A stretch of DNA of 64,000 bases from Anaerobiospirillum thomasii (GTDB lineage: Bacteria > Pseudomonadota > Gammaproteobacteria > Enterobacterales > Succinivibrionaceae): assembly GCF_900445255.1 (NCBI RefSeq), contig NZ_UAPU01000007.1, forward strand, positions 124,001 to 188,000. Direction: 5' to 3'. This document shows, in pieces, positions 1-64,000 of the stretch. Below the pieces are notes generated by a model. The model was not told the DNA's origin and searched no databases. It was given only the letters and a program-made list of their open reading frames with translations. Both the position numbers and the translations under genes were made by a program. How positions within the stretch are numbered: the stretch's first letter is position 1; the number at the start of each line of letters is the position of its first letter.

Positions 1-730
1 TAATGGTGTCAATCTGACGGTAAAGCTCTGAGCTGTCCTCGGCTGCACCTGAGATAATAAGAGGGGTTCTGGCCTCATCGATAAGTACAGAGTCAACCTC
101 GTCAACAAGAGCATAATATAAAGGTCTCTGAACTCTCTGCTCTTTGGCATAGGCCATATTGTCACGCAGATAGTCAAAGCCAAACTCATTATTGGTACCG
201 TAGGTTACATCACAGGCATAGGCTGCACGCTTTTGCTCTGGATCCATTCCTGGAATATTGCATCCTACTGTCATACCTAAGAAGGTATAGAATGGACGGC
301 TCCAGTCACTGTCACGTCTTGCCAGATAGTCATTTACTGTAACAACATGTACACCCTTTTCTGTAAGAGCATTTAAGTAGCAAGGCAGTAAAGCGGTGAG
401 GGTTTTACCTTCACCTGTCTTCATTTCTGCAATCTGTTTTTCATTTAAAACCATGCCACCCATAAGCTGTACATCAAATGGTCTTAAACCAAGTGTACGT
501 ACAGAAGCCTCACGGGCTGCTGCAAAAACCTCAGGCAGCAGTGACTCAAGTGTTGCACCCTGTGAGATTTTCTCTTTAAATTCTTTGGTCAGATTAATAA
601 AATCGCTATCCTGCAGTGCCTGATACTTTGGCTCAAGTTCATTTATCTGCTTAACTATCTTATTAAGCTTGCGGAGGGTCCTTTGATTGCTACTACCTAT
701 AATCTTGGTAACTAGAGTGGTTAAAAACAT
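1..730 (-). CDS. secA: SecA preprotein translocase ATPase, N-terminal part (gene runs off the left edge)
   Basis: SecA is the cytoplasmic ATPase that drives unfolded preproteins through SecYEG. About 243 codons are present, from the ATG at 730; the 3' part lies outside the window. The first nucleotide-binding domain shows Walker A MKTGEGKT at residues 103-110, almost the same position as in E. coli SecA. It is followed by [28 protein letters not shown] and the [15 protein letters not shown] segment containing the DEAD-like box. Length and order match the family up to the cut. The four tRNA-Gly genes lie upstream on the same strand with about 200 bases between. Identification is certain; only completeness is unknown. 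Confidence 0.97.
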
Positions 731-927
731 ATTGTTATCACTATCTGCTTTAATATTCTGAAAATCTAATATTAGCTGATATCACCAGCTTAAATAAACA
801 TAAGCGTTAATCTAACACAATTTATGACTTAATTCATCAATTAATTAAGCTAAGACAGTGCTTTGGAAAAGATAGAAAAGTGATGTTGCAGAAAAAATAA
901 AAGCAGTCTGAAACTGCCTTTGAGATT

Positions 928-1003
928 TGGAGCGGGAAACGAGGTTCGAACTCGCGACCCTAACCATGGCAAGGTTATGCTCTACCAACTGAGCTATTCC
1001 CGC
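928..1003 (-). tRNA. glyV: tRNA-Gly (GCC), copy 4 in transcription order
   Basis: Read on the minus strand this is a 76-nt cloverleaf: GCGGGAA acceptor arm, D-arm GCTCAGTTGGTAGAGC, anticodon stem TAACC/GGTTA around loop TTGCCAT (anticodon GCC), T-arm with GTTCGAA, and an encoded 3' CCA. It closely resembles E. coli tRNA-Gly(GCC). The symbol is by analogy. Confidence 0.96.
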
Positions 1004-1034
1004 ATCCTGTGCATTTATCATTTCCAGTTTTATC

Positions 1035-1110
1035 TGGAGCGGGAAACGAGGTTCGAACTCGCGACCCTAACCATGGCAAGGTTATGCTCTACCAACTGAG
1101 CTATTCCCGC
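1035..1110 (-). tRNA. glyV: tRNA-Gly (GCC), copy 3
   Basis: Same 76-nt sequence as the neighbouring copies, with encoded CCA and anticodon GCC. A 31-nt spacer (1004-1034) separates it from the copy at 928. This spacer is nearly identical to the one at 1213-1243, which points to a two-gene unit having been duplicated. Confidence 0.96.
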
Positions 1111-1136
1111 AATGATAAATACGTTAAATTTTAGTT

Positions 1137-1212
1137 TGGAGCGGGAAACGAGGTTCGAACTCGCGACCCTAACCATGGCAAGGTTATGCTCTACCAACTG
1201 AGCTATTCCCGC
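1137..1212 (-). tRNA. glyV: tRNA-Gly (GCC), copy 2
   Basis: Same cloverleaf, with anticodon GCC and encoded CCA. The 26-nt spacer at 1111-1136 begins with AATGATAAAT, as does the sequence upstream of the copy at 1244. Confidence 0.96.
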
Positions 1213-1243
1213 ATCCGTTGCATTTATCATTTCCAGTTTTATC

Positions 1244-1319
1244 TGGAGCGGGAAACGAGGTTCGAACTCGCGACCCTAACCATGGCAAGGTTATGCTCTA
1301 CCAACTGAGCTATTCCCGC
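1244..1319 (-). tRNA. glyV: tRNA-Gly (GCC), copy 1 (promoter-proximal)
   Basis: Same 76-nt cloverleaf. It is the first gene of the four-gene cluster and lies about 72 nt downstream of the start site predicted from the promoter at 1398-1425. All four tRNAs probably come from one processed precursor. Confidence 0.96.
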
Positions 1320-1989
1320 AATGATAAATACTATTACTTATCTCAAAGAGACTGAAATCAAACATATTTTCAGAGCTCTTCAAATCAAGTGCATGCCATT
1401 ATAATTAAATTTTTCGCTTTTGCAAGTTATTTTTTACAAAAATTTTACACAAAATCAGCTATGTCTTTGAAAATTAAACATTTTTAATGTAAATATACTC
1501 ACTTTATGAAAATGCTGTGTACATAATAAGATAAGATCATAAGCCATACCCCCTGCCGCCTTTATCTTACTGAGTATCAGGCCGCTGTACAATATAAAGC
1601 CTACATGAAAGATCTCTGTCTTAAGCTTTTCTGTGTCTTATTCATTTTGTCTGCTATCTTTTAAATAGCTTTAATAGAGTCACGCACTGTTCCATCTGCT
1701 GTGCTTTCTGTACAGACAGATAATACTGCATCTTTTGCTGGTTTCAGAACATTTTGAACTATATTTAAACTATTGCGCAACACGCAGCTGCAAGCTTATA
1801 AATATATTAAGTACATATACTTTTTTTATGTGCAGTTTTTCAATATTTGTGCGCTTCTTTCACTCTAAGTTTTATATAAGAAAAGAGAGCTAAACTTACC
1901 ACCATAGACATAAAACAACAGTATTTATGCAAGGTTTAGCAATTTTGCTGTATACTTTGTAGCGTTTTTTTGCAAGGAAAGTTAAATAT
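1320..1989. other. Intergenic stretch between the tRNA cluster and psd
   Basis: AT-rich DNA between divergent units. It holds the tRNA promoter listed separately. I see no coding sequence with family similarity, no RNA gene and no repeat in 1430-1980. A TATACT at about 1949 is a possible psd -10 box, but no convincing -35 accompanies it. Confidence 0.5.
1398..1425 (-). promoter_or_regulatory. Sigma70-type promoter for the tRNA-Gly cluster
   Basis: On the minus strand TTGCAA (-35, 1420-1425) is followed after 16 bases by a perfect TATAAT (-10, 1398-1403). Transcription would start near 1391 and read into the first tRNA at 1319. Confidence 0.6.
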
Positions 1990-2892
1990 ATGCCAGTTAT
2001 CAACAAACTTCTTGAGCTTACAGAGACAGTGACTCCACTCTCTACCCTGACCTCACTGTCAGCCAAACTTACTGAAAAACCATTAGGTTCATTTACACAG
2101 TTTTTAATCAGACAGTTTATCAAGTCCTTTAATATCAACTTAGAAGAGATAGAGAATAAAGATCTCTCCTCATATAAAACCTTTAATGATTTTTTTACAA
2201 GAAAACTTGCCGAAGGTCAAAGACCTCTTGATGAAAAGGCCATTGCCGTGTCACCTGTTGATGGTACTGTAGGTCAGGCAGGCGATATCAAGGCAGGCCG
2301 CCTAATGCAGGCTAAAGGTATTGACTACTCACTCAAGGCCCTGGTAGGAGGCTCTGCCAAGGACGAGGAGCTTTTTAGAGAAGGTCTGTTTGCCTGTATC
2401 TATCTGTCACCTTCAAACTATCACAGAATTCATATGCCTGTTGACGGTGAGCTTGTCAAAACCATACATATACCAGGCAAGCACTTTCCTGTAGGCACAT
2501 CCAATATAAATCATCTTGAGCAGCTTTACACCAAGAATGAAAGACTGGTGTGCATATTCAAGACTGCACATGGCTATTTAGGTGTGGTTATGGTAGGCGC
2601 TGCCCTTGTAGGCTCAATTGCCACTCCATGGTCTGGCACCATTAAAAGACGCAAGGATATTTTAGCTGAGACCTTTACAGACAAGCACTTTAAAAAAGGT
2701 GATGAAATAGGTCTGTTTAAATACGGCTCAACCGTTGTATGTCTGTTCTCAGCAGATTTTGGCTCTATAGATGATATGTTTGTAGAAGGTTATGCTGTAA
2801 AGATGGGTCAGAGCATGATTGTGCCAGGTCCTAGTGATGATAACAGTCTTGATGAAGGCAAGGATGAAGGCAGCTGCCCTCTTAAGAGCTAA
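1990..2892 (+). CDS. psd: Phosphatidylserine decarboxylase proenzyme
   Basis: Converts phosphatidylserine to phosphatidylethanolamine at the inner membrane. The 300-aa proenzyme is a little shorter than E. coli Psd (322 aa). The self-cleavage and pyruvoyl site is the LGST-like motif YGST at residues 245-248, with Ser247 becoming the pyruvoyl group of the alpha chain. The family catalytic residues appear as Asp91 in SPVDGTVG and His145/His148 in SNYHRIHMP. An intrinsic terminator follows 20 bases after the stop, so it is monocistronic or the last gene of its unit. frdABCD lies downstream; psd and frd are also chromosomal neighbours in E. coli. Confidence 0.95.
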   Translation: MPVINKLLELTETVTPLSTLTSLSAKLTEKPLGSFTQFLIRQFIKSFNINLEEIENKDLSSYKTFNDFFTRKLAEGQRPLDEKAIAVSPVDGTVGQAGDIKAGRLMQAKGIDYSLKALVGGSAKDEELFREGLFACIYLSPSNYHRIHMPVDGELVKTIHIPGKHFPVGTSNINHLEQLYTKNERLVCIFKTAHGYLGVVMVGAALVGSIATPWSGTIKRRKDILAETFTDKHFKKGDEIGLFKYGSTVVCLFSADFGSIDDMFVEGYAVKMGQSMIVPGPSDDNSLDEGKDEGSCPLKS

Positions 2893-3359
2893 AGGCATAT
2901 ATTTATTAACATACAGGATGGCACTGCCATCCTGTTTTAATCTGCAGGCAGAAAAAACTGTACAGCAGGCGCAAATAATGAGCATGCAGACAAAATTAAA
3001 ATCCTGTAAAAAAATATGGAGAAAATGCGTATCATGTGAAAAAAATGATCTGAATCACACTTCTTTTATCTGTCTGATGTGAATAATTTTTACATTTATC
3101 CTTAATCAGCGCTTTACTAAAACTCCATGTTTAAGCCTGCCGTTACCCTAATCATCCTCTAAAATTAACCAGAATCTGACGCTGCAAGTGCCGTTTTAGT
3201 GCACTTTTATTAATTATTAATTTATTGCAATGTAAAACTTTTTTTAAAAAATAAAACTAATATCTCAATAATTATTTTCAATTTTCTGATATATTTATAG
3301 TGTTTATTTTGCTAATCGGTAATTCAATTTTTATCCCTACCGAAGCTTAGGAGATTCAC
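2893..3359. other. psd-frdA intergenic region
   Basis: Contains the psd terminator, then AT-rich DNA that should hold the frd promoter. I searched for FNR (TTGAT-N4-ATCAA) and CRP (TGTGA-N6-TCACA) sites and found no good match. TATAGT at 3296-3301 is a possible -10 without a clear -35. No gene is visible. Confidence 0.4.
2913..2938 (+). terminator. Intrinsic terminator after psd
   Basis: Nine-base-pair stem ACAGGATGG/CCATCCTGT with a 5-nt loop, followed by TTTT. Confidence 0.8.
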
Positions 3360-5171
3360 GTGGAAAAAATTCAAACTGACGTTGCAATCGTAGGTGCTGG
3401 TGGTACTGGATTACGTGCTGCTATTGCTGTAGCACAAGCTGATCCAAAACTGCGCATTGCACTCATTTCCAAAGTTTACCCGATGCGAAGCCACACTGTA
3501 GCTGCAGAAGGTGGCGCAGCCGGTGTTATTAGAGATGATGACTCATATCAGAAACACTTTGAAGATACAGTAGCCGGTGGTGACTGGTTATGTGAGCAGG
3601 ATGTTGTTGAGTACTTCGTACGTCACACAACTGAAGAACTGTTCCAGTTAGAGCACTGGGGCTGCCCATGGAGCCGTAAGGACGACGGTGACGTAAACGT
3701 ACGTCGTTTCGGCGGTATGAAGGTGCCTCGCACATGGTTCGCCGCTGACAAGTCAGGCTTCCATATGCTTCACACCCTGTTCCAGGCATCAATTCAGTTC
3801 CCATCAATCAACCGTTTTGACGAGCACTTCGTGCTTGATCTGCTGGTTGAGGACGGCGTTTGCCGCGGCGTAGTCTGCTACGATCTGCAAAATGGTGTAT
3901 TCCGTCAGATTAATGCCAAGTCTGTAATTATTGCAACTGGCGGTGCCGGTCGTGCCTATGCTTTCAACACCGACGGTGGTATCGTTACCGGTGACGGTAT
4001 TTCACTTGCCTACCGTCATGGCGTGCCTATCCGTGATATGGAGTTCGTTCAGTATCACCCAACCGGCCTCTTAGGCTGCGGTATCTTAATGACCGAGGGT
4101 TGTCGTGGTGAAGGCGGCGTTCTGTACAACAAGGACGGCTACCGTTACCTCCAGGACTACGGTCTAGGCCCTGAGACCCCTGTTGGTCATCCAAAGAACA
4201 AATACATGGAATTAGGTCCACGTGATCGTGTATCCCAGGCATTCTGGCAGGAATCACAGAAAGGCCGCACCATCAAGTATCCATTAGGCGAGGCTGTACA
4301 CCTTGATCTTACCCACTTAGGTGAGAAGTATCTGCACGAGCGTCTCCCAATGATCTGCGAGCTGGCTCAGACCTACTCAGGTGTTGATCCTGTCAAGCAG
4401 CCAATCCCTGTACGTCCAGTTGTTCACTACACCATGGGTGGTATTGAGACTGACGGCCGCACCAAGACCCGTATGGATGGTCTGTATGCTGCAGGTGAGT
4501 GTGCATCAGTTGGTATTCACGGCGCTAACCGTCTTGGCTCCAACTCACTGGTTGAGACCATTGTATTTGGTAAAGTTGCAGGTGATGCTGCTGCAGAGCG
4601 TGCACACGAAATCAATGACTTTGACAGCCCAGAGCTTGATCGTCAGGCAGCAGAAGCTGAGAAACGTGCTCTGTCTATGTTCGATGTCAAGGGCGATGAG
4701 TCACAGTACAAGATCCGTTCTGAAATGGGTGAGTCCATGGAGAAGGGTGTTGGTATCTACCGTGTTGAAGAGACTATGCAGGAAACTCTGGATACCCTCA
4801 AGGTACTGCGCACACGTCTGAAGAATGTTCCATTAACCGACAGAGGTCGTGTATTCAATACTGAGTGGATGAACTTAATCGAGCTTGGCTACACCTTAGA
4901 CTGTGCCGAGACCATGGTTCACTCTGCTATCAACCGTAAAGAGTCACGTGGTTCACACCAACGTCTCGATGGCCCTAACGGCGCATACAAAGAGCGTGAT
5001 GATGCTAAGTTCCTCAAACACACCTTAGCTATCTACAACAAGGAAACTGGTCTGCCAGATATTTCCTACAGCGACGTTAAGATTACTACCTTCCAGCCAG
5101 CCAAGCGTGTATACGGTGCTGAGGCAGAGGCTGCTGAAGCTGCTAAGAAGGCCAAGGAGGCAGATAAATAA
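3360..5171 (+). CDS. frdA: Fumarate reductase flavoprotein subunit FrdA
   Basis: Catalytic subunit of membrane-bound quinol:fumarate reductase, which reduces fumarate to succinate in anaerobic respiration and succinic fermentation. It has 603 residues and uses a GTG start after TAGGAG. The FAD dinucleotide fold is [11 protein letters not shown] (11-21). The covalent-FAD histidine is His45 in [10 protein letters not shown]. Active-site segments [27 protein letters not shown] and [12 protein letters not shown] are all present. The C-terminal tail ends in an Ala/Lys-rich stretch. The stop overlaps the frdB start by one base (TAATG), so the two are translationally coupled. Confidence 0.97.
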
Positions 5172-5911
5172 TGGATAAAACTATGAAGATTACAGTCGTT
5201 CGCTACCGCCCGGAGCAGGACGACAAGCCATGGGAGCAGACCTTTGATGTTCCATATATCAATGAGACATCAGTTTTAGAGGCCCTGTTCTACATCAAGG
5301 ATCACTTTGAGCCAAGCCTTTCATTCCGCTGGTCATGCCGTATGGCCGTATGCGGTTCCTGCGGTATGATGGTAAACAATGTACCAAAGCTTGCCTGCAA
5401 GACCTTCCTTCGTGATTACGAAGGCAAGACCATGCGCATTGCCCCACTCGATAACTTCCCTATCGAGCGTGACCTTGTTGTTGATATTTCTGATCTTATT
5501 GAGAAGATTGAGCGCATTAAGCCATACATCATTCCAACTGAGAAGGACAAGAATATGCCTTTAACCAAGGCCTATAAGCAGACTCCTCAGCAGATGGAGG
5601 CCTATCGTCAGTTCGCTCAGTGCATCAACTGTGGCTGTTGCTATGCTGCCTGCCCTCAGTACAAGCTCAACAAAGAGTTCATCGGACCTGCCGCTTTAAC
5701 TCTGCTCTATCGTTACAATATTGACAGCCGTGACGGTGGCAAGAAGTTACGTATGCCATTCCTGAGCCAGGAAGAAGGTGTATGGAGCTGTACATTCGTT
5801 GGCTACTGCTCAGAAGTATGTCCTAAGCATGTAGACCCATCTTCAGCTATTCAGCTTGGCAAGAAGATGAGTGCTACTGATTATGTTATCAGTATGTTTA
5901 AGCCGGAGTAG
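5171..5911 (+). CDS. frdB: Fumarate reductase iron-sulfur subunit FrdB
   Basis: Carries electrons from the membrane quinol site to FrdA. It has 246 residues, as expected. The N-terminal [2Fe-2S] domain has Cys56, Cys61, Cys64 and Cys76. The C-terminal ferredoxin-like domain has [12 protein letters not shown] (Cys151, 154, 157, 161) and [12 protein letters not shown] (Cys207, 213, 217) for the [4Fe-4S] and [3Fe-4S] clusters. This pattern is typical of fumarate reductase. The gene begins on the last base of frdA and ends four bases before frdC. Confidence 0.97.
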
Positions 5912-5915
5912 TAAT

Positions 5916-6371
5916 ATGAGTCAGACAAATTCATACCGTAAACCTTACAATCCTCCGATTGATAAGACTTGGTGGGCCAAACACCCATTCTACTTCCGTT
6001 ATATGTTACGTGAAGGCACTTCTTTTGCCGCTGTATTTGCAGGTCTTGAGATTATGCTTGGCGTATTTATGTTCGCCCTGTGTGATTTCACTGCCCCTGT
6101 TGCAACAGCTCAGTCAACAGCACCATACCTCTGGTTTGTTCAGGAGTTCCTGGGCAACCCACTGGTTCTGCTGATTAACGTAGCTGTTTTAGGCGCTGCT
6201 CTTTTCCACGCTGTTACATTCTTTGCTCTTATGCCAAAGGCTGTACGCGTATTCATGAACAAGACCACAACCGAGCTTGTTCCTGAGATGATGGTTCAGG
6301 GTGCCCTGTATGCTGCTTTTGGTGGCGCCACTGTAGTTATTCTGGCTTTAGCTTTCTTAACAATGCCTTAA
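5916..6371 (+). CDS. frdC: Fumarate reductase membrane anchor FrdC
   Basis: Membrane subunit that with FrdD binds menaquinol and anchors FrdAB. I start it at ATG 5916 (MSQTNSYRKPYNPPIDKTWW), behind GGAG within the end of frdB. A longer reading from 5871 would overlap frdB and has no support. It has 151 residues against about 131 in E. coli. Three hydrophobic segments can be seen, roughly residues 29-50, 68-92 and 120-148. The motif RYMLREGTS resembles the FrdC N-terminal region. frdD begins 10 bases after the stop. Confidence 0.93.
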   Translation: MSQTNSYRKPYNPPIDKTWWAKHPFYFRYMLREGTSFAAVFAGLEIMLGVFMFALCDFTAPVATAQSTAPYLWFVQEFLGNPLVLLINVAVLGAALFHAVTFFALMPKAVRVFMNKTTTELVPEMMVQGALYAAFGGATVVILALAFLTMP

Positions 6372-6381
6372 GGAGATTTTT

Positions 6382-6753
6382 ATGCATCAACCACGTTCAG
6401 ACGAACCAATTTACTGGTTATTATTCGGTGCTGGTGGCATGGTCCTAGGCATCGTTTTCCCAGCAGTTTTAATTCTGCTGTTAGTTGCAGGTCTCAGCTC
6501 ACCTGATGTACAGACCGGTCTTTTAAGCTTTGAGCATGTCAAAGGCATGCTTGGCAACTGGTTTGTATCACTTGTGATCTTTGCCTGCACCATGTTACTG
6601 TTCTGGCACTGCTTCCACCGTATCTATCATGCTCTGCATGACTTTGGTATACGTGTGACCAAGCTGCACTGGTTCGTTTTATACGGATCCTGCGCTGCCT
6701 TATCATTCATGGCTTTAGGCTTCCACTTATTTGCCTATGTTAAAGCCTGCTAA
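6382..6753 (+). CDS. frdD: Fumarate reductase membrane anchor FrdD
   Basis: Second membrane anchor of quinol:fumarate reductase, 123 residues (E. coli 119). It starts behind AAGGAG. Three hydrophobic helices are visible, including WLLFGAGGMVLGIVFPAV, FVSLVIFACTMLLFWHCFHRIYH and a final helix ending FHLFAYVKAC. MHQPRSDEPIYWLLFGAGG matches the FrdD family start. A strong terminator 30 bases downstream closes the operon. Confidence 0.95.
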   Translation: MHQPRSDEPIYWLLFGAGGMVLGIVFPAVLILLLVAGLSSPDVQTGLLSFEHVKGMLGNWFVSLVIFACTMLLFWHCFHRIYHALHDFGIRVTKLHWFVLYGSCAALSFMALGFHLFAYVKAC

Positions 6754-6782
6754 TTTGACGTAGTCATTTTTTGACCTCCCGC

Positions 6783-6814
6783 AAGGGCTGAGAAATCAGC
6801 CCTTTTTCTTTTTT
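6783..6814 (+). terminator. Intrinsic terminator of frdABCD
   Basis: Nine-base-pair stem AAGGGCTGA/TCAGCCCTT with a GAAA tetraloop, followed by a T-rich run. Confidence 0.9.
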
Positions 6815-6975
6815 AAAAAGCGAATAATATTTATCAAATATGCCCACAAAAATGCGAAGTACTGCGCAGATTTTTGATATAATCATCACCGAAATAAAAA
6901 TAATAAAGTAGCTTTAATAAGTCCTGACAAATCATATCAGGCAGGACCCCACAATAGTATTTTGAGGTTACAACA

Positions 6976-8403
6976 GTGACAAAGAAAACCAAAATGGTCT
7001 GCACCATTGGACCAAAATCTGAGAACAAAGAAGTCCTTACTTCCCTATTAAATGCCGGCATGAACGTAATGCGTCTTAACTTCTCCCACGGAGATTTTCA
7101 AGAGCATGGCTACAGAATTGACAATTTAGAGAGCATCATGCAGGAAACCGGCAAAGTATTTGCTGTACTGCTTGATACCAGAGGCCCTGAAATCCGTACT
7201 GGTACTCTTGAGGGCGGTCAGGACATTCAGCTTGTAACTGGTCAGAAAATCACTATCACCACCGACATGTCTACTGTAGGCAACCGAGAGATCATTGCTG
7301 TCAACTACAAGAACTTTGCTGTAGATATAGAAGTTGGTGATACTGTACTGCTCGATGACGGTCTTATTGCTCTTAAGGTTCTGTCAAAGACCGACACCAC
7401 CGTCTTTACCGAGGTATTAAACAACGGTATGTTAGGTGAGAAAAAAGGCGTTAACCTGCCAAATACTCACATCACCATGCCATTCCTCTCAGAGCACGAC
7501 AAGAAAGATCTGCTCTTTGGTATTGAGCGCAAGGTTGACTTCGTTGCAGCCTCATTCACCAGAAACCGTCGCGACGTCATGGACGTACGTGAGTTCTTAA
7601 ATGCCAACGGCGGTGAAGAGATTCAGATCATTGCCAAGATTGAGAATCAGGAAGGTCTTGATAACTTTGAGGACATCTTAGAAGTTGCCGATGGTATCAT
7701 GGTGGCCCGTGGTGATCTTGGTGTAGAGATCCCAGCTCAGGAAGTTATTTTCGCCCAGAAGCATATGGTTCACCGTTGCAATGAGGTTGGCAAGTTTGTT
7801 ATCACAGCCACTCAGATGCTTGATTCTATGATCAAGAACCCACGTCCTACCCGTGCCGAGGCCGGTGACGTTGCCAATGCTATTTTAGACGGTACTGATG
7901 CAGTTATGTTATCAGGCGAGTCAGCCAAGGGTAAATATCCTTTAGAGGCTGTAACAACCATGTCAGCCATCTGCTCACGCACTGACAGAGAAGTAAACCC
8001 TCGCTACCACAATCTTGACTGCTCATGTGCCACAGAATTCGAGGTTTCTGTAACTGATGCTGTATGTAAGAGTGCAGTTGAGGCCTCAGAGGTCTTAAAG
8101 TCACCTCTTATCGTAGTTGCCACAGAGCATGGCAATTCACCACGTGCTATCCGCAAGTTCTTCCCTAACTGCCACATCCTGGCTTTAACTCCACACATGA
8201 GAACAGCCCGTCAGCTATGCATTGTCCGTGGCGTTACTCCTAAGCTTGTTGATAGAATCAGCTCAACTGACGAGTTCTTTGAGCTTGGTAAGAAGCTGGC
8301 TATTGAGACCGGTCTTGCCAAGGCAGGTGACAACATTGTGCTGGTAAACGGCGCCCTGGTTCCATCAGGCACCACCAACACCCTATCAGTACACACAATC
8401 TAA
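6976..8403 (+). CDS. pykF: Pyruvate kinase, PykF (type I) class
   Basis: Transfers phosphate from phosphoenolpyruvate to ADP in the last step of glycolysis. The 475-aa protein starts with GTG behind GAGG. It begins [15 protein letters not shown], like E. coli PykF. Active-site blocks [23 protein letters not shown], the metal-binding [24 protein letters not shown] and TATQMLDSM, and [22 protein letters not shown] are present. The C-terminal allosteric domain is complete. It has its own terminator, so the unit is probably monocistronic. A -10/-35 pair was not resolved in 6815-6975. Confidence 0.96.
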
Positions 8404-8418
8404 TATATACTTTTATGC

Positions 8419-8447
8419 AAAGGCACCAAATGGTGCCTTTTCTTTTT
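8419..8447 (+). terminator. Intrinsic terminator of pykF
   Basis: Nine-base-pair stem AAAGGCACC/GGTGCCTTT with loop AAAT, followed by a T-rich tail. Confidence 0.9.
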
Positions 8448-8572
8448 GTATCTGCATAATTTAAAGACAAAAACCCTATTGTCAGGATTTCTTGCCTCAG
8501 GGGTTTAAAAAAGATGATTTGTATATAAGGTAGGATAGGACAGCCTAAAGACAGGCTGCCTGTTGAGTGTTT

Positions 8573-8995
8573 TTAGCTGCCTTTTTTATCAAGTACAGCC
8601 TGTGCCTTTTGCTTTTCAGACTCTGGTATATTGTCCCATGCCTGTTTAATTGGCAGCAGCAGCTCAATCACCTCATCAATAGGTGCAACATCAAGCTTGA
8701 CTGAGGCTGAGGTTAAAAGCTCCTTCATATAGTCATAAAGGGCATACATTCTCTGAGCCAGCTCAGGATCCTGCTTGTCATCAAGTGACATCTGCAGACC
8801 ATTTATAATACCTGTGGCTTTGGATATTCTGTCGGCCTTATACTCATAATCCTTGCGTAATATGGCACCTTTAGCCTGAGAGAGCCTTTCAAGCAGTCCC
8901 TCAAACATCATCTGTACCACTCTGTGAGGATCGGCAACAGACAGCTCTGCCTCGAGATTGGTTTTACGATATGCCTTTAGGTTTCTGCCGTACAT
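8573..8995 (-). CDS. fliS: Flagellin export chaperone FliS
   Basis: Cytosolic chaperone that binds the flagellin C-terminus before export. The 140-aa length fits FliS. Family signatures are the N-terminal NLKAYRKTNLEAELSVADPHRVVQMMFEGLLERL segment (the AxPxxLIxMLYDG block of other FliS) and IINGLQMSLD in the third helix. The start follows AAGGAG. Upstream flaG ends in a terminator, so fliS probably has its own promoter; TATAAT on the minus strand near 9033 is a candidate -10. A perfect palindrome ATGTTTTAAAACAT at 9044-9057 lies just upstream. The fliD gene usually found between flaG and fliS is absent here. Confidence 0.9.
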   Translation of the reverse strand: MYGRNLKAYRKTNLEAELSVADPHRVVQMMFEGLLERLSQAKGAILRKDYEYKADRISKATGIINGLQMSLDDKQDPELAQRMYALYDYMKELLTSASVKLDVAPIDEVIELLLPIKQAWDNIPESEKQKAQAVLDKKGS

Positions 8996-9109
8996 TAAGT
9001 GCTCCTTGTCATAAAATAATTTTGTATATTATATAATGACACAATGTTTTAAAACATCATTATTTCTGAAAAAACAGTTAAATTTTACTATAAATCTTAG
9101 CTTCAGGTG

Positions 9110-9138
9110 AAAAAAAAGCTGTAGTTTATAACTACAGC
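9110..9138 (-). terminator. Intrinsic terminator after flaG
   Basis: On the minus strand GCTGTAGTT/AACTACAGC forms a 9-bp stem followed by eight T. Confidence 0.88.
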
Positions 9139-9156
9139 CTTTATTTTTTCTTAGGT

Positions 9157-9717
9157 CTATACAAGATTATCGAATATAAGACCCTTGAGCAATTCCTTAT
9201 TGTCCTTTGTATCCTTGTCAACTTTTGACTCAAAGGATTCCTGCAGCTTACTCATAGCCTTGGCCATACGTACAAATTCCTCTGAAGGAATCTGTCTTAC
9301 TACATCATCTGTGGCCTTGTCTTTAACAGAAATTAAAGTTCTGTTATTTAGATCCTTGTCAATCTTGAATGATAGACCAATCTGCTTTAATGAGAGCTTT
9401 TCAATCAGCTCTTTTGCTTTTTCAAGACTTTCCTTGTTCTCTTCAGCAGCAAGCTTTGCAGCTTCCTTCTTATCTTTTATTGCCTTTTCAGGATCTTTTT
9501 TAGATATAGTTGAAGACTCAAGTTCTGCCTGTCTGGCCTCACCCTGCTTAATTATTTTTTCCAATGACATACTCTGAGATCCAATTGGACCTTTAGGAAA
9601 TGCAGGATCCTTAGGTACAGACAGATCATCATTTTTCTGTCTATCGTTAATCACTGATGTCCTATTTGTTGAGCTGTTTATCTTGGTATATGAGCTATCT
9701 AAATTTTGTAATTCCAT
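9157..9717 (-). CDS. flaG: FlaG family flagellar protein
   Basis: FlaG proteins influence filament length and are usually encoded near flagellin genes; the biochemical role is poorly known. It has 186 residues. A polar, low-complexity N-terminal half with a charged coiled-coil-like stretch (about 80-110) is followed by the FlaG domain: IGLSFKIDKDLNNRTLISVKDKATDDVVRQIPSEEFVRMAK (about 121-161) with the hallmark VRQIP-EE. The N-terminal extension is longer than in typical FlaG (about 120 aa). A very good sigma28 promoter lies upstream and an intrinsic terminator follows, so it is expressed alone as a late gene. Confidence 0.85.
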   Translation of the reverse strand: MELQNLDSSYTKINSSTNRTSVINDRQKNDDLSVPKDPAFPKGPIGSQSMSLEKIIKQGEARQAELESSTISKKDPEKAIKDKKEAAKLAAEENKESLEKAKELIEKLSLKQIGLSFKIDKDLNNRTLISVKDKATDDVVRQIPSEEFVRMAKAMSKLQESFESKVDKDTKDNKELLKGLIFDNLV

Positions 9718-9795
9718 AATACCGCCCTCCAGCTGAGGTGCTTTAATAATTTATCTCTCCAATCGCCAAATAATTATATTCAGCGCCTACATGAG

Positions 9796-9822
9796 ATTAC
9801 GGCATTTGAAAGTTCAACTTTA
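9796..9822 (-). promoter_or_regulatory. Sigma28 (FliA) promoter of flaG
   Basis: Minus strand TAAAGTTG, exactly 11 bases, then GCCGTAAT, against the sigma28 consensus TAAAGTTT-N11-GCCGATAA. The start site would be near 9788, about 70 bases before the flaG ATG. Confidence 0.8.
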
Positions 9823-9950
9823 GGGTGTGCCTTAAAAAATATACTATATATAACAAAAAACGTGATATTACGCACAAAAAGCCGTTTATTTAGACTAATT
9901 TATCTTTTGATATATAACAATTGTTATTTTTATTTAGACGTGGCAGGATC

Positions 9951-9975
9951 AAAAAATGCCCCTTTGCAGGGGCAT
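9951..9975 (-). terminator. Intrinsic terminator of the flgK-flgL-orf95 operon
   Basis: On the minus strand an 8-bp stem ATGCCCCT/AGGGGCAT with a 4-nt loop, followed by TTTTT. Confidence 0.85.
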
Positions 9976-10016
9976 TGCTCAAATGATAGAAAAATTAGGT
10001 TTTTAATTTTTTTATA

Positions 10017-10304
10017 TTAGTCAGCAAGGAGTCTTGCAGCATCAAAGCCATTTAAGTTGGCCTGAACACCCATGCCTCTTGAGCCGAGCAGTGAAGCAAT
10101 GTCCTTGGCCATTGAGGCTGCGCTGTCCTTTGATACCTTGATGCCAGCTGAGCTTGAAACATCGAGGTTACGGCCCTGAATATCAACAACAGTTGAGTGG
10201 TTTACTCTATCCTTGGTCTCTACAGCATCTAAGGCTGAACTTTGAGCTGCATTACCTACCGCTACAGTTGCAGCTGTGCTGCCTACAGAATTTACATTTA
10301 TCAT
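10017..10304 (-). CDS. Unknown 95-aa protein co-transcribed with flgKL
   Basis: I do not recognise the family. The gene starts behind AGGGAGAG, 15 bases after flgL, and ends just before a terminator, so it is the last gene of the flgK-flgL operon. The protein is small, soluble and rich in Ala, Ser, Val and Asp. The N-terminal half is polar and low in structure; the C-terminal half (SAASMAKDIASLLGSRG, about 62-78) looks helical. There is no cysteine, signal peptide or membrane segment. The 5' composition (MINVNSVGSTAATVAVGNAAQ) recalls exported flagellar axial proteins, but this is only an impression. A role in filament or hook-junction assembly is inferred from position alone. Confidence 0.75.
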   Translation of the reverse strand: MINVNSVGSTAATVAVGNAAQSSALDAVETKDRVNHSTVVDIQGRNLDVSSSAGIKVSKDSAASMAKDIASLLGSRGMGVQANLNGFDAARLLAD

Positions 10305-10319
10305 AATATCTCTCCCTAA

Positions 10320-11525
10320 TTAGATATAATCAAATAAATTCGACTGATGGATCTTGGCAAAGGAGCTTTGCGATACCTGCAGAGCGTTCTGTACCATTAA
10401 TAATTCTGATACTGCCTCATATGCGTCAATTTCTGTAACACCAGCTCTGGCAGTCTGTTTTACTACAGACAGTGACTCATTAGATGTAATGATATTGTCG
10501 ATATTGGCAGCACGTGCACCTACCTGACCTCTGTACATATCTACATTGTCTTTGCAGTTTGAAACTGAGATCTGAGCCTCTGAGAGCATCTGTGTCAGCT
10601 CATTGCGGCCTAAGTTGCCATTTTTGATCTCTTTAACCACATTGGTCAGAGTATTTAAAATATTGTCCTTCTTTGGCTTGTCCAGAGTAACTGTAATATT
10701 ACCGTTATAGTTCTGGTCACCTGTTTCAAAGACCATGCCTTTGTACTCAATAACACCCTTTTTGGTAACCTCGCCACCTCCGATTACATTACCGTTAGGG
10801 CTTTTAACCTCAAACTTACCGCCATTTACTTCAATGGTAATATCATTATTGGCACCGGTCTTACTTGAGTAAAACTGATTATATAAATCGTTGAAGTCCT
10901 CAAAGTTCTCAATATATGATGAGGTGATAGCAGGATTTGCTGTATCTTTCATAGTATGAGACAGAGGTACGTTCTGGAATACGTTTAAAGCACTGTCTGA
11001 TGACTGTACTACTACAGTAGGTGAAACCTGGACATAACGTACAGAGCCATTGGCCTGGCAGTAGTAGTTACCATCAGAGGCTAAGGTGAAAGCAGGTCTT
11101 GATGAGTCTGAACCTGCAAAAATGTACTCACCCTCAGCATTTCTGGTGTTCATCAGATCGTATAACTGATTGATAGTCTGCTCGATATCCTCGGCAAGAG
11201 CTGTAAGACTGTTCTTGTCGTGAGTACCGTTTACAGCCTGATGCAGACGGCTCTGAGCTGATGACAGAGCGGTCCAGATAGAGCCTAATGCGGTCTCTTC
11301 CTCTGACAGATAGCCTGCTACCATATGTGAGTTAAGCTTATACTGTTCAAAAGCAGATATATCGCCTGTATATTTGATCTTCTGAGACATGCCAGAAGGA
11401 TCCTCGCCAGAGTTCTGGAACTTAAGGCCTGTGTTATATTTCTCAGAGGCCTTGTCAAGGCGAGTATTTGCAGACTGCATATAACGCAGCTGACTTGTAT
11501 ACTGCATTGAGGTTGAAATACGCAT
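10320..11525 (-). CDS. flgL: Flagellar hook-filament junction protein FlgL (HAP3)
   Basis: Forms the second junction ring between hook and filament. It has 401 residues. It starts MRISTSMQYTSQLRYMQSANTRLDKASEKYNTGLKF, the flagellin-like D0 helix of FlgL, and ends with the matching D0/D1 helix YEAVSELLMVQNALQVSQSSFAKIHQSNLFDYI. The middle carries MNTRNAEGEYIFAGSDSSRPAF, typical of FlgL. The start follows AGGGGAGA, 25 bases downstream of flgK, so the genes are co-transcribed. Confidence 0.93.
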   Translation of the reverse strand: MRISTSMQYTSQLRYMQSANTRLDKASEKYNTGLKFQNSGEDPSGMSQKIKYTGDISAFEQYKLNSHMVAGYLSEEETALGSIWTALSSAQSRLHQAVNGTHDKNSLTALAEDIEQTINQLYDLMNTRNAEGEYIFAGSDSSRPAFTLASDGNYYCQANGSVRYVQVSPTVVVQSSDSALNVFQNVPLSHTMKDTANPAITSSYIENFEDFNDLYNQFYSSKTGANNDITIEVNGGKFEVKSPNGNVIGGGEVTKKGVIEYKGMVFETGDQNYNGNITVTLDKPKKDNILNTLTNVVKEIKNGNLGRNELTQMLSEAQISVSNCKDNVDMYRGQVGARAANIDNIITSNESLSVVKQTARAGVTEIDAYEAVSELLMVQNALQVSQSSFAKIHQSNLFDYI

Positions 11526-11550
11526 TTACTTTATCTCCCCTATTTTATTC

Positions 11551-13608
11551 TTATTTAATGGCACCCAGCAGTGAGTCAAATACTGTCTGTGAGGCCTGAA
11601 TAATCTTTGAACATGATGTATAGGTCTGCTGGAATCTAACCAGGTTTGCAGCCTCCTCATCAAGGTTAACACCAGCTGATGAGGCAAACATGTCCTGAGT
11701 TTGAGTGCACTTGGCATCAGCTGCCTTAAAGTCAGTCTCAGCCTTCATAACCTCAGCACCTAAGTTGGTTACAACATCGGCATAACCTTCGGTGAATGAA
11801 ACCTTGTGACCGCCATTCTTGGCTACAAGATCTGCTGACTGCAATTTGCCAAGCAGCACACCGTTGGAGTTGTCACCCTTACCATTGGTATTGATAGCAA
11901 TTGTCCAGGAATCATTTGGTTTAACTGTACCGGTAATGGATACGTCATAACCTGGGAAACCATCTGGATGGTTGGTAGCTACCCACTTGGTATTGGCAAA
12001 TACATTCTGACCATTACATGAAGCCGGAGCTGTACCTATAACTTTACCAGCAGCATCAAGTACATCGTAGTTACCATCATCATTTACCTGAACCTTTACT
12101 GGTGCGCCAGGATTTAACATTGGCTTTAAGTAATTTGGGTTCTTACCACCACCTGGAAGAGTTTCATTCATATCAATATCTACACCATAGGCTGGACCCA
12201 TCTTGTAGACACCGTTGAAAGCTATAGTTGCATTACCTACGTTGCCATTTGTTGTATTTACAGTTAAGGCTGAGGCAAAGGCAAATTCCTCTGGCTTGGT
12301 AATATTCATCTGAATATCATAGGCTGCATGTACCATTGGCTGAGCTAAAACCTTGGCACCACGCAGGTTTTGAGCCTGCTGCTGGATGTTCATGTTAAAG
12401 CTCATCTTGATACCTAAATCTTCAAAGGTATAAACAGTCTTGCCATTTACTACCTGAGGCTGGCCCTGTGGAACTTCTAAGGTCTGCTTCTCACCGTTTT
12501 CATCAATATAGTAGAAGGTAGGTGTACCATTCTGATGATCAAAATCAATGGCATAGTCATGAGCTCTTACATTTGAACCCTTGCCTGGTATGAAGTCTAC
12601 GTCCATCTCTAAGGTTGGATGTGTAGTTGTAGCATTGATTGATGGCAGAGTGATAAGATCCTTGCCAGCAATACCCTCAAGGGTGATACCACCTTTGTTC
12701 TGCTGATTCATGGCATCAGCAAAGGCAATGGCCAGCTGACCCATATCACGCATGGTCTGACGGATCTCGTCTGTACTTTGTAATAAGCCACCTAATTTAC
12801 CGCCCCAGCCTTTGTGGTTAACCACAATTTCACTCTTGTTATTGGTGGAGAAGGTAATAGAAACTTCTCTGCGTGTAGGATCTAATTTGTCCTGCATCGC
12901 ATTTAATTTGCCATAGGTATCACCGTTTACCAGTAACTGACCGTTACCCATGTAAACACTGATTGAACCATCTGATTCTACGGTAGTGTTTAAATCAACA
13001 AGTGATGACAGTTCATTGATGAGCTGATCGCGTTTGTCCATCAGCTGCAGATTGATATCACTGTCCTGTTTGTTGTTATGACCGATACGCTTATTTGTCT
13101 CATAGATACCGTAAACTAAAGAGTTAATCTTAGTTACAGTGTCATCTACAGCCAGATTGATATCATGCATTTCATTCATGATATTGTGATTTAAGGTATG
13201 GTATCTGTCTACCATAATACCCAGCTGTGATAAAAGCTCCTGACGTGTGGCGGTTGATGTTGGATTTTGTACTGCATCCTGCAGAGATTTAAAGTATGAA
13301 TTTAAAGATGATGCGATATTCATACTATCGTCAGATAACATTTCATCTACAGTACCCATACCAGTCTTGTATGACTCGTAAAAACCCTTGTTGCCCTGAT
13401 CACGGAACATCTCGCGCTGTACGTACTGATTATAAATACGACGTGTATAAGTATCGCCAATACCCCACTCTATGCAGTTGGTATAAACATCGGTTCTCTG
13501 ACGTGTATAGCCAGTGGTATTAACATTTGAAATATTATTTGATGTAGTTGCAAGTAATTTCTGATTTGCTAAGATTCCGTACTTGCCTGTTTTTAAAATA
13601 TCGATCAT
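11551..13608 (-). CDS. flgK: Flagellar hook-associated protein FlgK (HAP1)
   Basis: First hook-filament junction protein, exported through the flagellar secretion system. It has 685 residues; many FlgK are 450-650. N-terminal rod/hook signature LATTSNNISNVNTTGYTRQR (about 19-38) and C-terminal signature VNLDEEAANLVRFQQTYTSCSKIIQASQTVFDSLL are complete. The large centre (about 320-620) contains variable, probably surface-exposed domains. The transcript starts at a sigma54-type promoter (13671-13686), and an inverted repeat lies in the leader. It heads the operon flgK-flgL-orf95. Confidence 0.93.
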   Translation of the reverse strand: MIDILKTGKYGILANQKLLATTSNNISNVNTTGYTRQRTDVYTNCIEWGIGDTYTRRIYNQYVQREMFRDQGNKGFYESYKTGMGTVDEMLSDDSMNIASSLNSYFKSLQDAVQNPTSTATRQELLSQLGIMVDRYHTLNHNIMNEMHDINLAVDDTVTKINSLVYGIYETNKRIGHNNKQDSDINLQLMDKRDQLINELSSLVDLNTTVESDGSISVYMGNGQLLVNGDTYGKLNAMQDKLDPTRREVSITFSTNNKSEIVVNHKGWGGKLGGLLQSTDEIRQTMRDMGQLAIAFADAMNQQNKGGITLEGIAGKDLITLPSINATTTHPTLEMDVDFIPGKGSNVRAHDYAIDFDHQNGTPTFYYIDENGEKQTLEVPQGQPQVVNGKTVYTFEDLGIKMSFNMNIQQQAQNLRGAKVLAQPMVHAAYDIQMNITKPEEFAFASALTVNTTNGNVGNATIAFNGVYKMGPAYGVDIDMNETLPGGGKNPNYLKPMLNPGAPVKVQVNDDGNYDVLDAAGKVIGTAPASCNGQNVFANTKWVATNHPDGFPGYDVSITGTVKPNDSWTIAINTNGKGDNSNGVLLGKLQSADLVAKNGGHKVSFTEGYADVVTNLGAEVMKAETDFKAADAKCTQTQDMFASSAGVNLDEEAANLVRFQQTYTSCSKIIQASQTVFDSLLGAIK

Positions 13609-13629
13609 TTTATTTACCGCCTTAATTTA

Positions 13630-13646
13630 TTGGCAATCGTTGCCAA
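13630..13646 (-). repeat. Inverted repeat in the flgK leader
   Basis: TTGGCAA-TCG-TTGCCAA, perfect 7-base arms, located roughly +14 to +30 relative to the predicted sigma54 start and 22 bases before the ATG. It could be a protein-binding site or an RNA hairpin. Similar TTGCC/GGCAA repeats occur in flagellin leaders. Confidence 0.55.
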
Positions 13647-13670
13647 AAAAACATCATCTGATTAAGGTAA

Positions 13671-13686
13671 TGCTAAAAGCGTGCCA
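13671..13686 (-). promoter_or_regulatory. Sigma54 promoter of flgK
   Basis: Minus strand TGGCAC-N5-TAGCA, against consensus TGGCAC-N5-TTGCW, with correct GG-N10-GC spacing. The start site would be near 13660, about 50 bases before the ATG. Confidence 0.7.
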
Positions 13687-13815
13687 CTTTTAAAGAACGA
13701 CCTTATACAGGAAGCTGATTTAGGCGATTATTATTAAAAATATATCAAAATATCAATATCTTATTTATATATCACCTTCTTTATAAATATTGTTTCTTTT
13801 ATGCGTTTTTTGCAT

Positions 13816-13852
13816 TTTTTGCCACTTTTTAGCCATGGCAAAGTGGCAAAAA
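13816..13852. repeat. Long inverted repeat upstream of the flgK promoter
   Basis: Thirteen-base perfect arms built on TTTGCCACTTT / AAAGTGGCAAA, separated by 11 bases that contain a further GCCATGGC palindrome. It lies 130-165 bases upstream of the flgK sigma54 -24 element. That is a plausible enhancer position for a FleQ-like activator. There is no T-run, so it is unlikely to be a terminator. Confidence 0.5.
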
Positions 13853-14157
13853 TTAAATATTCAGCCCTATATCTTTGCCACCTGAAAATTACAAAATCGG
13901 CAACATTTTGCCGTATAAAGTATAAATAATGTCCCTTTTCCTCTCTTATTGCCTCTTTTACTGCAAAAGAGAGCTGCCTTGCAAGATGGCAACCCTCAGG
14001 CTATCTACCCTGCTACTTTTATATTGACTCAAGAAGCGTCTGCCTCTTTATAAATGGAGCTGCAGGAGGAAGAATTCATGCCAGGCTGTTGTGTTCTGTA
14101 AAAGATATGAAGCTTTGTTATTTAGAAATATGAGTTAAGAGCTTTTGGGTCTAGAAA

Positions 14158-14209
14158 TAAAAAAAGCAGTTTTCAAATCTTAGGGAGATAAAAGAGATCT
14201 GAAAACTGC
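14158..14209 (-). terminator. Intrinsic terminator after flgJ
   Basis: On the minus strand the arms GCAGTTTTCAGATCT and AGATTTGAAAACTGC pair (one G-T) around a 14-nt loop and are followed by a long T run. Confidence 0.85.
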
Positions 14210-14227
14210 CAGGGGTGTTATTCTTTT

Positions 14228-15229
14228 TTAATAGGTCATAAAGGCAATACGTCTTACTATTCCCTTTAGCTTGTCGGCATAGTTTGGATCTGTAGCATAG
14301 CCTGCCTTTTGAATTTCCTCAAAGTATCTGTCTGGGTCATAGGAGATTTCAGAGGCTTTTTCATATCTGCTGTTACCTCTGATAAGGGCTATATAGTCTT
14401 CCATAGACTCAAGCACACTAGGATAGGCTCTAAAGGCAGAGACTCTGTCTACATATCTGCCGTTTTCAAACTCTCCTGAGCTTAATTTCTGAACAGGACC
14501 TGTCCAGGATTTACCTGCTTTAATACCGTAGTAATTATTGTTGTCAGGTACATGATTACCCCAGCCTGTCTCAAGAGCAGCCTGAGCTACAAGCACCAGT
14601 GGATTCATTGGAACCTTGGATACAGCTTTTAGAGCATAAGGCATCATCTTCTTGACAAAGTCCTCAGGACCATCAAAACTGCGCATGGTATCAGGATGTG
14701 GGAGATCATCGTAAACCTTGCGCAGTGAGGCTACTGTAGCATTCTTGTTCTGCAGTGCTCTGATGGCACTAGGAGAGTTGTAGTCAACTCTTGAACCCTT
14801 CAGCACTACTTCCTTTGAATTATAAGAACTGCCAGTGGCTGCAAGACTCTTTAAAATTTCCTTGCCCTCATCGCCAAGTGATTTGGCAAACTGTTTGGTA
14901 ATAAGATAAGTAATGGAGTTTTTATTAAGACCGCCTGAGCCTGAAACCATGGAGCCTATCTGCTGCTGTGAGAGCATATCTTCAAAGAAAGAAGAGTGTT
15001 TGGAGTGAAGTGGGGAATCTGGATTGATAACATCATTACCTTTGCGCATACCATCCATCCAGTACTGCATCAGTAAAGACTCAAACTGCTGGGCTGCTGT
15101 CACCAAAGCTTTGGCTTTATCCTCGGTACTGCCAGATGCCAGCTTCTTTAATTTGTTAAGGCCTCTGTGATCGCCGATAAGACCGATATCGGCACTATCC
15201 TTGATATTAAAACCTTTTTGACTTTCCAT
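14228..15229 (-). CDS. flgJ: Flagellar rod assembly protein / peptidoglycan hydrolase FlgJ
   Basis: Two-domain periplasmic FlgJ. The N-terminal rod-capping domain (FESLLMQYWMDGMRKGND, about 49-66, and SSFFEDMLSQQQIG) is followed by a linker. The C-terminal glucosaminidase domain (about 180-333) opens the cell wall for rod passage. The catalytic Glu is in QAALETGWGNH, about residue 220, followed by NNYYGIKAG. Three in-frame starts are possible: GTG 15235, ATG 15232 and ATG 15229. I chose 15229 because AGGG then sits 7 bases away. It has its own sigma54 promoter and terminator and so is separate from flgKL. No other flg rod or hook genes are in the window. Confidence 0.92.
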   Translation of the reverse strand: MESQKGFNIKDSADIGLIGDHRGLNKLKKLASGSTEDKAKALVTAAQQFESLLMQYWMDGMRKGNDVINPDSPLHSKHSSFFEDMLSQQQIGSMVSGSGGLNKNSITYLITKQFAKSLGDEGKEILKSLAATGSSYNSKEVVLKGSRVDYNSPSAIRALQNKNATVASLRKVYDDLPHPDTMRSFDGPEDFVKKMMPYALKAVSKVPMNPLVLVAQAALETGWGNHVPDNNNYYGIKAGKSWTGPVQKLSSGEFENGRYVDRVSAFRAYPSVLESMEDYIALIRGNSRYEKASEISYDPDRYFEEIQKAGYATDPNYADKLKGIVRRIAFMTY

Positions 15230-15314
15230 CATCACACCCTGTCAATTTCCTGACTTTATAAGAACTCTATTTTTTATATAAACAATAAAAATGTTTTTAT
15301 ATTCAGCAATTTAG

Positions 15315-15328
15315 CTGGTTTAAACCAG
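15315..15328. repeat. Palindrome in the flgJ leader
   Basis: CTGGTTTAAACCAG, a perfect 14-base palindrome about +18 to +31 relative to the predicted sigma54 start of flgJ. It occupies the same relative place as the leader repeats of flgK and the second-array flagellins but has a different sequence. Confidence 0.45.
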
Positions 15329-15356
15329 TCATTTATAGTATTTATATGCCCTAAAT

Positions 15357-15372
15357 TGCAACTTTGATGCCA
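15357..15372 (-). promoter_or_regulatory. Sigma54 promoter of flgJ
   Basis: Minus strand TGGCAT-N5-TTGCA, a near-perfect -24/-12 element with correct spacing. The start would be near 15346, about 115 bases before the flgJ ATG. Confidence 0.75.
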
Positions 15373-15975
15373 ATTTTATGCACGCAGGATAGAGATAATA
15401 TTCAAGGTCTGAGGGGTATTGTGTATATCCTTTATTAAGTTCATTAACAAAATTGTCAATCAAAATAAAAAGCTGGCAAAAAAAAATGATATTTAATTTT
15501 ATCAGGCGGAACAAATCACTGATCTATGCTTTTCAAGAGTAAAATATAATTACAAAAAATAGCAGCTGAAAGCTTTTGCAAATATAGCTCAAATCAACAT
15601 AAATATGCGCTTTTGCTCTAATGCTAGTTCAAAGTAAAAAGCCACCCGTAGACAGTCTTTCTTTATTATACCTTTTAACTATAAGTTAACACGGCGCACT
15701 TTTATGCATCAGATCGTATAAACTAAAGTCTTGTCAATTAAATCAATGATATAATGTGCCGATGCAGGGATTATACAAATAGTTTAATCTCTTTTAATTT
15801 GTAGATTTACTTAACAAATATCGCACAAGTTGTTAAAGATCACACTCTTAGCTGCTTTTTTAAACATAATTATTTGAAAAAATGTTTCTAAAAGTAATAA
15901 AATGTACGGTATTACAAAAATTTGACACATAGTCAAAAAGCTGTCTTTGTTAGTTTTTGTTGATTGGGGATAAAC

Positions 15976-17466
15976 ATGCAGTTTTCTTTAAACGTACTTA
16001 TACTTGAGAAGAATGACAGTAAACGACAAACGCTTGAAACTATTTTTTCCTTCCTTGGCGCATCTACACAGAGCGGACAGATAGAAGACTGTCTATCCTA
16101 TATAGACTCATGCTATGAAAACGTTGACATCTGCATTGTCGGTGATATTGAAGGCAGCAGCACACTGCAGGAGCTCCTTAAAAAATATCCGGCCACTGCT
16201 TTTATTGCTATTGAAAGTTCCAACAAAAAGTCAGAAGCCCCAAACTTTATCGGAACTTTAAGCGAGGCTCCTTCATACGATGAACTTGTCTCACTGTTGC
16301 ATTACAGTCAGTCCTTCAGAGCCATGCGCAAGTATGCTCAAAAGAGTGAGAGTTCCAATACCTTAATCAAGATGCTCGTGGGCAAGGCCCCTGCTATGAC
16401 TTTAGTACGTCGTCTTATCGAGCAGGTGGCAAAGACAGATGCCAATGTACTTGTTTTAGGTGAATCAGGTACAGGTAAGGAAGTTGTGGCCCGCGCCATT
16501 CACGGCATTTCCAATCGTGCCGATAAACCTTTTGTACCTGTAAACTGTGGAGCCATACCTGGAGAGCTTTTAGAATCAGAGCTCTTTGGTCATGAAAAAG
16601 GAGCCTTCACCGGTGCCTTTGCCGCCCGTCAGGGTCGTTTTGAGCTGGCCAACGGCGGTACCTTATTTTTAGATGAAATTGGCGATATGCCACTGCAGAT
16701 GCAGGTAAAACTTCTGCGCGTACTGCAGGAGCGTAAATTTGAGCGTGTGGGCTCAAACAAGACTATTGAGGCTAATGTGCGCATTATTGCCGCTACTCAT
16801 CAGGATCTTGAGAAAATGGTCGAAGAGCATACCTTCCGTGAGGATCTCTTCTACAGACTTAATGTATTTCCAATTGAAACCCCACCACTGCGCTACAGAC
16901 AGGATGATATTCCTCTTTTGGTACAGGAGCTTGTCAACCGTCACTCAAAAGAGCAGAAAGGTACTATACGCTTTACACAAAGCGCCATGCAGACTCTGAT
17001 GCAGAATGAGTGGAAAGGCAACGTACGAGAGCTGTCTAACCTTGTAGAAAGACTGCTTATTCTTCACCCTAATGAAATTGTGGATGTAGGAGATCTTCCT
17101 CCTAAATACAGAGGCATTGCCAAGATTGATGATCCAAATGCCGAACGTGAGGCCCTGCTTGATGCATTCTCTACACCAGACTTCTTTGGTACAGAGAACT
17201 TCTTTGGTGATGAGGACAATCAGCCAATTGATCTGCCTCCTCTGCCTGTTATCGAAGGTGAAGATGATCTGGCCAAAGCCTTTACTCCTACCCTGACACA
17301 GGAGGGTGTAAACCTCAAGGATATGGTTTCAAATATTGAGATATCAATGATTAAACAGGCACTTGATCAGTGCGGCGGTGTGGTAGCCAAGGCCTCAGAA
17401 GTGCTTGGTCTAAGACGCACCACCCTCGTTGAGAAGATGAAGAAATACGGTATCAGTGCACAGTAA
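15976..17466 (+). CDS. fleQ: FleQ/FlrA-like sigma54-dependent flagellar master regulator
   Basis: Enhancer-binding protein predicted to switch on sigma54 flagellar promoters. It has 496 residues. An N-terminal receiver-like FleQ domain (1-120) lacks a convincing phosphoacceptor Asp pocket. The AAA+ domain has Walker A GESGTGKE (162-169), the sigma54 contact loop GAFTGA (209-214) and Walker B FLDEIGD (231-237). A C-terminal Fis-type helix-turn-helix ends the protein ([21 protein letters not shown]). Start ATG 15976 is chosen over TTG 15964 because GGGGA lies just 5 bases before it. The LFRS stretch that contacts cyclic-di-GMP in Pseudomonas FleQ reads LIKM here (130-133), while the conserved Arg after Walker A is kept (Arg173). 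pseB starts 9 bases after the stop. Confidence 0.88.
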
Positions 17467-18504
<1,038 letters not shown>

Positions 18505-18517
18505 TACGGAGTAGAGA

Positions 18518-19684
18518 ATGCTGCCCTATAGTACACAATGTATCGATGATAAGGATATAGAGGCAGTAACCTCTGTCCTGAGATCACCTTATTTAACCAC
18601 AGGTCCTAAGGTACCTGAATTTGAACAGGCCATCTGCGCCTATACAGGCGCAGCTCATGCCTGCGCCATGTCATCGGCCACAGCCGCACTGCATATATCC
18701 CTGTTAGCTCTTGGAATAAAACCTGGTGATATTGTCTATGTCAGTGCCATATCCTTTGTTGCAAGCTCCAACTGCGCACTGTACTGCAATGCTTCAGTTG
18801 AATTTGTAGATGTCAATAAAGATACTGGCAATCTTGATATTGATGCTCTGACAGCAATGCTAAGTCAGGCCAAAAAGAACAATACCCTGCCCAAGGCTTT
18901 AGTCTGCGTGCATCTGTCTGGCCGTAGCTGTGATATGAAGGCCATACACGCTTTATCTAAAGAATATGGTTTTGCAGTGGTTGAAGATGCCTCCCATGCT
19001 CTTGGTGCCTCCTATGATGGCTCTAAGGTAGGATGCTGCCGCTACAGCGATATTACAGTCTTTTCACTCCATCCTGTAAAAATCATAACTACAGCCGAAG
19101 GCGGTCTTGCCCTGACCAATAATGCCGATCTTGCCTACAAACTGCAGTTGCTGCGCTCGCATGGTATTACCCATGACAAAGAGCATATGCAAAATAAGGA
19201 TATGCCATCTTTTTACTATGAGCAGTGCGATCTTGGCTATAACTACCGCATGACTGATATGCAGGCAGCCTTAGGCCTCTCACAGCTTACAAAGCTTGAT
19301 GACTTTGTAGCCAAAAGAGGTGAGCTTGCGCGCAACTATCTCTCTCTTATTGATATAGATGGTATAGAGCTGCCAGTGCCTGACAGTACTGACAATATAT
19401 CATCATGGCATCTGTTTCAGATAAGAGTGCAGGATAATAAACGTGATGCTCTGTACACAGCCATGCGCGGGCATGACATAGGCGTGCAGGTGCACTATCT
19501 GCCAATCTACAGACATCCTTACTATCAGGCTATGCAAAAATACGCCCCTTTGGCCGGAGCAGAGAGCTTTTTCAGTCAGACTCTGTCTATACCGCTTTTT
19601 GTAAAATTAACCAAAGAGCAGCAGATAGAAATTGTTATTGCCAATATTAAGTCTTTAATGGCTTCAATCAGACAAGGATCATAG
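18518..19684 (+). CDS. pseC: UDP-4-amino-4,6-dideoxy-N-acetyl-beta-L-altrosamine transaminase PseC
   Basis: PLP enzyme of the DegT/DnrJ/EryC1 family that aminates the PseB product. It has 388 residues. The PLP lysine is in FSLHPVKIITTAEGG (the SxHxxK motif). VVEDASHALGASYDG carries the pyridine-binding Asp. YNYRMTDMQAALGLSQL is the family block near the C-terminal domain. It starts 14 bases after pseB behind CGGAG and is followed immediately by pseF. Confidence 0.93.
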   Translation: MLPYSTQCIDDKDIEAVTSVLRSPYLTTGPKVPEFEQAICAYTGAAHACAMSSATAALHISLLALGIKPGDIVYVSAISFVASSNCALYCNASVEFVDVNKDTGNLDIDALTAMLSQAKKNNTLPKALVCVHLSGRSCDMKAIHALSKEYGFAVVEDASHALGASYDGSKVGCCRYSDITVFSLHPVKIITTAEGGLALTNNADLAYKLQLLRSHGITHDKEHMQNKDMPSFYYEQCDLGYNYRMTDMQAALGLSQLTKLDDFVAKRGELARNYLSLIDIDGIELPVPDSTDNISSWHLFQIRVQDNKRDALYTAMRGHDIGVQVHYLPIYRHPYYQAMQKYAPLAGAESFFSQTLSIPLFVKLTKEQQIEIVIANIKSLMASIRQGS

Positions 19685-19685
19685 T

Positions 19686-20381
19686 ATGCAGAGTATTGCC
19701 ATTATTCCAGCTCGCGGCGGTTCAAAAAGAATACCTTTAAAAAATATCAAGGATTTTAACGGCAAACCGCTTATTGCCTACTCAATTGAGGCTGCCCTCT
19801 ACTCAGGAGTGTTCAATGAGGTTGTAGTCTCAACTGACGATGAGCAGATTGCAGCTATTGCCCGTGATTTTGGCGCTGTTACCCCATTTATGCGCGACAG
19901 TGCTTTGGCCGATGACTTTACAGGCACAGATGATGTAACTTTAGATGCTGTACGTCAGATGGAGAGCATACGTCGTGTCCACTATGACTATTTTGCCTGC
20001 ATCTATGCCACAGCTCCGCTGTTAAAACCTTATGATCTGCAAAAGGCCTATGATAAATTCATAACCGAAAAGGCAGATTATCTGTACTCCTGCTGTGAAT
20101 TTCCATTCCCTGTACAAAGAGCTCAGTATCTTGATAAAGACGGTACTCCATGCCCATTTATGCCAGACTGCTATAATATGCGCTCACAAGATCTTAAAAA
20201 AGCCTATCAGGATGCAGGACAGTTTTATTTCTACTCCCGCAACTTTTTAGAAGATAAAGCCAATCTTGTCAGAAGAGCCTATGAAATGCCACGCCTTAGA
20301 GTAATTGATATTGATACTCCTGAGGACTTTGAAATTGCCAAAGTCATGGCTACAGTCATAGAAAGTATGCATGTCAAATAA
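19686..20381 (+). CDS. pseF: Pseudaminic acid cytidylyltransferase PseF
   Basis: Activates pseudaminic acid with CTP to CMP-Pse. It has 231 residues, a GT-A-like nucleotidyltransferase. The CTP-binding loop is IIPARGGSKRIPLKNI (6-21). VVVSTDDEQIAAIA and YATAPLL, together with the Asp-rich C-terminal IDIDTPEDFEIAK, match PseF/NeuA proteins. The last 11 bases overlap pseG, indicating coupled translation. Confidence 0.93.
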   Translation: MQSIAIIPARGGSKRIPLKNIKDFNGKPLIAYSIEAALYSGVFNEVVVSTDDEQIAAIARDFGAVTPFMRDSALADDFTGTDDVTLDAVRQMESIRRVHYDYFACIYATAPLLKPYDLQKAYDKFITEKADYLYSCCEFPFPVQRAQYLDKDGTPCPFMPDCYNMRSQDLKKAYQDAGQFYFYSRNFLEDKANLVRRAYEMPRLRVIDIDTPEDFEIAKVMATVIESMHVK

Positions 20382-21378
20382 AGATAAAAAGACAATTGCC
20401 GTGGTGCTGCGTGCCGATTTTGCTTTAGGCACGGGGCATCTTATGCGTGTCAAAACCCTGCTAAACTCCCTTGGCAGTGATTTTGACTATTATCTTTTTG
20501 CAACAGACTTTGATGATAAGCTCAAAGCCCTTGCCACAGAGTATAAAGATATTGTCTGTGCCCCTCTTTGTACCCTTGAGAGAAAAATCAAAGAGATGTC
20601 GCCTGATGCCATCATCTTTGATCACTACTTTTTAGATGCCTCTTTTGAAAGTCTCTTTTATGTAGACAGTAAAATTATCATAATTGATGATCTTGCCAAC
20701 AGAGAACACAAAGCCCATGTGCTTATAGATCCAAGTATTGGCAGGCAGAGTATAGATTATGCAGATCTTGTCAATAAAGAGTGTGAGCTGTATACAGGGC
20801 AGCTGTATGCTCTTATCAAGGATGACTTTGTACAGATTCTAAACAGCTCTGACAGAGTATGTGACCGCAGAGTTTTAATTGCCTATGGCGGCGCCGATCC
20901 GGCTCATGCCACACTAAAGGCTGTAAAAAGTATAACTGCAGATAAGAGAGTTGCTGACTACACATTTACCGTGCTTTCTGGTAAGGTCAATCCAGACTAT
21001 GATCTTATAAAAGATCTCTGCGCCCCTTTTGACAATATTAAAGTTCTGCGCCACAGTGATAATGTCCCTGCTCTTATACTGCAGCACTCCCTGGCCCTTG
21101 GTGCCTACGGCGGCATGTTCTCAGAGCGCATTATAAGCAAGGTGCCATCTATCTGTACCTCTATTGCCTCCAATCAGGATAGAGGACGCAGCATTATTCA
21201 AAATACACAGGTAGGAGTCAATCTTGAGCTGTCTGAGCTTGAGAATAAGGATCTTATCTTCAGCGCCCTGCTTGAGCTTGAAACACACTACGGCTTTTAT
21301 GTAAGTCAGTGCAAAAAAGTCTTTGATGGCAAGTCTCTTGAGAGAATCAACAATATAATTAAAATTTTATTAAAATAA
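20371..21378 (+). CDS. pseG: UDP-2,4-diacetamido-2,4,6-trideoxy-beta-L-altropyranose hydrolase PseG
   Basis: Removes UDP from the diacetamido sugar before condensation by PseI. It has 335 residues. GTGHLMRVKTLL (about 20-31) carries the catalytic-type GxGHxxR motif near the N-terminus. IIFDHYFLDASFE, IIDDLANREH and LIAYGGADPAHATLK match PseG of the GT-B fold (MurG-like). A terminator follows at 21542. pseH (acetyltransferase) and pseI (synthase), needed for a complete pathway, are not in the window. Confidence 0.9.
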   Translation: MSNKDKKTIAVVLRADFALGTGHLMRVKTLLNSLGSDFDYYLFATDFDDKLKALATEYKDIVCAPLCTLERKIKEMSPDAIIFDHYFLDASFESLFYVDSKIIIIDDLANREHKAHVLIDPSIGRQSIDYADLVNKECELYTGQLYALIKDDFVQILNSSDRVCDRRVLIAYGGADPAHATLKAVKSITADKRVADYTFTVLSGKVNPDYDLIKDLCAPFDNIKVLRHSDNVPALILQHSLALGAYGGMFSERIISKVPSICTSIASNQDRGRSIIQNTQVGVNLELSELENKDLIFSALLELETHYGFYVSQCKKVFDGKSLERINNIIKILLK

Positions 21379-21541
21379 ATCTCTTACAATTCAACAACTT
21401 GAACTTTTCTCAAGAAAATATTTAATTTTTTATTAATAATGCATGAACTTTTTAATTTTATGCAGGTCAAAGTATTAGATTTCAGATAAATCGCAGATTT
21501 TTTAAAGACTTTAGATGTAATCTCATCCCAATTAATTTTTT

Positions 21542-21570
21542 AAGCCAGATTATATATCTGGCTTTTTTTT
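21542..21570 (+). terminator. Intrinsic terminator of the fleQ-pseBCFG unit
   Basis: Nine-base-pair stem AAGCCAGAT/ATCTGGCTT with a 5-nt loop and a long T run. Confidence 0.9.
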
Positions 21571-21640
21571 GCCCCTAATTTGCCTCTTTTTTTACCAATT
21601 TTTAGCAAAATTACCTTATTTTTCATCTATATAATACATA

Positions 21641-21656
21641 TGGTCTATAAATTGCT
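21641..21656 (+). promoter_or_regulatory. Sigma54 promoter of the first flagellin array
   Basis: TGGTCT-N5-TTGCT: perfect -12, acceptable -24, correct GG-N10-GC spacing. The start would be near 21668, about 116 bases before the first flagellin ATG. Confidence 0.6.
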
Positions 21657-21695
21657 TTTATTTTTAAAACCAGTTTTTTCGAGGCAATTTTTTCC

Positions 21696-21720
21696 TTTTG
21701 CCACCTTTTCTATGGCAAAA
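21696..21720. repeat. Inverted repeat in the leader of the first flagellin array
   Basis: TTTTGCC-N11-GGCAAAA, perfect 7-base arms, 30-55 bases past the predicted sigma54 start. It resembles the TTGCC/GGCAA repeats of flgK and the second array, though it lies further downstream. Confidence 0.5.
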
Positions 21721-21783
21721 GATAACAATTTCCTCAGGCACTATATGTAATTAAAAATAATATTTTAATTAGGAGGGAATGAC

Positions 21784-22707
21784 ATGGCACTTTTTGTTAA
21801 TACCAATGTCTCTTCAATCAATGGTCAGCGCAATTTAACCAACGCTACCAATAATTTAAATACTACCTATCAGAGATTATCATCTGGTATGCGCATCAAC
21901 TCAGCCAAAGACGATGCCGCCGGTCTGCAGATCTCCGATCGTTTAACCTCACAGATCAATGGTTTAAATCAGGGTAACCGCAATACCAACGATGGCATAG
22001 CCCTTGCCCAGACAGTTGAAGGCGCCATGGATGAAATGACCACCATGCTCCAGCGCATCCGTACTCTTGCAGTACAGTCAGCCAACGGTACCAACAATCA
22101 AAAGGACCGTGATGCCCTGCAGCAGGAAGTAACTCAGCTCTCAACTGAAATTTCTCGTATTGCTGAGCAGACAAGATTTGGTGGTGAGCAGGTTCTCTAC
22201 GGTACAGATGGTAATAACAGACGCGGTCTTGTTTCCAGTCTTGGTACCATTATGATTCAAGTAGGTGCCTATAATGGTGATACCCTGACCATGACTGGCT
22301 TCTCACAGGGCTTTACTGTATCAGGAATATCCTCTCAGGCCAATGGCGCAGCCATTGCAGCAGACGCCAACGCAGAAGGTCTGTTAGTAGAGGGCAATAT
22401 TGCAAGATTCTCAGTAAGTATGCAGTCAACATCTGCAAGTACCATCGCAGGTGTAGATAAATTAATTCAGGCTGTAGATAAACAGCGCGCTCACTTAGGT
22501 GCCATGCAGAATCGTATGGAATCAACCATACGTAATCAGTCCAATATCTCTATGAACGTATCTGATGCCAGATCACGTATCCGTGATACAGATTTTGCCG
22601 AAGAGTCAGCCAAACTCTCTCAACAGACGATTATTCAGCAGGCTGCAAGCTCTATGCTTACCCAGGCCAACACCAGACCACAGCTGGCTCTGTCCCTGCT
22701 TGGCTAA
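21784..22707 (+). CDS. fliC: Flagellin 1 (MALFV family), first of a tandem array
   Basis: Filament subunit, 307 residues, without large D2/D3 outer domains. N-terminal D0/D1 (about 1-134) starts [21 protein letters not shown]-terminal D1/D0 (about 224-307) ends QLALSLLG. The middle (135-223) is the variable, Ser/Thr-containing outer part. It differs from its neighbours by [12 protein letters not shown], with Glu in place of Cys at the Cys-Gln-Thr position of paralogues 2-5. Strong Shine-Dalgarno AGGAGGG. It is transcribed from the sigma54-type promoter upstream and probably reads through into flagellins 2-4. It is a likely target for pseudaminic acid. Confidence 0.96.
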
Positions 22708-22745
22708 CAGTTTTTAATGATGCGATATTTTAAAGGAATTTAAAA
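22708..22745 (+). repeat. 38-bp flagellin spacer, copy 1
   Basis: Spacer between flagellins 1 and 2 containing the AAAGGAAT ribosome site. It is identical to the spacer at 23658-23695 and nearly identical to 24623-24660. No promoter or terminator is visible, which supports co-transcription. Confidence 0.85.
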
Positions 22746-23657
22746 ATGGCACTTTTTGTAAATACTAACGTATCTTCAATTAATGGCCAGCGTAATTTAA
22801 CCAACGCTACCAACAATTTAAACACAACCTATCAGAGATTATCATCTGGCATGCGCATCAACTCAGCTAAAGATGATGCCGCAGGTCTTCAGATCTCAGA
22901 TCGTTTAACCTCACAGATCAATGGTTTAAATCAGGGTAACCGCAATACCAACGATGGCATAGCTCTTGCCCAAACAGTTGAAGGCGCCATGGATGAAATG
23001 ACAACCATGCTGCAGCGTATTCGCACTCTTGCAGTACAGGCTTCAAACGGTACCAATAATCAGAAGGATCGTGATGCCCTGCAGCAGGAAGTAACTCAGC
23101 TCTCAACTGAAATAACCCGTATTGCCTGCCAGACTCGTTTTGGTGGTGAATTAGTTCTAGCCGGTGCAGATAAAGGCATAATCAGTGCTGAAGGAACTAT
23201 TAAACTTCAGGTAGGTGCCTATAATGGTGACACCCTCACCATGACCGGCTTCTCTCTTGGCTTTACAGTATCTGGTATTGCCTCACAGGGTGGTGGTGCA
23301 ACTATTAATGGTGATGCAAATACTGATGGTTTATTAAAAGACGGCGATCTTGTTAGATTCTCTGTAAGTACACAGACAGTATCAGCAAATACTATTTCTG
23401 GTGTAGATAAATTAATTCAGGCTGTAGATAAGCAGCGCGCTCACTTAGGTGCCATGCAGAATCGTATGGAATCAACCATACGTAATCAGTCCAATATCTC
23501 TATGAACGTATCTGATGCCAGATCACGTATCCGTGATACAGATTTTGCCGAAGAGTCAGCCAAACTCTCTCAACAGACCATTATTCAGCAGGCTGCAAGC
23601 TCTATGCTTACCCAGGCCAACACCAGACCGCAGCTGGCTCTGTCCCTGCTTGGCTAA
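22746..23657 (+). CDS. fliC: Flagellin 2 (MALFV family)
   Basis: Filament subunit of 303 residues. The conserved N-terminal block (to about residue 134, [12 protein letters not shown]) and C-terminal block are almost identical in DNA to those of flagellins 1 and 3. Only about 85 central residues differ, with [25 protein letters not shown] shared in part with flagellin 1. A single Cys in the D1 region (IACQTRFGG) is unusual for a flagellin but is shared by paralogues 3, 4 and 5. It lies 38 bases from both neighbours on the same transcript. Confidence 0.96.
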   Translation: MALFVNTNVSSINGQRNLTNATNNLNTTYQRLSSGMRINSAKDDAAGLQISDRLTSQINGLNQGNRNTNDGIALAQTVEGAMDEMTTMLQRIRTLAVQASNGTNNQKDRDALQQEVTQLSTEITRIACQTRFGGELVLAGADKGIISAEGTIKLQVGAYNGDTLTMTGFSLGFTVSGIASQGGGATINGDANTDGLLKDGDLVRFSVSTQTVSANTISGVDKLIQAVDKQRAHLGAMQNRMESTIRNQSNISMNVSDARSRIRDTDFAEESAKLSQQTIIQQAASSMLTQANTRPQLALSLLG

Positions 23658-23695
23658 CAGTTTTTAATGATGCGATATTTTAAAGGAATTTAAAA
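23658..23695 (+). repeat. 38-bp flagellin spacer, copy 2
   Basis: Exact copy of the spacer at 22708-22745. The identity extends into the flanking coding sequence on both sides, which marks a recent duplication or gene conversion. Confidence 0.85.
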
Positions 23696-24622
23696 ATGGC
23701 ACTTTTTGTAAATACTAACGTATCTTCAATTAATGGCCAGCGTAATTTAACCAACGCTACCAACAATTTAAACACAACCTATCAGAGATTATCATCTGGC
23801 ATGCGCATCAACTCAGCCAAAGATGATGCCGCAGGTCTTCAGATCTCAGATCGTTTAACCTCACAGATCAATGGTTTAAATCAGGGTAACCGCAATACCA
23901 ACGATGGCATAGCTCTTGCCCAGACAGTTGAAGGCGCTATGGATGAAATGACCACCATGCTCCAGCGCATTCGTACTCTTGCTGTTCAGTCATCAAACGG
24001 TACCAATAATCAGAAGGATCGTGACGCCCTGCAGCAGGAAGTAACTCAGCTCTCAACTGAAATTACCCGTATTGCCTGCCAGACCCGTTTTGGTGGTGAA
24101 GTTGTACTTGCCGGTGCCTCAGGTCAGGCCGGCGTCATGAAAGGTCTTATTGCCACTGATGGTAGCATTCAGCTTCAGGTTGGAGCTTATAATGGTGACA
24201 CACTTAAGATGACTGGCTTTTCAAGCGGTTTTGTTGTAAGTAGTATCGCCAAGGAAGCTGGTCTTACACCTGCAGCTGCAACAAAAGACGGTTTAATCAT
24301 GACAGCAGCTGGTGCCGCCCGTTTTGCTATTTCAACTCAAACTGACTCTATGGATGCTATTGCATCTGTAGATAAGATGATTGAGGTTATTGACAAGCAA
24401 CGCGCCCACTTAGGTGCCATGCAAAACCGCATGGAATCAACTATACGCAATCAGTCCAACATCTCTATGAACGTATCTGATGCCAGATCACGTATCCGTG
24501 ATACAGACTTTGCCGAAGAGTCAGCCAAACTCTCACAGCAGACCATTATTCAGCAGGCTGCAAGCTCTATGCTTACACAGGCTAACACCCGACCACAGCT
24601 GGCTCTGTCCCTGCTTGGCTAA
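23696..24622 (+). CDS. fliC: Flagellin 3 (MALFV family)
   Basis: Filament subunit of 308 residues, the longest of the first array. The N-terminal DNA is nearly identical to flagellin 2 for about 400 bases. The centre (about 135-224) is its own and carries an insertion ([21 protein letters not shown]) and a more Ala-rich stretch. The C-terminal block starts at [17 protein letters not shown]. The conserved terminal helices pack into the filament core, while the variable centre faces outwards and would give a distinct antigenic surface. Confidence 0.96.
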
Positions 24623-24660
24623 TTGTGTTTAACGATGCGATATTTTAAAGGAATTTAAAA
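24623..24660 (+). repeat. 38-bp flagellin spacer, copy 3
   Basis: Same length and same last 25 bases as copies 1 and 2, with a few changes at the 5' end. It carries the ribosome site for flagellin 4. Confidence 0.8.
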
Positions 24661-25566
24661 ATGGCACTTTTTGTAAATACTAACGTATCTTCAATTAATG
24701 GCCAGCGCAATTTAACTAACGCTACCAATAATTTAAATACTACCTATCAGAGATTATCTTCAGGTCTTCGCATCAACTCTGCAAAAGATGACGCTGCCGG
24801 ACTTCAGATCTCAGATCGTTTAACCTCACAGATCAATGGTTTAAACCAGGGTAACCGCAATACCAACGATGGCATAGCTCTTGCCCAGACTGTTGAAGGC
24901 GCCATGGATGAAATGACCACCATGCTCCAACGCATGCGTACTCTTGCAGTACAGTCTGCCAACGGCACTAACAACACAAAAGATCGTGATGCCATTCAGC
25001 AGGAAGTAACTCAGCTGTCACATGAGATTACAAGAATTGCATGTCAGACCAGATTTGGTGGAAATTCAATTTTAAATGGTACAGCAGCAGCTGGCACATT
25101 ATTGGGGTCTGGTGGCGTTATAACTCTGCAGGTTGGAGCCTACAATGGTGATACCTTAAAGATGACCGGCTTTAGCCTTGGCTTTACCCTGTCAGGAATT
25201 GCCGATTCTGCCGGTATCAAGGCTGCTAATGATACCGCACTGGTTAATGATGGTACTAACAGATTAGCTGTAAGCACACAGTCTTTGGCAGCTGCTGCAA
25301 TTACCATGATTGACAGCTTTGTTGGTGTTATTGACAAACAGCGCGCTCACTTAGGTGCCATGCAAAATCGTATGGAGTCAACCATACGCAATCAGTCCAA
25401 TATCTCTATGAACGTATCTGATGCCAGATCACGTATTCGTGATACAGACTTTGCCGAAGAATCTGCCAAACTGTCACAGCAGACCATCATTCAGCAGGCA
25501 GCCTCATCCATGCTGACACAGGCTAATACCAGACCTCAGCTGGCTCTGTCCCTGCTTGGAGGTTAA
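24661..25566 (+). CDS. fliC: Flagellin 4 (MALFV family), last of the first array
   Basis: Filament subunit of 301 residues, the most diverged member of the array. It has [11 protein letters not shown] instead of [36 protein letters not shown], and an extra C-terminal Gly (SLLGG) as in the second subfamily. The central region (about 135-216) has [23 protein letters not shown] strong hairpin 15 bases after the stop ends the transcript. Confidence 0.96.
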   Translation: MALFVNTNVSSINGQRNLTNATNNLNTTYQRLSSGLRINSAKDDAAGLQISDRLTSQINGLNQGNRNTNDGIALAQTVEGAMDEMTTMLQRMRTLAVQSANGTNNTKDRDAIQQEVTQLSHEITRIACQTRFGGNSILNGTAAAGTLLGSGGVITLQVGAYNGDTLKMTGFSLGFTLSGIADSAGIKAANDTALVNDGTNRLAVSTQSLAAAAITMIDSFVGVIDKQRAHLGAMQNRMESTIRNQSNISMNVSDARSRIRDTDFAEESAKLSQQTIIQQAASSMLTQANTRPQLALSLLGG

Positions 25567-25580
25567 TACCTAAATATTGT

Positions 25581-25609
25581 ATCTGCGATCTTGCTACAAG
25601 ATCGCAGAT
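25581..25609 (+). terminator. Terminator hairpin of the first flagellin array
   Basis: Perfect 13-base arms ATCTGCGATCTTG / CAAGATCGCAGAT with a 3-nt loop. The T-tract is weak, but the stem is very stable. Confidence 0.75.
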
Positions 25610-26079
25610 ATTTCACTCTAAATCCAACTCCTCATATCCTACAGTTCACATTCATTTTAAATCTAAGCTACTATACATATCTTTCATAGCCAGAAAGTCA
25701 ATCTTATACCGTAGCAGAACCCGTAAATATATGACCGTTGAATAGCTCTATTCTTTTAAACCAATTTTTAGTACTGCTGTCACTGCTATAAATTTATAGT
25801 ATAGATGCTCCAACCATAATAGCGGTTTATTCTTCGATAAATGGGAAATTTCTCTTTTTTGGTAAAATGGGATATTTTTTGCAATGTGGAAATTTTGGTG
25901 CAAATAACTTAAACATAAGTTTTTTTATAAATAATTTCCACTTTACATTTCCAATTTTCAGATCTTAAGATGAGGTCAGAGTTTACAAAACCGGCTTTAT
26001 TAACCTGTGTCCCAATACATGTCGGTGGCACATAATTACTGCTTTTATATTAAGCTATTGTCTTTATAAATTTTGCAAT

Positions 26080-26104
26080 AAAAAAGGGGAGCATTTAGCC
26101 CCCC
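26080..26104 (-). terminator. Intrinsic terminator of flagellin 5
   Basis: On the minus strand a GC-rich hairpin (arms at 26086-26092 and 26098-26104, one mismatch) is followed by TTTTTT. Confidence 0.75.
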
Positions 26105-26129
26105 AGAGGATATCAAATATTGTTTAAAA

Positions 26130-27047
26130 CTAGCCAAGCAGTGACAGAGCCAGCTGTGGTCTTGAGTTGGCCTGTGTCAGCATTGAGCTTGCAGCCTGCT
26201 GAATAATGGTCTGCTGTGATAGTTTGGCAGATTCTTCTGCAAAGTCTGTATCACGGATACGTGCACGGGCATCAGATACGTTCATGGAAACATTTGACTG
26301 ATTGCGGATTGATGATTCCATACGGTTCTGCATAGCACCTAAGTGAGCGCGCTGCTTATCTACAGTGTCAATTAACAAATCAACTGTTGCAATTGTAAGT
26401 GTAGCTAAAGATTGAGCAGATACTGTAAATCTTTCAGAACCTGCTGCTCCAGCTAGACCACTTGTTGATGCTGTTGCATCGGCTGCTACTTTAGAACCTG
26501 CTTTAGAGGCTATTCCCATTAAAGTAAAGCCGTTACTGTAAAATGTCATCTCAAGCTTATCTCCCTGATAAGCTCCAACCTGAATTGACACAATACCTTT
26601 TGTATTTATAAGAGCACCTGTCTTACCAGCTGCCAGAATCTGCTCACCACCAAACTTGGTCTGACAGGCAATACGGGTAATCTCATTAGACAGCTGTGTT
26701 ACTTCCTGCTGCAAAGCATCACGATCCTTGGCGTTATTGGTACCGTTGGCAGACTGCACTGCAAGAGTACGAATACGCTGCAGCATAGTGGTCATTTCAT
26801 CCATGGCGCCTTCGGCTGTCTGAGCTAAAGCTATGCCATCATTGGTGTTGCGGTTGCCCTGATTTAAACCATTGATCTGTGAGGTTAAACGATCTGAAAT
26901 CTGAAGGCCGGCGGCATCATCTTTTGCAGAGTTAATGCGCATACCTGATGATAATCTCTGATATGTAGTATTGAGATTATTAGTAGCATTGGTAAGGTTG
27001 CGCTGACCATTAATTGATGAAACGTTGGTATTTACAAAAAGTGCCAT
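26130..27047 (-). CDS. fliC: Flagellin 5 (MALFV family), singly transcribed
   Basis: Filament subunit of 305 residues on the opposite strand from the array. It shares the MALFV N-terminal block, with Ala for Val at AQTAEGAMDEM, and the C-terminal block with small changes (MESSIRNQSNVSMN, DARARIRD, TQANSRPQ). The central part (about 135-222) is unique: ILAAGKTGALINTKGIVSIQ and a Ser/Ala/Thr-rich run near 185. Unlike the other eight flagellin genes it has an excellent sigma28 promoter, so it should be expressed as a late gene independent of sigma54. Confidence 0.96.
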   Translation of the reverse strand: MALFVNTNVSSINGQRNLTNATNNLNTTYQRLSSGMRINSAKDDAAGLQISDRLTSQINGLNQGNRNTNDGIALAQTAEGAMDEMTTMLQRIRTLAVQSANGTNNAKDRDALQQEVTQLSNEITRIACQTKFGGEQILAAGKTGALINTKGIVSIQVGAYQGDKLEMTFYSNGFTLMGIASKAGSKVAADATASTSGLAGAAGSERFTVSAQSLATLTIATVDLLIDTVDKQRAHLGAMQNRMESSIRNQSNVSMNVSDARARIRDTDFAEESAKLSQQTIIQQAASSMLTQANSRPQLALSLLG

Positions 27048-27086
27048 AATTAGCCTCCAAATGAATTCTGTTTGTTGAATGTTTAA

Positions 27087-27113
27087 TTAACGGCTATCAA
27101 AATAGCAACTTTA
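27087..27113 (-). promoter_or_regulatory. Sigma28 (FliA) promoter of flagellin 5
   Basis: Minus strand TAAAGTTG-N11-GCCGTTAA, almost the same as the flaG promoter at 9796. The start would be near 27079, about 30 bases before the ATG. Confidence 0.82.
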
Positions 27114-27157
27114 ATATTTTTTATATTTATTTTATGAAATATTTTCTTTGATATTGC

Positions 27158-27179
27158 GCTGCAGTCAAACTACTGCAGC
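27158..27179. terminator. Hairpin after fliR
   Basis: GCTGCAGT-N6-ACTGCAGC, perfect 8-base arms, 24 bases downstream of the fliR stop. There is no T-run on either strand, so its action as a terminator is uncertain. It separates the fliL-R operon from flagellin 5. Confidence 0.5.
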
Positions 27180-27202
27180 CAAAAAGAGAGGATCTTAAAA
27201 TA

Positions 27203-27997
27203 TTAATACGGACCTTCGCAGCTTGTGCCTATTAAGGAGCAGGTTCTTTCTGAAATAGCATTAAGAGCAATGTAGAAATTACCCATAAAGGCATCAAGTG
27301 CCAGCACCAGCACAAAGAATCCTACAATCATACTTACAGCAAAGCCCATTGAGAATACGTTAAGCTGAGGAGCTGCCTTGGTCATAACACCAAAGGTAAA
27401 GTTCACCACAAGCATGGTACAGATAGCGCTGATTGACATGGCAATGGCACATTGAAACATAACTGTACCAAAGCTTATAAGCTCGCGCAGATGCAGAGTA
27501 TCAAAGCTCTCAGGACCTATTGGCATAGTCTCAAAAGACATGAGCAGCAATCTGAAAAATAAAAGATGCCCATCCACAGCAAAGAAGACGAGAGTTACAA
27601 GAACTGTGAAAAACTGTCCTACAACAGGAGCATTGGTACCAGATACAGGATCTACCAGTGAGGCAAAGCCAAGACCTGTCTGCATTGCTACAATCTGACC
27701 TGCAATAACAAAAGCCTGGGCCAGAAACTGCGTCATAAGACCTATTCCTACGCCAATTATGACCTGATTGATAGTTGTAACAATACCCAATACTGTAAAA
27801 GGCTGCAGGCTTGGATCAACTTTGGGAATTGATGGCAGCATGCACACTGTCATAGCCAGAGTGAACAAGGCTCTGACACGTGTAGGAATAGTACCACCGC
27901 CAATTGCAAACATGGCCATTAAAAAGCCGCCTATGCGGCATAAAGGCCAGACAATTGATGAGACTGACTCAAGAGCAAGTGGTTCTAAAAAGTTCAT
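27203..27997 (-). CDS. fliR: Flagellar export gate protein FliR
   Basis: Integral membrane component of the flagellar type III export gate with FliP and FliQ. It has 264 residues. Several hydrophobic helices span the chain. Family segments VWPLCRIGGFLMAMFAIGG near the N-terminus, IGVGIGLMTQFLAQAFVIAGQIVAMQTGLGFASLVDPVSGTNAPVVGQF in the middle, and KAAPQLNVFSMGFAV are typical. It starts 1 base after fliQ. flhB, often next, is not found; the operon ends here. Confidence 0.94.
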   Translation of the reverse strand: MNFLEPLALESVSSIVWPLCRIGGFLMAMFAIGGGTIPTRVRALFTLAMTVCMLPSIPKVDPSLQPFTVLGIVTTINQVIIGVGIGLMTQFLAQAFVIAGQIVAMQTGLGFASLVDPVSGTNAPVVGQFFTVLVTLVFFAVDGHLLFFRLLLMSFETMPIGPESFDTLHLRELISFGTVMFQCAIAMSISAICTMLVVNFTFGVMTKAAPQLNVFSMGFAVSMIVGFFVLVLALDAFMGNFYIALNAISERTCSLIGTSCEGPY

Positions 27998-27998
27998 A

Positions 27999-28268
27999 CT
28001 AGCCTATTACCTGAGGAATAAGATGTATCATTTCTTTGAAAAATGACATCATCTTCTCAAGACCCCAGTGGGCACCTAAAATCAGTGCCAGCACCGTAAC
28101 AATAAGACGCGGCAGGAATGAGAGCGTCTGTTCGTTGATAGATGTAGCCGCCTGGAAAATAGAGACTATAAGACCAACAACAAGTGATGGAATAATAGAA
28201 GCGCACACTAAAATAGCAACTAGTGTCAAAGCACTTCTTACCACATCGACAAAGACCTCTGGCTCCAT
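27999..28268 (-). CDS. fliQ: Flagellar export gate protein FliQ
   Basis: Small membrane protein of the export gate, 89 residues (family about 89). Two transmembrane helices (about 14-36 and 50-72). The PSLVVGLIVSIFQAATSINEQTLSFLPR segment is diagnostic. It lies 11 bases after fliP and 1 base before fliR. Confidence 0.95.
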   Translation of the reverse strand: MEPEVFVDVVRSALTLVAILVCASIIPSLVVGLIVSIFQAATSINEQTLSFLPRLIVTVLALILGAHWGLEKMMSFFKEMIHLIPQVIG

Positions 28269-28279
28269 AGATTACTCCT

Positions 28280-29101
28280 TTACAAAGGCACACCTATGCC
28301 GTAACTCGACACCAGCGTTCCCATAATCAGTGACCAGCCGTCAACCAGCACAAAGAGCATGAGTTTAAACGGCAGCGATACGATCATAGGCGAGAGCATC
28401 ATCATACCCATGGCCATGAGAATGGATGCTACTACAAGGTCAATAATCAAAAACGGCAAAAAGAGCATAAAGCCAATCTGAAAAGCTGTCTTTAGCTCAC
28501 TTACCATAAAGGCAGGAATGAGCACACGCAGCGGCATTTCCTGCAGATTGTCCACCTTAACATTTGCATACTCGGCAAAAGCATTGAGGTCACTCATACG
28601 TGTCTGCGCCAGCATAAAGCGATGCATAGGCTTTTGCATCAGAACCAGAGCATCTCGGGCCTGTATCTCCTCATTGGCATAAGGAACAATAGCCTCCTCA
28701 TAGATCTCGTCAAAGACTGGAGCCATGATATAAAGAGACAGGAACAGAGTTAAACCGATTAAAATCTGATTGGATGGGCTTGACTGCAGACCTAGAGCCT
28801 GACGAAGAATTGCCAGTACCACAATAATACGGGTAAATGACGTCATCATAATGATGATTGACGGCAAGAAGGTCAAAAGCGTCATCAGGATTACAACCTG
28901 AATGGAGATTGAGTAATCCTGTGTGCCATCTGGATTGGTCTTGACGGTAAAGGCAGTCATATCAAGATCTGCCGCCTTTACATCAGACATAAAATACAAA
29001 ATTGCAAAAAGCAAAAGACTTAAAGTTGAGGATATAAAAAATGTTCTTTTATGTCGCTCAAGTTTTGCTTTTAAACCTGTAATATCAGTGCTCTGCATCA
29101 T
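28280..29101 (-). CDS. fliP: Flagellar export gate protein FliP
   Basis: Core subunit of the export gate. I start it at ATG 29101 ([19 protein letters not shown]), giving 273 residues and a 17-base overlap with fliO. An upstream start at 29152 is possible but would overlap 68 bases. A hydrophobic stretch ending MSDVKAADL looks like the cleaved signal peptide of FliP behind a longer cytoplasmic N-terminus. Signatures [33 protein letters not shown] and [21 protein letters not shown] are clear. Confidence 0.94.
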
Positions 29102-29555
29102 TCTTTGAACTCTCAGGGCTTTCCTTTTTATGAGCAGTTTGGGTCTGCTCATTCATAATGCTCTCAAAGGTTTCCTTGGCACTTTTGACATTGCCTTTAT
29201 CGCCTTTCATTTCACTGCTGTTGAGTTCACACAGAAAATTGACATTGTGTGCAGTAACACCTATCAGGATCTGTCTGTCATCAGCAAGCTTTAACTGCAG
29301 CACGCGCTCTTTAGGACCTACAGAGACCTGTGAGACAATATTTATACCCTTTGTAGCTGAGGGCATAAAACGTACTTTTTTAAGGACATAGGCAACAACC
29401 AGTATGATGCCTAAAACGGCAAAAGTGGAAAGTACCCAGTTAAGCAGTCCCTGTGTTGTCATAACAGAGCTGTTTTTAAGAGTATCTTCACCACTTTGAG
29501 AGGCTAAAGATATTGTAGGCAGCAATGCGCCTACAACTATATATAAATATTTCAT
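29085..29555 (-). CDS. fliO: Flagellar export assembly protein FliO
   Basis: Membrane protein that helps FliP assemble. It has 156 residues. An N-terminal signal-like segment ([20 protein letters not shown]) is followed by a transmembrane helix (about 35-55, [22 protein letters not shown]). The FliO domain [38 protein letters not shown] comes next, then a charged tail. The start overlaps the fliN stop by one base. Confidence 0.88.
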
Positions 29556-29974
29556 TAACGCAGCTTCTTAATGCGCTCAACCTGGCTGATAACGTCTGTA
29601 AGTCTGATACCAAACTTATCGTTAACTACCACAACCTCGCCGTGGGCAATAAGTGTACCGTTAACCAGCACATCAAGAGGCTCACCGGCCAGACGCTCAA
29701 GCTCAATTACTGAGCCCTGATTGAGCTGTAAAAGATTGCGTATGGAGATTTTAGCGTGACCTACTTCCATAGTAATGGTTACAGGTATATCTAAAATAGC
29801 GTCAAGCTTCTTTCTCTCCTCACGTGAAAGTGGAGCCTTTGATGCGGCGCCACCTTCGGCAAAATGCTCAAGCTCAGCATTTTCAGCCTTGTTAAGATCA
29901 TCAGGTATAGCATTGCCGTGTTGATCATCAAGGGCGGCAGCCCAGTCATCGGCTAATTTCTGATCATCTGACAT
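29555..29974 (-). CDS. fliN: Flagellar motor switch protein FliN
   Basis: C-ring protein that controls rotation direction and docks export substrates. It has 139 residues. A polar N-terminal 55 residues is followed by the SpoA domain: ILDIPVTITMEVGHAKISIRNLLQLNQGSVIELERLAGEPLDVLVNGTLIAHGEVVVVNDKFGIRLTDV. The position between fliM and fliO and the length agree with FliN rather than FliY. Confidence 0.95.
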   Translation of the reverse strand: MSDDQKLADDWAAALDDQHGNAIPDDLNKAENAELEHFAEGGAASKAPLSREERKKLDAILDIPVTITMEVGHAKISIRNLLQLNQGSVIELERLAGEPLDVLVNGTLIAHGEVVVVNDKFGIRLTDVISQVERIKKLR

Positions 29975-29989
29975 TGTTATCTCCTTAAA

Positions 29990-31033
29990 TTAATCGTCAT
30001 CAAACTCTTCTAATTCATCATCGTCATCAAATGAGACAGCGCCCTTAAGGAATGAAATATCGCTCTTCATAGACTGCGGACGTTTTAGAACATCTGAAAT
30101 CTTAATTGCCAGTTTCTCTTTGGTACGACCTAACTTGGCATGATATGAAGGAAGATCCTCAATATAAACTAACAGATCCTCAGGCATATCAATGCGCAGA
30201 ACATCGCCCTCTTTAAAATCCATTATCTCGCGCAGAGTCAGGTCAGTATCAAGCAGCTTGACGCGCATATCAACATTGACATCCATGACCTCTTCACGCA
30301 GAGCACGGTTCCAGCGCACATCGGTGTCGCCCTTGTCGGACTGCACGCCGGCATCTAAAAGCTCTCTGATAGGCTCAATCATTGAGTAAGGGAAGGCAAT
30401 GTGCATGTCACCGCCGCCACCATCAAGATCGATATGGAAATGGTTTACTACAAGCACCTCAGATGGGCTTACAATATTGGCCATGGCTGGGTTAACCTCG
30501 TGATCGAGGTATTCAAACTCTACGTCCATAACCGGAGCCCAGGCTTCCTTGTAGTCTTCAAAAACCATTTTCAGGAGCTTTTGAATAATACGTCTTTCAG
30601 TTGGTGTAAACTCACGACCTTCAATCTTGGCTCTGAATCTACCCTCGCCGCCAAAGAAATTCTCTACAAGAATAAATACAAGGCGGGCCTCAAGAGTAAT
30701 AAGCGCAGTACCTTTGAGCGGACGGAAACGCACCATGTTAAGAGAGGTAGGAACGTACAGAGACTGTACATACTCACCAAACTTAATCATCTTTACACCA
30801 ATCCAGGTCACCTCGGCACTATGTCGCATCATGTTGAACAGTGAGATGCGCATATGACGGGCAAAACGCTCATCAACCAGCTCGAGGGTAGGCATACGTC
30901 CACGGACAATACGCTCCTGCGAACCAAAGTCAAAAGCCTTAACACCAGCTTCTTCTTCGACCTTTTCAGGCTCTACATCATCTGCCCCGTGCAACAGGGC
31001 ATCGATCTCATCCTGTGTCAGAAAATCGGTCAC
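29990..31033 (-). CDS. fliM: Flagellar motor switch protein FliM
   Basis: C-ring protein that binds phosphorylated CheY. It has 347 residues. The N-terminal CheY-binding peptide LTQDEIDALLHG (about 4-15) is present. The CheC-like middle domain includes RPLKGTALITLEARLVFILVENFFGG. The C-terminal SpoA domain ends with RPQSMKSDISFLKG. A very acidic tail (FDDDDELEEFDDD) follows. It starts 9 bases after fliL and has 15 bases to fliN. Confidence 0.95.
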   Translation of the reverse strand: MTDFLTQDEIDALLHGADDVEPEKVEEEAGVKAFDFGSQERIVRGRMPTLELVDERFARHMRISLFNMMRHSAEVTWIGVKMIKFGEYVQSLYVPTSLNMVRFRPLKGTALITLEARLVFILVENFFGGEGRFRAKIEGREFTPTERRIIQKLLKMVFEDYKEAWAPVMDVEFEYLDHEVNPAMANIVSPSEVLVVNHFHIDLDGGGGDMHIAFPYSMIEPIRELLDAGVQSDKGDTDVRWNRALREEVMDVNVDMRVKLLDTDLTLREIMDFKEGDVLRIDMPEDLLVYIEDLPSYHAKLGRTKEKLAIKISDVLKRPQSMKSDISFLKGAVSFDDDDELEEFDDD

Positions 31034-31042
31034 AAATAACCC

Positions 31043-31603
31043 CTACTGCAATACAAAGTTAGTAAACAGAATCTGATCTACAACCACACGATTTGTTACA
31101 CCAGACATCTTGGAACGCACTGCCTCTAAAAGCAGATCCTTTAATCTCTGTCTGCCTGTAGGAGCAGTCAGACTCTCATAGGTCTGAGCACTTACTACAG
31201 AATCAATAACAGAACCGGTTAAAGCCAGATGCTTGGTACACAGATCGGCATTCTCCTGTCCTACTGTAAGTAGCACAATATCAAGCTGCAGTACATGAGG
31301 ACGGCCCCTCTGATCCTTTAGATTGAAGGTGAAACCTGAGTCAAACTTGATAAATACATCTTTAATCTGCTCACGCAGGGCGGCCTCCTGAGCTGCCTTT
31401 TCCATGGCAATTTCCTCAGGTGTAGGACCTGCAGGTTCAAATGGAGGCAGGTTCTTTAAGTAGGCATAGCCAAGGTAACCACCGCCAGCAACTATTAAAA
31501 GAGCAAAAACTGCAGCAACGATAATTATAATCTTCTTTTTTCTTTTACTGCCGTTTTCGTCTTTGATTTCTACATCATCATCGTCGTCATCTCTACCAGC
31601 CAT
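31043..31603 (-). CDS. fliL: Flagellar basal body protein FliL
   Basis: Single-pass inner-membrane protein around the stator. It has 186 residues. An acidic, then basic, cytoplasmic N-terminus (residues 1-24) precedes one transmembrane helix (about 25-50). The periplasmic SPFH-like FliL domain ends with DLLLEAVRSKMSGVTNRVVVDQILFTNFVLQ, which is typical. It is the first gene of fliLMNOPQR. Confidence 0.92.
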   Translation of the reverse strand: MAGRDDDDDDVEIKDENGSKRKKKIIIIVAAVFALLIVAGGGYLGYAYLKNLPPFEPAGPTPEEIAMEKAAQEAALREQIKDVFIKFDSGFTFNLKDQRGRPHVLQLDIVLLTVGQENADLCTKHLALTGSVIDSVVSAQTYESLTAPTGRQRLKDLLLEAVRSKMSGVTNRVVVDQILFTNFVLQ

Positions 31604-31664
31604 ATTTCACCTGCTTTGAGTTGTTATTCAAAATCTAAGTTAGTTGCACCTGTAAAAGTGCCTG

Positions 31665-31682
31665 CAGCTTAGCTTTAAGCTG
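31665..31682. repeat. Inverted repeat in the fliL upstream region
   Basis: CAGCTTA-GCTT-TAAGCTG, perfect 7-base arms, 62 bases upstream of fliL. It could be an operator or a leader hairpin. I found no sigma54 or sigma28 element for fliL. Confidence 0.4.
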
Positions 31683-31911
31683 AGTGTCAATAATTTATAT
31701 TGTATGTTTTGAACAAAATGTGTCAAATTATTTACATATAAATCATGACAATGTGCACATTGCAAACTATATGCCACTATTACTTTTGTGCTATAAAATT
31801 TTACACCATTTAACACTTTTTAGGTTTCTGGTGCAAATTAAGACTAATATGCCTTTTTGCAGCAACATAATAAGGCAACATTAACAAACTATAAACCTTT
31901 TTTTACTTTTT

Positions 31912-31946
31912 ATGTAAAAAAAAGACCGCATTTTTACTGCGGCCTT
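31912..31946 (-). terminator. Intrinsic terminator of fliK
   Basis: On the minus strand AAGGCCGCA/TGCGGTCTT (one G-T) around a 7-nt loop is followed by a T run. Confidence 0.85.
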
Positions 31947-31972
31947 TTATATAAGAGCTAAATAATGTGTTT

Positions 31973-33658
31973 TTATGCAAACAAGTGTAATCTGCCGTCA
32001 TTTAGAGCATTGCTCATTGCAACCTGCTCTGACTCTGTCTCGGCATTTTCTTCTTCAGCATTGCCAAAGATGAAATCAAAACCCTGATCTCTTTGCTGAC
32101 CTGAGCCCTGATCCTGGGCAAAGGCACCATCTGATGATGAACCTGCATTGTCGGCAAGCTCATGAACAGAAGTATCTGTAGCAATACCGCTCTGCATCAG
32201 AATGTCACGCAGACGTCCAATGCTGCCCTCAAGCAGCTCTCTTGTCTGAGCTGATGTGGCTGACATGGAGACCATTCCTGCCTCCTGTGACTCGTTAAGA
32301 GCAATCCTGATCTGCATTTTGCCAAGATTCTGCGGATTTAGGTCAATGACCATCTGCTTCATGTTACGTGCAGCCATGGCCATAACCTTCGAGGCAATTT
32401 CCTCGGCATTGGCTTTGGCATTGTCACCAAGGTGCATTGAAGAGAATGTCTCTTTACCTTTTTGAAGCTGATTTGACTCAATACCATTCTTTACAAGTCC
32501 AGACTGGGCAAAGCTGTTGAAGAATGATGAGCCCTCGCCAGACTGTGAATTTGCAGAACCGTTTTGCATATTAAATGCAGAGGTCTTTAATGCAGATGTT
32601 ACTAATGTATTGGCACTCTCAAGTGAAACATTGCTAAATCTTTCAGAGAGTGTACTCTGTGACTTTAAAACACTCATCTTTAAGGTGTTTAAAGCCTGAG
32701 AGATAATAACACTCTGTGATGTTGGATTATTAGATGCAACAGAACCTAAGGTTGTATGTATGCGATCTTTCATGGCATTTTCCTGGAAAGATTTGCTATA
32801 CATCTTGTCAAGACCTAAAGTCTGAGCCATAGACTTCTCAATTAAAGTCAGATCATCACTAAAGGCAGTATCTGATGCCTTGATGTGTGCTGACGCTCCC
32901 TTTATATCCTCAAGAGAAATCTTTGAGACATTGGCTGTTTTTGCCATCTCATCTATAGCCTTTACTGTCTCGCGCTTTACAAAAGAGCTATCAGTCTTGG
33001 CTGTATCCTTGGTCTTTACCAGTCTGTCGATAAGATCAGCATCAATCTCAGCAGTTTCGCTGTCATCAGATGGAATCTCTGCAAAGGCATTGACAGTCTT
33101 ATCTGCTACCATCTCACCCTGCTCTGTACCATCAGTATTTAAAACTGCAGCGCCAGCTGTAGCCTGAGACTCCTTGGTAAAGACACAGCTTCCATTCTGA
33201 GCATTCTGCTGCTCTGCTGCAACATTATCCTTTAACTGACCTAAAGCACCTGCAGTAAGAGTTGCAAGGGCTATAGCAGTATCGGACATGTCCTCCCGAT
33301 TCTGAGAAGATTCCTGTGTCTTTTCTAAATCTGAAACCTTGTTGTTATCTTTATCTGTAGCCTGGACCTTGCCATCATTCCTGTCTACCTTGGTAAAGTC
33401 ATTACCTCTGTTAACAGGTCTGTCTTTTAGCATCTGACTTTTAGATACACTCTGCTTTAAGGCATTTATAGAGTTTGAACTTATATTGCCGACAAAAGAA
33501 GATGTCTTATCATTAAAAGCCATAGCACTGGCATTCATGCCCTGCAGTATGGAACTGAACAGGTCACCTTTGCCTCTGCTACTCTCTTTTTGCTCAAATT
33601 TGCCGTATGTGGCAACACTTGAGTTGTCTCTTACATCATTAGCATATGAAACTTGCAT
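31973..33658 (-). CDS. fliK: Flagellar hook-length control protein FliK
   Basis: Exported ruler that sets hook length and switches export specificity. It has 561 residues. The N-terminal and central part is long, polar and low in complexity (Ser, Ala, Asp, Lys), as usual for FliK. The conserved C-terminal domain (about 420-510) carries ASKVMAMAARNMKQMVIDL, NPQNLGKMQIRIALN and TRELLEGSIGRLRDIL. It has its own sigma54 promoter and terminator. fliE-J genes, often upstream, are not in the window. Confidence 0.88.
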   Translation of the reverse strand: MQVSYANDVRDNSSVATYGKFEQKESSRGKGDLFSSILQGMNASAMAFNDKTSSFVGNISSNSINALKQSVSKSQMLKDRPVNRGNDFTKVDRNDGKVQATDKDNNKVSDLEKTQESSQNREDMSDTAIALATLTAGALGQLKDNVAAEQQNAQNGSCVFTKESQATAGAAVLNTDGTEQGEMVADKTVNAFAEIPSDDSETAEIDADLIDRLVKTKDTAKTDSSFVKRETVKAIDEMAKTANVSKISLEDIKGASAHIKASDTAFSDDLTLIEKSMAQTLGLDKMYSKSFQENAMKDRIHTTLGSVASNNPTSQSVIISQALNTLKMSVLKSQSTLSERFSNVSLESANTLVTSALKTSAFNMQNGSANSQSGEGSSFFNSFAQSGLVKNGIESNQLQKGKETFSSMHLGDNAKANAEEIASKVMAMAARNMKQMVIDLNPQNLGKMQIRIALNESQEAGMVSMSATSAQTRELLEGSIGRLRDILMQSGIATDTSVHELADNAGSSSDGAFAQDQGSGQQRDQGFDFIFGNAEEENAETESEQVAMSNALNDGRLHLFA

Positions 33659-34296
33659 ATTGCTACCTCATTTATTCATAATAATTCTTTATAAATCAGG
33701 CAATTACTGTCTATAAAAAATTATATTTATTTGCCGTATGCTTGTATCTTTGCAAATGCTGTACCACTTTTAATTTTTTAGATATAAAAGCAATGCTAAA
33801 GCTTGTATCTCAGCGCTTTTATGTTCTTTAGCCACTATAACTTATATCCTGTATTTGCCATGCACTTATTTACCAAAAGAGCATAAGACTTAAGCATTGT
33901 CTGCAAAGCCCTTAGAGCTTTGATATTGCCACAGGTGTTTGCACTATGCTCAAAGCTCCTATCTTTATTTATAAGAGCTCTTATCTCATGGCAATTAAAA
34001 CTCATCACATCAATACTTATATATGTGGCTGCTATTCCCAATTTAAAGCAAAGCCCCGGCATTACAGCATACAATCTTTACAAAGCCAGTTTATATCGTG
34101 TTTTTTTGCCACAAGGCACATTCTATCGGCCTTATATAGATTTACCTACGTCAGAAGGCTGTGACTAATTTTTGCAAGTTAAAGAGATTTGTACGCTACT
34201 TTACAGTATAATGGATTTGATTTTTTGTAGTTATTCAGCATATGTCTGAGGCGATTTTTTGCTTTAATGTGCTAAAAATAAAAAAGAGAGTAAAAC
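33659..34296. other. Divergent region fliK / metK
   Basis: Contains the fliK promoter. On the metK side TATAAT at 34207-34212 is a likely -10 with a weak -35. I saw no SAM riboswitch fold and no MetJ-type AGACGTCT boxes. The open frames around 33835-34168 on both strands have no recognisable similarity and overlap each other, so they are not called. Confidence 0.4.
33751..33766 (-). promoter_or_regulatory. Sigma54 promoter of fliK
   Basis: Minus strand TGGTAC-N5-TTGCA: perfect -12, one mismatch in -24. The start would be near 33740, about 80 bases before the fliK ATG. Confidence 0.72.
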
Positions 34297-35445
34297 ATGT
34301 CACGTTTATTTACTTCTGAATCTGTTTCAGAAGGTCATCCAGATAAAGTTGCAGATCAAATTTCTGATGCTGTATTAGATGCCATCATTGCCCAGGATCC
34401 AAAAGCCCGCGTAGCCTGCGAGACTCTAGTCAAGACAGGTATGGTTGTGCTTGCCGGTGAAGTTACCACCACAGCAAATGTTGATCTTGAGTCTGTCGTA
34501 AGAAAAACTGTATGCGACATAGGCTATAACTCAACCGAGGTTGGTTTTGATGGTCACTACTGTGCATTTTTAAATGCACTTGGCAAACAGTCTCCTGATA
34601 TCAATCAGGGTGTAGACAGATCAAAGAGCGAAGATCAGGGCGCAGGTGATCAGGGCCTGATGTTTGGCTATGCCTGCTCTGAGACAGCTGTCTTTATGCC
34701 TGCAGCAATTACCTATGCCCACCTGCTTGTAAAAAGACAGTCAGAGGTGCGCAGATTAGGTCTTCTCCCTTGGCTGCGTCCAGATGCCAAGAGCCAGATC
34801 ACTTTTGCCTATAAGGATGACGGTTCTATAGATTATGTTGATACTGTAGTTCTATCAACACAGCACAGTCCAGATGTTTCACTTTCATCTGTAATAGAAG
34901 GCGTTCAGGAAGAAATCATCAAGAAGGTTATTCCAAATGCCATGCTCACAGATAAGACCAAATACTTTATCAATCCAACAGGACGTTTTGTTATCGGTGG
35001 CCCTGTAGGTGACTGCGGTCTTACCGGTCGTAAGATTATTGTTGATACTTACGGTGGCGCTGCCCGTCACGGCGGTGGTGCATTCTCCGGCAAGGATCCT
35101 TCAAAAGTTGACAGATCTGCAGCCTATGCTGCCCGCTATGTTGCCAAGAACATTGTAGCAGCAGGTCTTGCCAAAGAGTGTGAAATCCAGGTTTCATATG
35201 CAATCGGTGTGGCCAAGCCTGTATCAATTGCTGTCAATACCTTTGGCACCGGTACAGTTGATGACAATAAAATTGCCGATGTTGTCAATGAGGTATTTGA
35301 TTTAAGACCTTACGGCCTTATCAGAATGCTTGATCTTGAAAAGCCAATCTACTTCAAGACTGCAGCCTATGGCCACTTTGGTCGTGATGAATTCCCATGG
35401 GAGAGAACCGACAAGGTTGAAGATTTAAAGCAGGCTCTAAGTTAG
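34297..35445 (+). CDS. metK: S-adenosylmethionine synthetase
   Basis: Makes SAM from methionine and ATP. It has 382 residues, the usual size. [23 protein letters not shown] at the N-terminus, the ATP-binding [14 protein letters not shown] (about 108-121), and the phosphate-binding [29 protein letters not shown] are invariant family blocks. It is a housekeeping gene lying within flagellar DNA. It starts behind AAGAGAG and is closed by a strong terminator. Confidence 0.98.
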
Positions 35446-35471
35446 CTTTTAAATACTTAACTCCTTTATAT

Positions 35472-35506
35472 AAGGGCGCCGATATTAAAAAGGCGCCCTT
35501 TTTTTT
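35472..35506 (+). terminator. Intrinsic terminator of metK
   Basis: AAGGGCGCC/GGCGCCCTT, 9-bp GC-rich stem with an 11-nt loop and eight T. Confidence 0.92.
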
Positions 35507-35666
35507 ACCCATGAAAGCCAAGTGCTTTACATATCTGAAATTGCCGTTTTAACCATAAATTTTTTGTTATTACCCTACTTTTTACCAAACTTAAGTATGT
35601 GTAGCTTCAAGACAAAATTTCTAGCAAACCTATTTATAATCCATTTATAAAAATGAAATTAAAACT

Positions 35667-35682
35667 TGGCACACTTTTTTCT
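35667..35682 (+). promoter_or_regulatory. Variant sigma54-type promoter of flagellin 6
   Basis: TGGCAC-N5-TTTCT. The -24 box is perfect, but the -12 box has T in place of the usual G (TTTCT instead of TTGCT). The same deviation occurs before flagellins 7, 8 and 9. The start would be near 35693. Confidence 0.5.
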
Positions 35683-35706
35683 TTACCGCAGTCATACATT
35701 ACAAAC

Positions 35707-35720
35707 TGCCTTTAACGGCA
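35707..35720. repeat. Leader inverted repeat of flagellin 6
   Basis: TGCC-N6-GGCA about 14-28 bases past the predicted start. It is conserved in sequence and position before flagellins 7 and 8. Confidence 0.5.
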
Positions 35721-35756
35721 AAGTTTTAATAGCAATATTAAACTCAGGAGAATTAT

Positions 35757-36671
35757 ATGGCTCTTTATGTAAATACTAACGTTTCAGCCATTAATGGCCA
35801 ACGTAAACTTACAAATGCAACCAATGCGCTTAATGTTTCATATCAGAGATTAGCATCAGGTCTTAGAATCAACTCAGCCAAAGACGATGCTGCAGGACTT
35901 CAGATCTCTGATCGTCTTACCTCTCAGATCAACGGTTTAGGCCAAGGCAATAGAAACTGTAATGACGGCATTGCCTTTGCTCAGACAATTGAAGGCGCCA
36001 TGGATGAGATGACCAATATGCTGCAGCGCGTCAGAACTCTCTCCATTCAGGCTGCCAACGGTACCTATTCTGCTGATGATCGTGTTTCTATTCAGCAGGA
36101 AATTGAGCAGCTATCAGCTGAAATTACTCGTATTTCCTGTAAAACAACATATGCAGGTAAAACTGTATTAAATGGCTGGGCAGCAGGCGGCAACACCATT
36201 ATTGGCTCAGACGGAAATGTAACATTCCAGGTTGGCGCCAATGCCAATGACACTATTCAGGTTACTAATATGTCAACTGGCTTTATGTTATCTGTTATCG
36301 CATCTAAAGCCAATATAAGACAATTAGATGATACAACTGGATTTAAAACTGCTAATGGTGGTATATCTTTTTCAGTATCAAATCAATCTCAGGCACAGTT
36401 AACTCTTGGCAATATTGATAAATTAATCCAGGTTATTGACTCGAAGCGTGCCGAGCTTGGTGCTGTACAAAACCGTATGGAATCAACCATCAGAAATCAG
36501 GCCAACATTCAGGAAAATGAGTCAGATGCCCGTTCACGTATCCGTGATACAGACTTTGCAGAGGAAACCGCATCATTAACTGCAAATCAGATATTGCAGC
36601 AGGCTTCACAGACTATTTTATCCCAGGCCAATCAGAGACCACAGATTGCTCTGTCTCTGCTTGGAGGTTAA
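35757..36671 (+). CDS. fliC: Flagellin 6 (MALYV family)
   Basis: Filament subunit of 304 residues and first of the second flagellin array. It has [45 protein letters not shown] and SCKTTYAGKTVLNG, which set this subfamily apart from the MALFV group. The C-terminal block is IDSKRAELGAVQNRMEST...QPQIALSLLGG-like. The variable centre is about residues 145-215. The gene has its own promoter and is followed by a terminator, so unlike the first array each member is a separate unit. Confidence 0.96.
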   Translation: MALYVNTNVSAINGQRKLTNATNALNVSYQRLASGLRINSAKDDAAGLQISDRLTSQINGLGQGNRNCNDGIAFAQTIEGAMDEMTNMLQRVRTLSIQAANGTYSADDRVSIQQEIEQLSAEITRISCKTTYAGKTVLNGWAAGGNTIIGSDGNVTFQVGANANDTIQVTNMSTGFMLSVIASKANIRQLDDTTGFKTANGGISFSVSNQSQAQLTLGNIDKLIQVIDSKRAELGAVQNRMESTIRNQANIQENESDARSRIRDTDFAEETASLTANQILQQASQTILSQANQRPQIALSLLGG

Positions 36672-36828
36672 TAAATTATTTAAAGCTTTCTCTCCTGAGC
36701 AATATGCTCATTGGCCAGAGAGTTTTCTCTGGCCCTTTTTAGAGAGAATTTTATTTACTATTACAACTTATCTTTTTCTTTTCAAGACAGGCTCATGTCT
36801 TTAATTACTGAGCATAAGCCTTTTTTTC
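36672..36828 (+). repeat. Conserved 3' block after flagellin 6, copy 1
   Basis: About 155 bases nearly identical to 37978-38132 and 39222-39377. Each copy has the terminator hairpin and then a second weak hairpin (AGGCT...AGCCT) ending in a T run. The duplication unit therefore includes 3' flank as well as gene. Confidence 0.8.
36713..36740 (+). terminator. Intrinsic terminator of flagellin 6
   Basis: GGCCAGAGA/TCTCTGGCC with a GTTT loop, followed by CTTTTT. It is preceded by a small TGAGC/GCTCA hairpin. Confidence 0.88.
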
Positions 36829-36939
36829 TTGAAATCACCTTTATAGTCCAAATCCCTTTTAATTATTAGTCTTCCATTCATTTATCTTAAATCTTATCTA
36901 CTGAGCTGATGAACCGTATCTGTATTATTTTATAAAACT

Positions 36940-36955
36940 TGGCATGCTTTTTTCT
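36940..36955 (+). promoter_or_regulatory. Variant sigma54-type promoter of flagellin 7
   Basis: TGGCAT-N5-TTTCT with the same -12 deviation and the same 64-base distance from predicted start to ATG as flagellins 6 and 8. Confidence 0.5.
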
Positions 36956-36978
36956 TAATTAAACATATACATTATAAA

Positions 36979-36994
36979 TTGCCACAAACGGCAA
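36979..36994. repeat. Leader inverted repeat of flagellin 7
   Basis: TTGCC-N6-GGCAA at the same place in the leader as in flagellin 6. The spacer bases differ (ACAAAC against TTTAAC) while the arms are kept. Confidence 0.5.
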
Positions 36995-37029
36995 AGTTTT
37001 AATAGCAATATTAAACTCAGGAGAATTAT

Positions 37030-37977
37030 ATGGCTCTTTATGTAAATACTAACGTTTCAGCCATTAATGGCCAACGTAAACTTACAAATGCAACCAATGC
37101 GCTTAATGTTTCATATCAGAGATTAGCATCAGGTCTTAGAATCAACTCAGCTAAAGACGATGCTGCAGGTCTTCAGATCTCTGATCGTCTTACCTCTCAG
37201 ATCAACGGTTTAGGCCAAGGCAATAGAAACTGTAATGACGGCATTGCTTTTGCCCAGACAATTGAAGGCGCCATGGATGAGATGACCAATATGCTGCAGC
37301 GTGTCAGAACTCTCTCCATTCAATCAGCCAACGGCACATATTCAGCTGAAGATCGTGTTGCTATTCAGCAGGAAATTGAGCAGTTATCAGCTGAAATTAC
37401 CCGTATTTCATGTAAAACCACCTATGCCGGAAAAACTGTCCTTAATGGATTTAGAACAGCACAAACAGGTGGTGCCGCTGGCGGTAACAGTGACTCAACC
37501 ATTATCGGTTCAAATGGTAGCGTGACTTTCCAGGTTGGTGCTAATGCCAACGACACCATTGCAGTAGCTGGCATGTCAAAAGGCTTTATGCTTTCCATGA
37601 TAGCCTCACAAGCAGGAATTACAACTCTAAATGATACAACAGGTTTTAAAGCTATAAATGGCGTTGGTATTTCCTTCTCTGTATCAAATCAGTCTCAGTC
37701 ACAGTTAACACTTGGTAATGTTGATAAATTAATTCAGGTTATCGACTCAAAGCGTGCTGAGCTTGGTGCTGTACAAAACCGTATGGAATCAACCATCAGA
37801 AATCAGGCCAACATTCAGGAAAATGAGTCAGATGCCCGCTCACGTATCCGTGATACAGACTTTGCTGAGGAAACTGCATCATTAACTGCAAATCAAATAT
37901 TGCAGCAGGCCTCACAGACCATTTTATCCCAGGCCAATCAGAGACCACAGATTGCTCTGTCTCTGCTTGGAGGTTAA
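37030..37977 (+). CDS. fliC: Flagellin 7 (MALYV family)
   Basis: Filament subunit of 315 residues, the longest of the nine. The extra length is a Gly/Ala/Ser/Thr-rich loop after residue 143 (RTAQTGGAAGGNSDSTIIG), in the surface-exposed centre. The terminal blocks are nearly identical in DNA to flagellins 6 and 8. It is separately transcribed, with a variant sigma54 promoter and its own terminator. Confidence 0.96.
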   Translation: MALYVNTNVSAINGQRKLTNATNALNVSYQRLASGLRINSAKDDAAGLQISDRLTSQINGLGQGNRNCNDGIAFAQTIEGAMDEMTNMLQRVRTLSIQSANGTYSAEDRVAIQQEIEQLSAEITRISCKTTYAGKTVLNGFRTAQTGGAAGGNSDSTIIGSNGSVTFQVGANANDTIAVAGMSKGFMLSMIASQAGITTLNDTTGFKAINGVGISFSVSNQSQSQLTLGNVDKLIQVIDSKRAELGAVQNRMESTIRNQANIQENESDARSRIRDTDFAEETASLTANQILQQASQTILSQANQRPQIALSLLGG

Positions 37978-38132
37978 TAAATTATTTAAAGCTTTCTCTC
38001 CTGAGCAATATGCTCATTGGCCAGAGAGTTTTCTCTGGCCCTTTTTAGAGAGATTTATATTTACTGATAAAACTTATCTTTTTTCTTTTCAAGACAGGCT
38101 CATGTCTTTAATTACTGAGCATAAGCCTTTTT
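37978..38132 (+). repeat. Conserved 3' block after flagellin 7, copy 2
   Basis: Second copy of the flagellin 3' block, starting with the same bases directly after the stop codon. Confidence 0.8.
38019..38046 (+). terminator. Intrinsic terminator of flagellin 7
   Basis: Same GGCCAGAGA/TCTCTGGCC stem and CTTTTT tail as after flagellin 6. Confidence 0.88.
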
Positions 38133-38216
38133 TCATTAATTTAAATCCATATCCTCTCATATGAGATACCAGCAGATCTCGCTTCCATTTTATTAATTTA
38201 TATTTATTTTTAATCT

Positions 38217-38232
38217 TGGCACACTTTTTTCT
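38217..38232 (+). promoter_or_regulatory. Variant sigma54-type promoter of flagellin 8
   Basis: TGGCAC-N5-TTTCT, 64 bases from predicted start to ATG. Confidence 0.5.
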
Positions 38233-38256
38233 TTATAGGAGTCATACATTACAAAC

Positions 38257-38270
38257 TGCCTTAAACGGCA
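38257..38270. repeat. Leader inverted repeat of flagellin 8
   Basis: TGCC-N6-GGCA, same location as in flagellins 6 and 7, with spacer TTAAAC. Confidence 0.5.
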
Positions 38271-38306
38271 AAGTTTTAATAGCAATATTAAACTCAGGAG
38301 AATTAT

Positions 38307-39221
38307 ATGGCTCTTTATGTAAATACTAACGTTTCAGCCATTAACGGCCAACGTAAACTTACAAATGCAACCAATGCGCTTAATGTTTCATATCAGAGAT
38401 TAGCATCAGGTCTTAGAATCAACTCAGCCAAAGACGATGCTGCCGGTCTTCAGATCTCTGATCGTCTTACCTCTCAGATCAACGGTTTAGGCCAAGGCAA
38501 TAGAAACTGTAACGACGGCATTGCCTTTGCCCAGACAATTGAAGGCGCTATGGATGAGATGACCAATATGCTGCAGCGCGTAAGAACTCTCTCCATTCAG
38601 GCTGCCAACGGTACCTACTCACAGGAAGACAGAAAATCAATTCAGCAGGAAATAACTCAGTTATCAACTGAAATTACCCGTATTGCCTGTAAGACCACAT
38701 ATGCAGGTAAAACTGTATTAAATGGCTGGGCAGCAAATAATAATACAATTATCGCTTCTGACGGCAATGTAACTTTCCAGGTTGGCGCCAATGCCAATGA
38801 CACTATTCTGGTTACTAATATGTCAACCGGCTACATGTTATCCATGATTGCATCCAAAGCCGGTATTACAAACTTTAATACTACAACAGGCCTTCATACA
38901 GAAAATGGTCAAATTAGATTCTCAGTTACCAATCAGTCACAGGCACAGTTAACCCTTGGTAATATTGACAAATTAATCCAGGTTATCGACTCAAAGCGTG
39001 CTGAGCTTGGTGCTGTACAGAATCGTATGGAATCAACCATCAGAAATCAGGCCAACATTCAGGAAAATGAGTCAGATGCCCGCTCACGTATCCGTGATAC
39101 AGACTTTGCTGAGGAGACTGCATCATTAACTGCAAATCAAATATTACAGCAGGCCTCACAGACCATTTTATCCCAGGCCAATCAGAGACCACAGATTGCT
39201 CTGTCTCTGCTTGGAGGTTAA
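38307..39221 (+). CDS. fliC: Flagellin 8 (MALYV family)
   Basis: Filament subunit of 304 residues. It begins like flagellins 6 and 7. From residue about 108 it carries [26 protein letters not shown], which it shares with flagellin 9 rather than 6/7, so it is a mosaic of the two halves of the array. The variable centre is about 145-215 (NNNTIIASDGNVTFQVGANANDTILV). A terminator and the conserved 3' block follow. Confidence 0.96.
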   Translation: MALYVNTNVSAINGQRKLTNATNALNVSYQRLASGLRINSAKDDAAGLQISDRLTSQINGLGQGNRNCNDGIAFAQTIEGAMDEMTNMLQRVRTLSIQAANGTYSQEDRKSIQQEITQLSTEITRIACKTTYAGKTVLNGWAANNNTIIASDGNVTFQVGANANDTILVTNMSTGYMLSMIASKAGITNFNTTTGLHTENGQIRFSVTNQSQAQLTLGNIDKLIQVIDSKRAELGAVQNRMESTIRNQANIQENESDARSRIRDTDFAEETASLTANQILQQASQTILSQANQRPQIALSLLGG

Positions 39222-39377
39222 TAAATTATTTAAAGCTTTCTCTCCTGAGCAATATGCTCATTGGCCAGAGAGTTTTCTCTGGCCCTTTTTAGAGAGATTA
39301 TATTTACTACTATAACTTATCTATTTTCTTTTCAAGACAGGCTCATGTCTTTAATTACTGAGCATAAGCCTTTTTTC
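39222..39377 (+). repeat. Conserved 3' block after flagellin 8, copy 3
   Basis: Third copy of the flagellin 3' block. Confidence 0.8.
39263..39290 (+). terminator. Intrinsic terminator of flagellin 8
   Basis: Same stem and T-tail as after flagellins 6 and 7. Confidence 0.88.
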
Positions 39378-39466
39378 TTGAATCTCATCTCTAAGAAATA
39401 TCTAAAATTAAATCTTGTCTGCGCATTAATCCACCACAGTTTCAATATTTTTAAATAATTTAGTCT

Positions 39467-39482
39467 TGGCATAGTTTTTTCA
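39467..39482 (+). promoter_or_regulatory. Variant sigma54-type promoter of flagellin 9
   Basis: TGGCAT-N5-TTTCA. The leader after it has diverged from the other three and lacks the TGCC/GGCA repeat; the predicted leader is about 59 bases. Confidence 0.45.
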
Positions 39483-39551
39483 TATAGACAATAAATTATT
39501 ATACGTCGTTATTTTGTCATTAGACAAAAAGAAACTCAGGAGAATACATGT

Positions 39552-40487
39552 ATGGCTCTTTACGTCAATACCAACGTTTCTGCCATTAATGGCCAGCGTA
39601 AGCTTACCAACTCTACAAATGCCCTTAATGTTTCATATCAGAGATTAGCATCTGGTCTTAGAATCAACTCAGCTAAAGACGATGCTGCAGGTCTTCAGAT
39701 CTCTGACCGTCTTACCTCTCAGATCAACGGTTTAGGCCAGGGCAACAGAAACTGTAATGACGGCATTGCCTTTGCCCAGACAATTGAAGGCGCTATGGAT
39801 GAAATGACCAATATGCTGCAGCGTGTCAGAACCCTCTCCATTCAGGCTGCCAACGGCACTTATTCTACCGAGGACAGAAAGTCTATTCAGCAGGAAATTA
39901 CTCAGCTTTCAACAGAAATTACCCGTATTGCCTGCAAAACAACATATGCTGGTAAAACTGTTTTAGATGGATTTAGAGTAAACGCAGCAGGTGGCGGTAA
40001 CAGTAATACAACCATCATAGGATCAGATGGTAAAGTAACCTTCCAGGTTGGTGCCAATGCCAATGACACCATTGCCGTAACAGATATGTCAAAAGGCTTT
40101 ATGCTTTCAATTATCGCCTCAAGAGCAGGTATAACAGCTTTTAATGACACAACTGGTTTTGTTAACTCTAATGGACTAGTACGTTTCTCTGTAACTAATC
40201 AGTCACAGGCTCAGTTAACTTTAGGCAATATTGACTCTATGATTCAGGTTATTGATTCAAAACGTGCCGAGCTTGGTGCTGTACAGAACCGTATGGAGTC
40301 AACCATCAGAAATCAGGCCAACATTCAGGAAAATGAATCTGATGCACGTTCACGTATTCGTGATACCGACTTTGCTGAGGAGACCGCTGCACTTACTGCC
40401 AATCAGATATTGCAGCAGGCCTCACAGTCTATTTTATCCCAGGCCAATCAGAGACCACAGATTGCTCTGTCACTGCTTGGCGGTTAA
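39552..40487 (+). CDS. fliC: Flagellin 9 (MALYV family)
   Basis: Filament subunit of 311 residues, last of the second array. The most diverged member at DNA level: NSTNALN near the N-terminus, VNAAGGGNSNTTIIG loop at about 147, NIDSMIQVIDSKRAE, and EETAALTANQILQQASQSILSQ. An out-of-frame ATG four bases upstream is ignored. It has a different terminator and no copy of the shared 3' block, so the duplication boundary lies at this gene. Confidence 0.96.
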   Translation: MALYVNTNVSAINGQRKLTNSTNALNVSYQRLASGLRINSAKDDAAGLQISDRLTSQINGLGQGNRNCNDGIAFAQTIEGAMDEMTNMLQRVRTLSIQAANGTYSTEDRKSIQQEITQLSTEITRIACKTTYAGKTVLDGFRVNAAGGGNSNTTIIGSDGKVTFQVGANANDTIAVTDMSKGFMLSIIASRAGITAFNDTTGFVNSNGLVRFSVTNQSQAQLTLGNIDSMIQVIDSKRAELGAVQNRMESTIRNQANIQENESDARSRIRDTDFAEETAALTANQILQQASQSILSQANQRPQIALSLLGG

Positions 40488-40507
40488 TTATTAATCTTCC
40501 CTGAGTT

Positions 40508-40545
40508 AAAAGCCTGGATAGATTGCCATTCATCCAGGCTTTTAA
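40508..40545 (+). terminator. Intrinsic terminator of flagellin 9
   Basis: AAAAGCCTGGAT/ATCCAGGCTTTT, 12-bp stem with a 12-nt loop and T tail. Confidence 0.85.
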
Positions 40546-40577
40546 TTAAAAAAATAGCCCACAGATGTGAGCTATTT
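40546..40577 (-). terminator. Intrinsic terminator of the dehydrogenase/binding protein/epimerase operon
   Basis: On the minus strand AATAGCTCACA/TGTGGGCTATT (one G-T) is followed by a long T run. It is back to back with the flagellin 9 terminator. Confidence 0.82.
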
Positions 40578-40596
40578 TCATCGATTTTACGCATTC

Positions 40597-41454
40597 TTAT
40601 TTAAAATCAGCCTCTGCCATCTTCTTCTCGATAAACTCACGGGCTGCAATAATCTTATCTAGTGCCTGAGGATCATTCTCTCCCCACATCTCAAGCAGGA
40701 AAGCACCGCGATAGTTTAATGCCTTGAGCTTTTTGAATATAGTAAGAAAATCAACAGTACCCTGTCCAAAATAAAGATCACGGAACTGTCCCTTGCAGGT
40801 ATCACTTACAGGCAGTGTCTCCTTTAAGTGAATGGCTGCAATCTTATCAATTCCTACCTCAAGCTCATGTGGTACATCATTGTTCCAGCCTGTAAGATTG
40901 CCTACATCAGGATATACGCCAAACCATGGAGATTTGATAAGATCATCATACTCCTTCCACTTAGTAATGGAATTTAAAAATGGAGTATCCATAATTTCCG
41001 TGGCCAGCATAACCTGACATGCGGCAGCATACTCAACAGCCTTTCTGGTTCCCTCAATAAAGCGCTCTTTTGTGCCCTCGTCCTGATCTTCATAATAAAC
41101 ATCATAGCCTGCAAGCTGAATAGTACGCACTCCAGTGTCACAGGCAAAATCAATAGCCTTGACCATGATTTCCATGGCTCTGTCACGTACTGAGGCATCA
41201 TGAGAGCCAAATGGATATTTTCTATGACCTGACAGACACATTGAAGGCACACGCACATCAAGATCTGACTTTAATTTAACAAAATCAAGTCTCTGCTCTT
41301 TAGTCCAGTCAAGACGTGACAATCTCTCGTCAGTTTCGTCTACAGAGATTTCCATAAAGTCAAAGCCACCTGCCTTGACCATTTTAAATCTCTCAGCAAA
41401 GCTTAAAGATTTAGGCATCGCTTTTTCGTAAATACCAATTGGGTGCTGTCTCAT
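40597..41454 (-). CDS. ulaE: L-xylulose-5-phosphate / L-ribulose-5-phosphate 3-epimerase (UlaE/SgbU family)
   Basis: Interconverts L-xylulose-5-P and L-ribulose-5-P. It has 285 residues, a TIM-barrel close to E. coli UlaE throughout: HPIGIYEKAMP, FDFMEISVDETDERLSRLDW, VRVPSMCLSGHRKYPFGS, IQLAGYDVYYED, the metal ligand region ATEIMDTPF and the terminal LLEMWGE. It starts behind GAGG. It is the last gene of a minus operon with a zinc dehydrogenase and a sugar-binding protein. It is physically separated from the ulaD and ulaF partners in this window and may serve both routes. Confidence 0.92.
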   Translation of the reverse strand: MRQHPIGIYEKAMPKSLSFAERFKMVKAGGFDFMEISVDETDERLSRLDWTKEQRLDFVKLKSDLDVRVPSMCLSGHRKYPFGSHDASVRDRAMEIMVKAIDFACDTGVRTIQLAGYDVYYEDQDEGTKERFIEGTRKAVEYAAACQVMLATEIMDTPFLNSITKWKEYDDLIKSPWFGVYPDVGNLTGWNNDVPHELEVGIDKIAAIHLKETLPVSDTCKGQFRDLYFGQGTVDFLTIFKKLKALNYRGAFLLEMWGENDPQALDKIIAAREFIEKKMAEADFK

Positions 41455-41484
41455 ACTAACCTCACTTTGACTTAAAAAGCACTG

Positions 41485-42474
41485 TTATTCTTTGGTAATC
41501 TTGGAGTATGGCACGGTTATAACTCTGCCCTCGACACTAAGATCATATTTGTCCTTTAATGCCTGCAGATCCATATCAGGCATGGTAAAGAGATCTATAG
41601 CAACCCTGGCCATGGTCTGACTGTCATTGCATACAGTTCCTATCATAGTACCGCTCTTTACTGCATCCACTGCTTCTTTAATGGCATCAATGCCAATAAC
41701 AGGTATTGTCTTGTCACCACCTGCTATATTGTATTTATCTTCATTAAGACGGGCAATGGCACCTAGAGCCATAGCATCGTTGTTACCAACTATAAGCTCA
41801 ATTTTATCATAACCGTTTCTGATTATAGCTCTATCCATGGCATCAAAGCCCTGCTGAAAACCCCAGTTGGCATATTCAACATGGACAATATTAAAATCAA
41901 TTTTATTTTCCTTTAAACCATTGAACAGAGCCTGAGTTCTATCTCGTGTATCCTGATGGTCAACCTCACCCTTTAAAAGCACAATATCTATTTTGCCATT
42001 GCCATTGGTATCAACCTTATGACCTTTGGCTATATAGTCTTTTAAAATCTCTACCTGATAATAGCCAGAGCTTGAAGGATCGGTACCTATAAAGGCAGCA
42101 TGCTCAAAACTATCAAGCACTTTTTTATCTGGCAGTCTGTTAACAAAGATAACGCGGCTGTCTTTATCCTTAAGACCATCTGCCACATCGTAGGCATATG
42201 AGGTATCAACAAGATTTAACAGCAGATTTACAGATTTGGTATTGATAGCTGAGTCAATCTGCTGTGACTGTAGCAGAAGATCATCTGCAGCATTGTGGGT
42301 TTTAACCTTAACCCCTTTTTCCTTGGCACAACTGTCTATACTCTTTTGCAGAGAATTTATAAATTCATTGCTCAGATCAAAGTAGAAGGCATCAAGTTTT
42401 ACCTCATCAGCGCATGCAGCGCTGCATCCTGTAAGAGCAAGAGCACAGGCAAGAGCTTTATATTTATTATCCAT
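41485..42474 (-). CDS. Periplasmic sugar-binding protein, MglB (galactose/glucose)-like
   Basis: Binds a sugar in the periplasm for an ABC transporter or a chemoreceptor. Start at ATG 42474 behind GGGAG gives 329 residues; a longer reading from 42504 lacks a ribosome site. The N-terminus MDNKYKALACALALTGCSAACA could be a lipoprotein signal (LTGC) or be cut after ACA. The type 1 periplasmic fold shows RVIFVNRLP, DTNGNGKIDIVLLKGE (resembling the MglB calcium loop region), IVGNNDAMALGA and PVIGIDAI. No permease or ATPase accompanies it on this strand. It sits between the dehydrogenase and the epimerase gene, so it may feed the divergent ABC transporter or act as a sensor. Confidence 0.82.
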   Translation of the reverse strand: MDNKYKALACALALTGCSAACADEVKLDAFYFDLSNEFINSLQKSIDSCAKEKGVKVKTHNAADDLLLQSQQIDSAINTKSVNLLLNLVDTSYAYDVADGLKDKDSRVIFVNRLPDKKVLDSFEHAAFIGTDPSSSGYYQVEILKDYIAKGHKVDTNGNGKIDIVLLKGEVDHQDTRDRTQALFNGLKENKIDFNIVHVEYANWGFQQGFDAMDRAIIRNGYDKIELIVGNNDAMALGAIARLNEDKYNIAGGDKTIPVIGIDAIKEAVDAVKSGTMIGTVCNDSQTMARVAIDLFTMPDMDLQALKDKYDLSVEGRVITVPYSKITKE

Positions 42475-42557
42475 ACATTTACTCCCTATTAGCAAAAAAA
42501 GCACCTAAACAGTATTGATTAGGTGCTCTACACTCTCTACGGTTCTATTAAAATTCC

Positions 42558-43634
42558 TTAAGGTTTTAAGATAACCTTGATGGCCTCGGTGCTGTGAGCA
42601 ATCTCAAAGGCCTTCTTCCAGTCATCAAGACCAAATGAATGAGTTACTACACCCTTTGAAGTCATCAGACCGCGATCTAAAAGATCGATTACTGTTGGAT
42701 AGCAGTAAGGGCCTAAGTGTGAACCTAACAAATCGATTTCCTTTCTGTCACCGATGATTGACCAGTCAGCTGTAGTCTCCTGACCAAATACTGACATTTC
42801 AACAAAGCGACCTAACTTTCTAATCATCTCAAGACCCTGGACAGCACCGCGTGGGTTGCCAGTAGCCTCGATGTATACATCACAGCCATAGCCGTCAGTC
42901 AGATCCTTAACAATCTTGATGGCATCTTCCTTGGCTGGGTTGATAACTAGGTCTGCACCAAACTTCTTGGCAAGCTCTAAACGGGCATCGATAGTATCAA
43001 GCACAATTAATTTCTTAGGTGTCTTTAACTTGGCAGCCTGAACAATACCAAGACCTAAGGTTCCGGCACCTGCTAACACTACAACATCCTCAAACTGAAT
43101 GTTGGCGCGCTGTACAGTGTGCATTGAACAGGCCATTGGCTCAATTAAAGCGGCATCTTCTAAAGACAGGTTCTCGGGGATCTTATGAATTACTGAGTTT
43201 TTGTGGAAGAGCATGTACTCGGCCATACCACCGTCTGCAATCTTGCCCTGATAGCCATACATATCGTGTGGCTCACACATCCAGTACTGACCTGACTTAC
43301 AGAATCTGCACTTGCCGCAAGGAAGGATCTGCTCGGCTAAAATTCTCTCACCTAACTTGACGCCAAAGAACTCCTCAGCACCCTCACCGAGCTCTACTAC
43401 AGTACCGAAGAACTCGTGGCCTGGAACTACAGGAGTCTTAACCCATGGATCCTCGCCCCAGAACATTGCTGCGCCGGCTTCACACTTGATATCGCCTGCA
43501 CATACACCACAAGCTGAAACTTTGATTAAAAGCTCATTTGGACCTGGTCTTGGAGTGTCAATCATCTCAAGACGGTAGTCATGTGGACCGTGGTTAACAA
43601 GAGCTTTCATTTTCTCAGGAATCTGTACTGCCAT
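42558..43634 (-). CDS. Zinc-dependent alditol dehydrogenase, EltD (erythritol/L-threitol dehydrogenase)-like
   Basis: Medium-chain dehydrogenase predicted to oxidise a sugar alcohol to a ketose with NAD. ATG 43634 behind GAGGAT gives 358 residues. Catalytic zinc region CGVCAGD (42-48) and PGHE (71-74); structural zinc cysteines 106, 109, 112 and 120; nucleotide fold VVLAGAGTLGLGIVQAAK. From memory it is close to erythritol/L-threitol dehydrogenase of mycobacteria, sharing VPEKM, HGPHDYRLE, CxxCKSGQYxMCxPHDxYG and LGxHLGPYC. Substrate could be a tetritol or a pentitol; the 3-epimerase gene downstream favours one giving L-xylulose. A LacI-type operator covers the promoter. Confidence 0.85.
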   Translation of the reverse strand: MAVQIPEKMKALVNHGPHDYRLEMIDTPRPGPNELLIKVSACGVCAGDIKCEAGAAMFWGEDPWVKTPVVPGHEFFGTVVELGEGAEEFFGVKLGERILAEQILPCGKCRFCKSGQYWMCEPHDMYGYQGKIADGGMAEYMLFHKNSVIHKIPENLSLEDAALIEPMACSMHTVQRANIQFEDVVVLAGAGTLGLGIVQAAKLKTPKKLIVLDTIDARLELAKKFGADLVINPAKEDAIKIVKDLTDGYGCDVYIEATGNPRGAVQGLEMIRKLGRFVEMSVFGQETTADWSIIGDRKEIDLLGSHLGPYCYPTVIDLLDRGLMTSKGVVTHSFGLDDWKKAFEIAHSTEAIKVILKP

Positions 43635-43662
43635 AATTAAATCCTCACTATGTCTGTAAATT

Positions 43663-43680
43663 AATGACAACGTTGTCATT
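43663..43680. promoter_or_regulatory. LacI-type operator of the dehydrogenase operon
   Basis: AATGACAACGTTGTCATT, a perfect 18-base palindrome with the central CG typical of LacI-family sites. It overlaps the end of a perfect minus-strand -10 TATAAT (43678-43683), so binding would block transcription of the dehydrogenase operon. Confidence 0.75.
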
Positions 43681-43744
43681 ATAGCCTAGCAAAAAACACC
43701 AATTAGTGATCTATGTTTTATTTTTTGATAAAAAGCAAAACAAA

Positions 43745-44755
43745 TCAGATAATCAGTTTTCCGTAAATGTACACCCTGTCAAAGGATGCAAAATCATTAT
43801 TGGAATTTATAAGAGAAAACAGGAGTTTAGTGATCTCATCACCCCATTCATCGGCTGAATTGTAGACGCATGGTACGCTATAGCCAAAGTCTTTGGCAAA
43901 AGGCACCTCGTCAAATGAAAAATAGCGCATAGAGCGGTGAATTCCAAGACGTCTGCTCGCACCTATGGTGGCAAGCATCATAGGACCGTTAAGCCCCACA
44001 GCAATTGATGGTATATAGCCTAGGTTCTTTAAATACTCATAAACATCACTGCGTGCACCGTCGTAATTGTAGCTTGTATAACAGACATCATATTTAATCT
44101 TTGATAAATCAAATACTTTTTTAATTCCTTCAAGACGGTTTATAGAAATCATAGAGTCTTTGGGGCCTGATATGACAATCATGCTCTCAATATCTTTTAG
44201 CGATGAGAGATACTGTCCGGCCTTGATGCCAAGCTCGATATTGTTTAAAAACACTCCTGGCAGAGATTTGTCATATATATCTCTGTCAAGCAGCACCAGA
44301 GGTATATTCTGGGCTTTGACAATATCAAGATAGCCTGGATTGTAATGTTTTGCATCATTGACCACAGATAGAACAATGCCCGAGGCCTTGTAGCTGACAA
44401 GGGCATTGATAGCTCTCTGCTCGGCCTCCTCATTGCCGTTGGTTTCAAACATCATGACACTATACCCTTTTTTATCACTCTCAAGGCACAGTCTCTTGAT
44501 GACGTCGGCATAAACCCTGTTATAGGTTGAATCTGACACTACGCCAATGATTTTAGAATCATTGCTCTTTAGCGATCTGGCAAATAAATTTGGTTTATAA
44601 TCAAGCTCTTTGGCTATAGCATAAATCCTCTCCCTGGTCTCTTTTTTAACCAGCTCAGGATGAGCAAAGGCGCGGGATACTGTAATATTGGTAACATTGG
44701 CCTTAAGAGCAATGTCAACTATGGTCGAAGCCTTTTTGGTAACGTCATCATTCAT
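43745..44755 (-). CDS. LacI-family transcriptional repressor
   Basis: Sugar-responsive repressor of 336 residues from ATG 44755; a longer frame from 44797 is unlikely. The N-terminal helix-turn-helix (STIVDIALKANVTNITVSRAFAHPELVKKETRERIYAIAKELDYKPN, about 10-56) is typical. The hinge NLFARSLKS leads to a periplasmic-binding-like sensor domain (SKIIGVVSDSTYNRVY, GIVLSVVNDAKHY, PLVLLDRD). It lies upstream of the dehydrogenase operon on the same strand and is divergent from the ABC transporter. Two related palindromes on those promoters are its likely targets. Confidence 0.9.
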   Translation of the reverse strand: MNDDVTKKASTIVDIALKANVTNITVSRAFAHPELVKKETRERIYAIAKELDYKPNLFARSLKSNDSKIIGVVSDSTYNRVYADVIKRLCLESDKKGYSVMMFETNGNEEAEQRAINALVSYKASGIVLSVVNDAKHYNPGYLDIVKAQNIPLVLLDRDIYDKSLPGVFLNNIELGIKAGQYLSSLKDIESMIVISGPKDSMISINRLEGIKKVFDLSKIKYDVCYTSYNYDGARSDVYEYLKNLGYIPSIAVGLNGPMMLATIGASRRLGIHRSMRYFSFDEVPFAKDFGYSVPCVYNSADEWGDEITKLLFSLINSNNDFASFDRVYIYGKLII

Positions 44756-44985
44756 TATAAACCTACCATTTTTTCTTATTATTATATTTATAATCAAATA
44801 TTTAGCACAACTAAAAAGCTTCTAAATACTAAGAAGCTCTTATTTAAAAGTAATATATTGCAATGAAAACTTTTGTTAACTGTGTCCTAAAACAACGAAT
44901 TTTTCTCCAAAAAATACTTTTTTCAATATTTTTTTGTGATATATAGCTCGTTTTTTAAACAAATTATACAAAAATAGAGAAAAAG

Positions 44986-45013
44986 TTGTCCTATGTCACT
45001 AAAAAAATATAAT
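44986..45013 (+). promoter_or_regulatory. Sigma70-type promoter of the ABC transporter operon
   Basis: TTGTCC, 16 bases, then perfect TATAAT (45008-45013). The start would be near 45020. Confidence 0.6.
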
Positions 45014-45033
45014 TCATTTACTATATTTAAACC

Positions 45034-45049
45034 ATGTTATCGTTGTCAT
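45034..45049. promoter_or_regulatory. LacI-type operator of the ABC transporter operon (imperfect)
   Basis: ATGTTATCGTTGTCAT. The right half (CGTTGTCAT) is identical to the perfect palindrome at 43663-43680, and the left half differs at three bases. It lies about 14-30 bases past the predicted start, a roadblock position. Confidence 0.6.
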
Positions 45050-45093
45050 TAAAAACAACTAACATGTTTTTATCGTTTATAGAGGAATTGAAT

Positions 45094-46014
45094 ATGAAGA
45101 TTACTAAAACTTTAGGTGCAGTTGCTTTAGCTTCAGCTATGGCCTTTGCAGGCGCTGCCTCTGCAGCCGATGATGGCAAGCTCAAGATTGGTATGTCATT
45201 CCAGGAGCTCAACAACCCATACTTCGTAACCATGCAGCAGGCTTTTGAAGAGGCTGCCAAGTCATTAGGTGCTGAAATTGTTATCACCGACGCACGTCAC
45301 GACGTAGCAAAACAGATTTCAGACGTTGAGGATATGTTACAGCAGAATATTGATATTCTTCTATTAAATCCAACTGACTCTGTAGGTATTCAGTCAGCTG
45401 TTATCGATGCCAAAGAAGCCGGTGTTGTAACTGTAGCCATCGATGCCCAGGCTGAAGGCCCAATCGATTCATTCGTAGGTTCAAAGAACTATGATGCAGG
45501 CGTTATGGCCGGTGAGGCTCTTGCCAAAGCCTTAGACGGCAAGGGTGAGGTTGCCATTCTTGACGGTATCCCTGTAGTACCTATTCTTGAGCGTGTACGT
45601 GGCTTTGAAGATGCCATGAAGAACTATCCTGACATCAAGATCGTAACCAAGCAGAACGGTCAGCAGGACAGAGCCATCGCTCTTAACGTAACTGAGAACA
45701 TTTTACAGTCAGCTCCAGAGCTTGATGGTATCTTCTCAGTAAACGACGGCGGGGCAATGGGTGCCTTAGCTGCAATTGAGGCTTCAGGCCGTGATGTTAA
45801 ACTCGTATCAGTTGATGGTAACCCAGAGGCTGTAGAGGCTATTGCCAAAGGCGACGGTCCATTTATTGCAACATCTGCACAGTTCCCACGCGATCAGATC
45901 CGTGTAGGTATCGGTATTGCTCTGGCCAAGTTCTGGGGTGCCAACGTTCCTAGCGCAATCCCTATCGACGTTAAGCTAATCACCAAAGAAAATGCTGAAG
46001 GCTTCTCTTGGTAA
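45094..46014 (+). CDS. ABC transporter sugar-binding protein, RbsB-like
   Basis: Periplasmic substrate-binding protein of a ribose-type ABC importer, 306 residues from ATG 45094 behind AGAGGAA. A signal peptide is cut after AGAASA. The mature chain starts ADDGKLKIGMSFQELNNPYFVTM, like ribose-type binding proteins, with DVEDMLQQNIDILLLNPTDSVG, VVTVAIDAQAEG and GIFSVNDGGAMGALAAIEA. The ligand cannot be told from sequence; the neighbours (alditol dehydrogenase, kinase, 3-epimerase) suggest a polyol or ketose. A stable hairpin between this gene and the ATPase gene would keep the binding protein in excess. Confidence 0.92.
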   Translation: MKITKTLGAVALASAMAFAGAASAADDGKLKIGMSFQELNNPYFVTMQQAFEEAAKSLGAEIVITDARHDVAKQISDVEDMLQQNIDILLLNPTDSVGIQSAVIDAKEAGVVTVAIDAQAEGPIDSFVGSKNYDAGVMAGEALAKALDGKGEVAILDGIPVVPILERVRGFEDAMKNYPDIKIVTKQNGQQDRAIALNVTENILQSAPELDGIFSVNDGGAMGALAAIEASGRDVKLVSVDGNPEAVEAIAKGDGPFIATSAQFPRDQIRVGIGIALAKFWGANVPSAIPIDVKLITKENAEGFSW

Positions 46015-46038
46015 TTTAAATTACGTTTAAGTAGTACC

Positions 46039-46065
46039 GCACCCTTTATGCTGCATAGAGGGTGC
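46039..46065 (+). promoter_or_regulatory. Intercistronic stem-loop between binding protein and ATPase genes
   Basis: Twelve-base arms GCACCCTTTATG / CATAGAGGGTGC (one G-T) with a 3-nt loop and no T run. Such hairpins commonly protect the binding-protein message and lower downstream expression. Confidence 0.65.
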
Positions 46066-46084
46066 TTATAGATTAGGAGATACA

Positions 46085-47581
46085 ATGCCAAAACTACTGG
46101 AACTGCAGGAAATATCAAAATCTTTTCCTGGCGTAAAAGCGCTAGATAATATTACGCTGTCTTTAGATTACGGTGAGATTCACGCCCTCTTAGGCGAAAA
46201 CGGTGCCGGCAAATCTACCCTTATGAAAATTCTTTGCGGCATTTACAGTAATGACAAGGGTAAGATTTTAATTGACGGTGCTGAAGTCACTTTTGATAAC
46301 TATAAAGATGCTATTGATAAAGGCATTGGTATCATTTTCCAGGAATTTTCATTAATACCGTATTTAAATGCCGTTGAAAATATTTTCTTAAATCGCGAGA
46401 TCAAAAATAAGCTGGGTCTTATCGATTTTAAGAAAATGAAAGAGGAAACTCTTAAGATTTTAAATGAGCTTGAGATCAATATTAACGTTGATGTTCCTGT
46501 TGAAGAGCTCTCAGTTGCCGAGCAGCAGTTCGTTGAAATTGCCAAGGCACTGTCATTACATGCAAAAATTCTGGTTTTAGACGAGCCTACTGCCACTTTA
46601 ACACCAAAAGAGGCTGACAGACTGTTTAAAATCATGCGCGACCTTAAGCAGACTGGTGTTGGCATGTTCTTTATCTCCCACCACCTTGAGGAAATTTACC
46701 AGATCTGCGAGAACATCTCAGTACTGCGTGACGGTCAGTACATAGGCACCAGACCTGTTGCCAACACCACCGTAGATGAGCTGGTTGAGATGATGGTAGG
46801 TCGCAAGGTTGAAAACACTTATCCTCCAAAGAGCAGCACCATAGTGCGCGACAAGCCAATACTTGAGGTCAACAACCTGTGTCGCAACAAGGGTGATACA
46901 CCAAACAGCTTCAAGATTTACAAAGGCGAGATTTTAGGCTTTGCAGGTCTTGTAGGCTCAGGCCGTACCGAGCTTGCCCGTGCACTTATTGGTGCTGACA
47001 AACCATATTCAAAGGAAGTTATCCTGGACGGGGTTAAAGAAAAACTCTCAGATCCTGCAGAGTCACTGGCCAAAGGTATTGGTCTTCTGCCTGAGGACAG
47101 AAAGGCTGAAGGTCTTATCCTGCCGTTTTCTGTAAAGAGCAATATCTCCATGAACAACTTCTCCAAGTGGATGGTGGGCGGTATCTTTATCTCTGATAAG
47201 CAGGAGGAAGCTACAGCCAATGAGCTTATCAAGAAGGTAAGAGTAAAGACTCCGTCCTCATCTACCAAGGTTGGCAACCTCTCAGGAGGTAATCAGCAGA
47301 AGGTTGTTATTGGACGCTGGCTCAACAATGACTGTAAGGTTTTAATCTTTGACGAGCCAACCCGTGGTATTGACGTAGGCGCCAAGGCTGAAATATATGA
47401 GCTAATGCGCAAACTGACAGAAACAGGTCTTGCCGTAATCATGATCTCATCTGAGCTGCCAGAAATCATCGGCCTTTGCGACAGAGTGGAGGTATTCAGA
47501 GAAGGCTCAATTGTAGCAGAACTTGAAGGCAAGGATATCGAATCAAATACTATTATGCTTTATGCAACAGGAAACAACTAA
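46085..47581 (+). CDS. Sugar ABC transporter ATPase, RbsA-like
   Basis: Double ATPase of a ribose/xylose-type importer, 498 residues. The first half has Walker A GENGAGKST (about 38-46), signature VAEQQFVEIAKAL and Walker B ILVLDEPTATL. The second half has the degenerate loop GLVGSGRTEL, signature LSGGNQQKVVIGRWL and LIFDEPTRGIDVGAKAEIY. It starts behind TTAGGAGA, and the permease gene begins 1 base after its stop. Confidence 0.96.
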   Translation: MPKLLELQEISKSFPGVKALDNITLSLDYGEIHALLGENGAGKSTLMKILCGIYSNDKGKILIDGAEVTFDNYKDAIDKGIGIIFQEFSLIPYLNAVENIFLNREIKNKLGLIDFKKMKEETLKILNELEININVDVPVEELSVAEQQFVEIAKALSLHAKILVLDEPTATLTPKEADRLFKIMRDLKQTGVGMFFISHHLEEIYQICENISVLRDGQYIGTRPVANTTVDELVEMMVGRKVENTYPPKSSTIVRDKPILEVNNLCRNKGDTPNSFKIYKGEILGFAGLVGSGRTELARALIGADKPYSKEVILDGVKEKLSDPAESLAKGIGLLPEDRKAEGLILPFSVKSNISMNNFSKWMVGGIFISDKQEEATANELIKKVRVKTPSSSTKVGNLSGGNQQKVVIGRWLNNDCKVLIFDEPTRGIDVGAKAEIYELMRKLTETGLAVIMISSELPEIIGLCDRVEVFREGSIVAELEGKDIESNTIMLYATGNN

Positions 47582-47582
47582 T

Positions 47583-48563
47583 ATGGCTAGCGAAACTATT
47601 ACTCAAGAGAATTCAATGATGACTACATTTAAGCAACTGTCAAGAAACCCTGTTTTCTATCCTTTAATGGGCTTCTTATGCGTATTCATTATCATGGTTG
47701 TAGTGACAGACAACTTCCTTACAGCCAACAACCTTACCAATATCGGCCGACAGGTATCAGTCAACGCCATTATTGCTGTAGGTATGACCTTTGCTATTTT
47801 AACCTCAGGTATTGACCTTGCTGTAGGCTCTGTGATGGCGCTCTCTGGAACCATTATGGCTGGCCTTATGGCTGGCGGCATGCCAATGTCACTCTCTATT
47901 TTAATAGGTTTAGGTTTAGGCTCAGTTCTTGGTGCCATTAACGGTTTACTTATAGCCTATGCCAAGATGCCTGCCTTTATTGTGACCCTGGCCATGTTAG
48001 GTATTGCCCGTGGTCTTGCTCTTATCTATACCGGCGGTTATCCAATCTCAGGTCTTGACAAGTCATTTGCCCTCTTTGGCCGTGGCAGCATCATGGGTAT
48101 TGAGACTCCGATCTTCATCATGCTCATTGTCTATGCAGTAGCCTATGTGGTTTTAACCTACACCCCATTTGGCCGTCACGTCTATGCTGTAGGCGGTAAT
48201 GCCGAGGCCTCAAGACTCTCTGGTATCAAGGTCTCAAAGATTCTGTTTTTAGTCTATACTATCTCAGGCTTCACCTCAGCACTTGCAGGTTTAATCTTAA
48301 CCTCTCGTCTGATGTCAGGTCAGCCAAATGCCGGTGTTGCTTTTGAGCTTGATGCCATCGCAGCTGTAGTACTTGGCGGTGCAGCCATGAACGGTGGTAA
48401 AGGTACAATCATAGGTACTCTTATAGGCGCGCTGCTCCTTGGTGTACTAAACAACGGTCTGAACCTCATCGGTATCAACCCATATGTTCAGAACGTAATC
48501 AAAGGCATAATTATTCTCATTGCCATCTATGTAGGTACTGAGAAGAAAAAAGCAAGAAGCTAA
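47583..48563 (+). CDS. Sugar ABC transporter permease, RbsC-like
   Basis: Inner-membrane channel of the importer. Start ATG 47583 behind AGGAAAC gives 326 residues; an earlier frame start would lie inside the ATPase gene. About eight to ten hydrophobic helices are visible. TFAILTSGIDLAVGSVMALSG, YAKMPAFIVTLAMLGIARGLALIYTGGYPI, FGRHVYAVGGNAEASRLSGI and ELDAIAAVVLGGAAMNGGKGTIIGTLIGALLLGVLNNGLNL are hallmarks of RbsC. A terminator follows and then a kinase gene. Confidence 0.95.
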   Translation: MASETITQENSMMTTFKQLSRNPVFYPLMGFLCVFIIMVVVTDNFLTANNLTNIGRQVSVNAIIAVGMTFAILTSGIDLAVGSVMALSGTIMAGLMAGGMPMSLSILIGLGLGSVLGAINGLLIAYAKMPAFIVTLAMLGIARGLALIYTGGYPISGLDKSFALFGRGSIMGIETPIFIMLIVYAVAYVVLTYTPFGRHVYAVGGNAEASRLSGIKVSKILFLVYTISGFTSALAGLILTSRLMSGQPNAGVAFELDAIAAVVLGGAAMNGGKGTIIGTLIGALLLGVLNNGLNLIGINPYVQNVIKGIIILIAIYVGTEKKKARS

Positions 48564-48579
48564 TCTTCATAACCAAGTG

Positions 48580-48611
48580 ATGATGTGTGCCCCGGCACAC
48601 ATCATTTTTTT
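48580..48611 (+). terminator. Intrinsic terminator after the ABC permease gene
   Basis: ATGATGTGTGC/GCACACATCAT, 11-bp stem with a 4-nt loop and T run. It may be partial, because the kinase gene starts 29 bases later with no clear promoter between. Confidence 0.85.
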
Positions 48612-48639
48612 AAAACAACAGCAAAATTAAGGATCTGCA

Positions 48640-50103
48640 ATGAGCTATTTTATCGGTATCGATCTTGGCGGCACAGTAATTAAAGCCGGTATTTATGATG
48701 AGTGCGGCAATGAAGTTTCAGTATGCGAGCACAATTCCACACTGATTGCACAGCATGAGGGCTTTTCAGAGCGCAATATGGATGAGCTATGGCAGTCTGT
48801 ATGTACTGTAATTCAAGGCGCTCTTAAAAGCGGATCAGTAAACAACGCTGATGTCAAAGGTGTATCCTTCTCATCCCACGGCAAGGGTCTGTATGCTGTT
48901 GATAAGGCAGGCCGTCCTGTGCGCAACGGTATTATCTCATCAGATACCAGAGCTTTATCTATTGTAAAGAAATGGCTTGAAGATGGCAGTGCCGACAAGG
49001 CCTATCCTTATGGTATGCAGCAGATCTGGACCGGCCATCCTGTGGCCATACTGCGCTGGCTTTATGAAAATGAAAGAGAGAATTACGATAAGATTGATTC
49101 TATCTTCATGGTGCATGATTATGTAAGATTCTGCATGACAGGCAATAAAGGCGCTGAAATCACCAATATTTCAGGCTCCAATCTCTACAATGTCAAAACA
49201 GGCACCTATGATAAGATCCTTGCCAGTAACTTTGGCATTGATGAGTGCTATGACAGACTTCCACCTATTGTTCAGTCAGCACAGAACTGCGGCGGCGTAA
49301 CCAAAGAGGCTGCTGAGGCTACAGGTCTTAAAGAAGGCACTCCTGTCTTTGGCGGTTTTTTTGATGTAGTAGCAGCCTCCATTGCCTCAGGTGTAACAGA
49401 TGATACAGTTTTATCTGCAACCTCAGGTACCTGGTCTATTGCCACTACTGTACACAAGAGCATCAAGGATGATCCTCATCATTATATCTGGGGCAATTAC
49501 TGTATACCTGATCTGTATTTTGTCCACGAAGGCTCTCCAACCTCAGCTTCAAATCTTGCCTGGTGGAGAAATCTTTTATTGAAGAATGTAAGTCTTGATG
49601 AGTGCAATGCCTATGTAGACAAGGCACAAAAAGAGCGTAAGGACAGCTCATTGTTCTACTTCCCATACCTTTTTGGCTCAAACTTCAAATTAGGTCAGCA
49701 TGCCTCCTTATATGGTCTGCAGGCTCACCATGATATGCAGGATATAGTCAATGCTCTGTATGAGGGTATAGTCTTTTCACATCTTATCAATCAGGATAAG
49801 GTGGTTAAAATTTCACCAAATCTAAAGACTATAAGAATGGCAGGTGGTCCTACCAATTCAAAACCATGGATGCAGATGTTTGCCTCAGCCTCCAATCTGC
49901 CAATTGAGATCTCAAGTATCAAGCAGGTAGGCTGTATGGCTGCAGCTTTATGTGCAGCCGTAGGCTCAGGTCACTTTAAAGATTTTAGTGAGGCAGTAAA
50001 GGCCACACATAAAGCCTCAGTTGCCATTGAGCCTTGTGCAAGTCAGCATGATTATTTAAGAGAGCGTTATGCAAGATTCCTTGAAATAAACAAATCTCTC
50101 TAA
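48640..50103 (+). CDS. FGGY-family sugar kinase, LyxK (L-xylulose/3-keto-L-gulonate kinase)-like, copy 1
   Basis: Phosphorylates a ketose; 487 residues. The FGGY/ASKHA phosphate loop is IGIDLGGTVIKAGIYD (5-20). FSERNMDELWQSV, VKGVSFSSHGKGLYAVDKAG, WTGHPVAILRWL, DYVRFCMTG, GTPVFGGFFDVVAASIASG and RMAGGPTNSKPWMQMFA are shared with E. coli LyxK. It is about as similar to the minus-strand copy at 56014 as expected for functionally split paralogues. Placement after the ABC transporter suggests it phosphorylates the ketose made by the dehydrogenase in the divergent operon (L-xylulose fits). Confidence 0.87.
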   Translation: MSYFIGIDLGGTVIKAGIYDECGNEVSVCEHNSTLIAQHEGFSERNMDELWQSVCTVIQGALKSGSVNNADVKGVSFSSHGKGLYAVDKAGRPVRNGIISSDTRALSIVKKWLEDGSADKAYPYGMQQIWTGHPVAILRWLYENERENYDKIDSIFMVHDYVRFCMTGNKGAEITNISGSNLYNVKTGTYDKILASNFGIDECYDRLPPIVQSAQNCGGVTKEAAEATGLKEGTPVFGGFFDVVAASIASGVTDDTVLSATSGTWSIATTVHKSIKDDPHHYIWGNYCIPDLYFVHEGSPTSASNLAWWRNLLLKNVSLDECNAYVDKAQKERKDSSLFYFPYLFGSNFKLGQHASLYGLQAHHDMQDIVNALYEGIVFSHLINQDKVVKISPNLKTIRMAGGPTNSKPWMQMFASASNLPIEISSIKQVGCMAAALCAAVGSGHFKDFSEAVKATHKASVAIEPCASQHDYLRERYARFLEINKSL

Positions 50104-50133
50104 TAGATTTATATAACCCATCCTATACAGGCT

Positions 50134-50178
50134 AAGCTGATATAATATCAAGTATCTTATATCAGCTTATTATTTTTT
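50134..50178 (+). terminator. Intrinsic terminator after LyxK-like copy 1
   Basis: AAGCTGATATAA/TTATATCAGCTT, 12-bp stem with an 11-nt loop and T-rich tail. Confidence 0.78.
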
Positions 50179-50287
50179 AAAACTCATCTCCCATTTTCTG
50201 TAATCTTATATAAAAGCCTTTATATAATATTTTTATCTAAGCCTTTACATAATATTTAATCTTGATTCTTGTTTTATAAACTGCAGG

Positions 50288-50320
50288 CAAAAAAAATCAG
50301 CCATAGAGTTTATGGCTGAT
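50288..50320 (-). terminator. Intrinsic terminator after the 527-aa FGGY kinase gene
   Basis: On the minus strand ATCAGCCATA/TATGGCTGAT with a 5-nt loop is followed by eight T. Confidence 0.88.
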
Positions 50321-50341
50321 CTGCAGGTAAATGTGTTTAAC

Positions 50342-51925
50342 CTAGAAGGACAGAGTAGACTGTCTTTCTATAGCAAGACCATTTTTGTAATCTTCCATGA
50401 ATTTTTCAAAGCCTTTGACGCCTTCAGGATTTGGCTGTAAGGTTGTGCCCTTATTGGCATTAAAGACCTTCTGTGACAGGAATTCATCAAGCTTAAGACC
50501 TGAGCTGTTAATCACATAGGAGGCTAATATGGCAATACCCCATGGACCACCCTCACTTGCTGTCTCCATGACAGATACAGGCACATTCATGGCATCGGCC
50601 ATAATCTGCTGACCTACGCCCCTGGTCTTGAAAAGACCGCCATGACCTAAAAGAGAATCTAATTTTACATTCTCATCTTTGATAAGAATATCCATACCCA
50701 TCTTGGTAGCTCCAAGAGATGAGTACAGGTGAGAGCGCATAAAGTTTGCAAGATTGAAATTGGCATCAGGTTTTCTTACAAATAAAGGACGCCCCTCTTC
50801 AAGATCTGTAATGAACTCACCTGAGTAATAGCCATAGGAGAGCAGACCGCCGCAGTCGGCATCACCTGTCAGAGCATTGTTGTATAAAAGCGAGAAGACC
50901 TCGTTCATATCAACCTTGTGGCCACTTAATTTTAAGAACTCGGCAAATAGTGAAACCCAGGCATTAAGATCCGAGGTGCAGTTGTTGGCATGGGCCATAG
51001 CTACAGGATGACCATCTGGTGTGGTGACCATGTCAATTTCACGGTGCAGTTTGTCTAAAGCCTTCTCAAGCACAATCATGGCAAAGATTGAGGTACCTGC
51101 TGAAATATTGCCTGTTCTTACCTTAACAGAATTGGTAGCCACCATGCCGGTACCAGCATCACCCTCTGGAGGACACAGTACAATGCCAGCCTTGAGATCA
51201 CCGTCCTCATCTAAAAATCTGGCTCCCTCTTCTGTCAGTGTTCCGGCATTTTCACCTGCCACCATAACTTTTGGCAATATGTCCAGAAGCTTCCAGCTGT
51301 AATTTTTGGAGGCTACAGCCTCATCAAACTGATCTACCATTTTCTGCACATAGGTATTGGTCTTAGGATCGATTGGGAACATTCCCACAGCATCGCCTAT
51401 GCCCTGATATCTGTTGCCGGTCAGAATTCTGTGTATATAACCTGACAATGTGCAGATATAATCAAGCTTGTGTACATGCTCATCATTGTTGAGAATGGAC
51501 TGATACAGATGGGAGATGGACCAGCGCTCTGGAATATTGAAATTGAATAATTCTGTAAGCTGTGCCGAGGCATCACGGGCATTAGTATTACGCCATGTTC
51601 TAAAAGGAGTAAGCAGTCTGCCCTCTTTATCAAAGGCAAGATAGCCATGCATCATGCCGGATATACCAATTGCACCTAAGGTGGTTATGGTCTGACCGTA
51701 TTTATCTTTTACATTTTTCTTTAAATCTCTGTAGCAGTCTTTGACACCTGCAAAGATATCTTCCTGTGAATATGTCCAGATTCCGTTTTCCAGCCTGTTC
51801 TCCCAGTCATGTACACCTGTGGCAACTACATTGTACTCACTGTCGATTAATACAGCCTTGATACGTGTTGAGCCGCACTCAATACCAAGATAGGTTTTAG
51901 TCAAATCAAGAGTCTTATCTGTCAT
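50342..51925 (-). CDS. FGGY-family carbohydrate kinase (probable pentulose kinase)
   Basis: Sugar kinase of 527 residues, longer than LyxK or XylB and nearer the ribulokinase size class. ATG 51925 is preferred to TTG 51931 because GAGGA then lies 7 bases away. The ATP loop is [18 protein letters not shown]. Other blocks: [14 protein letters not shown] (sugar contact), [64 protein letters not shown] and [17 protein letters not shown]. The substrate is not clear: L-ribulose or another pentulose would fit the L-ribulose-5-P 4-epimerase gene at the right edge. It is single in its unit. Its upstream region is interrupted by an insertion sequence 264 bases away. Confidence 0.8.
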
Positions 51926-52188
51926 ATTCAAATCCTCAGGTAATATAAAATACTATCTTTATATTCTAATATAAAACATTCAAATTTTCAGCCTACACTT
52001 TAAAAAAGCACAGGCACATCAAATAAATTTCTGCTGTCTGTAAAATATAAAGCATCTTTGACTGACACAGACAGATACTGTAAAATTTAAATATGTGTTA
52101 AATGCTATTAGTTTTTAGTGTTTATATATTACTTATATTATAAAAAGCTTTTTAAAATATAAGCATATTTAGTGTCTTTATAAGATAT

Positions 52189-52222
52189 TATAACCTAAAA
52201 TCCAATGATTTGTGTTACAACT
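52189..52222 (+). repeat. Left terminal inverted repeat of the insertion sequence
   Basis: 34 bases matching the reverse complement of 54173-54206 except at positions 12 and 16. Confidence 0.92.
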
Positions 52223-52377
52223 TATAGCACTTCTACTTCTAACACCCTCGCATCTGTTCATATCCCATTGTAATTAAAGCTTATTTTTATCAATTTAACC
52301 TTGATTTTTTAAGGCTATTGTTCTATTATTCTTATATAAATTGTGTGCTTACTGTGTTACAACTGGGCGGTGTAAAA

Positions 52378-54165
52378 ATGATTTATTTAGACAAAACGGT
52401 TGATATTCCAGTATCTAATGTATACTTTCGCCAAAGAGGCCCTGATTTATACATTTGTGAATTTATAGAGCCTTGGAAAGATGATGATGGCTCAAGAAAG
52501 AGCAATCGCAAGCGTCGCATCATCGGGGTACCTGTAAATGGCGAGCGTACTGACACACAAATGCACCCAAATGAAAACTATTACAAACTAAGAAATCTTG
52601 CACTACCTGAGGCTAATTACGCTAAAGTTGGTCTGCCAGGGAAGCACACATCTTTTGAATACGCACCAGGTGCTGTAATATATCCAGCGTTTCCGGCCAT
52701 TGCCTATATAGCACTCCTTCAGTCAGGGTTATACGATAAACTCATAGAAGCCTTTAAAGATTCAAGACTTGTTGACTCTATGTGCTTTATAGCAACAGTA
52801 TACGCATCTGGCAGAACATCGCTTGAAGCACTTGAAGAGCTGTCTACTACCTTTAACGCTTTCAATGATGCACAAGGAGTAACATCGCAGGCTGCATCTT
52901 ACCTAATGCGCAATCTTGATACCAAAAAACTGCGTGATTTCTTCAAGTTATGGATCCCTTATGCATCAGGAAGCGACTGTCTGGCTTATGATGTAACTGC
53001 CTTTACTTCAAAAGCAAAACTTATGAGAGAGGCAGAGTATGGCTACACACATGGAACTGTAGAAAATCTGCCACTTGTAAACTATGCCTTATTTAGCAAT
53101 GAGCGTACTGGCATACCTGTCTTTTTTGATCATTATTCAGGAAGTCTTACCGACAAAGCCAATCTCAAGAATATTATTGATACAGCGCTAGATCGCAACC
53201 TCCCAGAGAATATTACTCTCGTTATGGACAGAGGTATGACAACGCTTGATAATCTCAGACACCTTAAAGAGCTTAAATTAAAATTTATTGTAGGTGTTCC
53301 TGGAACTATAAAGGCTGTTGACGAATATCTGAGCTCTATTGCTACTAAAGAGCAATCTATAACCAATACCATAACTTTAAAGACGCGCAGTGGTGAGTGC
53401 GAGACCTTATATTGCTACACTGAGGACTTTATCTGGAACGATGTAAAACTCAAACTGCATTTATACCAAAGCGTTCAAAGGCGTGCCAATAAGATGGCAG
53501 ATTTCTTTTCATCCCTTGAGGAGTGTAAGAGAGCTATTGCCGATACCAAAGAGCTTCCATCAGGAGCCTGTATAATGGCAGATGTAAAAAACTGCTTTGT
53601 GTATCAAGGAAAAGGCCGAGGTAGAAAATTAGTTCTTGATGAAGCTATAGCTCAAAAATATGTTAATCGTCTTGGTACTTTTGCCTTATTTTCAGAGCCT
53701 GAAGCTAACTATACAGCACAGAATGCTTTGGAATATTATAGAAGGCGTGAAATTGATGAGGCTAACTTTGATATTTTAAAAAATGACCTTAACGGCCTGC
53801 CGTTGGGCATTCACAACCAGAGCTCCTTAGACGGCAAATTCTTTATTCTCTTCATAGCTTTGGTTATAAAAAGAACCATTATGCAACGCATTAGAGGCTT
53901 TCTGCGCTCTAATAATAAATCTTATAAATATGCCGTTGAGACTTTGAACAATATTAAAGTTGAGTTTAGAGAAAGCGAGATCGCAATACTTGAATCAGGT
54001 CAGGTTGAGAAAAATCTTGATTACTTACATCAGGTTAATGCTCCAACCAAGTTTGCAAAATCTTTGCTGGCAGCAATAGTAGATCCGGATGGGCTTATAG
54101 TAAAAAAATCATACTTAAATCTAAAGGTCAAAAGAAAAAAAACAAAAGTTAGAGTGAAAAAATAA
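52378..54165 (+). CDS. IS4/IS1634-type DDE transposase
   Basis: Cuts and joins the element ends. ATG 52378 gives 595 residues; an earlier frame start at 52318 has no ribosome site. DDE residues: Asp205 in LAYDVTAF, Asp284 in LVMDRGM, and Glu461 in the IS4 signature Y(2)R(3)E(6)K, seen exactly as Tyr454, Arg457, Glu461, Lys468. GKFFILFIALVIKRTI is a typical downstream helix. The long insertion between the second Asp and Glu is as in IS1634 members. The tail is very basic (KRKKTKVRVKK). No frameshift or stop is seen, so the protein looks functional. Confidence 0.92.
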   Translation: MIYLDKTVDIPVSNVYFRQRGPDLYICEFIEPWKDDDGSRKSNRKRRIIGVPVNGERTDTQMHPNENYYKLRNLALPEANYAKVGLPGKHTSFEYAPGAVIYPAFPAIAYIALLQSGLYDKLIEAFKDSRLVDSMCFIATVYASGRTSLEALEELSTTFNAFNDAQGVTSQAASYLMRNLDTKKLRDFFKLWIPYASGSDCLAYDVTAFTSKAKLMREAEYGYTHGTVENLPLVNYALFSNERTGIPVFFDHYSGSLTDKANLKNIIDTALDRNLPENITLVMDRGMTTLDNLRHLKELKLKFIVGVPGTIKAVDEYLSSIATKEQSITNTITLKTRSGECETLYCYTEDFIWNDVKLKLHLYQSVQRRANKMADFFSSLEECKRAIADTKELPSGACIMADVKNCFVYQGKGRGRKLVLDEAIAQKYVNRLGTFALFSEPEANYTAQNALEYYRRREIDEANFDILKNDLNGLPLGIHNQSSLDGKFFILFIALVIKRTIMQRIRGFLRSNNKSYKYAVETLNNIKVEFRESEIAILESGQVEKNLDYLHQVNAPTKFAKSLLAAIVDPDGLIVKKSYLNLKVKRKKTKVRVKK

Positions 54166-54172
54166 CAAATTT

Positions 54173-54206
54173 AGTTGTAACACAAATCATGGGACTTTAG
54201 GTTATA
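54173..54206 (-). repeat. Right terminal inverted repeat of the insertion sequence
   Basis: Pairs with 52189-52222. It begins seven bases after the transposase stop codon. Confidence 0.92.
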
Positions 54207-54456
54207 AGTGCCCTTCTTTTTTCACTGCCTGTGAGCATATACCTACAAAAGAGAGCCTGTGCTGTGTAGATTGTGTATTTTTGACTGGGCTTATATGGCA
54301 GTTGTAACCTCTTATACCTTTTAAAGCCTAAGGGCAGAGCGCCAAGTTTTTGGGGGATTTTGTTTTCTGACTATTTAGCAATTAGGTATCTTTAGTATAC
54401 AATATTAAAAAAAATTAAATACGAAAACTTTATAAAAACAATAAACCGAGTCTTCC

Positions 54457-55287
54457 ATGTCAGAAAAAGAAGTAAAAAGCTCAAAAAAGTCTCAGCCAAG
54501 CTGTCAGTCATTAGCCCGCGGTCTTAGAATTATTGATATTCTGGCCAGCTATCCAGATGGCTGCCCTCTTGCCAAGATCTCAGAGGAGGCTGGTCTTAAC
54601 AAAAGTACTGTACATCGTCTGCTGCAGGAGCTAATTAGCAATGAATATGTGCAAAACTGCATCAACCCTGGCAACTACAGACTTACAAGCAAGCTTTTAG
54701 TCATAGGGCATAATGTTGTATCATCAACTAATATCTACAATGTTATTACCCCTCATCTTGAGAGACTTAACTTCTGCTACTCACAGACAGTCAATTTCTC
54801 CATGCGTGACAATGATCATGCCATATTACTCTATAAGCTCAATCCATCAAGCTCTCTTTTAAAGACCAGAACCTCCATAGGTCAGTCCATGCCTTTATAC
54901 TGCACTGCCATGGGCAAGGTCTATCTGGCTTTTTCTGATGATGCCAGCATTGATGCCTATATCATCAATCATCAGCATCTTTTCAACAAGATTACAGAAA
55001 ATACCCTTGTAGATCCTGCAGCTTTAAAAAATGAAATTATAAATATAAGACAGTCGCTCATTGCCTTTGACAATGAGGAAAATGAACTTGGTATTTCCTG
55101 TATTGCAGCGCCAATCTTTGATCTGAACAATGAAAATATCTATGCCATTTCACTCTCGGCCACCACCAAGCGCCTTGAGTCTTTAGGCATTGACAAAGTT
55201 AAAGAGCATGTACTAAAAACAGCCGCCGCCATATCAAAGGATCTTGGCTGCGCCGACTATTTTAAAAACGCCAGATCAGCTGTATAA
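54457..55287 (+). CDS. IclR-family transcriptional regulator (YiaJ-like)
   Basis: Probable regulator of the adjacent yia/ula genes. It has 276 residues. An N-terminal winged helix (SLARGLRIIDILASYPDGCPLAKISEEAGLNKSTVHRLLQELISNEYV, about 18-65) is followed by the IclR effector domain (TSIGQSMPLYCTAMGKVYLAF, ENELGISCIAAPIFDLNNENIYAISLSA). In E. coli the homologous YiaJ represses yiaK-S. It is convergent with ulaD and separated from its former upstream neighbour by the insertion sequence. Its promoter may now lie partly in element-flanking DNA (54207-54456). Confidence 0.88.
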   Translation: MSEKEVKSSKKSQPSCQSLARGLRIIDILASYPDGCPLAKISEEAGLNKSTVHRLLQELISNEYVQNCINPGNYRLTSKLLVIGHNVVSSTNIYNVITPHLERLNFCYSQTVNFSMRDNDHAILLYKLNPSSSLLKTRTSIGQSMPLYCTAMGKVYLAFSDDASIDAYIINHQHLFNKITENTLVDPAALKNEIINIRQSLIAFDNEENELGISCIAAPIFDLNNENIYAISLSATTKRLESLGIDKVKEHVLKTAAAISKDLGCADYFKNARSAV

Positions 55288-55310
55288 AAAAGGCAGAGTT
55301 TAACTCTGCC
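55285..55310 (-). terminator. Terminator of the yiaK-yiaL-lyxK-ulaD operon
   Basis: On the minus strand GGCAGAG/CTCTGCC with a 5-nt loop is followed by TTTTTT. It overlaps the stop codon of the convergent IclR gene. Confidence 0.8.
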
Positions 55311-55344
55311 CCTGACTAGTCCCTATACAGACTATAGTGAAGAT

Positions 55345-55998
55345 TTAAGCTTTAAAATACTCTCTAAACTTCTCTTTAAATTCGTTGCAGGCCTGCAGAG
55401 GATCTGCTGCTGTGGCAATGGAGCGACCTGCAATAAAGGCCTTGACATTGATATCTTTAAACAGATGAATATCCTGAGGTTTGATGCCGCCTGTGACGCT
55501 AAGCTCAATACCTAAATCAGATAATCTCTTCATTTTGTCAAGATCTTCACTGCTCCATGAGACGCCTGATTTTTCAGCATCACGGCCACGGTGATATATA
55601 GCCTGACGTATGCCATTATCAAGCCACTGCCTGGCATCATCAAAGGTCCATGCGCCAAAGAGCTCAATCTGAATCTCACCGCCGTTGTCATCAGCCACCT
55701 GTCTTGCTGCCACCATGGTGGCAATAGGAGCGGCACAGATTACAGTCATATAGCTTGCGCCGGCACCAAAGGCCTTGCGGGCAAGCACATCGCCGGCATC
55801 TGCAACCTTTAAATCACAGACTATGATTTTATCCTTATACAGTGAGCGCAGAAGACTTACTGTCCTTACACCCTCTGATACACATAAAATGGTACCGGCC
55901 TCGATAATATCCACGCCATCGGCCACAGCCTTGGCTGTAGACAGAGCATTTTCTAAAACTGTATCATCAAGGGCAATCTGCAGTAATGGTAAAGCCAT
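55345..55998 (-). CDS. ulaD: 3-keto-L-gulonate-6-phosphate decarboxylase (UlaD/SgbH)
   Basis: Decarboxylates 3-keto-L-gulonate-6-P to L-xylulose-5-P. It has 217 residues (E. coli 216). Residues of the orotidine decarboxylase suprafamily line up with known numbering: Glu33, Asp62, Lys64 and Asp67 in CDLKVADAGD. His136 and Arg139 in YHRGRD distinguish KGPDC from hexulose-6-P synthase. It follows the kinase gene by 15 bases and is the last gene of the minus operon. The 3-epimerase that takes its product lies 14 kb away at 40597. Confidence 0.94.
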   Translation of the reverse strand: MALPLLQIALDDTVLENALSTAKAVADGVDIIEAGTILCVSEGVRTVSLLRSLYKDKIIVCDLKVADAGDVLARKAFGAGASYMTVICAAPIATMVAARQVADDNGGEIQIELFGAWTFDDARQWLDNGIRQAIYHRGRDAEKSGVSWSSEDLDKMKRLSDLGIELSVTGGIKPQDIHLFKDINVKAFIAGRSIATAADPLQACNEFKEKFREYFKA

Positions 55999-56013
55999 AT
56001 TATTTATCTCCGT

Positions 56014-57507
56014 TTATTTTTGCAAAGCGTTGACTTTGACATGATAGTCAGACAGAGCCTGTGTCAAAAGTGTATATTTTTCATATTTTTGTGCATAGTA
56101 GTCAAAACGTGAGCTATCTGGTGTCACTATGTCATTGGTAACATTTAAAGCCATAATAGCCTCATGCACGCTCTTATAGACTCCAAGGCCTACCATAGCT
56201 GTAATGGCAGCGCCAAGACAGCCTGTCTCTTTGAGCCTTGGAATATAGATCTCCTTGCCTGCTGCATCAGAGAGCATCTGCATCCATACAGGAGAATGGG
56301 TAGGACCACCTGTGACAATAAGTTTTTGCACATCTTTAAATTTGCGCATTATGGATTTTATATGCTTGATGTGCGAAAAGACTACACCCTCAAAGGCGGC
56401 ACTAAACAGATGGGCATTAGTATGATAGCTTTGCAGACCATAAAAACCTGCTGTATTGTCAAGTGAGACATTAGAGCCATATAAAAACGGCATGAAAAAG
56501 ACATCATGCTTCTCATGGGCAACCTGCTCTACCATGGAATTTATGACATTAAAGTCACTTATATTCAGGGCATTGCAGATCCACTCAAGATTGCCAGATG
56601 AGGTAGGACTTGCCTCATGGACAATAAAGCTGTCCTTGCTGCAGTGTCTGCCATAGACAAAAAGATCCTCATCATCTGTAATCTTATGGGTAAAGCCTGT
56701 AGCCACAGCCCAGGTACCCATGGAGATATTAAGCGCACTTTCATCTTTTAAGCCTGCGCAGATGGCAACAGAGACCACATCAAAAAGACCGCCAACTACA
56801 GCTGTACCCTCGCTAAGTCCTGTAAGGGCGGCCGCCTCCTTTGTCACCTGACCGCAGATCTGAGTTGACTCTACAATATCAGGCAGCTTGTCATAAGCCT
56901 CCTCAATGCCTAGCTCTGTGCACAGATCCCTGTCATAACGACTTTGCATAATATTGTACAGATTAGATTCAGAGATATTTGTTACCTCACAGTTGCGTGT
57001 ACCTGTAAGACAAAAGCGCAGATAGTCATGCGACATTAGAATATCGCTTATACTCTCATAGCTTTTTAAATCATGCTCCTTAAGATAGCGCAGTATTGTA
57101 GCAGGATGTCCTGTCCACAAGGCCTGACGGGTCTTAGGATAGATTTTCTCTCTGACTTTATCCTTTTCAAAGATTTTTACAATATTCAGCGATCTCTTAT
57201 CAGCAGAGAGAATACCTCCGCATGGGGCGGCATTGCCCTGTTTATCAATACCAAACAGACCCTTGCCTTGAGCTGAAATACCAATACCCTTGATATCAGC
57301 ACTGTCAACACCTGACTTGGCAATGGCTCCTCTTATGGTGTTAAAACACTGCTCTTTAAGCCTCTGCATGTCTCTTTGGGCATAGCCTGGCTTTGGATTT
57401 ATTATCTCAAGTGTTTCACGGGCTGAACCCAACTCACGCATTGACTCATCATATACTGCTGACTTGATGGCTGTACCGCCACAGTCTATACCTAAAAAGT
57501 AGGCCAT
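56014..57507 (-). CDS. lyxK: LyxK-like FGGY kinase, copy 2 (probable 3-keto-L-gulonate kinase)
   Basis: 497 residues. The ATP loop is LGIDCGGTAIKSAVYD. The blocks IKGIGISAQGKGLFGID, WTGHPATILRYL, DYLRFCLTG, NISMGTWAVATG, FYGLQSYHTNAHLFSAAFEGVVFSH and VTGGPTHSPVWMQML agree with E. coli LyxK (YiaP), which phosphorylates L-xylulose and 3-keto-L-gulonate. Its place between yiaL and ulaD, as in E. coli yiaKLMNOPQRS and sgb clusters, makes 3-keto-L-gulonate the likely substrate. It starts behind GAGG. Confidence 0.89.
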   Translation of the reverse strand: MAYFLGIDCGGTAIKSAVYDESMRELGSARETLEIINPKPGYAQRDMQRLKEQCFNTIRGAIAKSGVDSADIKGIGISAQGKGLFGIDKQGNAAPCGGILSADKRSLNIVKIFEKDKVREKIYPKTRQALWTGHPATILRYLKEHDLKSYESISDILMSHDYLRFCLTGTRNCEVTNISESNLYNIMQSRYDRDLCTELGIEEAYDKLPDIVESTQICGQVTKEAAALTGLSEGTAVVGGLFDVVSVAICAGLKDESALNISMGTWAVATGFTHKITDDEDLFVYGRHCSKDSFIVHEASPTSSGNLEWICNALNISDFNVINSMVEQVAHEKHDVFFMPFLYGSNVSLDNTAGFYGLQSYHTNAHLFSAAFEGVVFSHIKHIKSIMRKFKDVQKLIVTGGPTHSPVWMQMLSDAAGKEIYIPRLKETGCLGAAITAMVGLGVYKSVHEAIMALNVTNDIVTPDSSRFDYYAQKYEKYTLLTQALSDYHVKVNALQK

Positions 57508-57528
57508 GAAAGCTGTCCTCTTAGCACG

Positions 57529-58008
57529 CTATATAAAGTTTAAAAGATTTATATCCACTTTTACCACAACCTTGCGTATATCCAAAGGCACATTTTCCTC
57601 AAAGTTGATGCCAGGACGGTGAATATCATATGGAAAAAACATGGCATAGCTGCCAGGTGTCATCTCTATAATACCTTCATGCTCAACACTCTGATAGAAA
57701 ATAATATCCCGTGCTGGCAGATGTGACTTTAAAGGTTGTGCTGTGCCAAGATCGGGAGCAAAACCAATTTTCTCACGACCTGAGGCTAAATACTGTATAT
57801 CTATATAGCGCCTATGTGACTCAAGGGGGCAGAGATCCTTATCCTTTGTCTGCATATCAATAATCTGTGCATAAATCTCACGCCCAACAATCTCAACCTC
57901 TCCTGCATTTAACTTTAAAAGATCTGTATTTCTTAAAAAGTGCAGAGCCTTTTTTACAGGTGGAGGCAAAAAGGCGTCATCCTTATTGGCAATGTGTCCA
58001 TAAATCAT
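57529..58008 (-). CDS. yiaL: YiaL/YhcH family cupin protein
   Basis: Small beta-sandwich protein (DUF386) of 159 residues (E. coli YiaL 155). MIYGHIANK, VEIVGREIYAQIIDMQTK, HRRYIDIQYLASGREKIG, EGIIEMTPGSYAMFFPYDIHRPG and IRKVVVKV match the family along the whole length. Conserved His and Glu/Asp residues probably bind metal. The biochemical role is unproven; members may be sugar anomerases or isomerases. It is co-transcribed with yiaK (9-base gap) and the kinase gene. Confidence 0.92.
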   Translation of the reverse strand: MIYGHIANKDDAFLPPPVKKALHFLRNTDLLKLNAGEVEIVGREIYAQIIDMQTKDKDLCPLESHRRYIDIQYLASGREKIGFAPDLGTAQPLKSHLPARDIIFYQSVEHEGIIEMTPGSYAMFFPYDIHRPGINFEENVPLDIRKVVVKVDINLLNFI

Positions 58009-58017
58009 AGCTGTATC

Positions 58018-59007
58018 CTAAAGGGTGAGTATATTCTTATAAATGTCCTCATTAACCTCAATGCCCTGCTCTATTGATTTTTGATAGCGGCTCTCAAGCA
58101 GATGACCTGGAATATGGGCAGGATGATCCTCACAGCGTGCTGCAGCCTCAAGTACATAATCACAGATGCCTGCAAATTTCTGCTGCATTGTATTGGCATC
58201 AGCTACAGGTTTTATGGCCATAAAGATCTGGGTTACACCCTTTTCACAGCCCTGCTCTGTAACTTCTCTGACACTAAGACCTCCAGAGAGGGCCACACCT
58301 ATCATATCAAGCACAATAGACAGACCTGAACCTTTCCAGTAGCCCATTGGCAGAATCTGTTTGTTTTTCTGCAGTGTGGCAGGGTCACGGGTGTAATTAC
58401 CCTTATCATCAAAGCCGCCGTCAATAGGCAGCTGCTCATTGCGCAGTGCATAATTCTGCAGCTGTCCGTAGGAGAACATTGACATTGAAAAATCAACCAT
58501 AGTCACAGGATCAGATGGTACAGCTATAATAAGTGGATTGGTTCCTATACAGCATTCCTTGGTACCCCAGGCGGGCATTACAGCAATTGAATTGGTAAAG
58601 CACATTCCAATATAGCCATTTTTAGCTGCCATATAGCCAAGTGATCCGCCACGCATCCAGTGACTGGTATTGCGCAGAGCTACAATGCCCACACCGTCAT
58701 CTTTAGCTATATCCATGGCTCTTTGCATCATACGTCTTGCTGTAATATTGCCAATACCCCTGTGGCCGTTGTAAACCTCAATACAGCCCATCTGCTTTTC
58801 AAGTTCAGGATTGACTTTGTTTACAACCTCCCCTTTATCCATCTGCAAGATAAAGACGCTGTAGCGGTTGATACCATGAGAGAGCACACCATAGGCTGTG
58901 GTATCTGCAAATTCAGTGGCACACTCAAGCGCCAGTGTAGGATCTACATTTCTTTTTAAAAGGGGATTTAAAAAAGCCTGTTTTAATTCTTCATAGGTAA
59001 CGCGCAT
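58018..59007 (-). CDS. yiaK: 2,3-diketo-L-gulonate reductase YiaK
   Basis: NADH-dependent reductase of the malate/L-lactate dehydrogenase-like (Ldh_2) family that makes 3-keto-L-gulonate. It has 329 residues (E. coli 332). The catalytic histidine is His44 in VLSHGINRYS. RRMMQRAMDIAKDDGVGIVALRNTSHWMRGGS, AVMPAWGTKECCIGTNPLI, TMVDFSMSMFSYGQL and ILPMGYWKGSGLSIVLDMI match YiaK closely. It is the first gene of the minus operon and faces a divergent paralogue at 59615. Confidence 0.93.
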   Translation of the reverse strand: MRVTYEELKQAFLNPLLKRNVDPTLALECATEFADTTAYGVLSHGINRYSVFILQMDKGEVVNKVNPELEKQMGCIEVYNGHRGIGNITARRMMQRAMDIAKDDGVGIVALRNTSHWMRGGSLGYMAAKNGYIGMCFTNSIAVMPAWGTKECCIGTNPLIIAVPSDPVTMVDFSMSMFSYGQLQNYALRNEQLPIDGGFDDKGNYTRDPATLQKNKQILPMGYWKGSGLSIVLDMIGVALSGGLSVREVTEQGCEKGVTQIFMAIKPVADANTMQQKFAGICDYVLEAAARCEDHPAHIPGHLLESRYQKSIEQGIEVNEDIYKNILTL

Positions 59008-59132
59008 ACATACCTCACACCGCTAAAAATTTCATTCTATAAAATTATATTTTAATATTTAAAAAATTCATACTCAAGAGTACATTTTTTTTAAGCCTCT
59101 CACAAAAATAGCTTTAAGGCGCGTATACATGG

Positions 59133-59189
59133 CACTTGCAGCCACTATCACCACTTGGATCCTAACATCTGTAATCTTAGCTGCAAGTG
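59133..59189. repeat. Inverted repeat upstream of yiaK
   Basis: CACTTGCAGC at 59133-59142 and its exact complement GCTGCAAGTG at 59180-59189 with 37 bases between. It could be two half-operators or a long-stem leader structure for the minus operon. Confidence 0.5.
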
Positions 59190-59320
59190 GCTTTAAAACA
59201 TCATTTGTAGACTGGTAATTGAAAATACACACCTTAAAAACAGCAGTGTTTTTTAAAAATAATTTCATAAAAACTCGTATATTTTTAATATCATGCCGCA
59301 TAAGAGTTAACAAAATGAAT

Positions 59321-59333
59321 GATTCACATCACA
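59321..59333 (-). promoter_or_regulatory. CRP-like half site facing yiaK
   Basis: TGTGATGTGAATC on the minus strand. It shares TGTGATGT and the final ATC with the motif at 59458-59470. Only the TGTGA half of the CRP consensus is present. Confidence 0.3.
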
Positions 59334-59457
59334 TTTTACACAATCTAATACACTAGGATCCCAATGCAAAAAACCAATATAACATATTGATTTATAAACA
59401 ATATATCCAAAACAAACAACACATTGAGTCATAAGTTTTATCACCCCCTCTTAAAAG

Positions 59458-59470
59458 TGTGATGTATATC
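59458..59470 (+). promoter_or_regulatory. CRP-like half site facing the second yiaK
   Basis: TGTGATGTATATC on the plus strand, about 145 bases before the gene. It pairs in orientation with the motif at 59321-59333, one per divergent operon. Confidence 0.3.
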
Positions 59471-59614
59471 GGATTATGCTGGCGTCTATTGTTCTATCAT
59501 CTGTTTATAGACAAATTGTGATACAGCGTTTAATTATAAAAATTTTTTATAGAATTTTATAATATGAAACGCTATTTTATATATTAGTAAAATTAGCCGA
59601 ATGGAGAACTGTAT

Positions 59615-60631
59615 ATGGCACTTATACCTTTTGCACAGATGAAGGATACTATTAAAAAGGCATTTATCAATGTAGGTCTTTCAGAAGATGATGCCGAGCT
59701 GTGTGCCACCGTTCACACTCAATCAAGTGCAGATGGCGTTTATTCACATGGCCTCAACCGTGTTGAACGCTTTTGTAATTATGTTAAAGAAGGATATGTT
59801 GATGTCAAAGCCTGCGTTGATGTAGTCAAGGAAAATGGCTGTATCTGTATTTTAGACGGCAACCGCGGCATAGGTATCAAAAATGCCATAACAGCTGTCA
59901 ATAAGGCTATGGAACTTGCCTCAGCCCACGGCGTAGGCATTGTGGCTCTGCGCAATACCACCCACTGGATGCGCGGCGGTTCTTACGGTCTTATGGCTGC
60001 ACAAAAAGGTTATATGGCCATCTGCTTTACCAATACAGAATCCTGTATGCCAGCCTGGGGTGCTGTCAACAATCACCTTGGCAACAATCCTTTTGTTATA
60101 GCTCTGCCTCAGGGTGATGATGTCATGCTGCTTGATATGGCCATGTCACAGTACTCATATGGCAAACTTACTACTACCCGTCTTGCCGGTGAAAAACTTC
60201 CATATCCTGGCGGTTTTGATGAAAACGGTGTTCTGACAGATGATCCAGGTGCCATTGAAAAATCAATGCGTATTCTGCCAACAGGCATGTGGAAGGGCGC
60301 TGCTATGACCATTATGCTCGATGCTCTAGCTGCAGCTTTATCAGCAGGCTCATGCACCAAGGAGATTGATGAGATTAACCGCGGCAGCTGCACAGGCTGC
60401 TCACAGATTTTCATGGTCTTTGATCCAAAATCATTTGCAGGAGCCGAGATGACACAGCACATTACCAAGACTGTCTGTGACTATGTCAATGCCTCAGAGC
60501 CTGATGAGCATACCTCACTTGTATGCTATCCAGGTCAAAGATCACTTATGCGCCGTAAGAAGAATATGGCAGAAGGCATTCCAGCAGATGATGGTGTCTT
60601 TGCCGCTGTAAGCAAAATTGCAGGAGTTTAG
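59615..60631 (+). CDS. YiaK-type 2,3-diketo-L-gulonate reductase paralogue
   Basis: Ldh_2-family oxidoreductase of 338 residues, clearly paralogous to the minus-strand YiaK (SHGLNRVERF with catalytic His45; GVGIVALRNTTHWMRGGSYG; LDMAMSQYSYGKL; ILPTGMWKGAAMTIMLDAL) but diverged, with SQIFMVFDPKSFAGAEM near the C-terminus. It is the first gene of the TRAP operon (3-base gap to yiaM). It may reduce the substrate imported by YiaMNO. A different 2-keto or diketo acid from that of the first copy is possible. It starts behind TGGAG. Confidence 0.88.
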   Translation: MALIPFAQMKDTIKKAFINVGLSEDDAELCATVHTQSSADGVYSHGLNRVERFCNYVKEGYVDVKACVDVVKENGCICILDGNRGIGIKNAITAVNKAMELASAHGVGIVALRNTTHWMRGGSYGLMAAQKGYMAICFTNTESCMPAWGAVNNHLGNNPFVIALPQGDDVMLLDMAMSQYSYGKLTTTRLAGEKLPYPGGFDENGVLTDDPGAIEKSMRILPTGMWKGAAMTIMLDALAAALSAGSCTKEIDEINRGSCTGCSQIFMVFDPKSFAGAEMTQHITKTVCDYVNASEPDEHTSLVCYPGQRSLMRRKKNMAEGIPADDGVFAAVSKIAGV

Positions 60632-60633
60632 TT

Positions 60634-61104
60634 ATGCAAACCCTTGGACTTTTTACAAAAAGAGTACTTGAGGTAATGGTTGTTGCAATCATGTGCATTA
60701 TGTCGCTCATGGTTTTTGGCAATGTAGTGCTGCGCTACCTTGCCAATTCATCCATAACCTCCTCAGAGGAGCTCTCACGCTATCTTTTCGTGTGGCTTAC
60801 CTTCCTGGCATCTATTCTGGCCTACCATGAAAATCAGCACATCTGTGTCGATTTTCTGGTCAAAAAGCTAAATCAGTCCTCACAAAAACTGATTCGCCTT
60901 GTGGTCAATGCCTTTATCATACTGTGCAGCTGCTTTATCACCTACGGCAGCTACCTTCTGGTTGAAATTGGCGTAGATGAACTCTCACCGGTAACCATGA
61001 TCCCTATGAGCTATGTCTATATATCAGGTGTCATTGGTGGTGTAGGTCTTATCATTGTCTGTCTTTTAAAGACAGTGGCCGAATTTACAGCTGCGGAGGA
61101 ATAA
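60634..61104 (+). CDS. yiaM: TRAP transporter small membrane subunit YiaM
   Basis: DctQ-type subunit of a sodium-driven TRAP transporter, 156 residues. Four transmembrane helices are visible (about 13-35, 46-64, 84-106 and 124-147). The motif SEELSRYLFVWLTFLASILAYHENQHICVDFL is typical of DctQ/YiaM. It starts behind CAGGAG, 3 bases after the reductase gene. The next gene begins on the base following its stop. Confidence 0.92.
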   Translation: MQTLGLFTKRVLEVMVVAIMCIMSLMVFGNVVLRYLANSSITSSEELSRYLFVWLTFLASILAYHENQHICVDFLVKKLNQSSQKLIRLVVNAFIILCSCFITYGSYLLVEIGVDELSPVTMIPMSYVYISGVIGGVGLIIVCLLKTVAEFTAAEE

Positions 61105-62385
61105 ATGACTTTACTTATATTTATAGGCGTTCTGCTCTTCTGTATTGTCATAGGTCTGCCAATTGCCTTCTCACTGCTGGTAACAGGCCTTGCCCTGATG
61201 GTACATCTTGACTTTGTTGACTCACAGATTCTGGCTCAGAACCTCATCAACGGTGCCAACAACTTCTCACTGCTTGCCATTCCATTCTTCGTGCTTGCAG
61301 GCGAGATTATGAATGAGGGCGGTCTGTCCAAGCGTATTATCGATCTGCCTATGAAGCTTGTAGGTCACTACACAGGCGGTCTTGGCTTTGTGGCTATTCT
61401 GGCTGCCATGATTATGGCTTCACTCTCAGGATCTGCTGTGGCAGATACTGCAGCTGTAGGTGCCATGCTCTTCCCTATGATGAAAAATGCAGGTTATTCC
61501 CAGGAAAGATCTGCAGGTCTTATAGCCTCAGGTGGTATTATTGCCCCAATCATTCCGCCATCAATTCCATTTATCATCTTTGGTGTGGCCTCAGGTGTTT
61601 CCATCTCCAAGCTGTTCCTGGCAGGTATTGCCCCTGGCATTATGATTGGCATTATGCTCTGCACCATATGGTACTTTATTGCCAAAGGCATGAATGCCCA
61701 GACTATGCCAAAGGCCAGCGGCAAAGAGATTGCCAAATCCTTTATCAGCTCCTTCTGGGCTTTAATGCTGCCTATTATTATCATCGGCGGTTTCCGTCTT
61801 GGCATCTTTACCCCAACTGAAGCTGGTGCCGTAGCTGCCTTCTATGCCCTGTTCATCTCACTGTTTGTCTACAGAGAGATGTCATTAAAGGCACTATACA
61901 AGGTAATTCTGGCCTCAGGTAAAACCACAGCTGTAGTGCTCTTTTTAGTAGCCGCAGCCCAGGTATCTGCCTGGCTTATGACTGTAGCCGAGCTGCCTGA
62001 CATGGTAACAGAGCTTTTAGCTCCATATATGGAAAATCAGACTCTGCTTATGGCCATTATCATGCTTATAGTTCTTATTGTCGGCATGGTTATGGATCTG
62101 ACACCAACAGTGCTCATTCTCTGTCCAGTTCTGATGCCTATTGTTTATGAATCAGGCATAGATCCTGTATACTTTGGTGTTATGTTCATCATCAACTGCT
62201 CAATTGGCCTTATCACCCCTCCTGTAGGTAATGTTCTCAACGTTATTGCAGGTGTGTCAAAGCTCTCCTTTGACAGAGCCGTTGTCGGTGTCTTCCCATA
62301 TATCATCGGTCTGTTTGCGATGCTGATAGTATTTCTATTCTTCCCACCGCTTATTACAGTACCGCTGCAGTGGATTTTAAATTAA
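61105..62385 (+). CDS. yiaN: TRAP transporter large membrane subunit YiaN
   Basis: DctM-type permease of 426 residues with about twelve hydrophobic helices. GANNFSLLAIPFFVLAGEIMNEGGLSKRI, MIMASLSGSAVADTAAVGAML, GGIIAPIIPPSIPFIIFGV, GIFTPTEAGAVAAFYAL and INCSIGLITPPVGNVLNVI are family hallmarks. In E. coli YiaMNO has been linked to L-xylulose and 2,3-diketo-L-gulonate uptake. Its ribosome site GGAGGA lies inside the end of yiaM. Confidence 0.95.
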   Translation: MTLLIFIGVLLFCIVIGLPIAFSLLVTGLALMVHLDFVDSQILAQNLINGANNFSLLAIPFFVLAGEIMNEGGLSKRIIDLPMKLVGHYTGGLGFVAILAAMIMASLSGSAVADTAAVGAMLFPMMKNAGYSQERSAGLIASGGIIAPIIPPSIPFIIFGVASGVSISKLFLAGIAPGIMIGIMLCTIWYFIAKGMNAQTMPKASGKEIAKSFISSFWALMLPIIIIGGFRLGIFTPTEAGAVAAFYALFISLFVYREMSLKALYKVILASGKTTAVVLFLVAAAQVSAWLMTVAELPDMVTELLAPYMENQTLLMAIIMLIVLIVGMVMDLTPTVLILCPVLMPIVYESGIDPVYFGVMFIINCSIGLITPPVGNVLNVIAGVSKLSFDRAVVGVFPYIIGLFAMLIVFLFFPPLITVPLQWILN

Positions 62386-62415
62386 TATCATACCCGTAAA
62401 CTGGAGATTGTAATT

Positions 62416-63414
62416 ATGAAAAAACTAACTAAAGTAGCTCTGGCCTCAGCTTTAGCCTCACTCTTAGCTTTTGCCACAACTGCAAGTGCCAAAACAACAC
62501 TGCGTATGGGTTATGAAACCCCACGCACCGACAGTCAACACAAAGGTGCCGAGGTCTTTAAGAAATATGTTGAAGAGCAGACAGGCGGCGAGATCAGTGT
62601 AAAACTCTTCCCTGACAGCACCTTAGGCGGCGCTCCTGCTCTTATCAACGGTGTAAGAAACGGCACCGTCGATATGATTATTGTAGGCCTTAATAACCTC
62701 TCTGGTCTGTCAAAAGAGCTTAATGTTCTTGATATTCCATTTATCTTTGCCAACAAGGATGAAGCATTCCACGTACTTGACGGCAAGGTAGGTGACTATC
62801 TGTACAAGGGCCTTGAGGGTGTAAACATCAAGGGTCTGACCTACTGGGACAACGGCTTTAGAGCCATGACCAACAACAAGCATCCAATAGTCAAACCAGA
62901 TGATGTCAAAGGCATCAAGATGCGTGTACCTGGCAACCCAATGTCTGTAAAACTCTTTGAGACCCTAGGTGCCAACCCAGTGCCTATGGCCATTGGTGAG
63001 CTCTATACAGCTCTTGAGACCCACACTGTTGACGGTCAGGATCACCCTGTTAACGTATTCTATTCTTCAAAATTCTATGAAGTACAGAAATACCTGACAC
63101 TGACCAACCATCAGTACTCAGCCCTCTTCTTTGGTATGAACCTCAAGAAGTACAATAAACTCTCTGATGAGCACAAGCAGATCATTATGGAAGGCGCCAA
63201 GAAGGCCCGTGACTTCCAGCGTCAGTACAATGCTGACAATCAGGCAGCTCAGATTGAAGAGTTCAAGAAGGCTGGCGTTGAGGTTATAAACTCAATTGAT
63301 CCACAGCCATTTAGAGATGTAGCCTTTGACAAGGTATCAAAATTCTACACCGATCAGTGTGGTGATCAGTTAATCAAAGACATCAATGCTGAAATTGCAG
63401 CAATGAAAAAATAG
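62416..63414 (+). CDS. yiaO: TRAP transporter substrate-binding protein YiaO
   Basis: Periplasmic DctP-type binding protein of 332 residues. A signal peptide is cut after ATTASA. KTTLRMGYETPRTDSQHKGAEVFKKYVEEQTGGEISVKLFPDSTLGG is the typical start. KGIKMRVPGNPMSVKLFETLGANPVPMAIGELYTALETHTVDGQDHP carries the conserved Arg that binds the carboxylate of the ligand. An acid ligand such as 2,3-diketo-L-gulonate therefore fits. Last gene of the operon, closed by a terminator. Confidence 0.94.
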   Translation: MKKLTKVALASALASLLAFATTASAKTTLRMGYETPRTDSQHKGAEVFKKYVEEQTGGEISVKLFPDSTLGGAPALINGVRNGTVDMIIVGLNNLSGLSKELNVLDIPFIFANKDEAFHVLDGKVGDYLYKGLEGVNIKGLTYWDNGFRAMTNNKHPIVKPDDVKGIKMRVPGNPMSVKLFETLGANPVPMAIGELYTALETHTVDGQDHPVNVFYSSKFYEVQKYLTLTNHQYSALFFGMNLKKYNKLSDEHKQIIMEGAKKARDFQRQYNADNQAAQIEEFKKAGVEVINSIDPQPFRDVAFDKVSKFYTDQCGDQLIKDINAEIAAMKK

Positions 63415-63795
63415 TCTTTTATAAATTGTAACTCACTAAGGGGCTGAAATATTTCAGCCCCTTTTTTATTCCACTGCCTTTATACAGTATTAATTTTTCA
63501 CATTTTTTATGAGCAGAACTTGCCATCACCTCTGTCTGATGGCTGTATGTCACTAAGATAGTCCCCTGTTTATGTCCTTTATCTTAAAGCACACTATGCC
63601 ATTGACTTAAAACCTGATATCAGGAGCACAGAGCTTGATTTATAGATATGAAGACAGTTATACGTCAATTAGGTAAATCTTAGATGCAAGCAGGTTATGA
63701 GCAGATAGAGGCTATGAGTATGGGAGAGTAAAGAAAGATGGGGCCTGGGGATATGGCCAGATACAGGCAGAGGCTCATACGAGCCTCTGTTGTTT
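63415..63795. other. Convergent region yiaO / 4-epimerase
   Basis: Holds the yiaO terminator at the left and the hairpin at 63768. I see nothing else between 63470 and 63760. Confidence 0.45.
63438..63467 (+). terminator. Intrinsic terminator of the yiaK2-yiaMNO operon
   Basis: AAGGGGCTGA/TCAGCCCCTT stem with a 6-nt loop and T run. Confidence 0.92.
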
Positions 63796-63803
63796 TTATT
63801 TAT
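63768..63803. terminator. Hairpin downstream of the 4-epimerase gene
   Basis: CAGAGGCTC-ATAC-GAGCCTCTG, perfect 9-base arms. The T-rich tail is on the plus-strand side, so by the tail rule it acts on plus-strand transcripts. It also sits right after the minus-strand gene, and a bidirectional role is possible. Confidence 0.65.
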
Positions 63804-64000
63804 TACCCTGACCGTAGTAGGCATTTTTACCGTGCTTGCGCAGATAGTGCTTATCAAGCAGAGTCTTTTGCATAGGCTCTATCCTGCCGCCACGCAGCAT
63901 GGTGCTCTGATAGGCCATAAAGGCAATTTCCTCAAGCACTACAGCATTGTGCACTGCATTTTCAGGGCTCTTGCCCCAGGTGAAAGGACCGTGGGAGTAG
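63796..64000 (-). CDS. L-ribulose-5-phosphate 4-epimerase (UlaF/SgbE/AraD family), C-terminal part
   Basis: Converts L-ribulose-5-P to D-xylulose-5-P, the last step of this catabolism. Only the last 67 codons are in the window; the 5' part lies beyond the right edge. [35 protein letters not shown] contains the conserved HGPF-WGK block with a zinc-site histidine. [22 protein letters not shown] matches the ends of E. coli AraD, UlaF and SgbE. Which of the three it is cannot be decided from this piece; the yia neighbourhood favours UlaF/SgbE. Confidence 0.9.

Follow-up and report, generated by a model that had tools for sequence, protein, structure and literature searches.

Why bacteria keep many flagellins is an open question, and the gut bacterium Anaerobiospirillum thomasii offers an extreme case of it, having about 30 intact flagellins of two families, A and B (in its relative Anaerobiospirillum sp. 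NML120449 we counted at least 150 flagellin C-domains). Nine flagellin ORFs, F1–F9, lie in the 64-kb stretch of the genome analysed here (the window). How are these genes changed? Two engines of flagellin change are visible: paralogues exchange parts, and flagellin genes are host to a mobile element with a flagellin of its own. We consider it probable that the two together, homologous recombination producing modular mosaic flagellins and an IS110-type element with its own flagellin inserted three times, explain the observations.

Flagellin genes of the window and of the genome

The flagellin genes of the window, with the basis of each call, are as follows.

21784–22707, + strand: F1, flagellin of family A (ORF; alignment)
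22746–23657, + strand: F2, flagellin of family A (ORF; Pfam Flagellin_N and Flagellin_C)
23696–24622, + strand: F3, flagellin of family A (ORF; alignment)
24623–24660, + strand: F3–F4 spacer, 38 bp (34/38 identical to the F2–F3 spacer)
24661–25566, + strand: F4, flagellin of family A (ORF; alignment)
26130–27047, − strand: F5, flagellin of family A with a sigma-28-like promoter of 11-bp spacing (ORF; promoter pattern)
35757–36671, + strand: F6, flagellin of family B with an upstream TGGCA-type (sigma-54-like) site (ORF; site pattern)
37030–37977, + strand: F7, flagellin of family B with an upstream TGGCA-type site (ORF; site pattern)
38307–39221, + strand: F8, flagellin of family B, a mosaic with F6/F7-like ends and an F9-like stretch (ORF; site patterns)
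39552–40487, + strand: F9, flagellin of family B (ORF)

Genome-wide, we found 41 flagellin matches: 28 intact long ones (three of them the cargo copies of the element) and two intact diverged ones, the remainder being three pieces of two damaged genes, six halves of three interrupted genes, one hook-associated-protein-like ORF and one weak match. In the available text of two reviews, 15 is the highest flagellin number on record (PMC7175107, PMC8306008). There, Magnetococcus MC-1 and MO-1 are described with large tandem flagellin families, as here, but of 14–15 genes, termed the highest to date, against about 30 intact ones in A. thomasii; according to PMC7175107, the Magnetococcus arrays lack both an obvious IS element and duplicated flanks.

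Modular exchange and conserved flanks would also suit antigenic variation from silent cassettes of the vls or pilS type, the window arrays serving as donors. Such a system would have incomplete donors and a single expression site, whereas we observed complete ORFs in 28 of the 30 long matches, the incomplete ones being interrupted or damaged genes, and promoter-like sites upstream of most flagellin genes, F2–F4 excepted, so that this account appears very unlikely. More improbable still, to the point of being hardly credible, is an error of assembly in the array or at its junctions. Repeats are difficult for assemblers and a single assembly was used, but its 3.0 Mb lie in 10 contigs, three near-identical copies of 5.9–9.8 kb are resolved at different places, and flagellin arrays of the same layout are present in relatives.

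Junctions between F1, F2 and F3

The two junction units compared were:

22450–22972, + strand: J12, the C end of F1, the spacer and the N end of F2 (519/523 nt identical to J23)
23400–23922, + strand: J23, the C end of F2, the spacer and the N end of F3 (519/523 nt identical to J12)

The sequence-only reading had claimed near-identical C-terminus/spacer/N-terminus blocks at junctions 1–2 and 2–3, and this was borne out by our alignment: J12 and J23 have 4 mismatches in 523 bp and run from the last 86 codons of the upstream gene (stop included) across the spacer to codon 75 of the gene that follows. The spacers of F1–F2, F2–F3 and F3–F4 are all 38 bp long, the first two being exactly identical. 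The gene centres differ, and the claim of roughly 85 differing central codons fits the hypervariable stretch at about codons 135–222, codons 76–134 being intermediate. Ungapped identity is 66/100 nt directly before the block and 90/100 directly after it. Junction 3–4 shows clearly lower identity (C 0.917, spacer 0.895, N 0.924).

Strong purifying selection on the flagellin ends, with no recombination at all, could in principle make the blocks alike. Consistent with this, median dN in family A is 0.019 for the N block and 0.056 for the C block, far below the 0.574 of the centre, and the PHI test gave no significant result in that family (p 0.59). However, the silent sites of J12 and J23 are also near-identical, with a dS of 0.02 for the N block of F2/F3 (family-A median 0.84) and 0.05 for the C block of F1/F2 (family-A median 0.59), and therefore purifying selection alone fails. 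This silent near-identity is seen in one half only of each pair (the opposite halves have dS of 0.42 and 0.43), the identical spacer is non-coding, and the relationships of N and C blocks conflict, as described below. We thus hold selection alone to be very improbable.

A weightier alternative, although one that we lean against, is that tandem duplication by unequal crossing-over, and not gene conversion, produced the two units, a centre later diverging or being replaced. The equal spacers and the near-constant gene size are in its favour. F1, F2 and F3 differ strongly in their centres, though (mid dN 0.26–0.60, dS 1.2–1.9), so a plain duplication is insufficient and recombination is still required. 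In the explanation favoured below, J12/J23 is the most recent recombination event seen here, and it is plausible that exchange is still ongoing.

Mosaic relationships among the flagellins

Families A and B were treated apart, and the comparisons of N with C blocks were set against random codon splits. The third-position distances of the two blocks correlated with r 0.32 in family A, where random splits averaged 0.62 (p 0.001), and 0.50 in family B, where they averaged 0.80 (p 0.0035). Within the window, the correlation was below that of random splits for F1–F5 (p 0.017) and not significantly so for F6–F9 alone (p 0.11). The nearest relative by N block was also the nearest by C block for 3 of the 16 family-A genes (random-split mean 7.3) and for none of the eight of family B (mean 2.0). 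Since nearest relatives genome-wide differ between the N and C blocks, the genes are mosaics, and such conflict between gene parts at silent and third positions is what recombination among paralogues of one genome leaves. The C half of one interrupted flagellin gene is a chimera of families A and B.

Other tests were less uniform. In a GENECONV-like silent-site test of our own implementation, F2/F3 (global p 0.021) and F6/F7 (p 0.034) passed within the window; genome-wide, 2/120 family-A and 0/28 family-B pairs passed globally, the N block alone gave 0/120 and 2/28, and the C block alone 0/120 and 0/28. The PHI test gave p 0.001 for family B. The AU tree test of N against C rejected random codon splits of family A too (p 0.00016–0.046); it is therefore not decisive for that family, and the distance-correlation and nearest-neighbour tests were used instead. 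Hence the proposed homologous exchange between flagellins is partly supported: mosaicism holds by these last two tests, with the null PHI result for family A and the few passing silent-site pairs standing against it, and the GENECONV-type check succeeds for two pairs of the window but for few across the genome.

F8 had been described as a mosaic between F6/F7 and F9. It is indeed mosaic: 23 of its 76 informative sites are F9-like and clustered (scan permutation p 0.0002), mainly at nt 323–378 and mixed in the centre, while nt 1–240 and the part from about nt 680 on follow F6/F7. A simple F6/F7 × F9 recombinant it is not, as F8 and F9 agree at only 47/60 positions of nt 301–360. As far as the sequence tells, the donor is an F9-like gene rather than F9 itself.

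In the explanation that we favour, the nine window genes would be part of a family of about 30 intact members that evolve as modular mosaics. Gene conversion or unequal crossing-over, as forms of homologous recombination, would act on the conserved blocks at both termini and on the short spacers, and exchange would homogenise the terminal blocks locally and re-pair them with different centres. The benefit may lie in changing the filament surface with respect to antibodies and phages. Intragenomic recombination between neighbours is described for flaA/flaB of Campylobacter jejuni (Harrington 1997 and Wassenaar 1995, cited in PMC5126078). According to the available text of PMC5126078, neighbouring flagellins exchange there as here, with filament variation proposed, and one gene is under sigma-28 and one under sigma-54, sites resembling both types being present here likewise. 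C. jejuni has two genes, whereas A. thomasii has about 30 in two families, with junction units whose likeness extends over gene borders, and has the mobile element besides.

An IS110-type element inserted in flagellin genes

Elsewhere in the genome, a 5.9-kb element interrupts three flagellin genes at one codon position, in identical orientation in all three. The insertion point is the Asn-Asp codons 69–70 of family-A flagellins, and a GA dinucleotide is common to both element ends. Because the element lies beyond the window, this second source of flagellin change was invisible to the sequence-only reading. It contains two IS110-type recombinase genes (383 and 811 aa, each with three copies in the genome) and a complete flagellin.

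The 383-aa recombinase matches NF033542 (193.8 bits, cut-off 140), PF01548 (29.2, cut-off 29) and PF02371 (55.2); the 811-aa one matches PF02371 (48.1) and, below cut-off, NF033542 (50.7). Residues D29, E74, D111 and D114 (D-E-D-D) are invariant in the four recombinases compared. A DEDD recombinase with a C-terminal Transposase_20 domain, together with site- and orientation-specific insertion at a short common core, are IS110-family features of the element. As in IS110/IS1111 elements with a bridge RNA or seekRNA, there is one preferred target, a dinucleotide common to both ends and a fixed orientation; unlike those described in the available texts, it has two recombinase genes, a flagellin cargo and a target within flagellin genes (PMC11208160, PMC11187229). 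The terms 'flagell' and 'passenger' are absent from the main text of PMC11187229 as available.

The element copies are 99.9–100% identical, poly-C tract and nested IS66 apart, whereas their flagellin flanks have identities of 0.84–0.87 (N) and 0.78–0.83 (C), close to the paralogue means of 0.86 and 0.80. Flanks that differ like paralogues around near-identical copies indicate separate insertions; spread by copying via homologous flanks, suggested by long BLAST matches, is excluded on the same ground. The element has inserted three separate times at codons 69–70, each time breaking the host flagellin. A target pattern, written from the flagellin sites, had 13 matches, all within flagellin genes or pieces, and none for a reversed control; the following unoccupied targets lie in the window.

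21982–22001, + strand: unoccupied element target sequence in F1 (pattern match)
22944–22963, + strand: unoccupied element target sequence in F2 (pattern match)
23894–23913, + strand: unoccupied element target sequence in F3 (pattern match)
24859–24878, + strand: unoccupied element target sequence in F4 (pattern match)
26830–26849, − strand: unoccupied element target sequence in F5 (pattern match)

Relatives of the element and its possible RNA guide

In a sister species, a diverged two-recombinase element starts at the same flagellin codon, as judged from its left end. Its right junction is beyond the contig end, its second protein is a weak relative of the 811-aa protein (26% over 133 aa), and its non-coding DNA matches that of the A. 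thomasii element only weakly. Relatives of the 811-aa protein were absent at E ≤ 1e-20 from 55 other genomes of the family, and from IMG/VR and genome_contigs, where the window's own genome is possibly missing too. Counting the own genome, relatives of the 383-aa protein were present in 12/56 family genomes (E ≤ 1e-25) and 4/295 order genomes (E ≤ 1e-40), and 1 of the 21 such loci tested, L164, had a flagellin piece. The sister species also has, close to flagellin pieces, a degenerate recombinase remnant (L214); it is no simple insertion and was left out of this count.

An element-encoded RNA may guide insertion, by analogy with other IS110 elements. Among eight segment/strand scans for a guide RNA, the best was matched by 2, 2 and 3 of 100 shuffles, which is not significant after correction. 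The right end has words matching target and donor beside the core, with 7-mer matches near chance, and this region folds with z −2.15 (6/200 shuffles equally stable). The Rfam list at E ≤ 1 held four weak matches, none at gathering score. In the element at L031, the ORFs of at least 70 aa are those of the two IS110-type recombinases and of the flagellin, plus one lying antisense to the 811-aa gene; no TnpB domain came up for the recombinases or the flagellin in a Pfam scan.

The cargo flagellin and its promoter

The cargo ORF is intact in all three copies and is preceded by ribosome-site-like and promoter-like sequence. The promoter is sigma-28-like, and between −35 and −10 it has a poly-C tract of 9, 14 and 11 nt in the three copies, lengths taken from one assembly, in which homopolymers are error-prone. 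The resulting spacings are 10, 15 and 12, against 11 in 10 of the 12 non-cargo sigma-28-like sites found. Subject to assembly error, a homopolymer of varying length at this place is as in phase variation by slippage. The element brings a complete flagellin behind this promoter, whose −35/−10 spacing the tract sets, and tract length may switch cargo expression.

It is also conceivable, with a chance somewhat short of even, that this is an ordinary IS110 insertion sequence, for which abundant flagellins are a harmless landing site and the cargo is there by chance, without a role. With about 30 intact flagellins, losing one would be harmless, and no flagellin is seen in the visible part of the sister-species element; against this stand the intact cargo with its upstream signals in every copy, and variation confined to the promoter tract.

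More tentatively, and rather doubtfully, the element may represent an RNA-guided IS110-type group aimed at Anaerobiospirillum flagellins, which knocks out a resident flagellin and adds its own, switched by slippage. Its cargo would feed the recombination pool of the host arrays, so that mobile elements and gene conversion would form a joint flagellin-diversifying engine. Were its targeting guided by RNA, the element would join the flagellin-remodelling prophages as a second type of mobile DNA that turns an RNA guide on host flagellin and brings its own, and would provide a natural IS110 target open to direct testing. The prophage FRphi (TldR, FliCP), in the available text of PMC13418256, is likewise a mobile element that has a flagellin isoform and acts against host flagellin expression; there an RNA-guided transcription factor from the prophage is at work, whereas here the host gene is inserted into, and the element ORFs include none recognised as TnpB/TldR-like. 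The cargo and a neighbouring flagellin gene (C7:761489) have a common run of 28 silent sites (global p 0.0006).

Near-identical units spanning the flagellin junctions

The window holds nine flagellin genes in two groups, F1–F5 (family A) and F6–F9 (family B), of which F1–F4 stand head-to-tail with 38-bp spacers between them. Their contig, C7, belongs to a 3.0-Mb genome in 10 contigs, and the closest named relatives, judged by flagellin, are Anaerobiospirillum and other Succinivibrionaceae. The sequence-only reading had claimed near-identical C-terminus/spacer/N-terminus blocks at junctions 1-2 and 2-3, and this was borne out. We observed that a 523-bp block with 4 mismatches is common to both junctions (22450-22972 and 23400-23922); it starts within one flagellin gene and ends within the next, and the spacer is likewise identical. 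Block-wise synonymous distances (dS) were 0.02 (codons 1-75) vs 0.42 (C block) for F2/F3 and 0.43 (N block) vs 0.05 (C block) for F1/F2, with the centres at 1.9 and 1.2, respectively. Because dS is low in one half per pair, the unit of near-identity is C-spacer-N, not the gene. Protein constraint does not account for a silent identity that is confined to one half of the gene.

Immediately upstream of F1 (17476-21378) we noted, by eye, pseudaminic-acid-pathway-like genes, which suggests that the flagellins may be glycosylated. The window also contains:

Window 52318-54165: IS1634-family transposase (NF033559, 168.1 bits)

Recombination between flagellin genes

Recombination was tested on 24 genes (16 of family A and 8 of family B). 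The set left out the pseudogene L019 (C7:637687, damaged by an in-frame stop), the fragment L025 (C5:664089-664978, damaged, in two frames split near codon 35), the divergent L018 and L024, two diverged own-genome flagellins, and two of the three copies of a flagellin carried inside a mobile element (the cargo flagellin).

The proposed exchange between flagellins was supported by the distance-correlation, nearest-relative and window silent-site tests, but not by PHI in family A or by the distance correlation in F6–F9. A GENECONV-like test that permutes silent sites, the kind of check suggested for the window genes, was written for this analysis; in it F2/F3 passed among F1–F5 (global p 0.021) and F6/F7 among F6–F9 (global p 0.034). 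In the genome-wide version on all silent sites, global significance was reached by two of the 120 family-A pairs (the cargo flagellin with C7:761489, p 0.0006; C7:730368 with C5:321328, p 0.0498) and by none of the 28 family-B pairs. With the N or C block alone, none of the 120 family-A pairs passed; in family B the figures were 2/28 for N and 0/28 for C.

The correlation between N and C third-position distances was 0.32 in family A vs 0.62 in random codon splits (p 0.001), and 0.50 vs 0.80 in family B (p 0.0035). It also lay below random splits in family A without F1–F4 (p 0.0005) and in the window genes F1–F5 (p 0.017); for F6–F9, p was 0.11. Within the N block, p was 0.10 for family A and 0.031 for family B. 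The same nearest relative was given by N and C for 3 of 16 family-A genes (mean 7.3 in random splits, 1/1000 as low) and for none of the 8 family-B genes (mean 2.0, 10/1000); N, centre and C all agreed for 2/16 and 0/8. PHI gave p 0.001 (N+C) and 0.006 (N alone) in family B, and 0.59 and 0.91 in family A.

AU tests rejected N-block trees on the C block, and C-block trees on the N block, in family A (p 1.7e-36 and 0.0002) and family B (p 0.0004 and 0.0027). Since random codon splits were rejected as well in family A (0.00016-0.046), the result was set aside as support there; in family B the controls gave 0.036-0.48, and the N/C conflict exceeds them. F8, earlier read as a mosaic of F6/F7 and F9, is indeed mosaic, but its donor is F9-like, not F9.

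Most likely, the ends are kept uniform, and the centres redistributed, by homologous recombination across the extended blocks that the genes have in common. Campylobacter offers a known case of exchange between flagellin genes (PMC5126078).

Arrays and flagellin numbers in relatives

Arrays of at least three genes (start-motif criterion) were present in 8 of 13 examined stretches from relatives; one of the 13, from genome G030, was without an ORF. Neighbouring genes in these arrays were 0.81-0.97 alike in the C and N blocks and 0.53-0.80 in the centres, and none of the examined stretches had a junction pair as alike as the F1-F2 and F2-F3 units.

Searching the own genome with F2 gave 41 matches. 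Of these, 28 were intact and long (including the three cargo copies) and two were intact but diverged (51 and 52%). Two damaged genes, present in pieces, accounted for three more, and three interrupted genes, each in two halves, for six; the last two were a hook-associated-protein-like ORF (by eye) and a weak match. Among 54 genomes of the family F2 had a match in 49, several with at least 43. Flagellin_C (PF00700) matches numbered 36 in the own genome, 42 in the sister species (G011), 42 in G004, 94 in G010, 20 in G027 and 13 in G019. Anaerobiospirillum sp. NML120449, a 5.0-Mb genome, had at least 150 among 170 candidates, with 32 complete flagellin ORFs in nine stretches. Two reviews put the highest flagellin number known at 15 (PMC8306008, PMC7175107), and among the open-licence papers listed in our searches none described numbers this high in Anaerobiospirillum.

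An IS110-type element inserted in flagellin genes

Three flagellin genes of the genome are interrupted by an IS110-type element:

C5:684047 and C5:690170: halves of one interrupted gene, within L031 (C5:683000-692000)
C5:1142305 and C5:1148430: halves of a second interrupted gene, within L032 (C5:1141000-1153000)
C7:775109 and C7:764641: halves of a third interrupted gene, within L033 (C7:758000-777000)

In all three genes the break follows the Asn codon of NRNTN, and both element ends carry GA, the dinucleotide with which the target's Asp codon begins. The two C5 copies are 5919 and 5924 bp long, and the one on C7, which has a nested IS66, is 9796 bp. The layout is a 383-aa IS110 recombinase, ∼600 bp non-coding, the complete cargo flagellin on the opposite strand, an 811-aa IS110-like protein and ∼490 bp non-coding; each recombinase gene has three copies in the genome. 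The element copies are 99.9-100% identical, yet the flagellin sequences on either side of them are as far apart as paralogues are (N 0.84-0.87, C 0.78-0.83), so they are separate insertions.

Unoccupied matches to the target pattern number 13 in the own genome, all within flagellin genes or pieces, F1–F5 among them; the pattern was derived from flagellin sites, so this shows its absence elsewhere in the genome and not the exact recognition sequence of the element. In F6–F9 the left side of the site differs. An identical 20-mer target is present in F1–F4, within the N block that has been homogenised, and homogenisation of this block would therefore be expected to spread landing sites too. The C half of the interrupted gene at L031:7210-7890 (C5:690170-690880) is a family A/B chimera, A-like to RDTDFAEE and then with a B-like end.

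The flagellin address appears to be no accident, the best evidence being diverged elements in two species that start at the same codon. A flagellin piece was present at one of the 21 examined loci that encode a relative of the 383-aa protein; it lies in the same-genus genome G011:

G011:C167, L212:10537-14498: diverged IS110-type element with two recombinases, its start at the same flagellin codon

The piece comprises residues 1-68 and ends at the same codon as the own-genome insertions. A 460-aa IS110 recombinase (34% over 339 aa) follows, then a second IS110-like ORF (511 aa from ATG). The two have no flagellin cargo between them, and the contig stops short of the right junction. In 4/4 recombinase proteins the D, E, D, D columns show no variation. 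The presumed catalytic Ser, ahead of an invariant Gly, is Thr in the 811-aa protein.

Elsewhere in G011 (L214, contig C19), a flagellin C-terminal piece on one side and the start of a flagellin on the other flank a remnant of the 460-aa recombinase. Two further genomes of the family also have tandem pairs of IS110-type genes, at G039:C13:848-3761 and G043:C97:698-3591, with no flagellin piece in the flanks examined.

The 5.9-kb element, putatively RNA-guided, would bring about the targeted loss of one flagellin and the gain of another. IS110-type elements are known to be RNA-guided, and cargo can be mobilised with them (PMC11187229, PMC11208160). FRphi prophages resemble the present element in bringing their own flagellin, and carry an RNA-guided factor against the host's (PMC13418256). 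Among the open-licence papers listed in our searches, none dealt with IS110 combined with flagellin.

Promoter of the cargo flagellin

Promoters were searched for with a sigma-28-like regular expression. The 12 non-cargo sites have a spacing of 11 bp in 10 cases and 12 bp in two, one of which (L016) becomes 11 when anchored on TAAA. A TGGCA site with a T-run, which we take to be sigma-54-like, is present at 9/9 MALYVN genes. Neither promoter type was matched for F1–F4, C7:729245 or the fragment L025. In the three cargo copies the promoter spacer is made up of one G and a poly-C tract of 9, 14 and 11, respectively, so that the spacing comes to 10, 15 and 12 bp; these tract lengths may include homopolymer assembly error. 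C tracts of at least 9 occur at 16 places in the genome, three being the cargo promoters. Promoter switching through slippage is known in other bacteria; we infer from the tracts that the cargo promoter could switch in this way, and the gained flagellin may switch with it.

A poly-C of 13 lies near the point where the reading frame of a glycosyltransferase-like ORF breaks (by eye; L205, C5:922548-922572), possibly another phase-variable gene. C tracts of 16 were found at C1:11771 and C6:248270.
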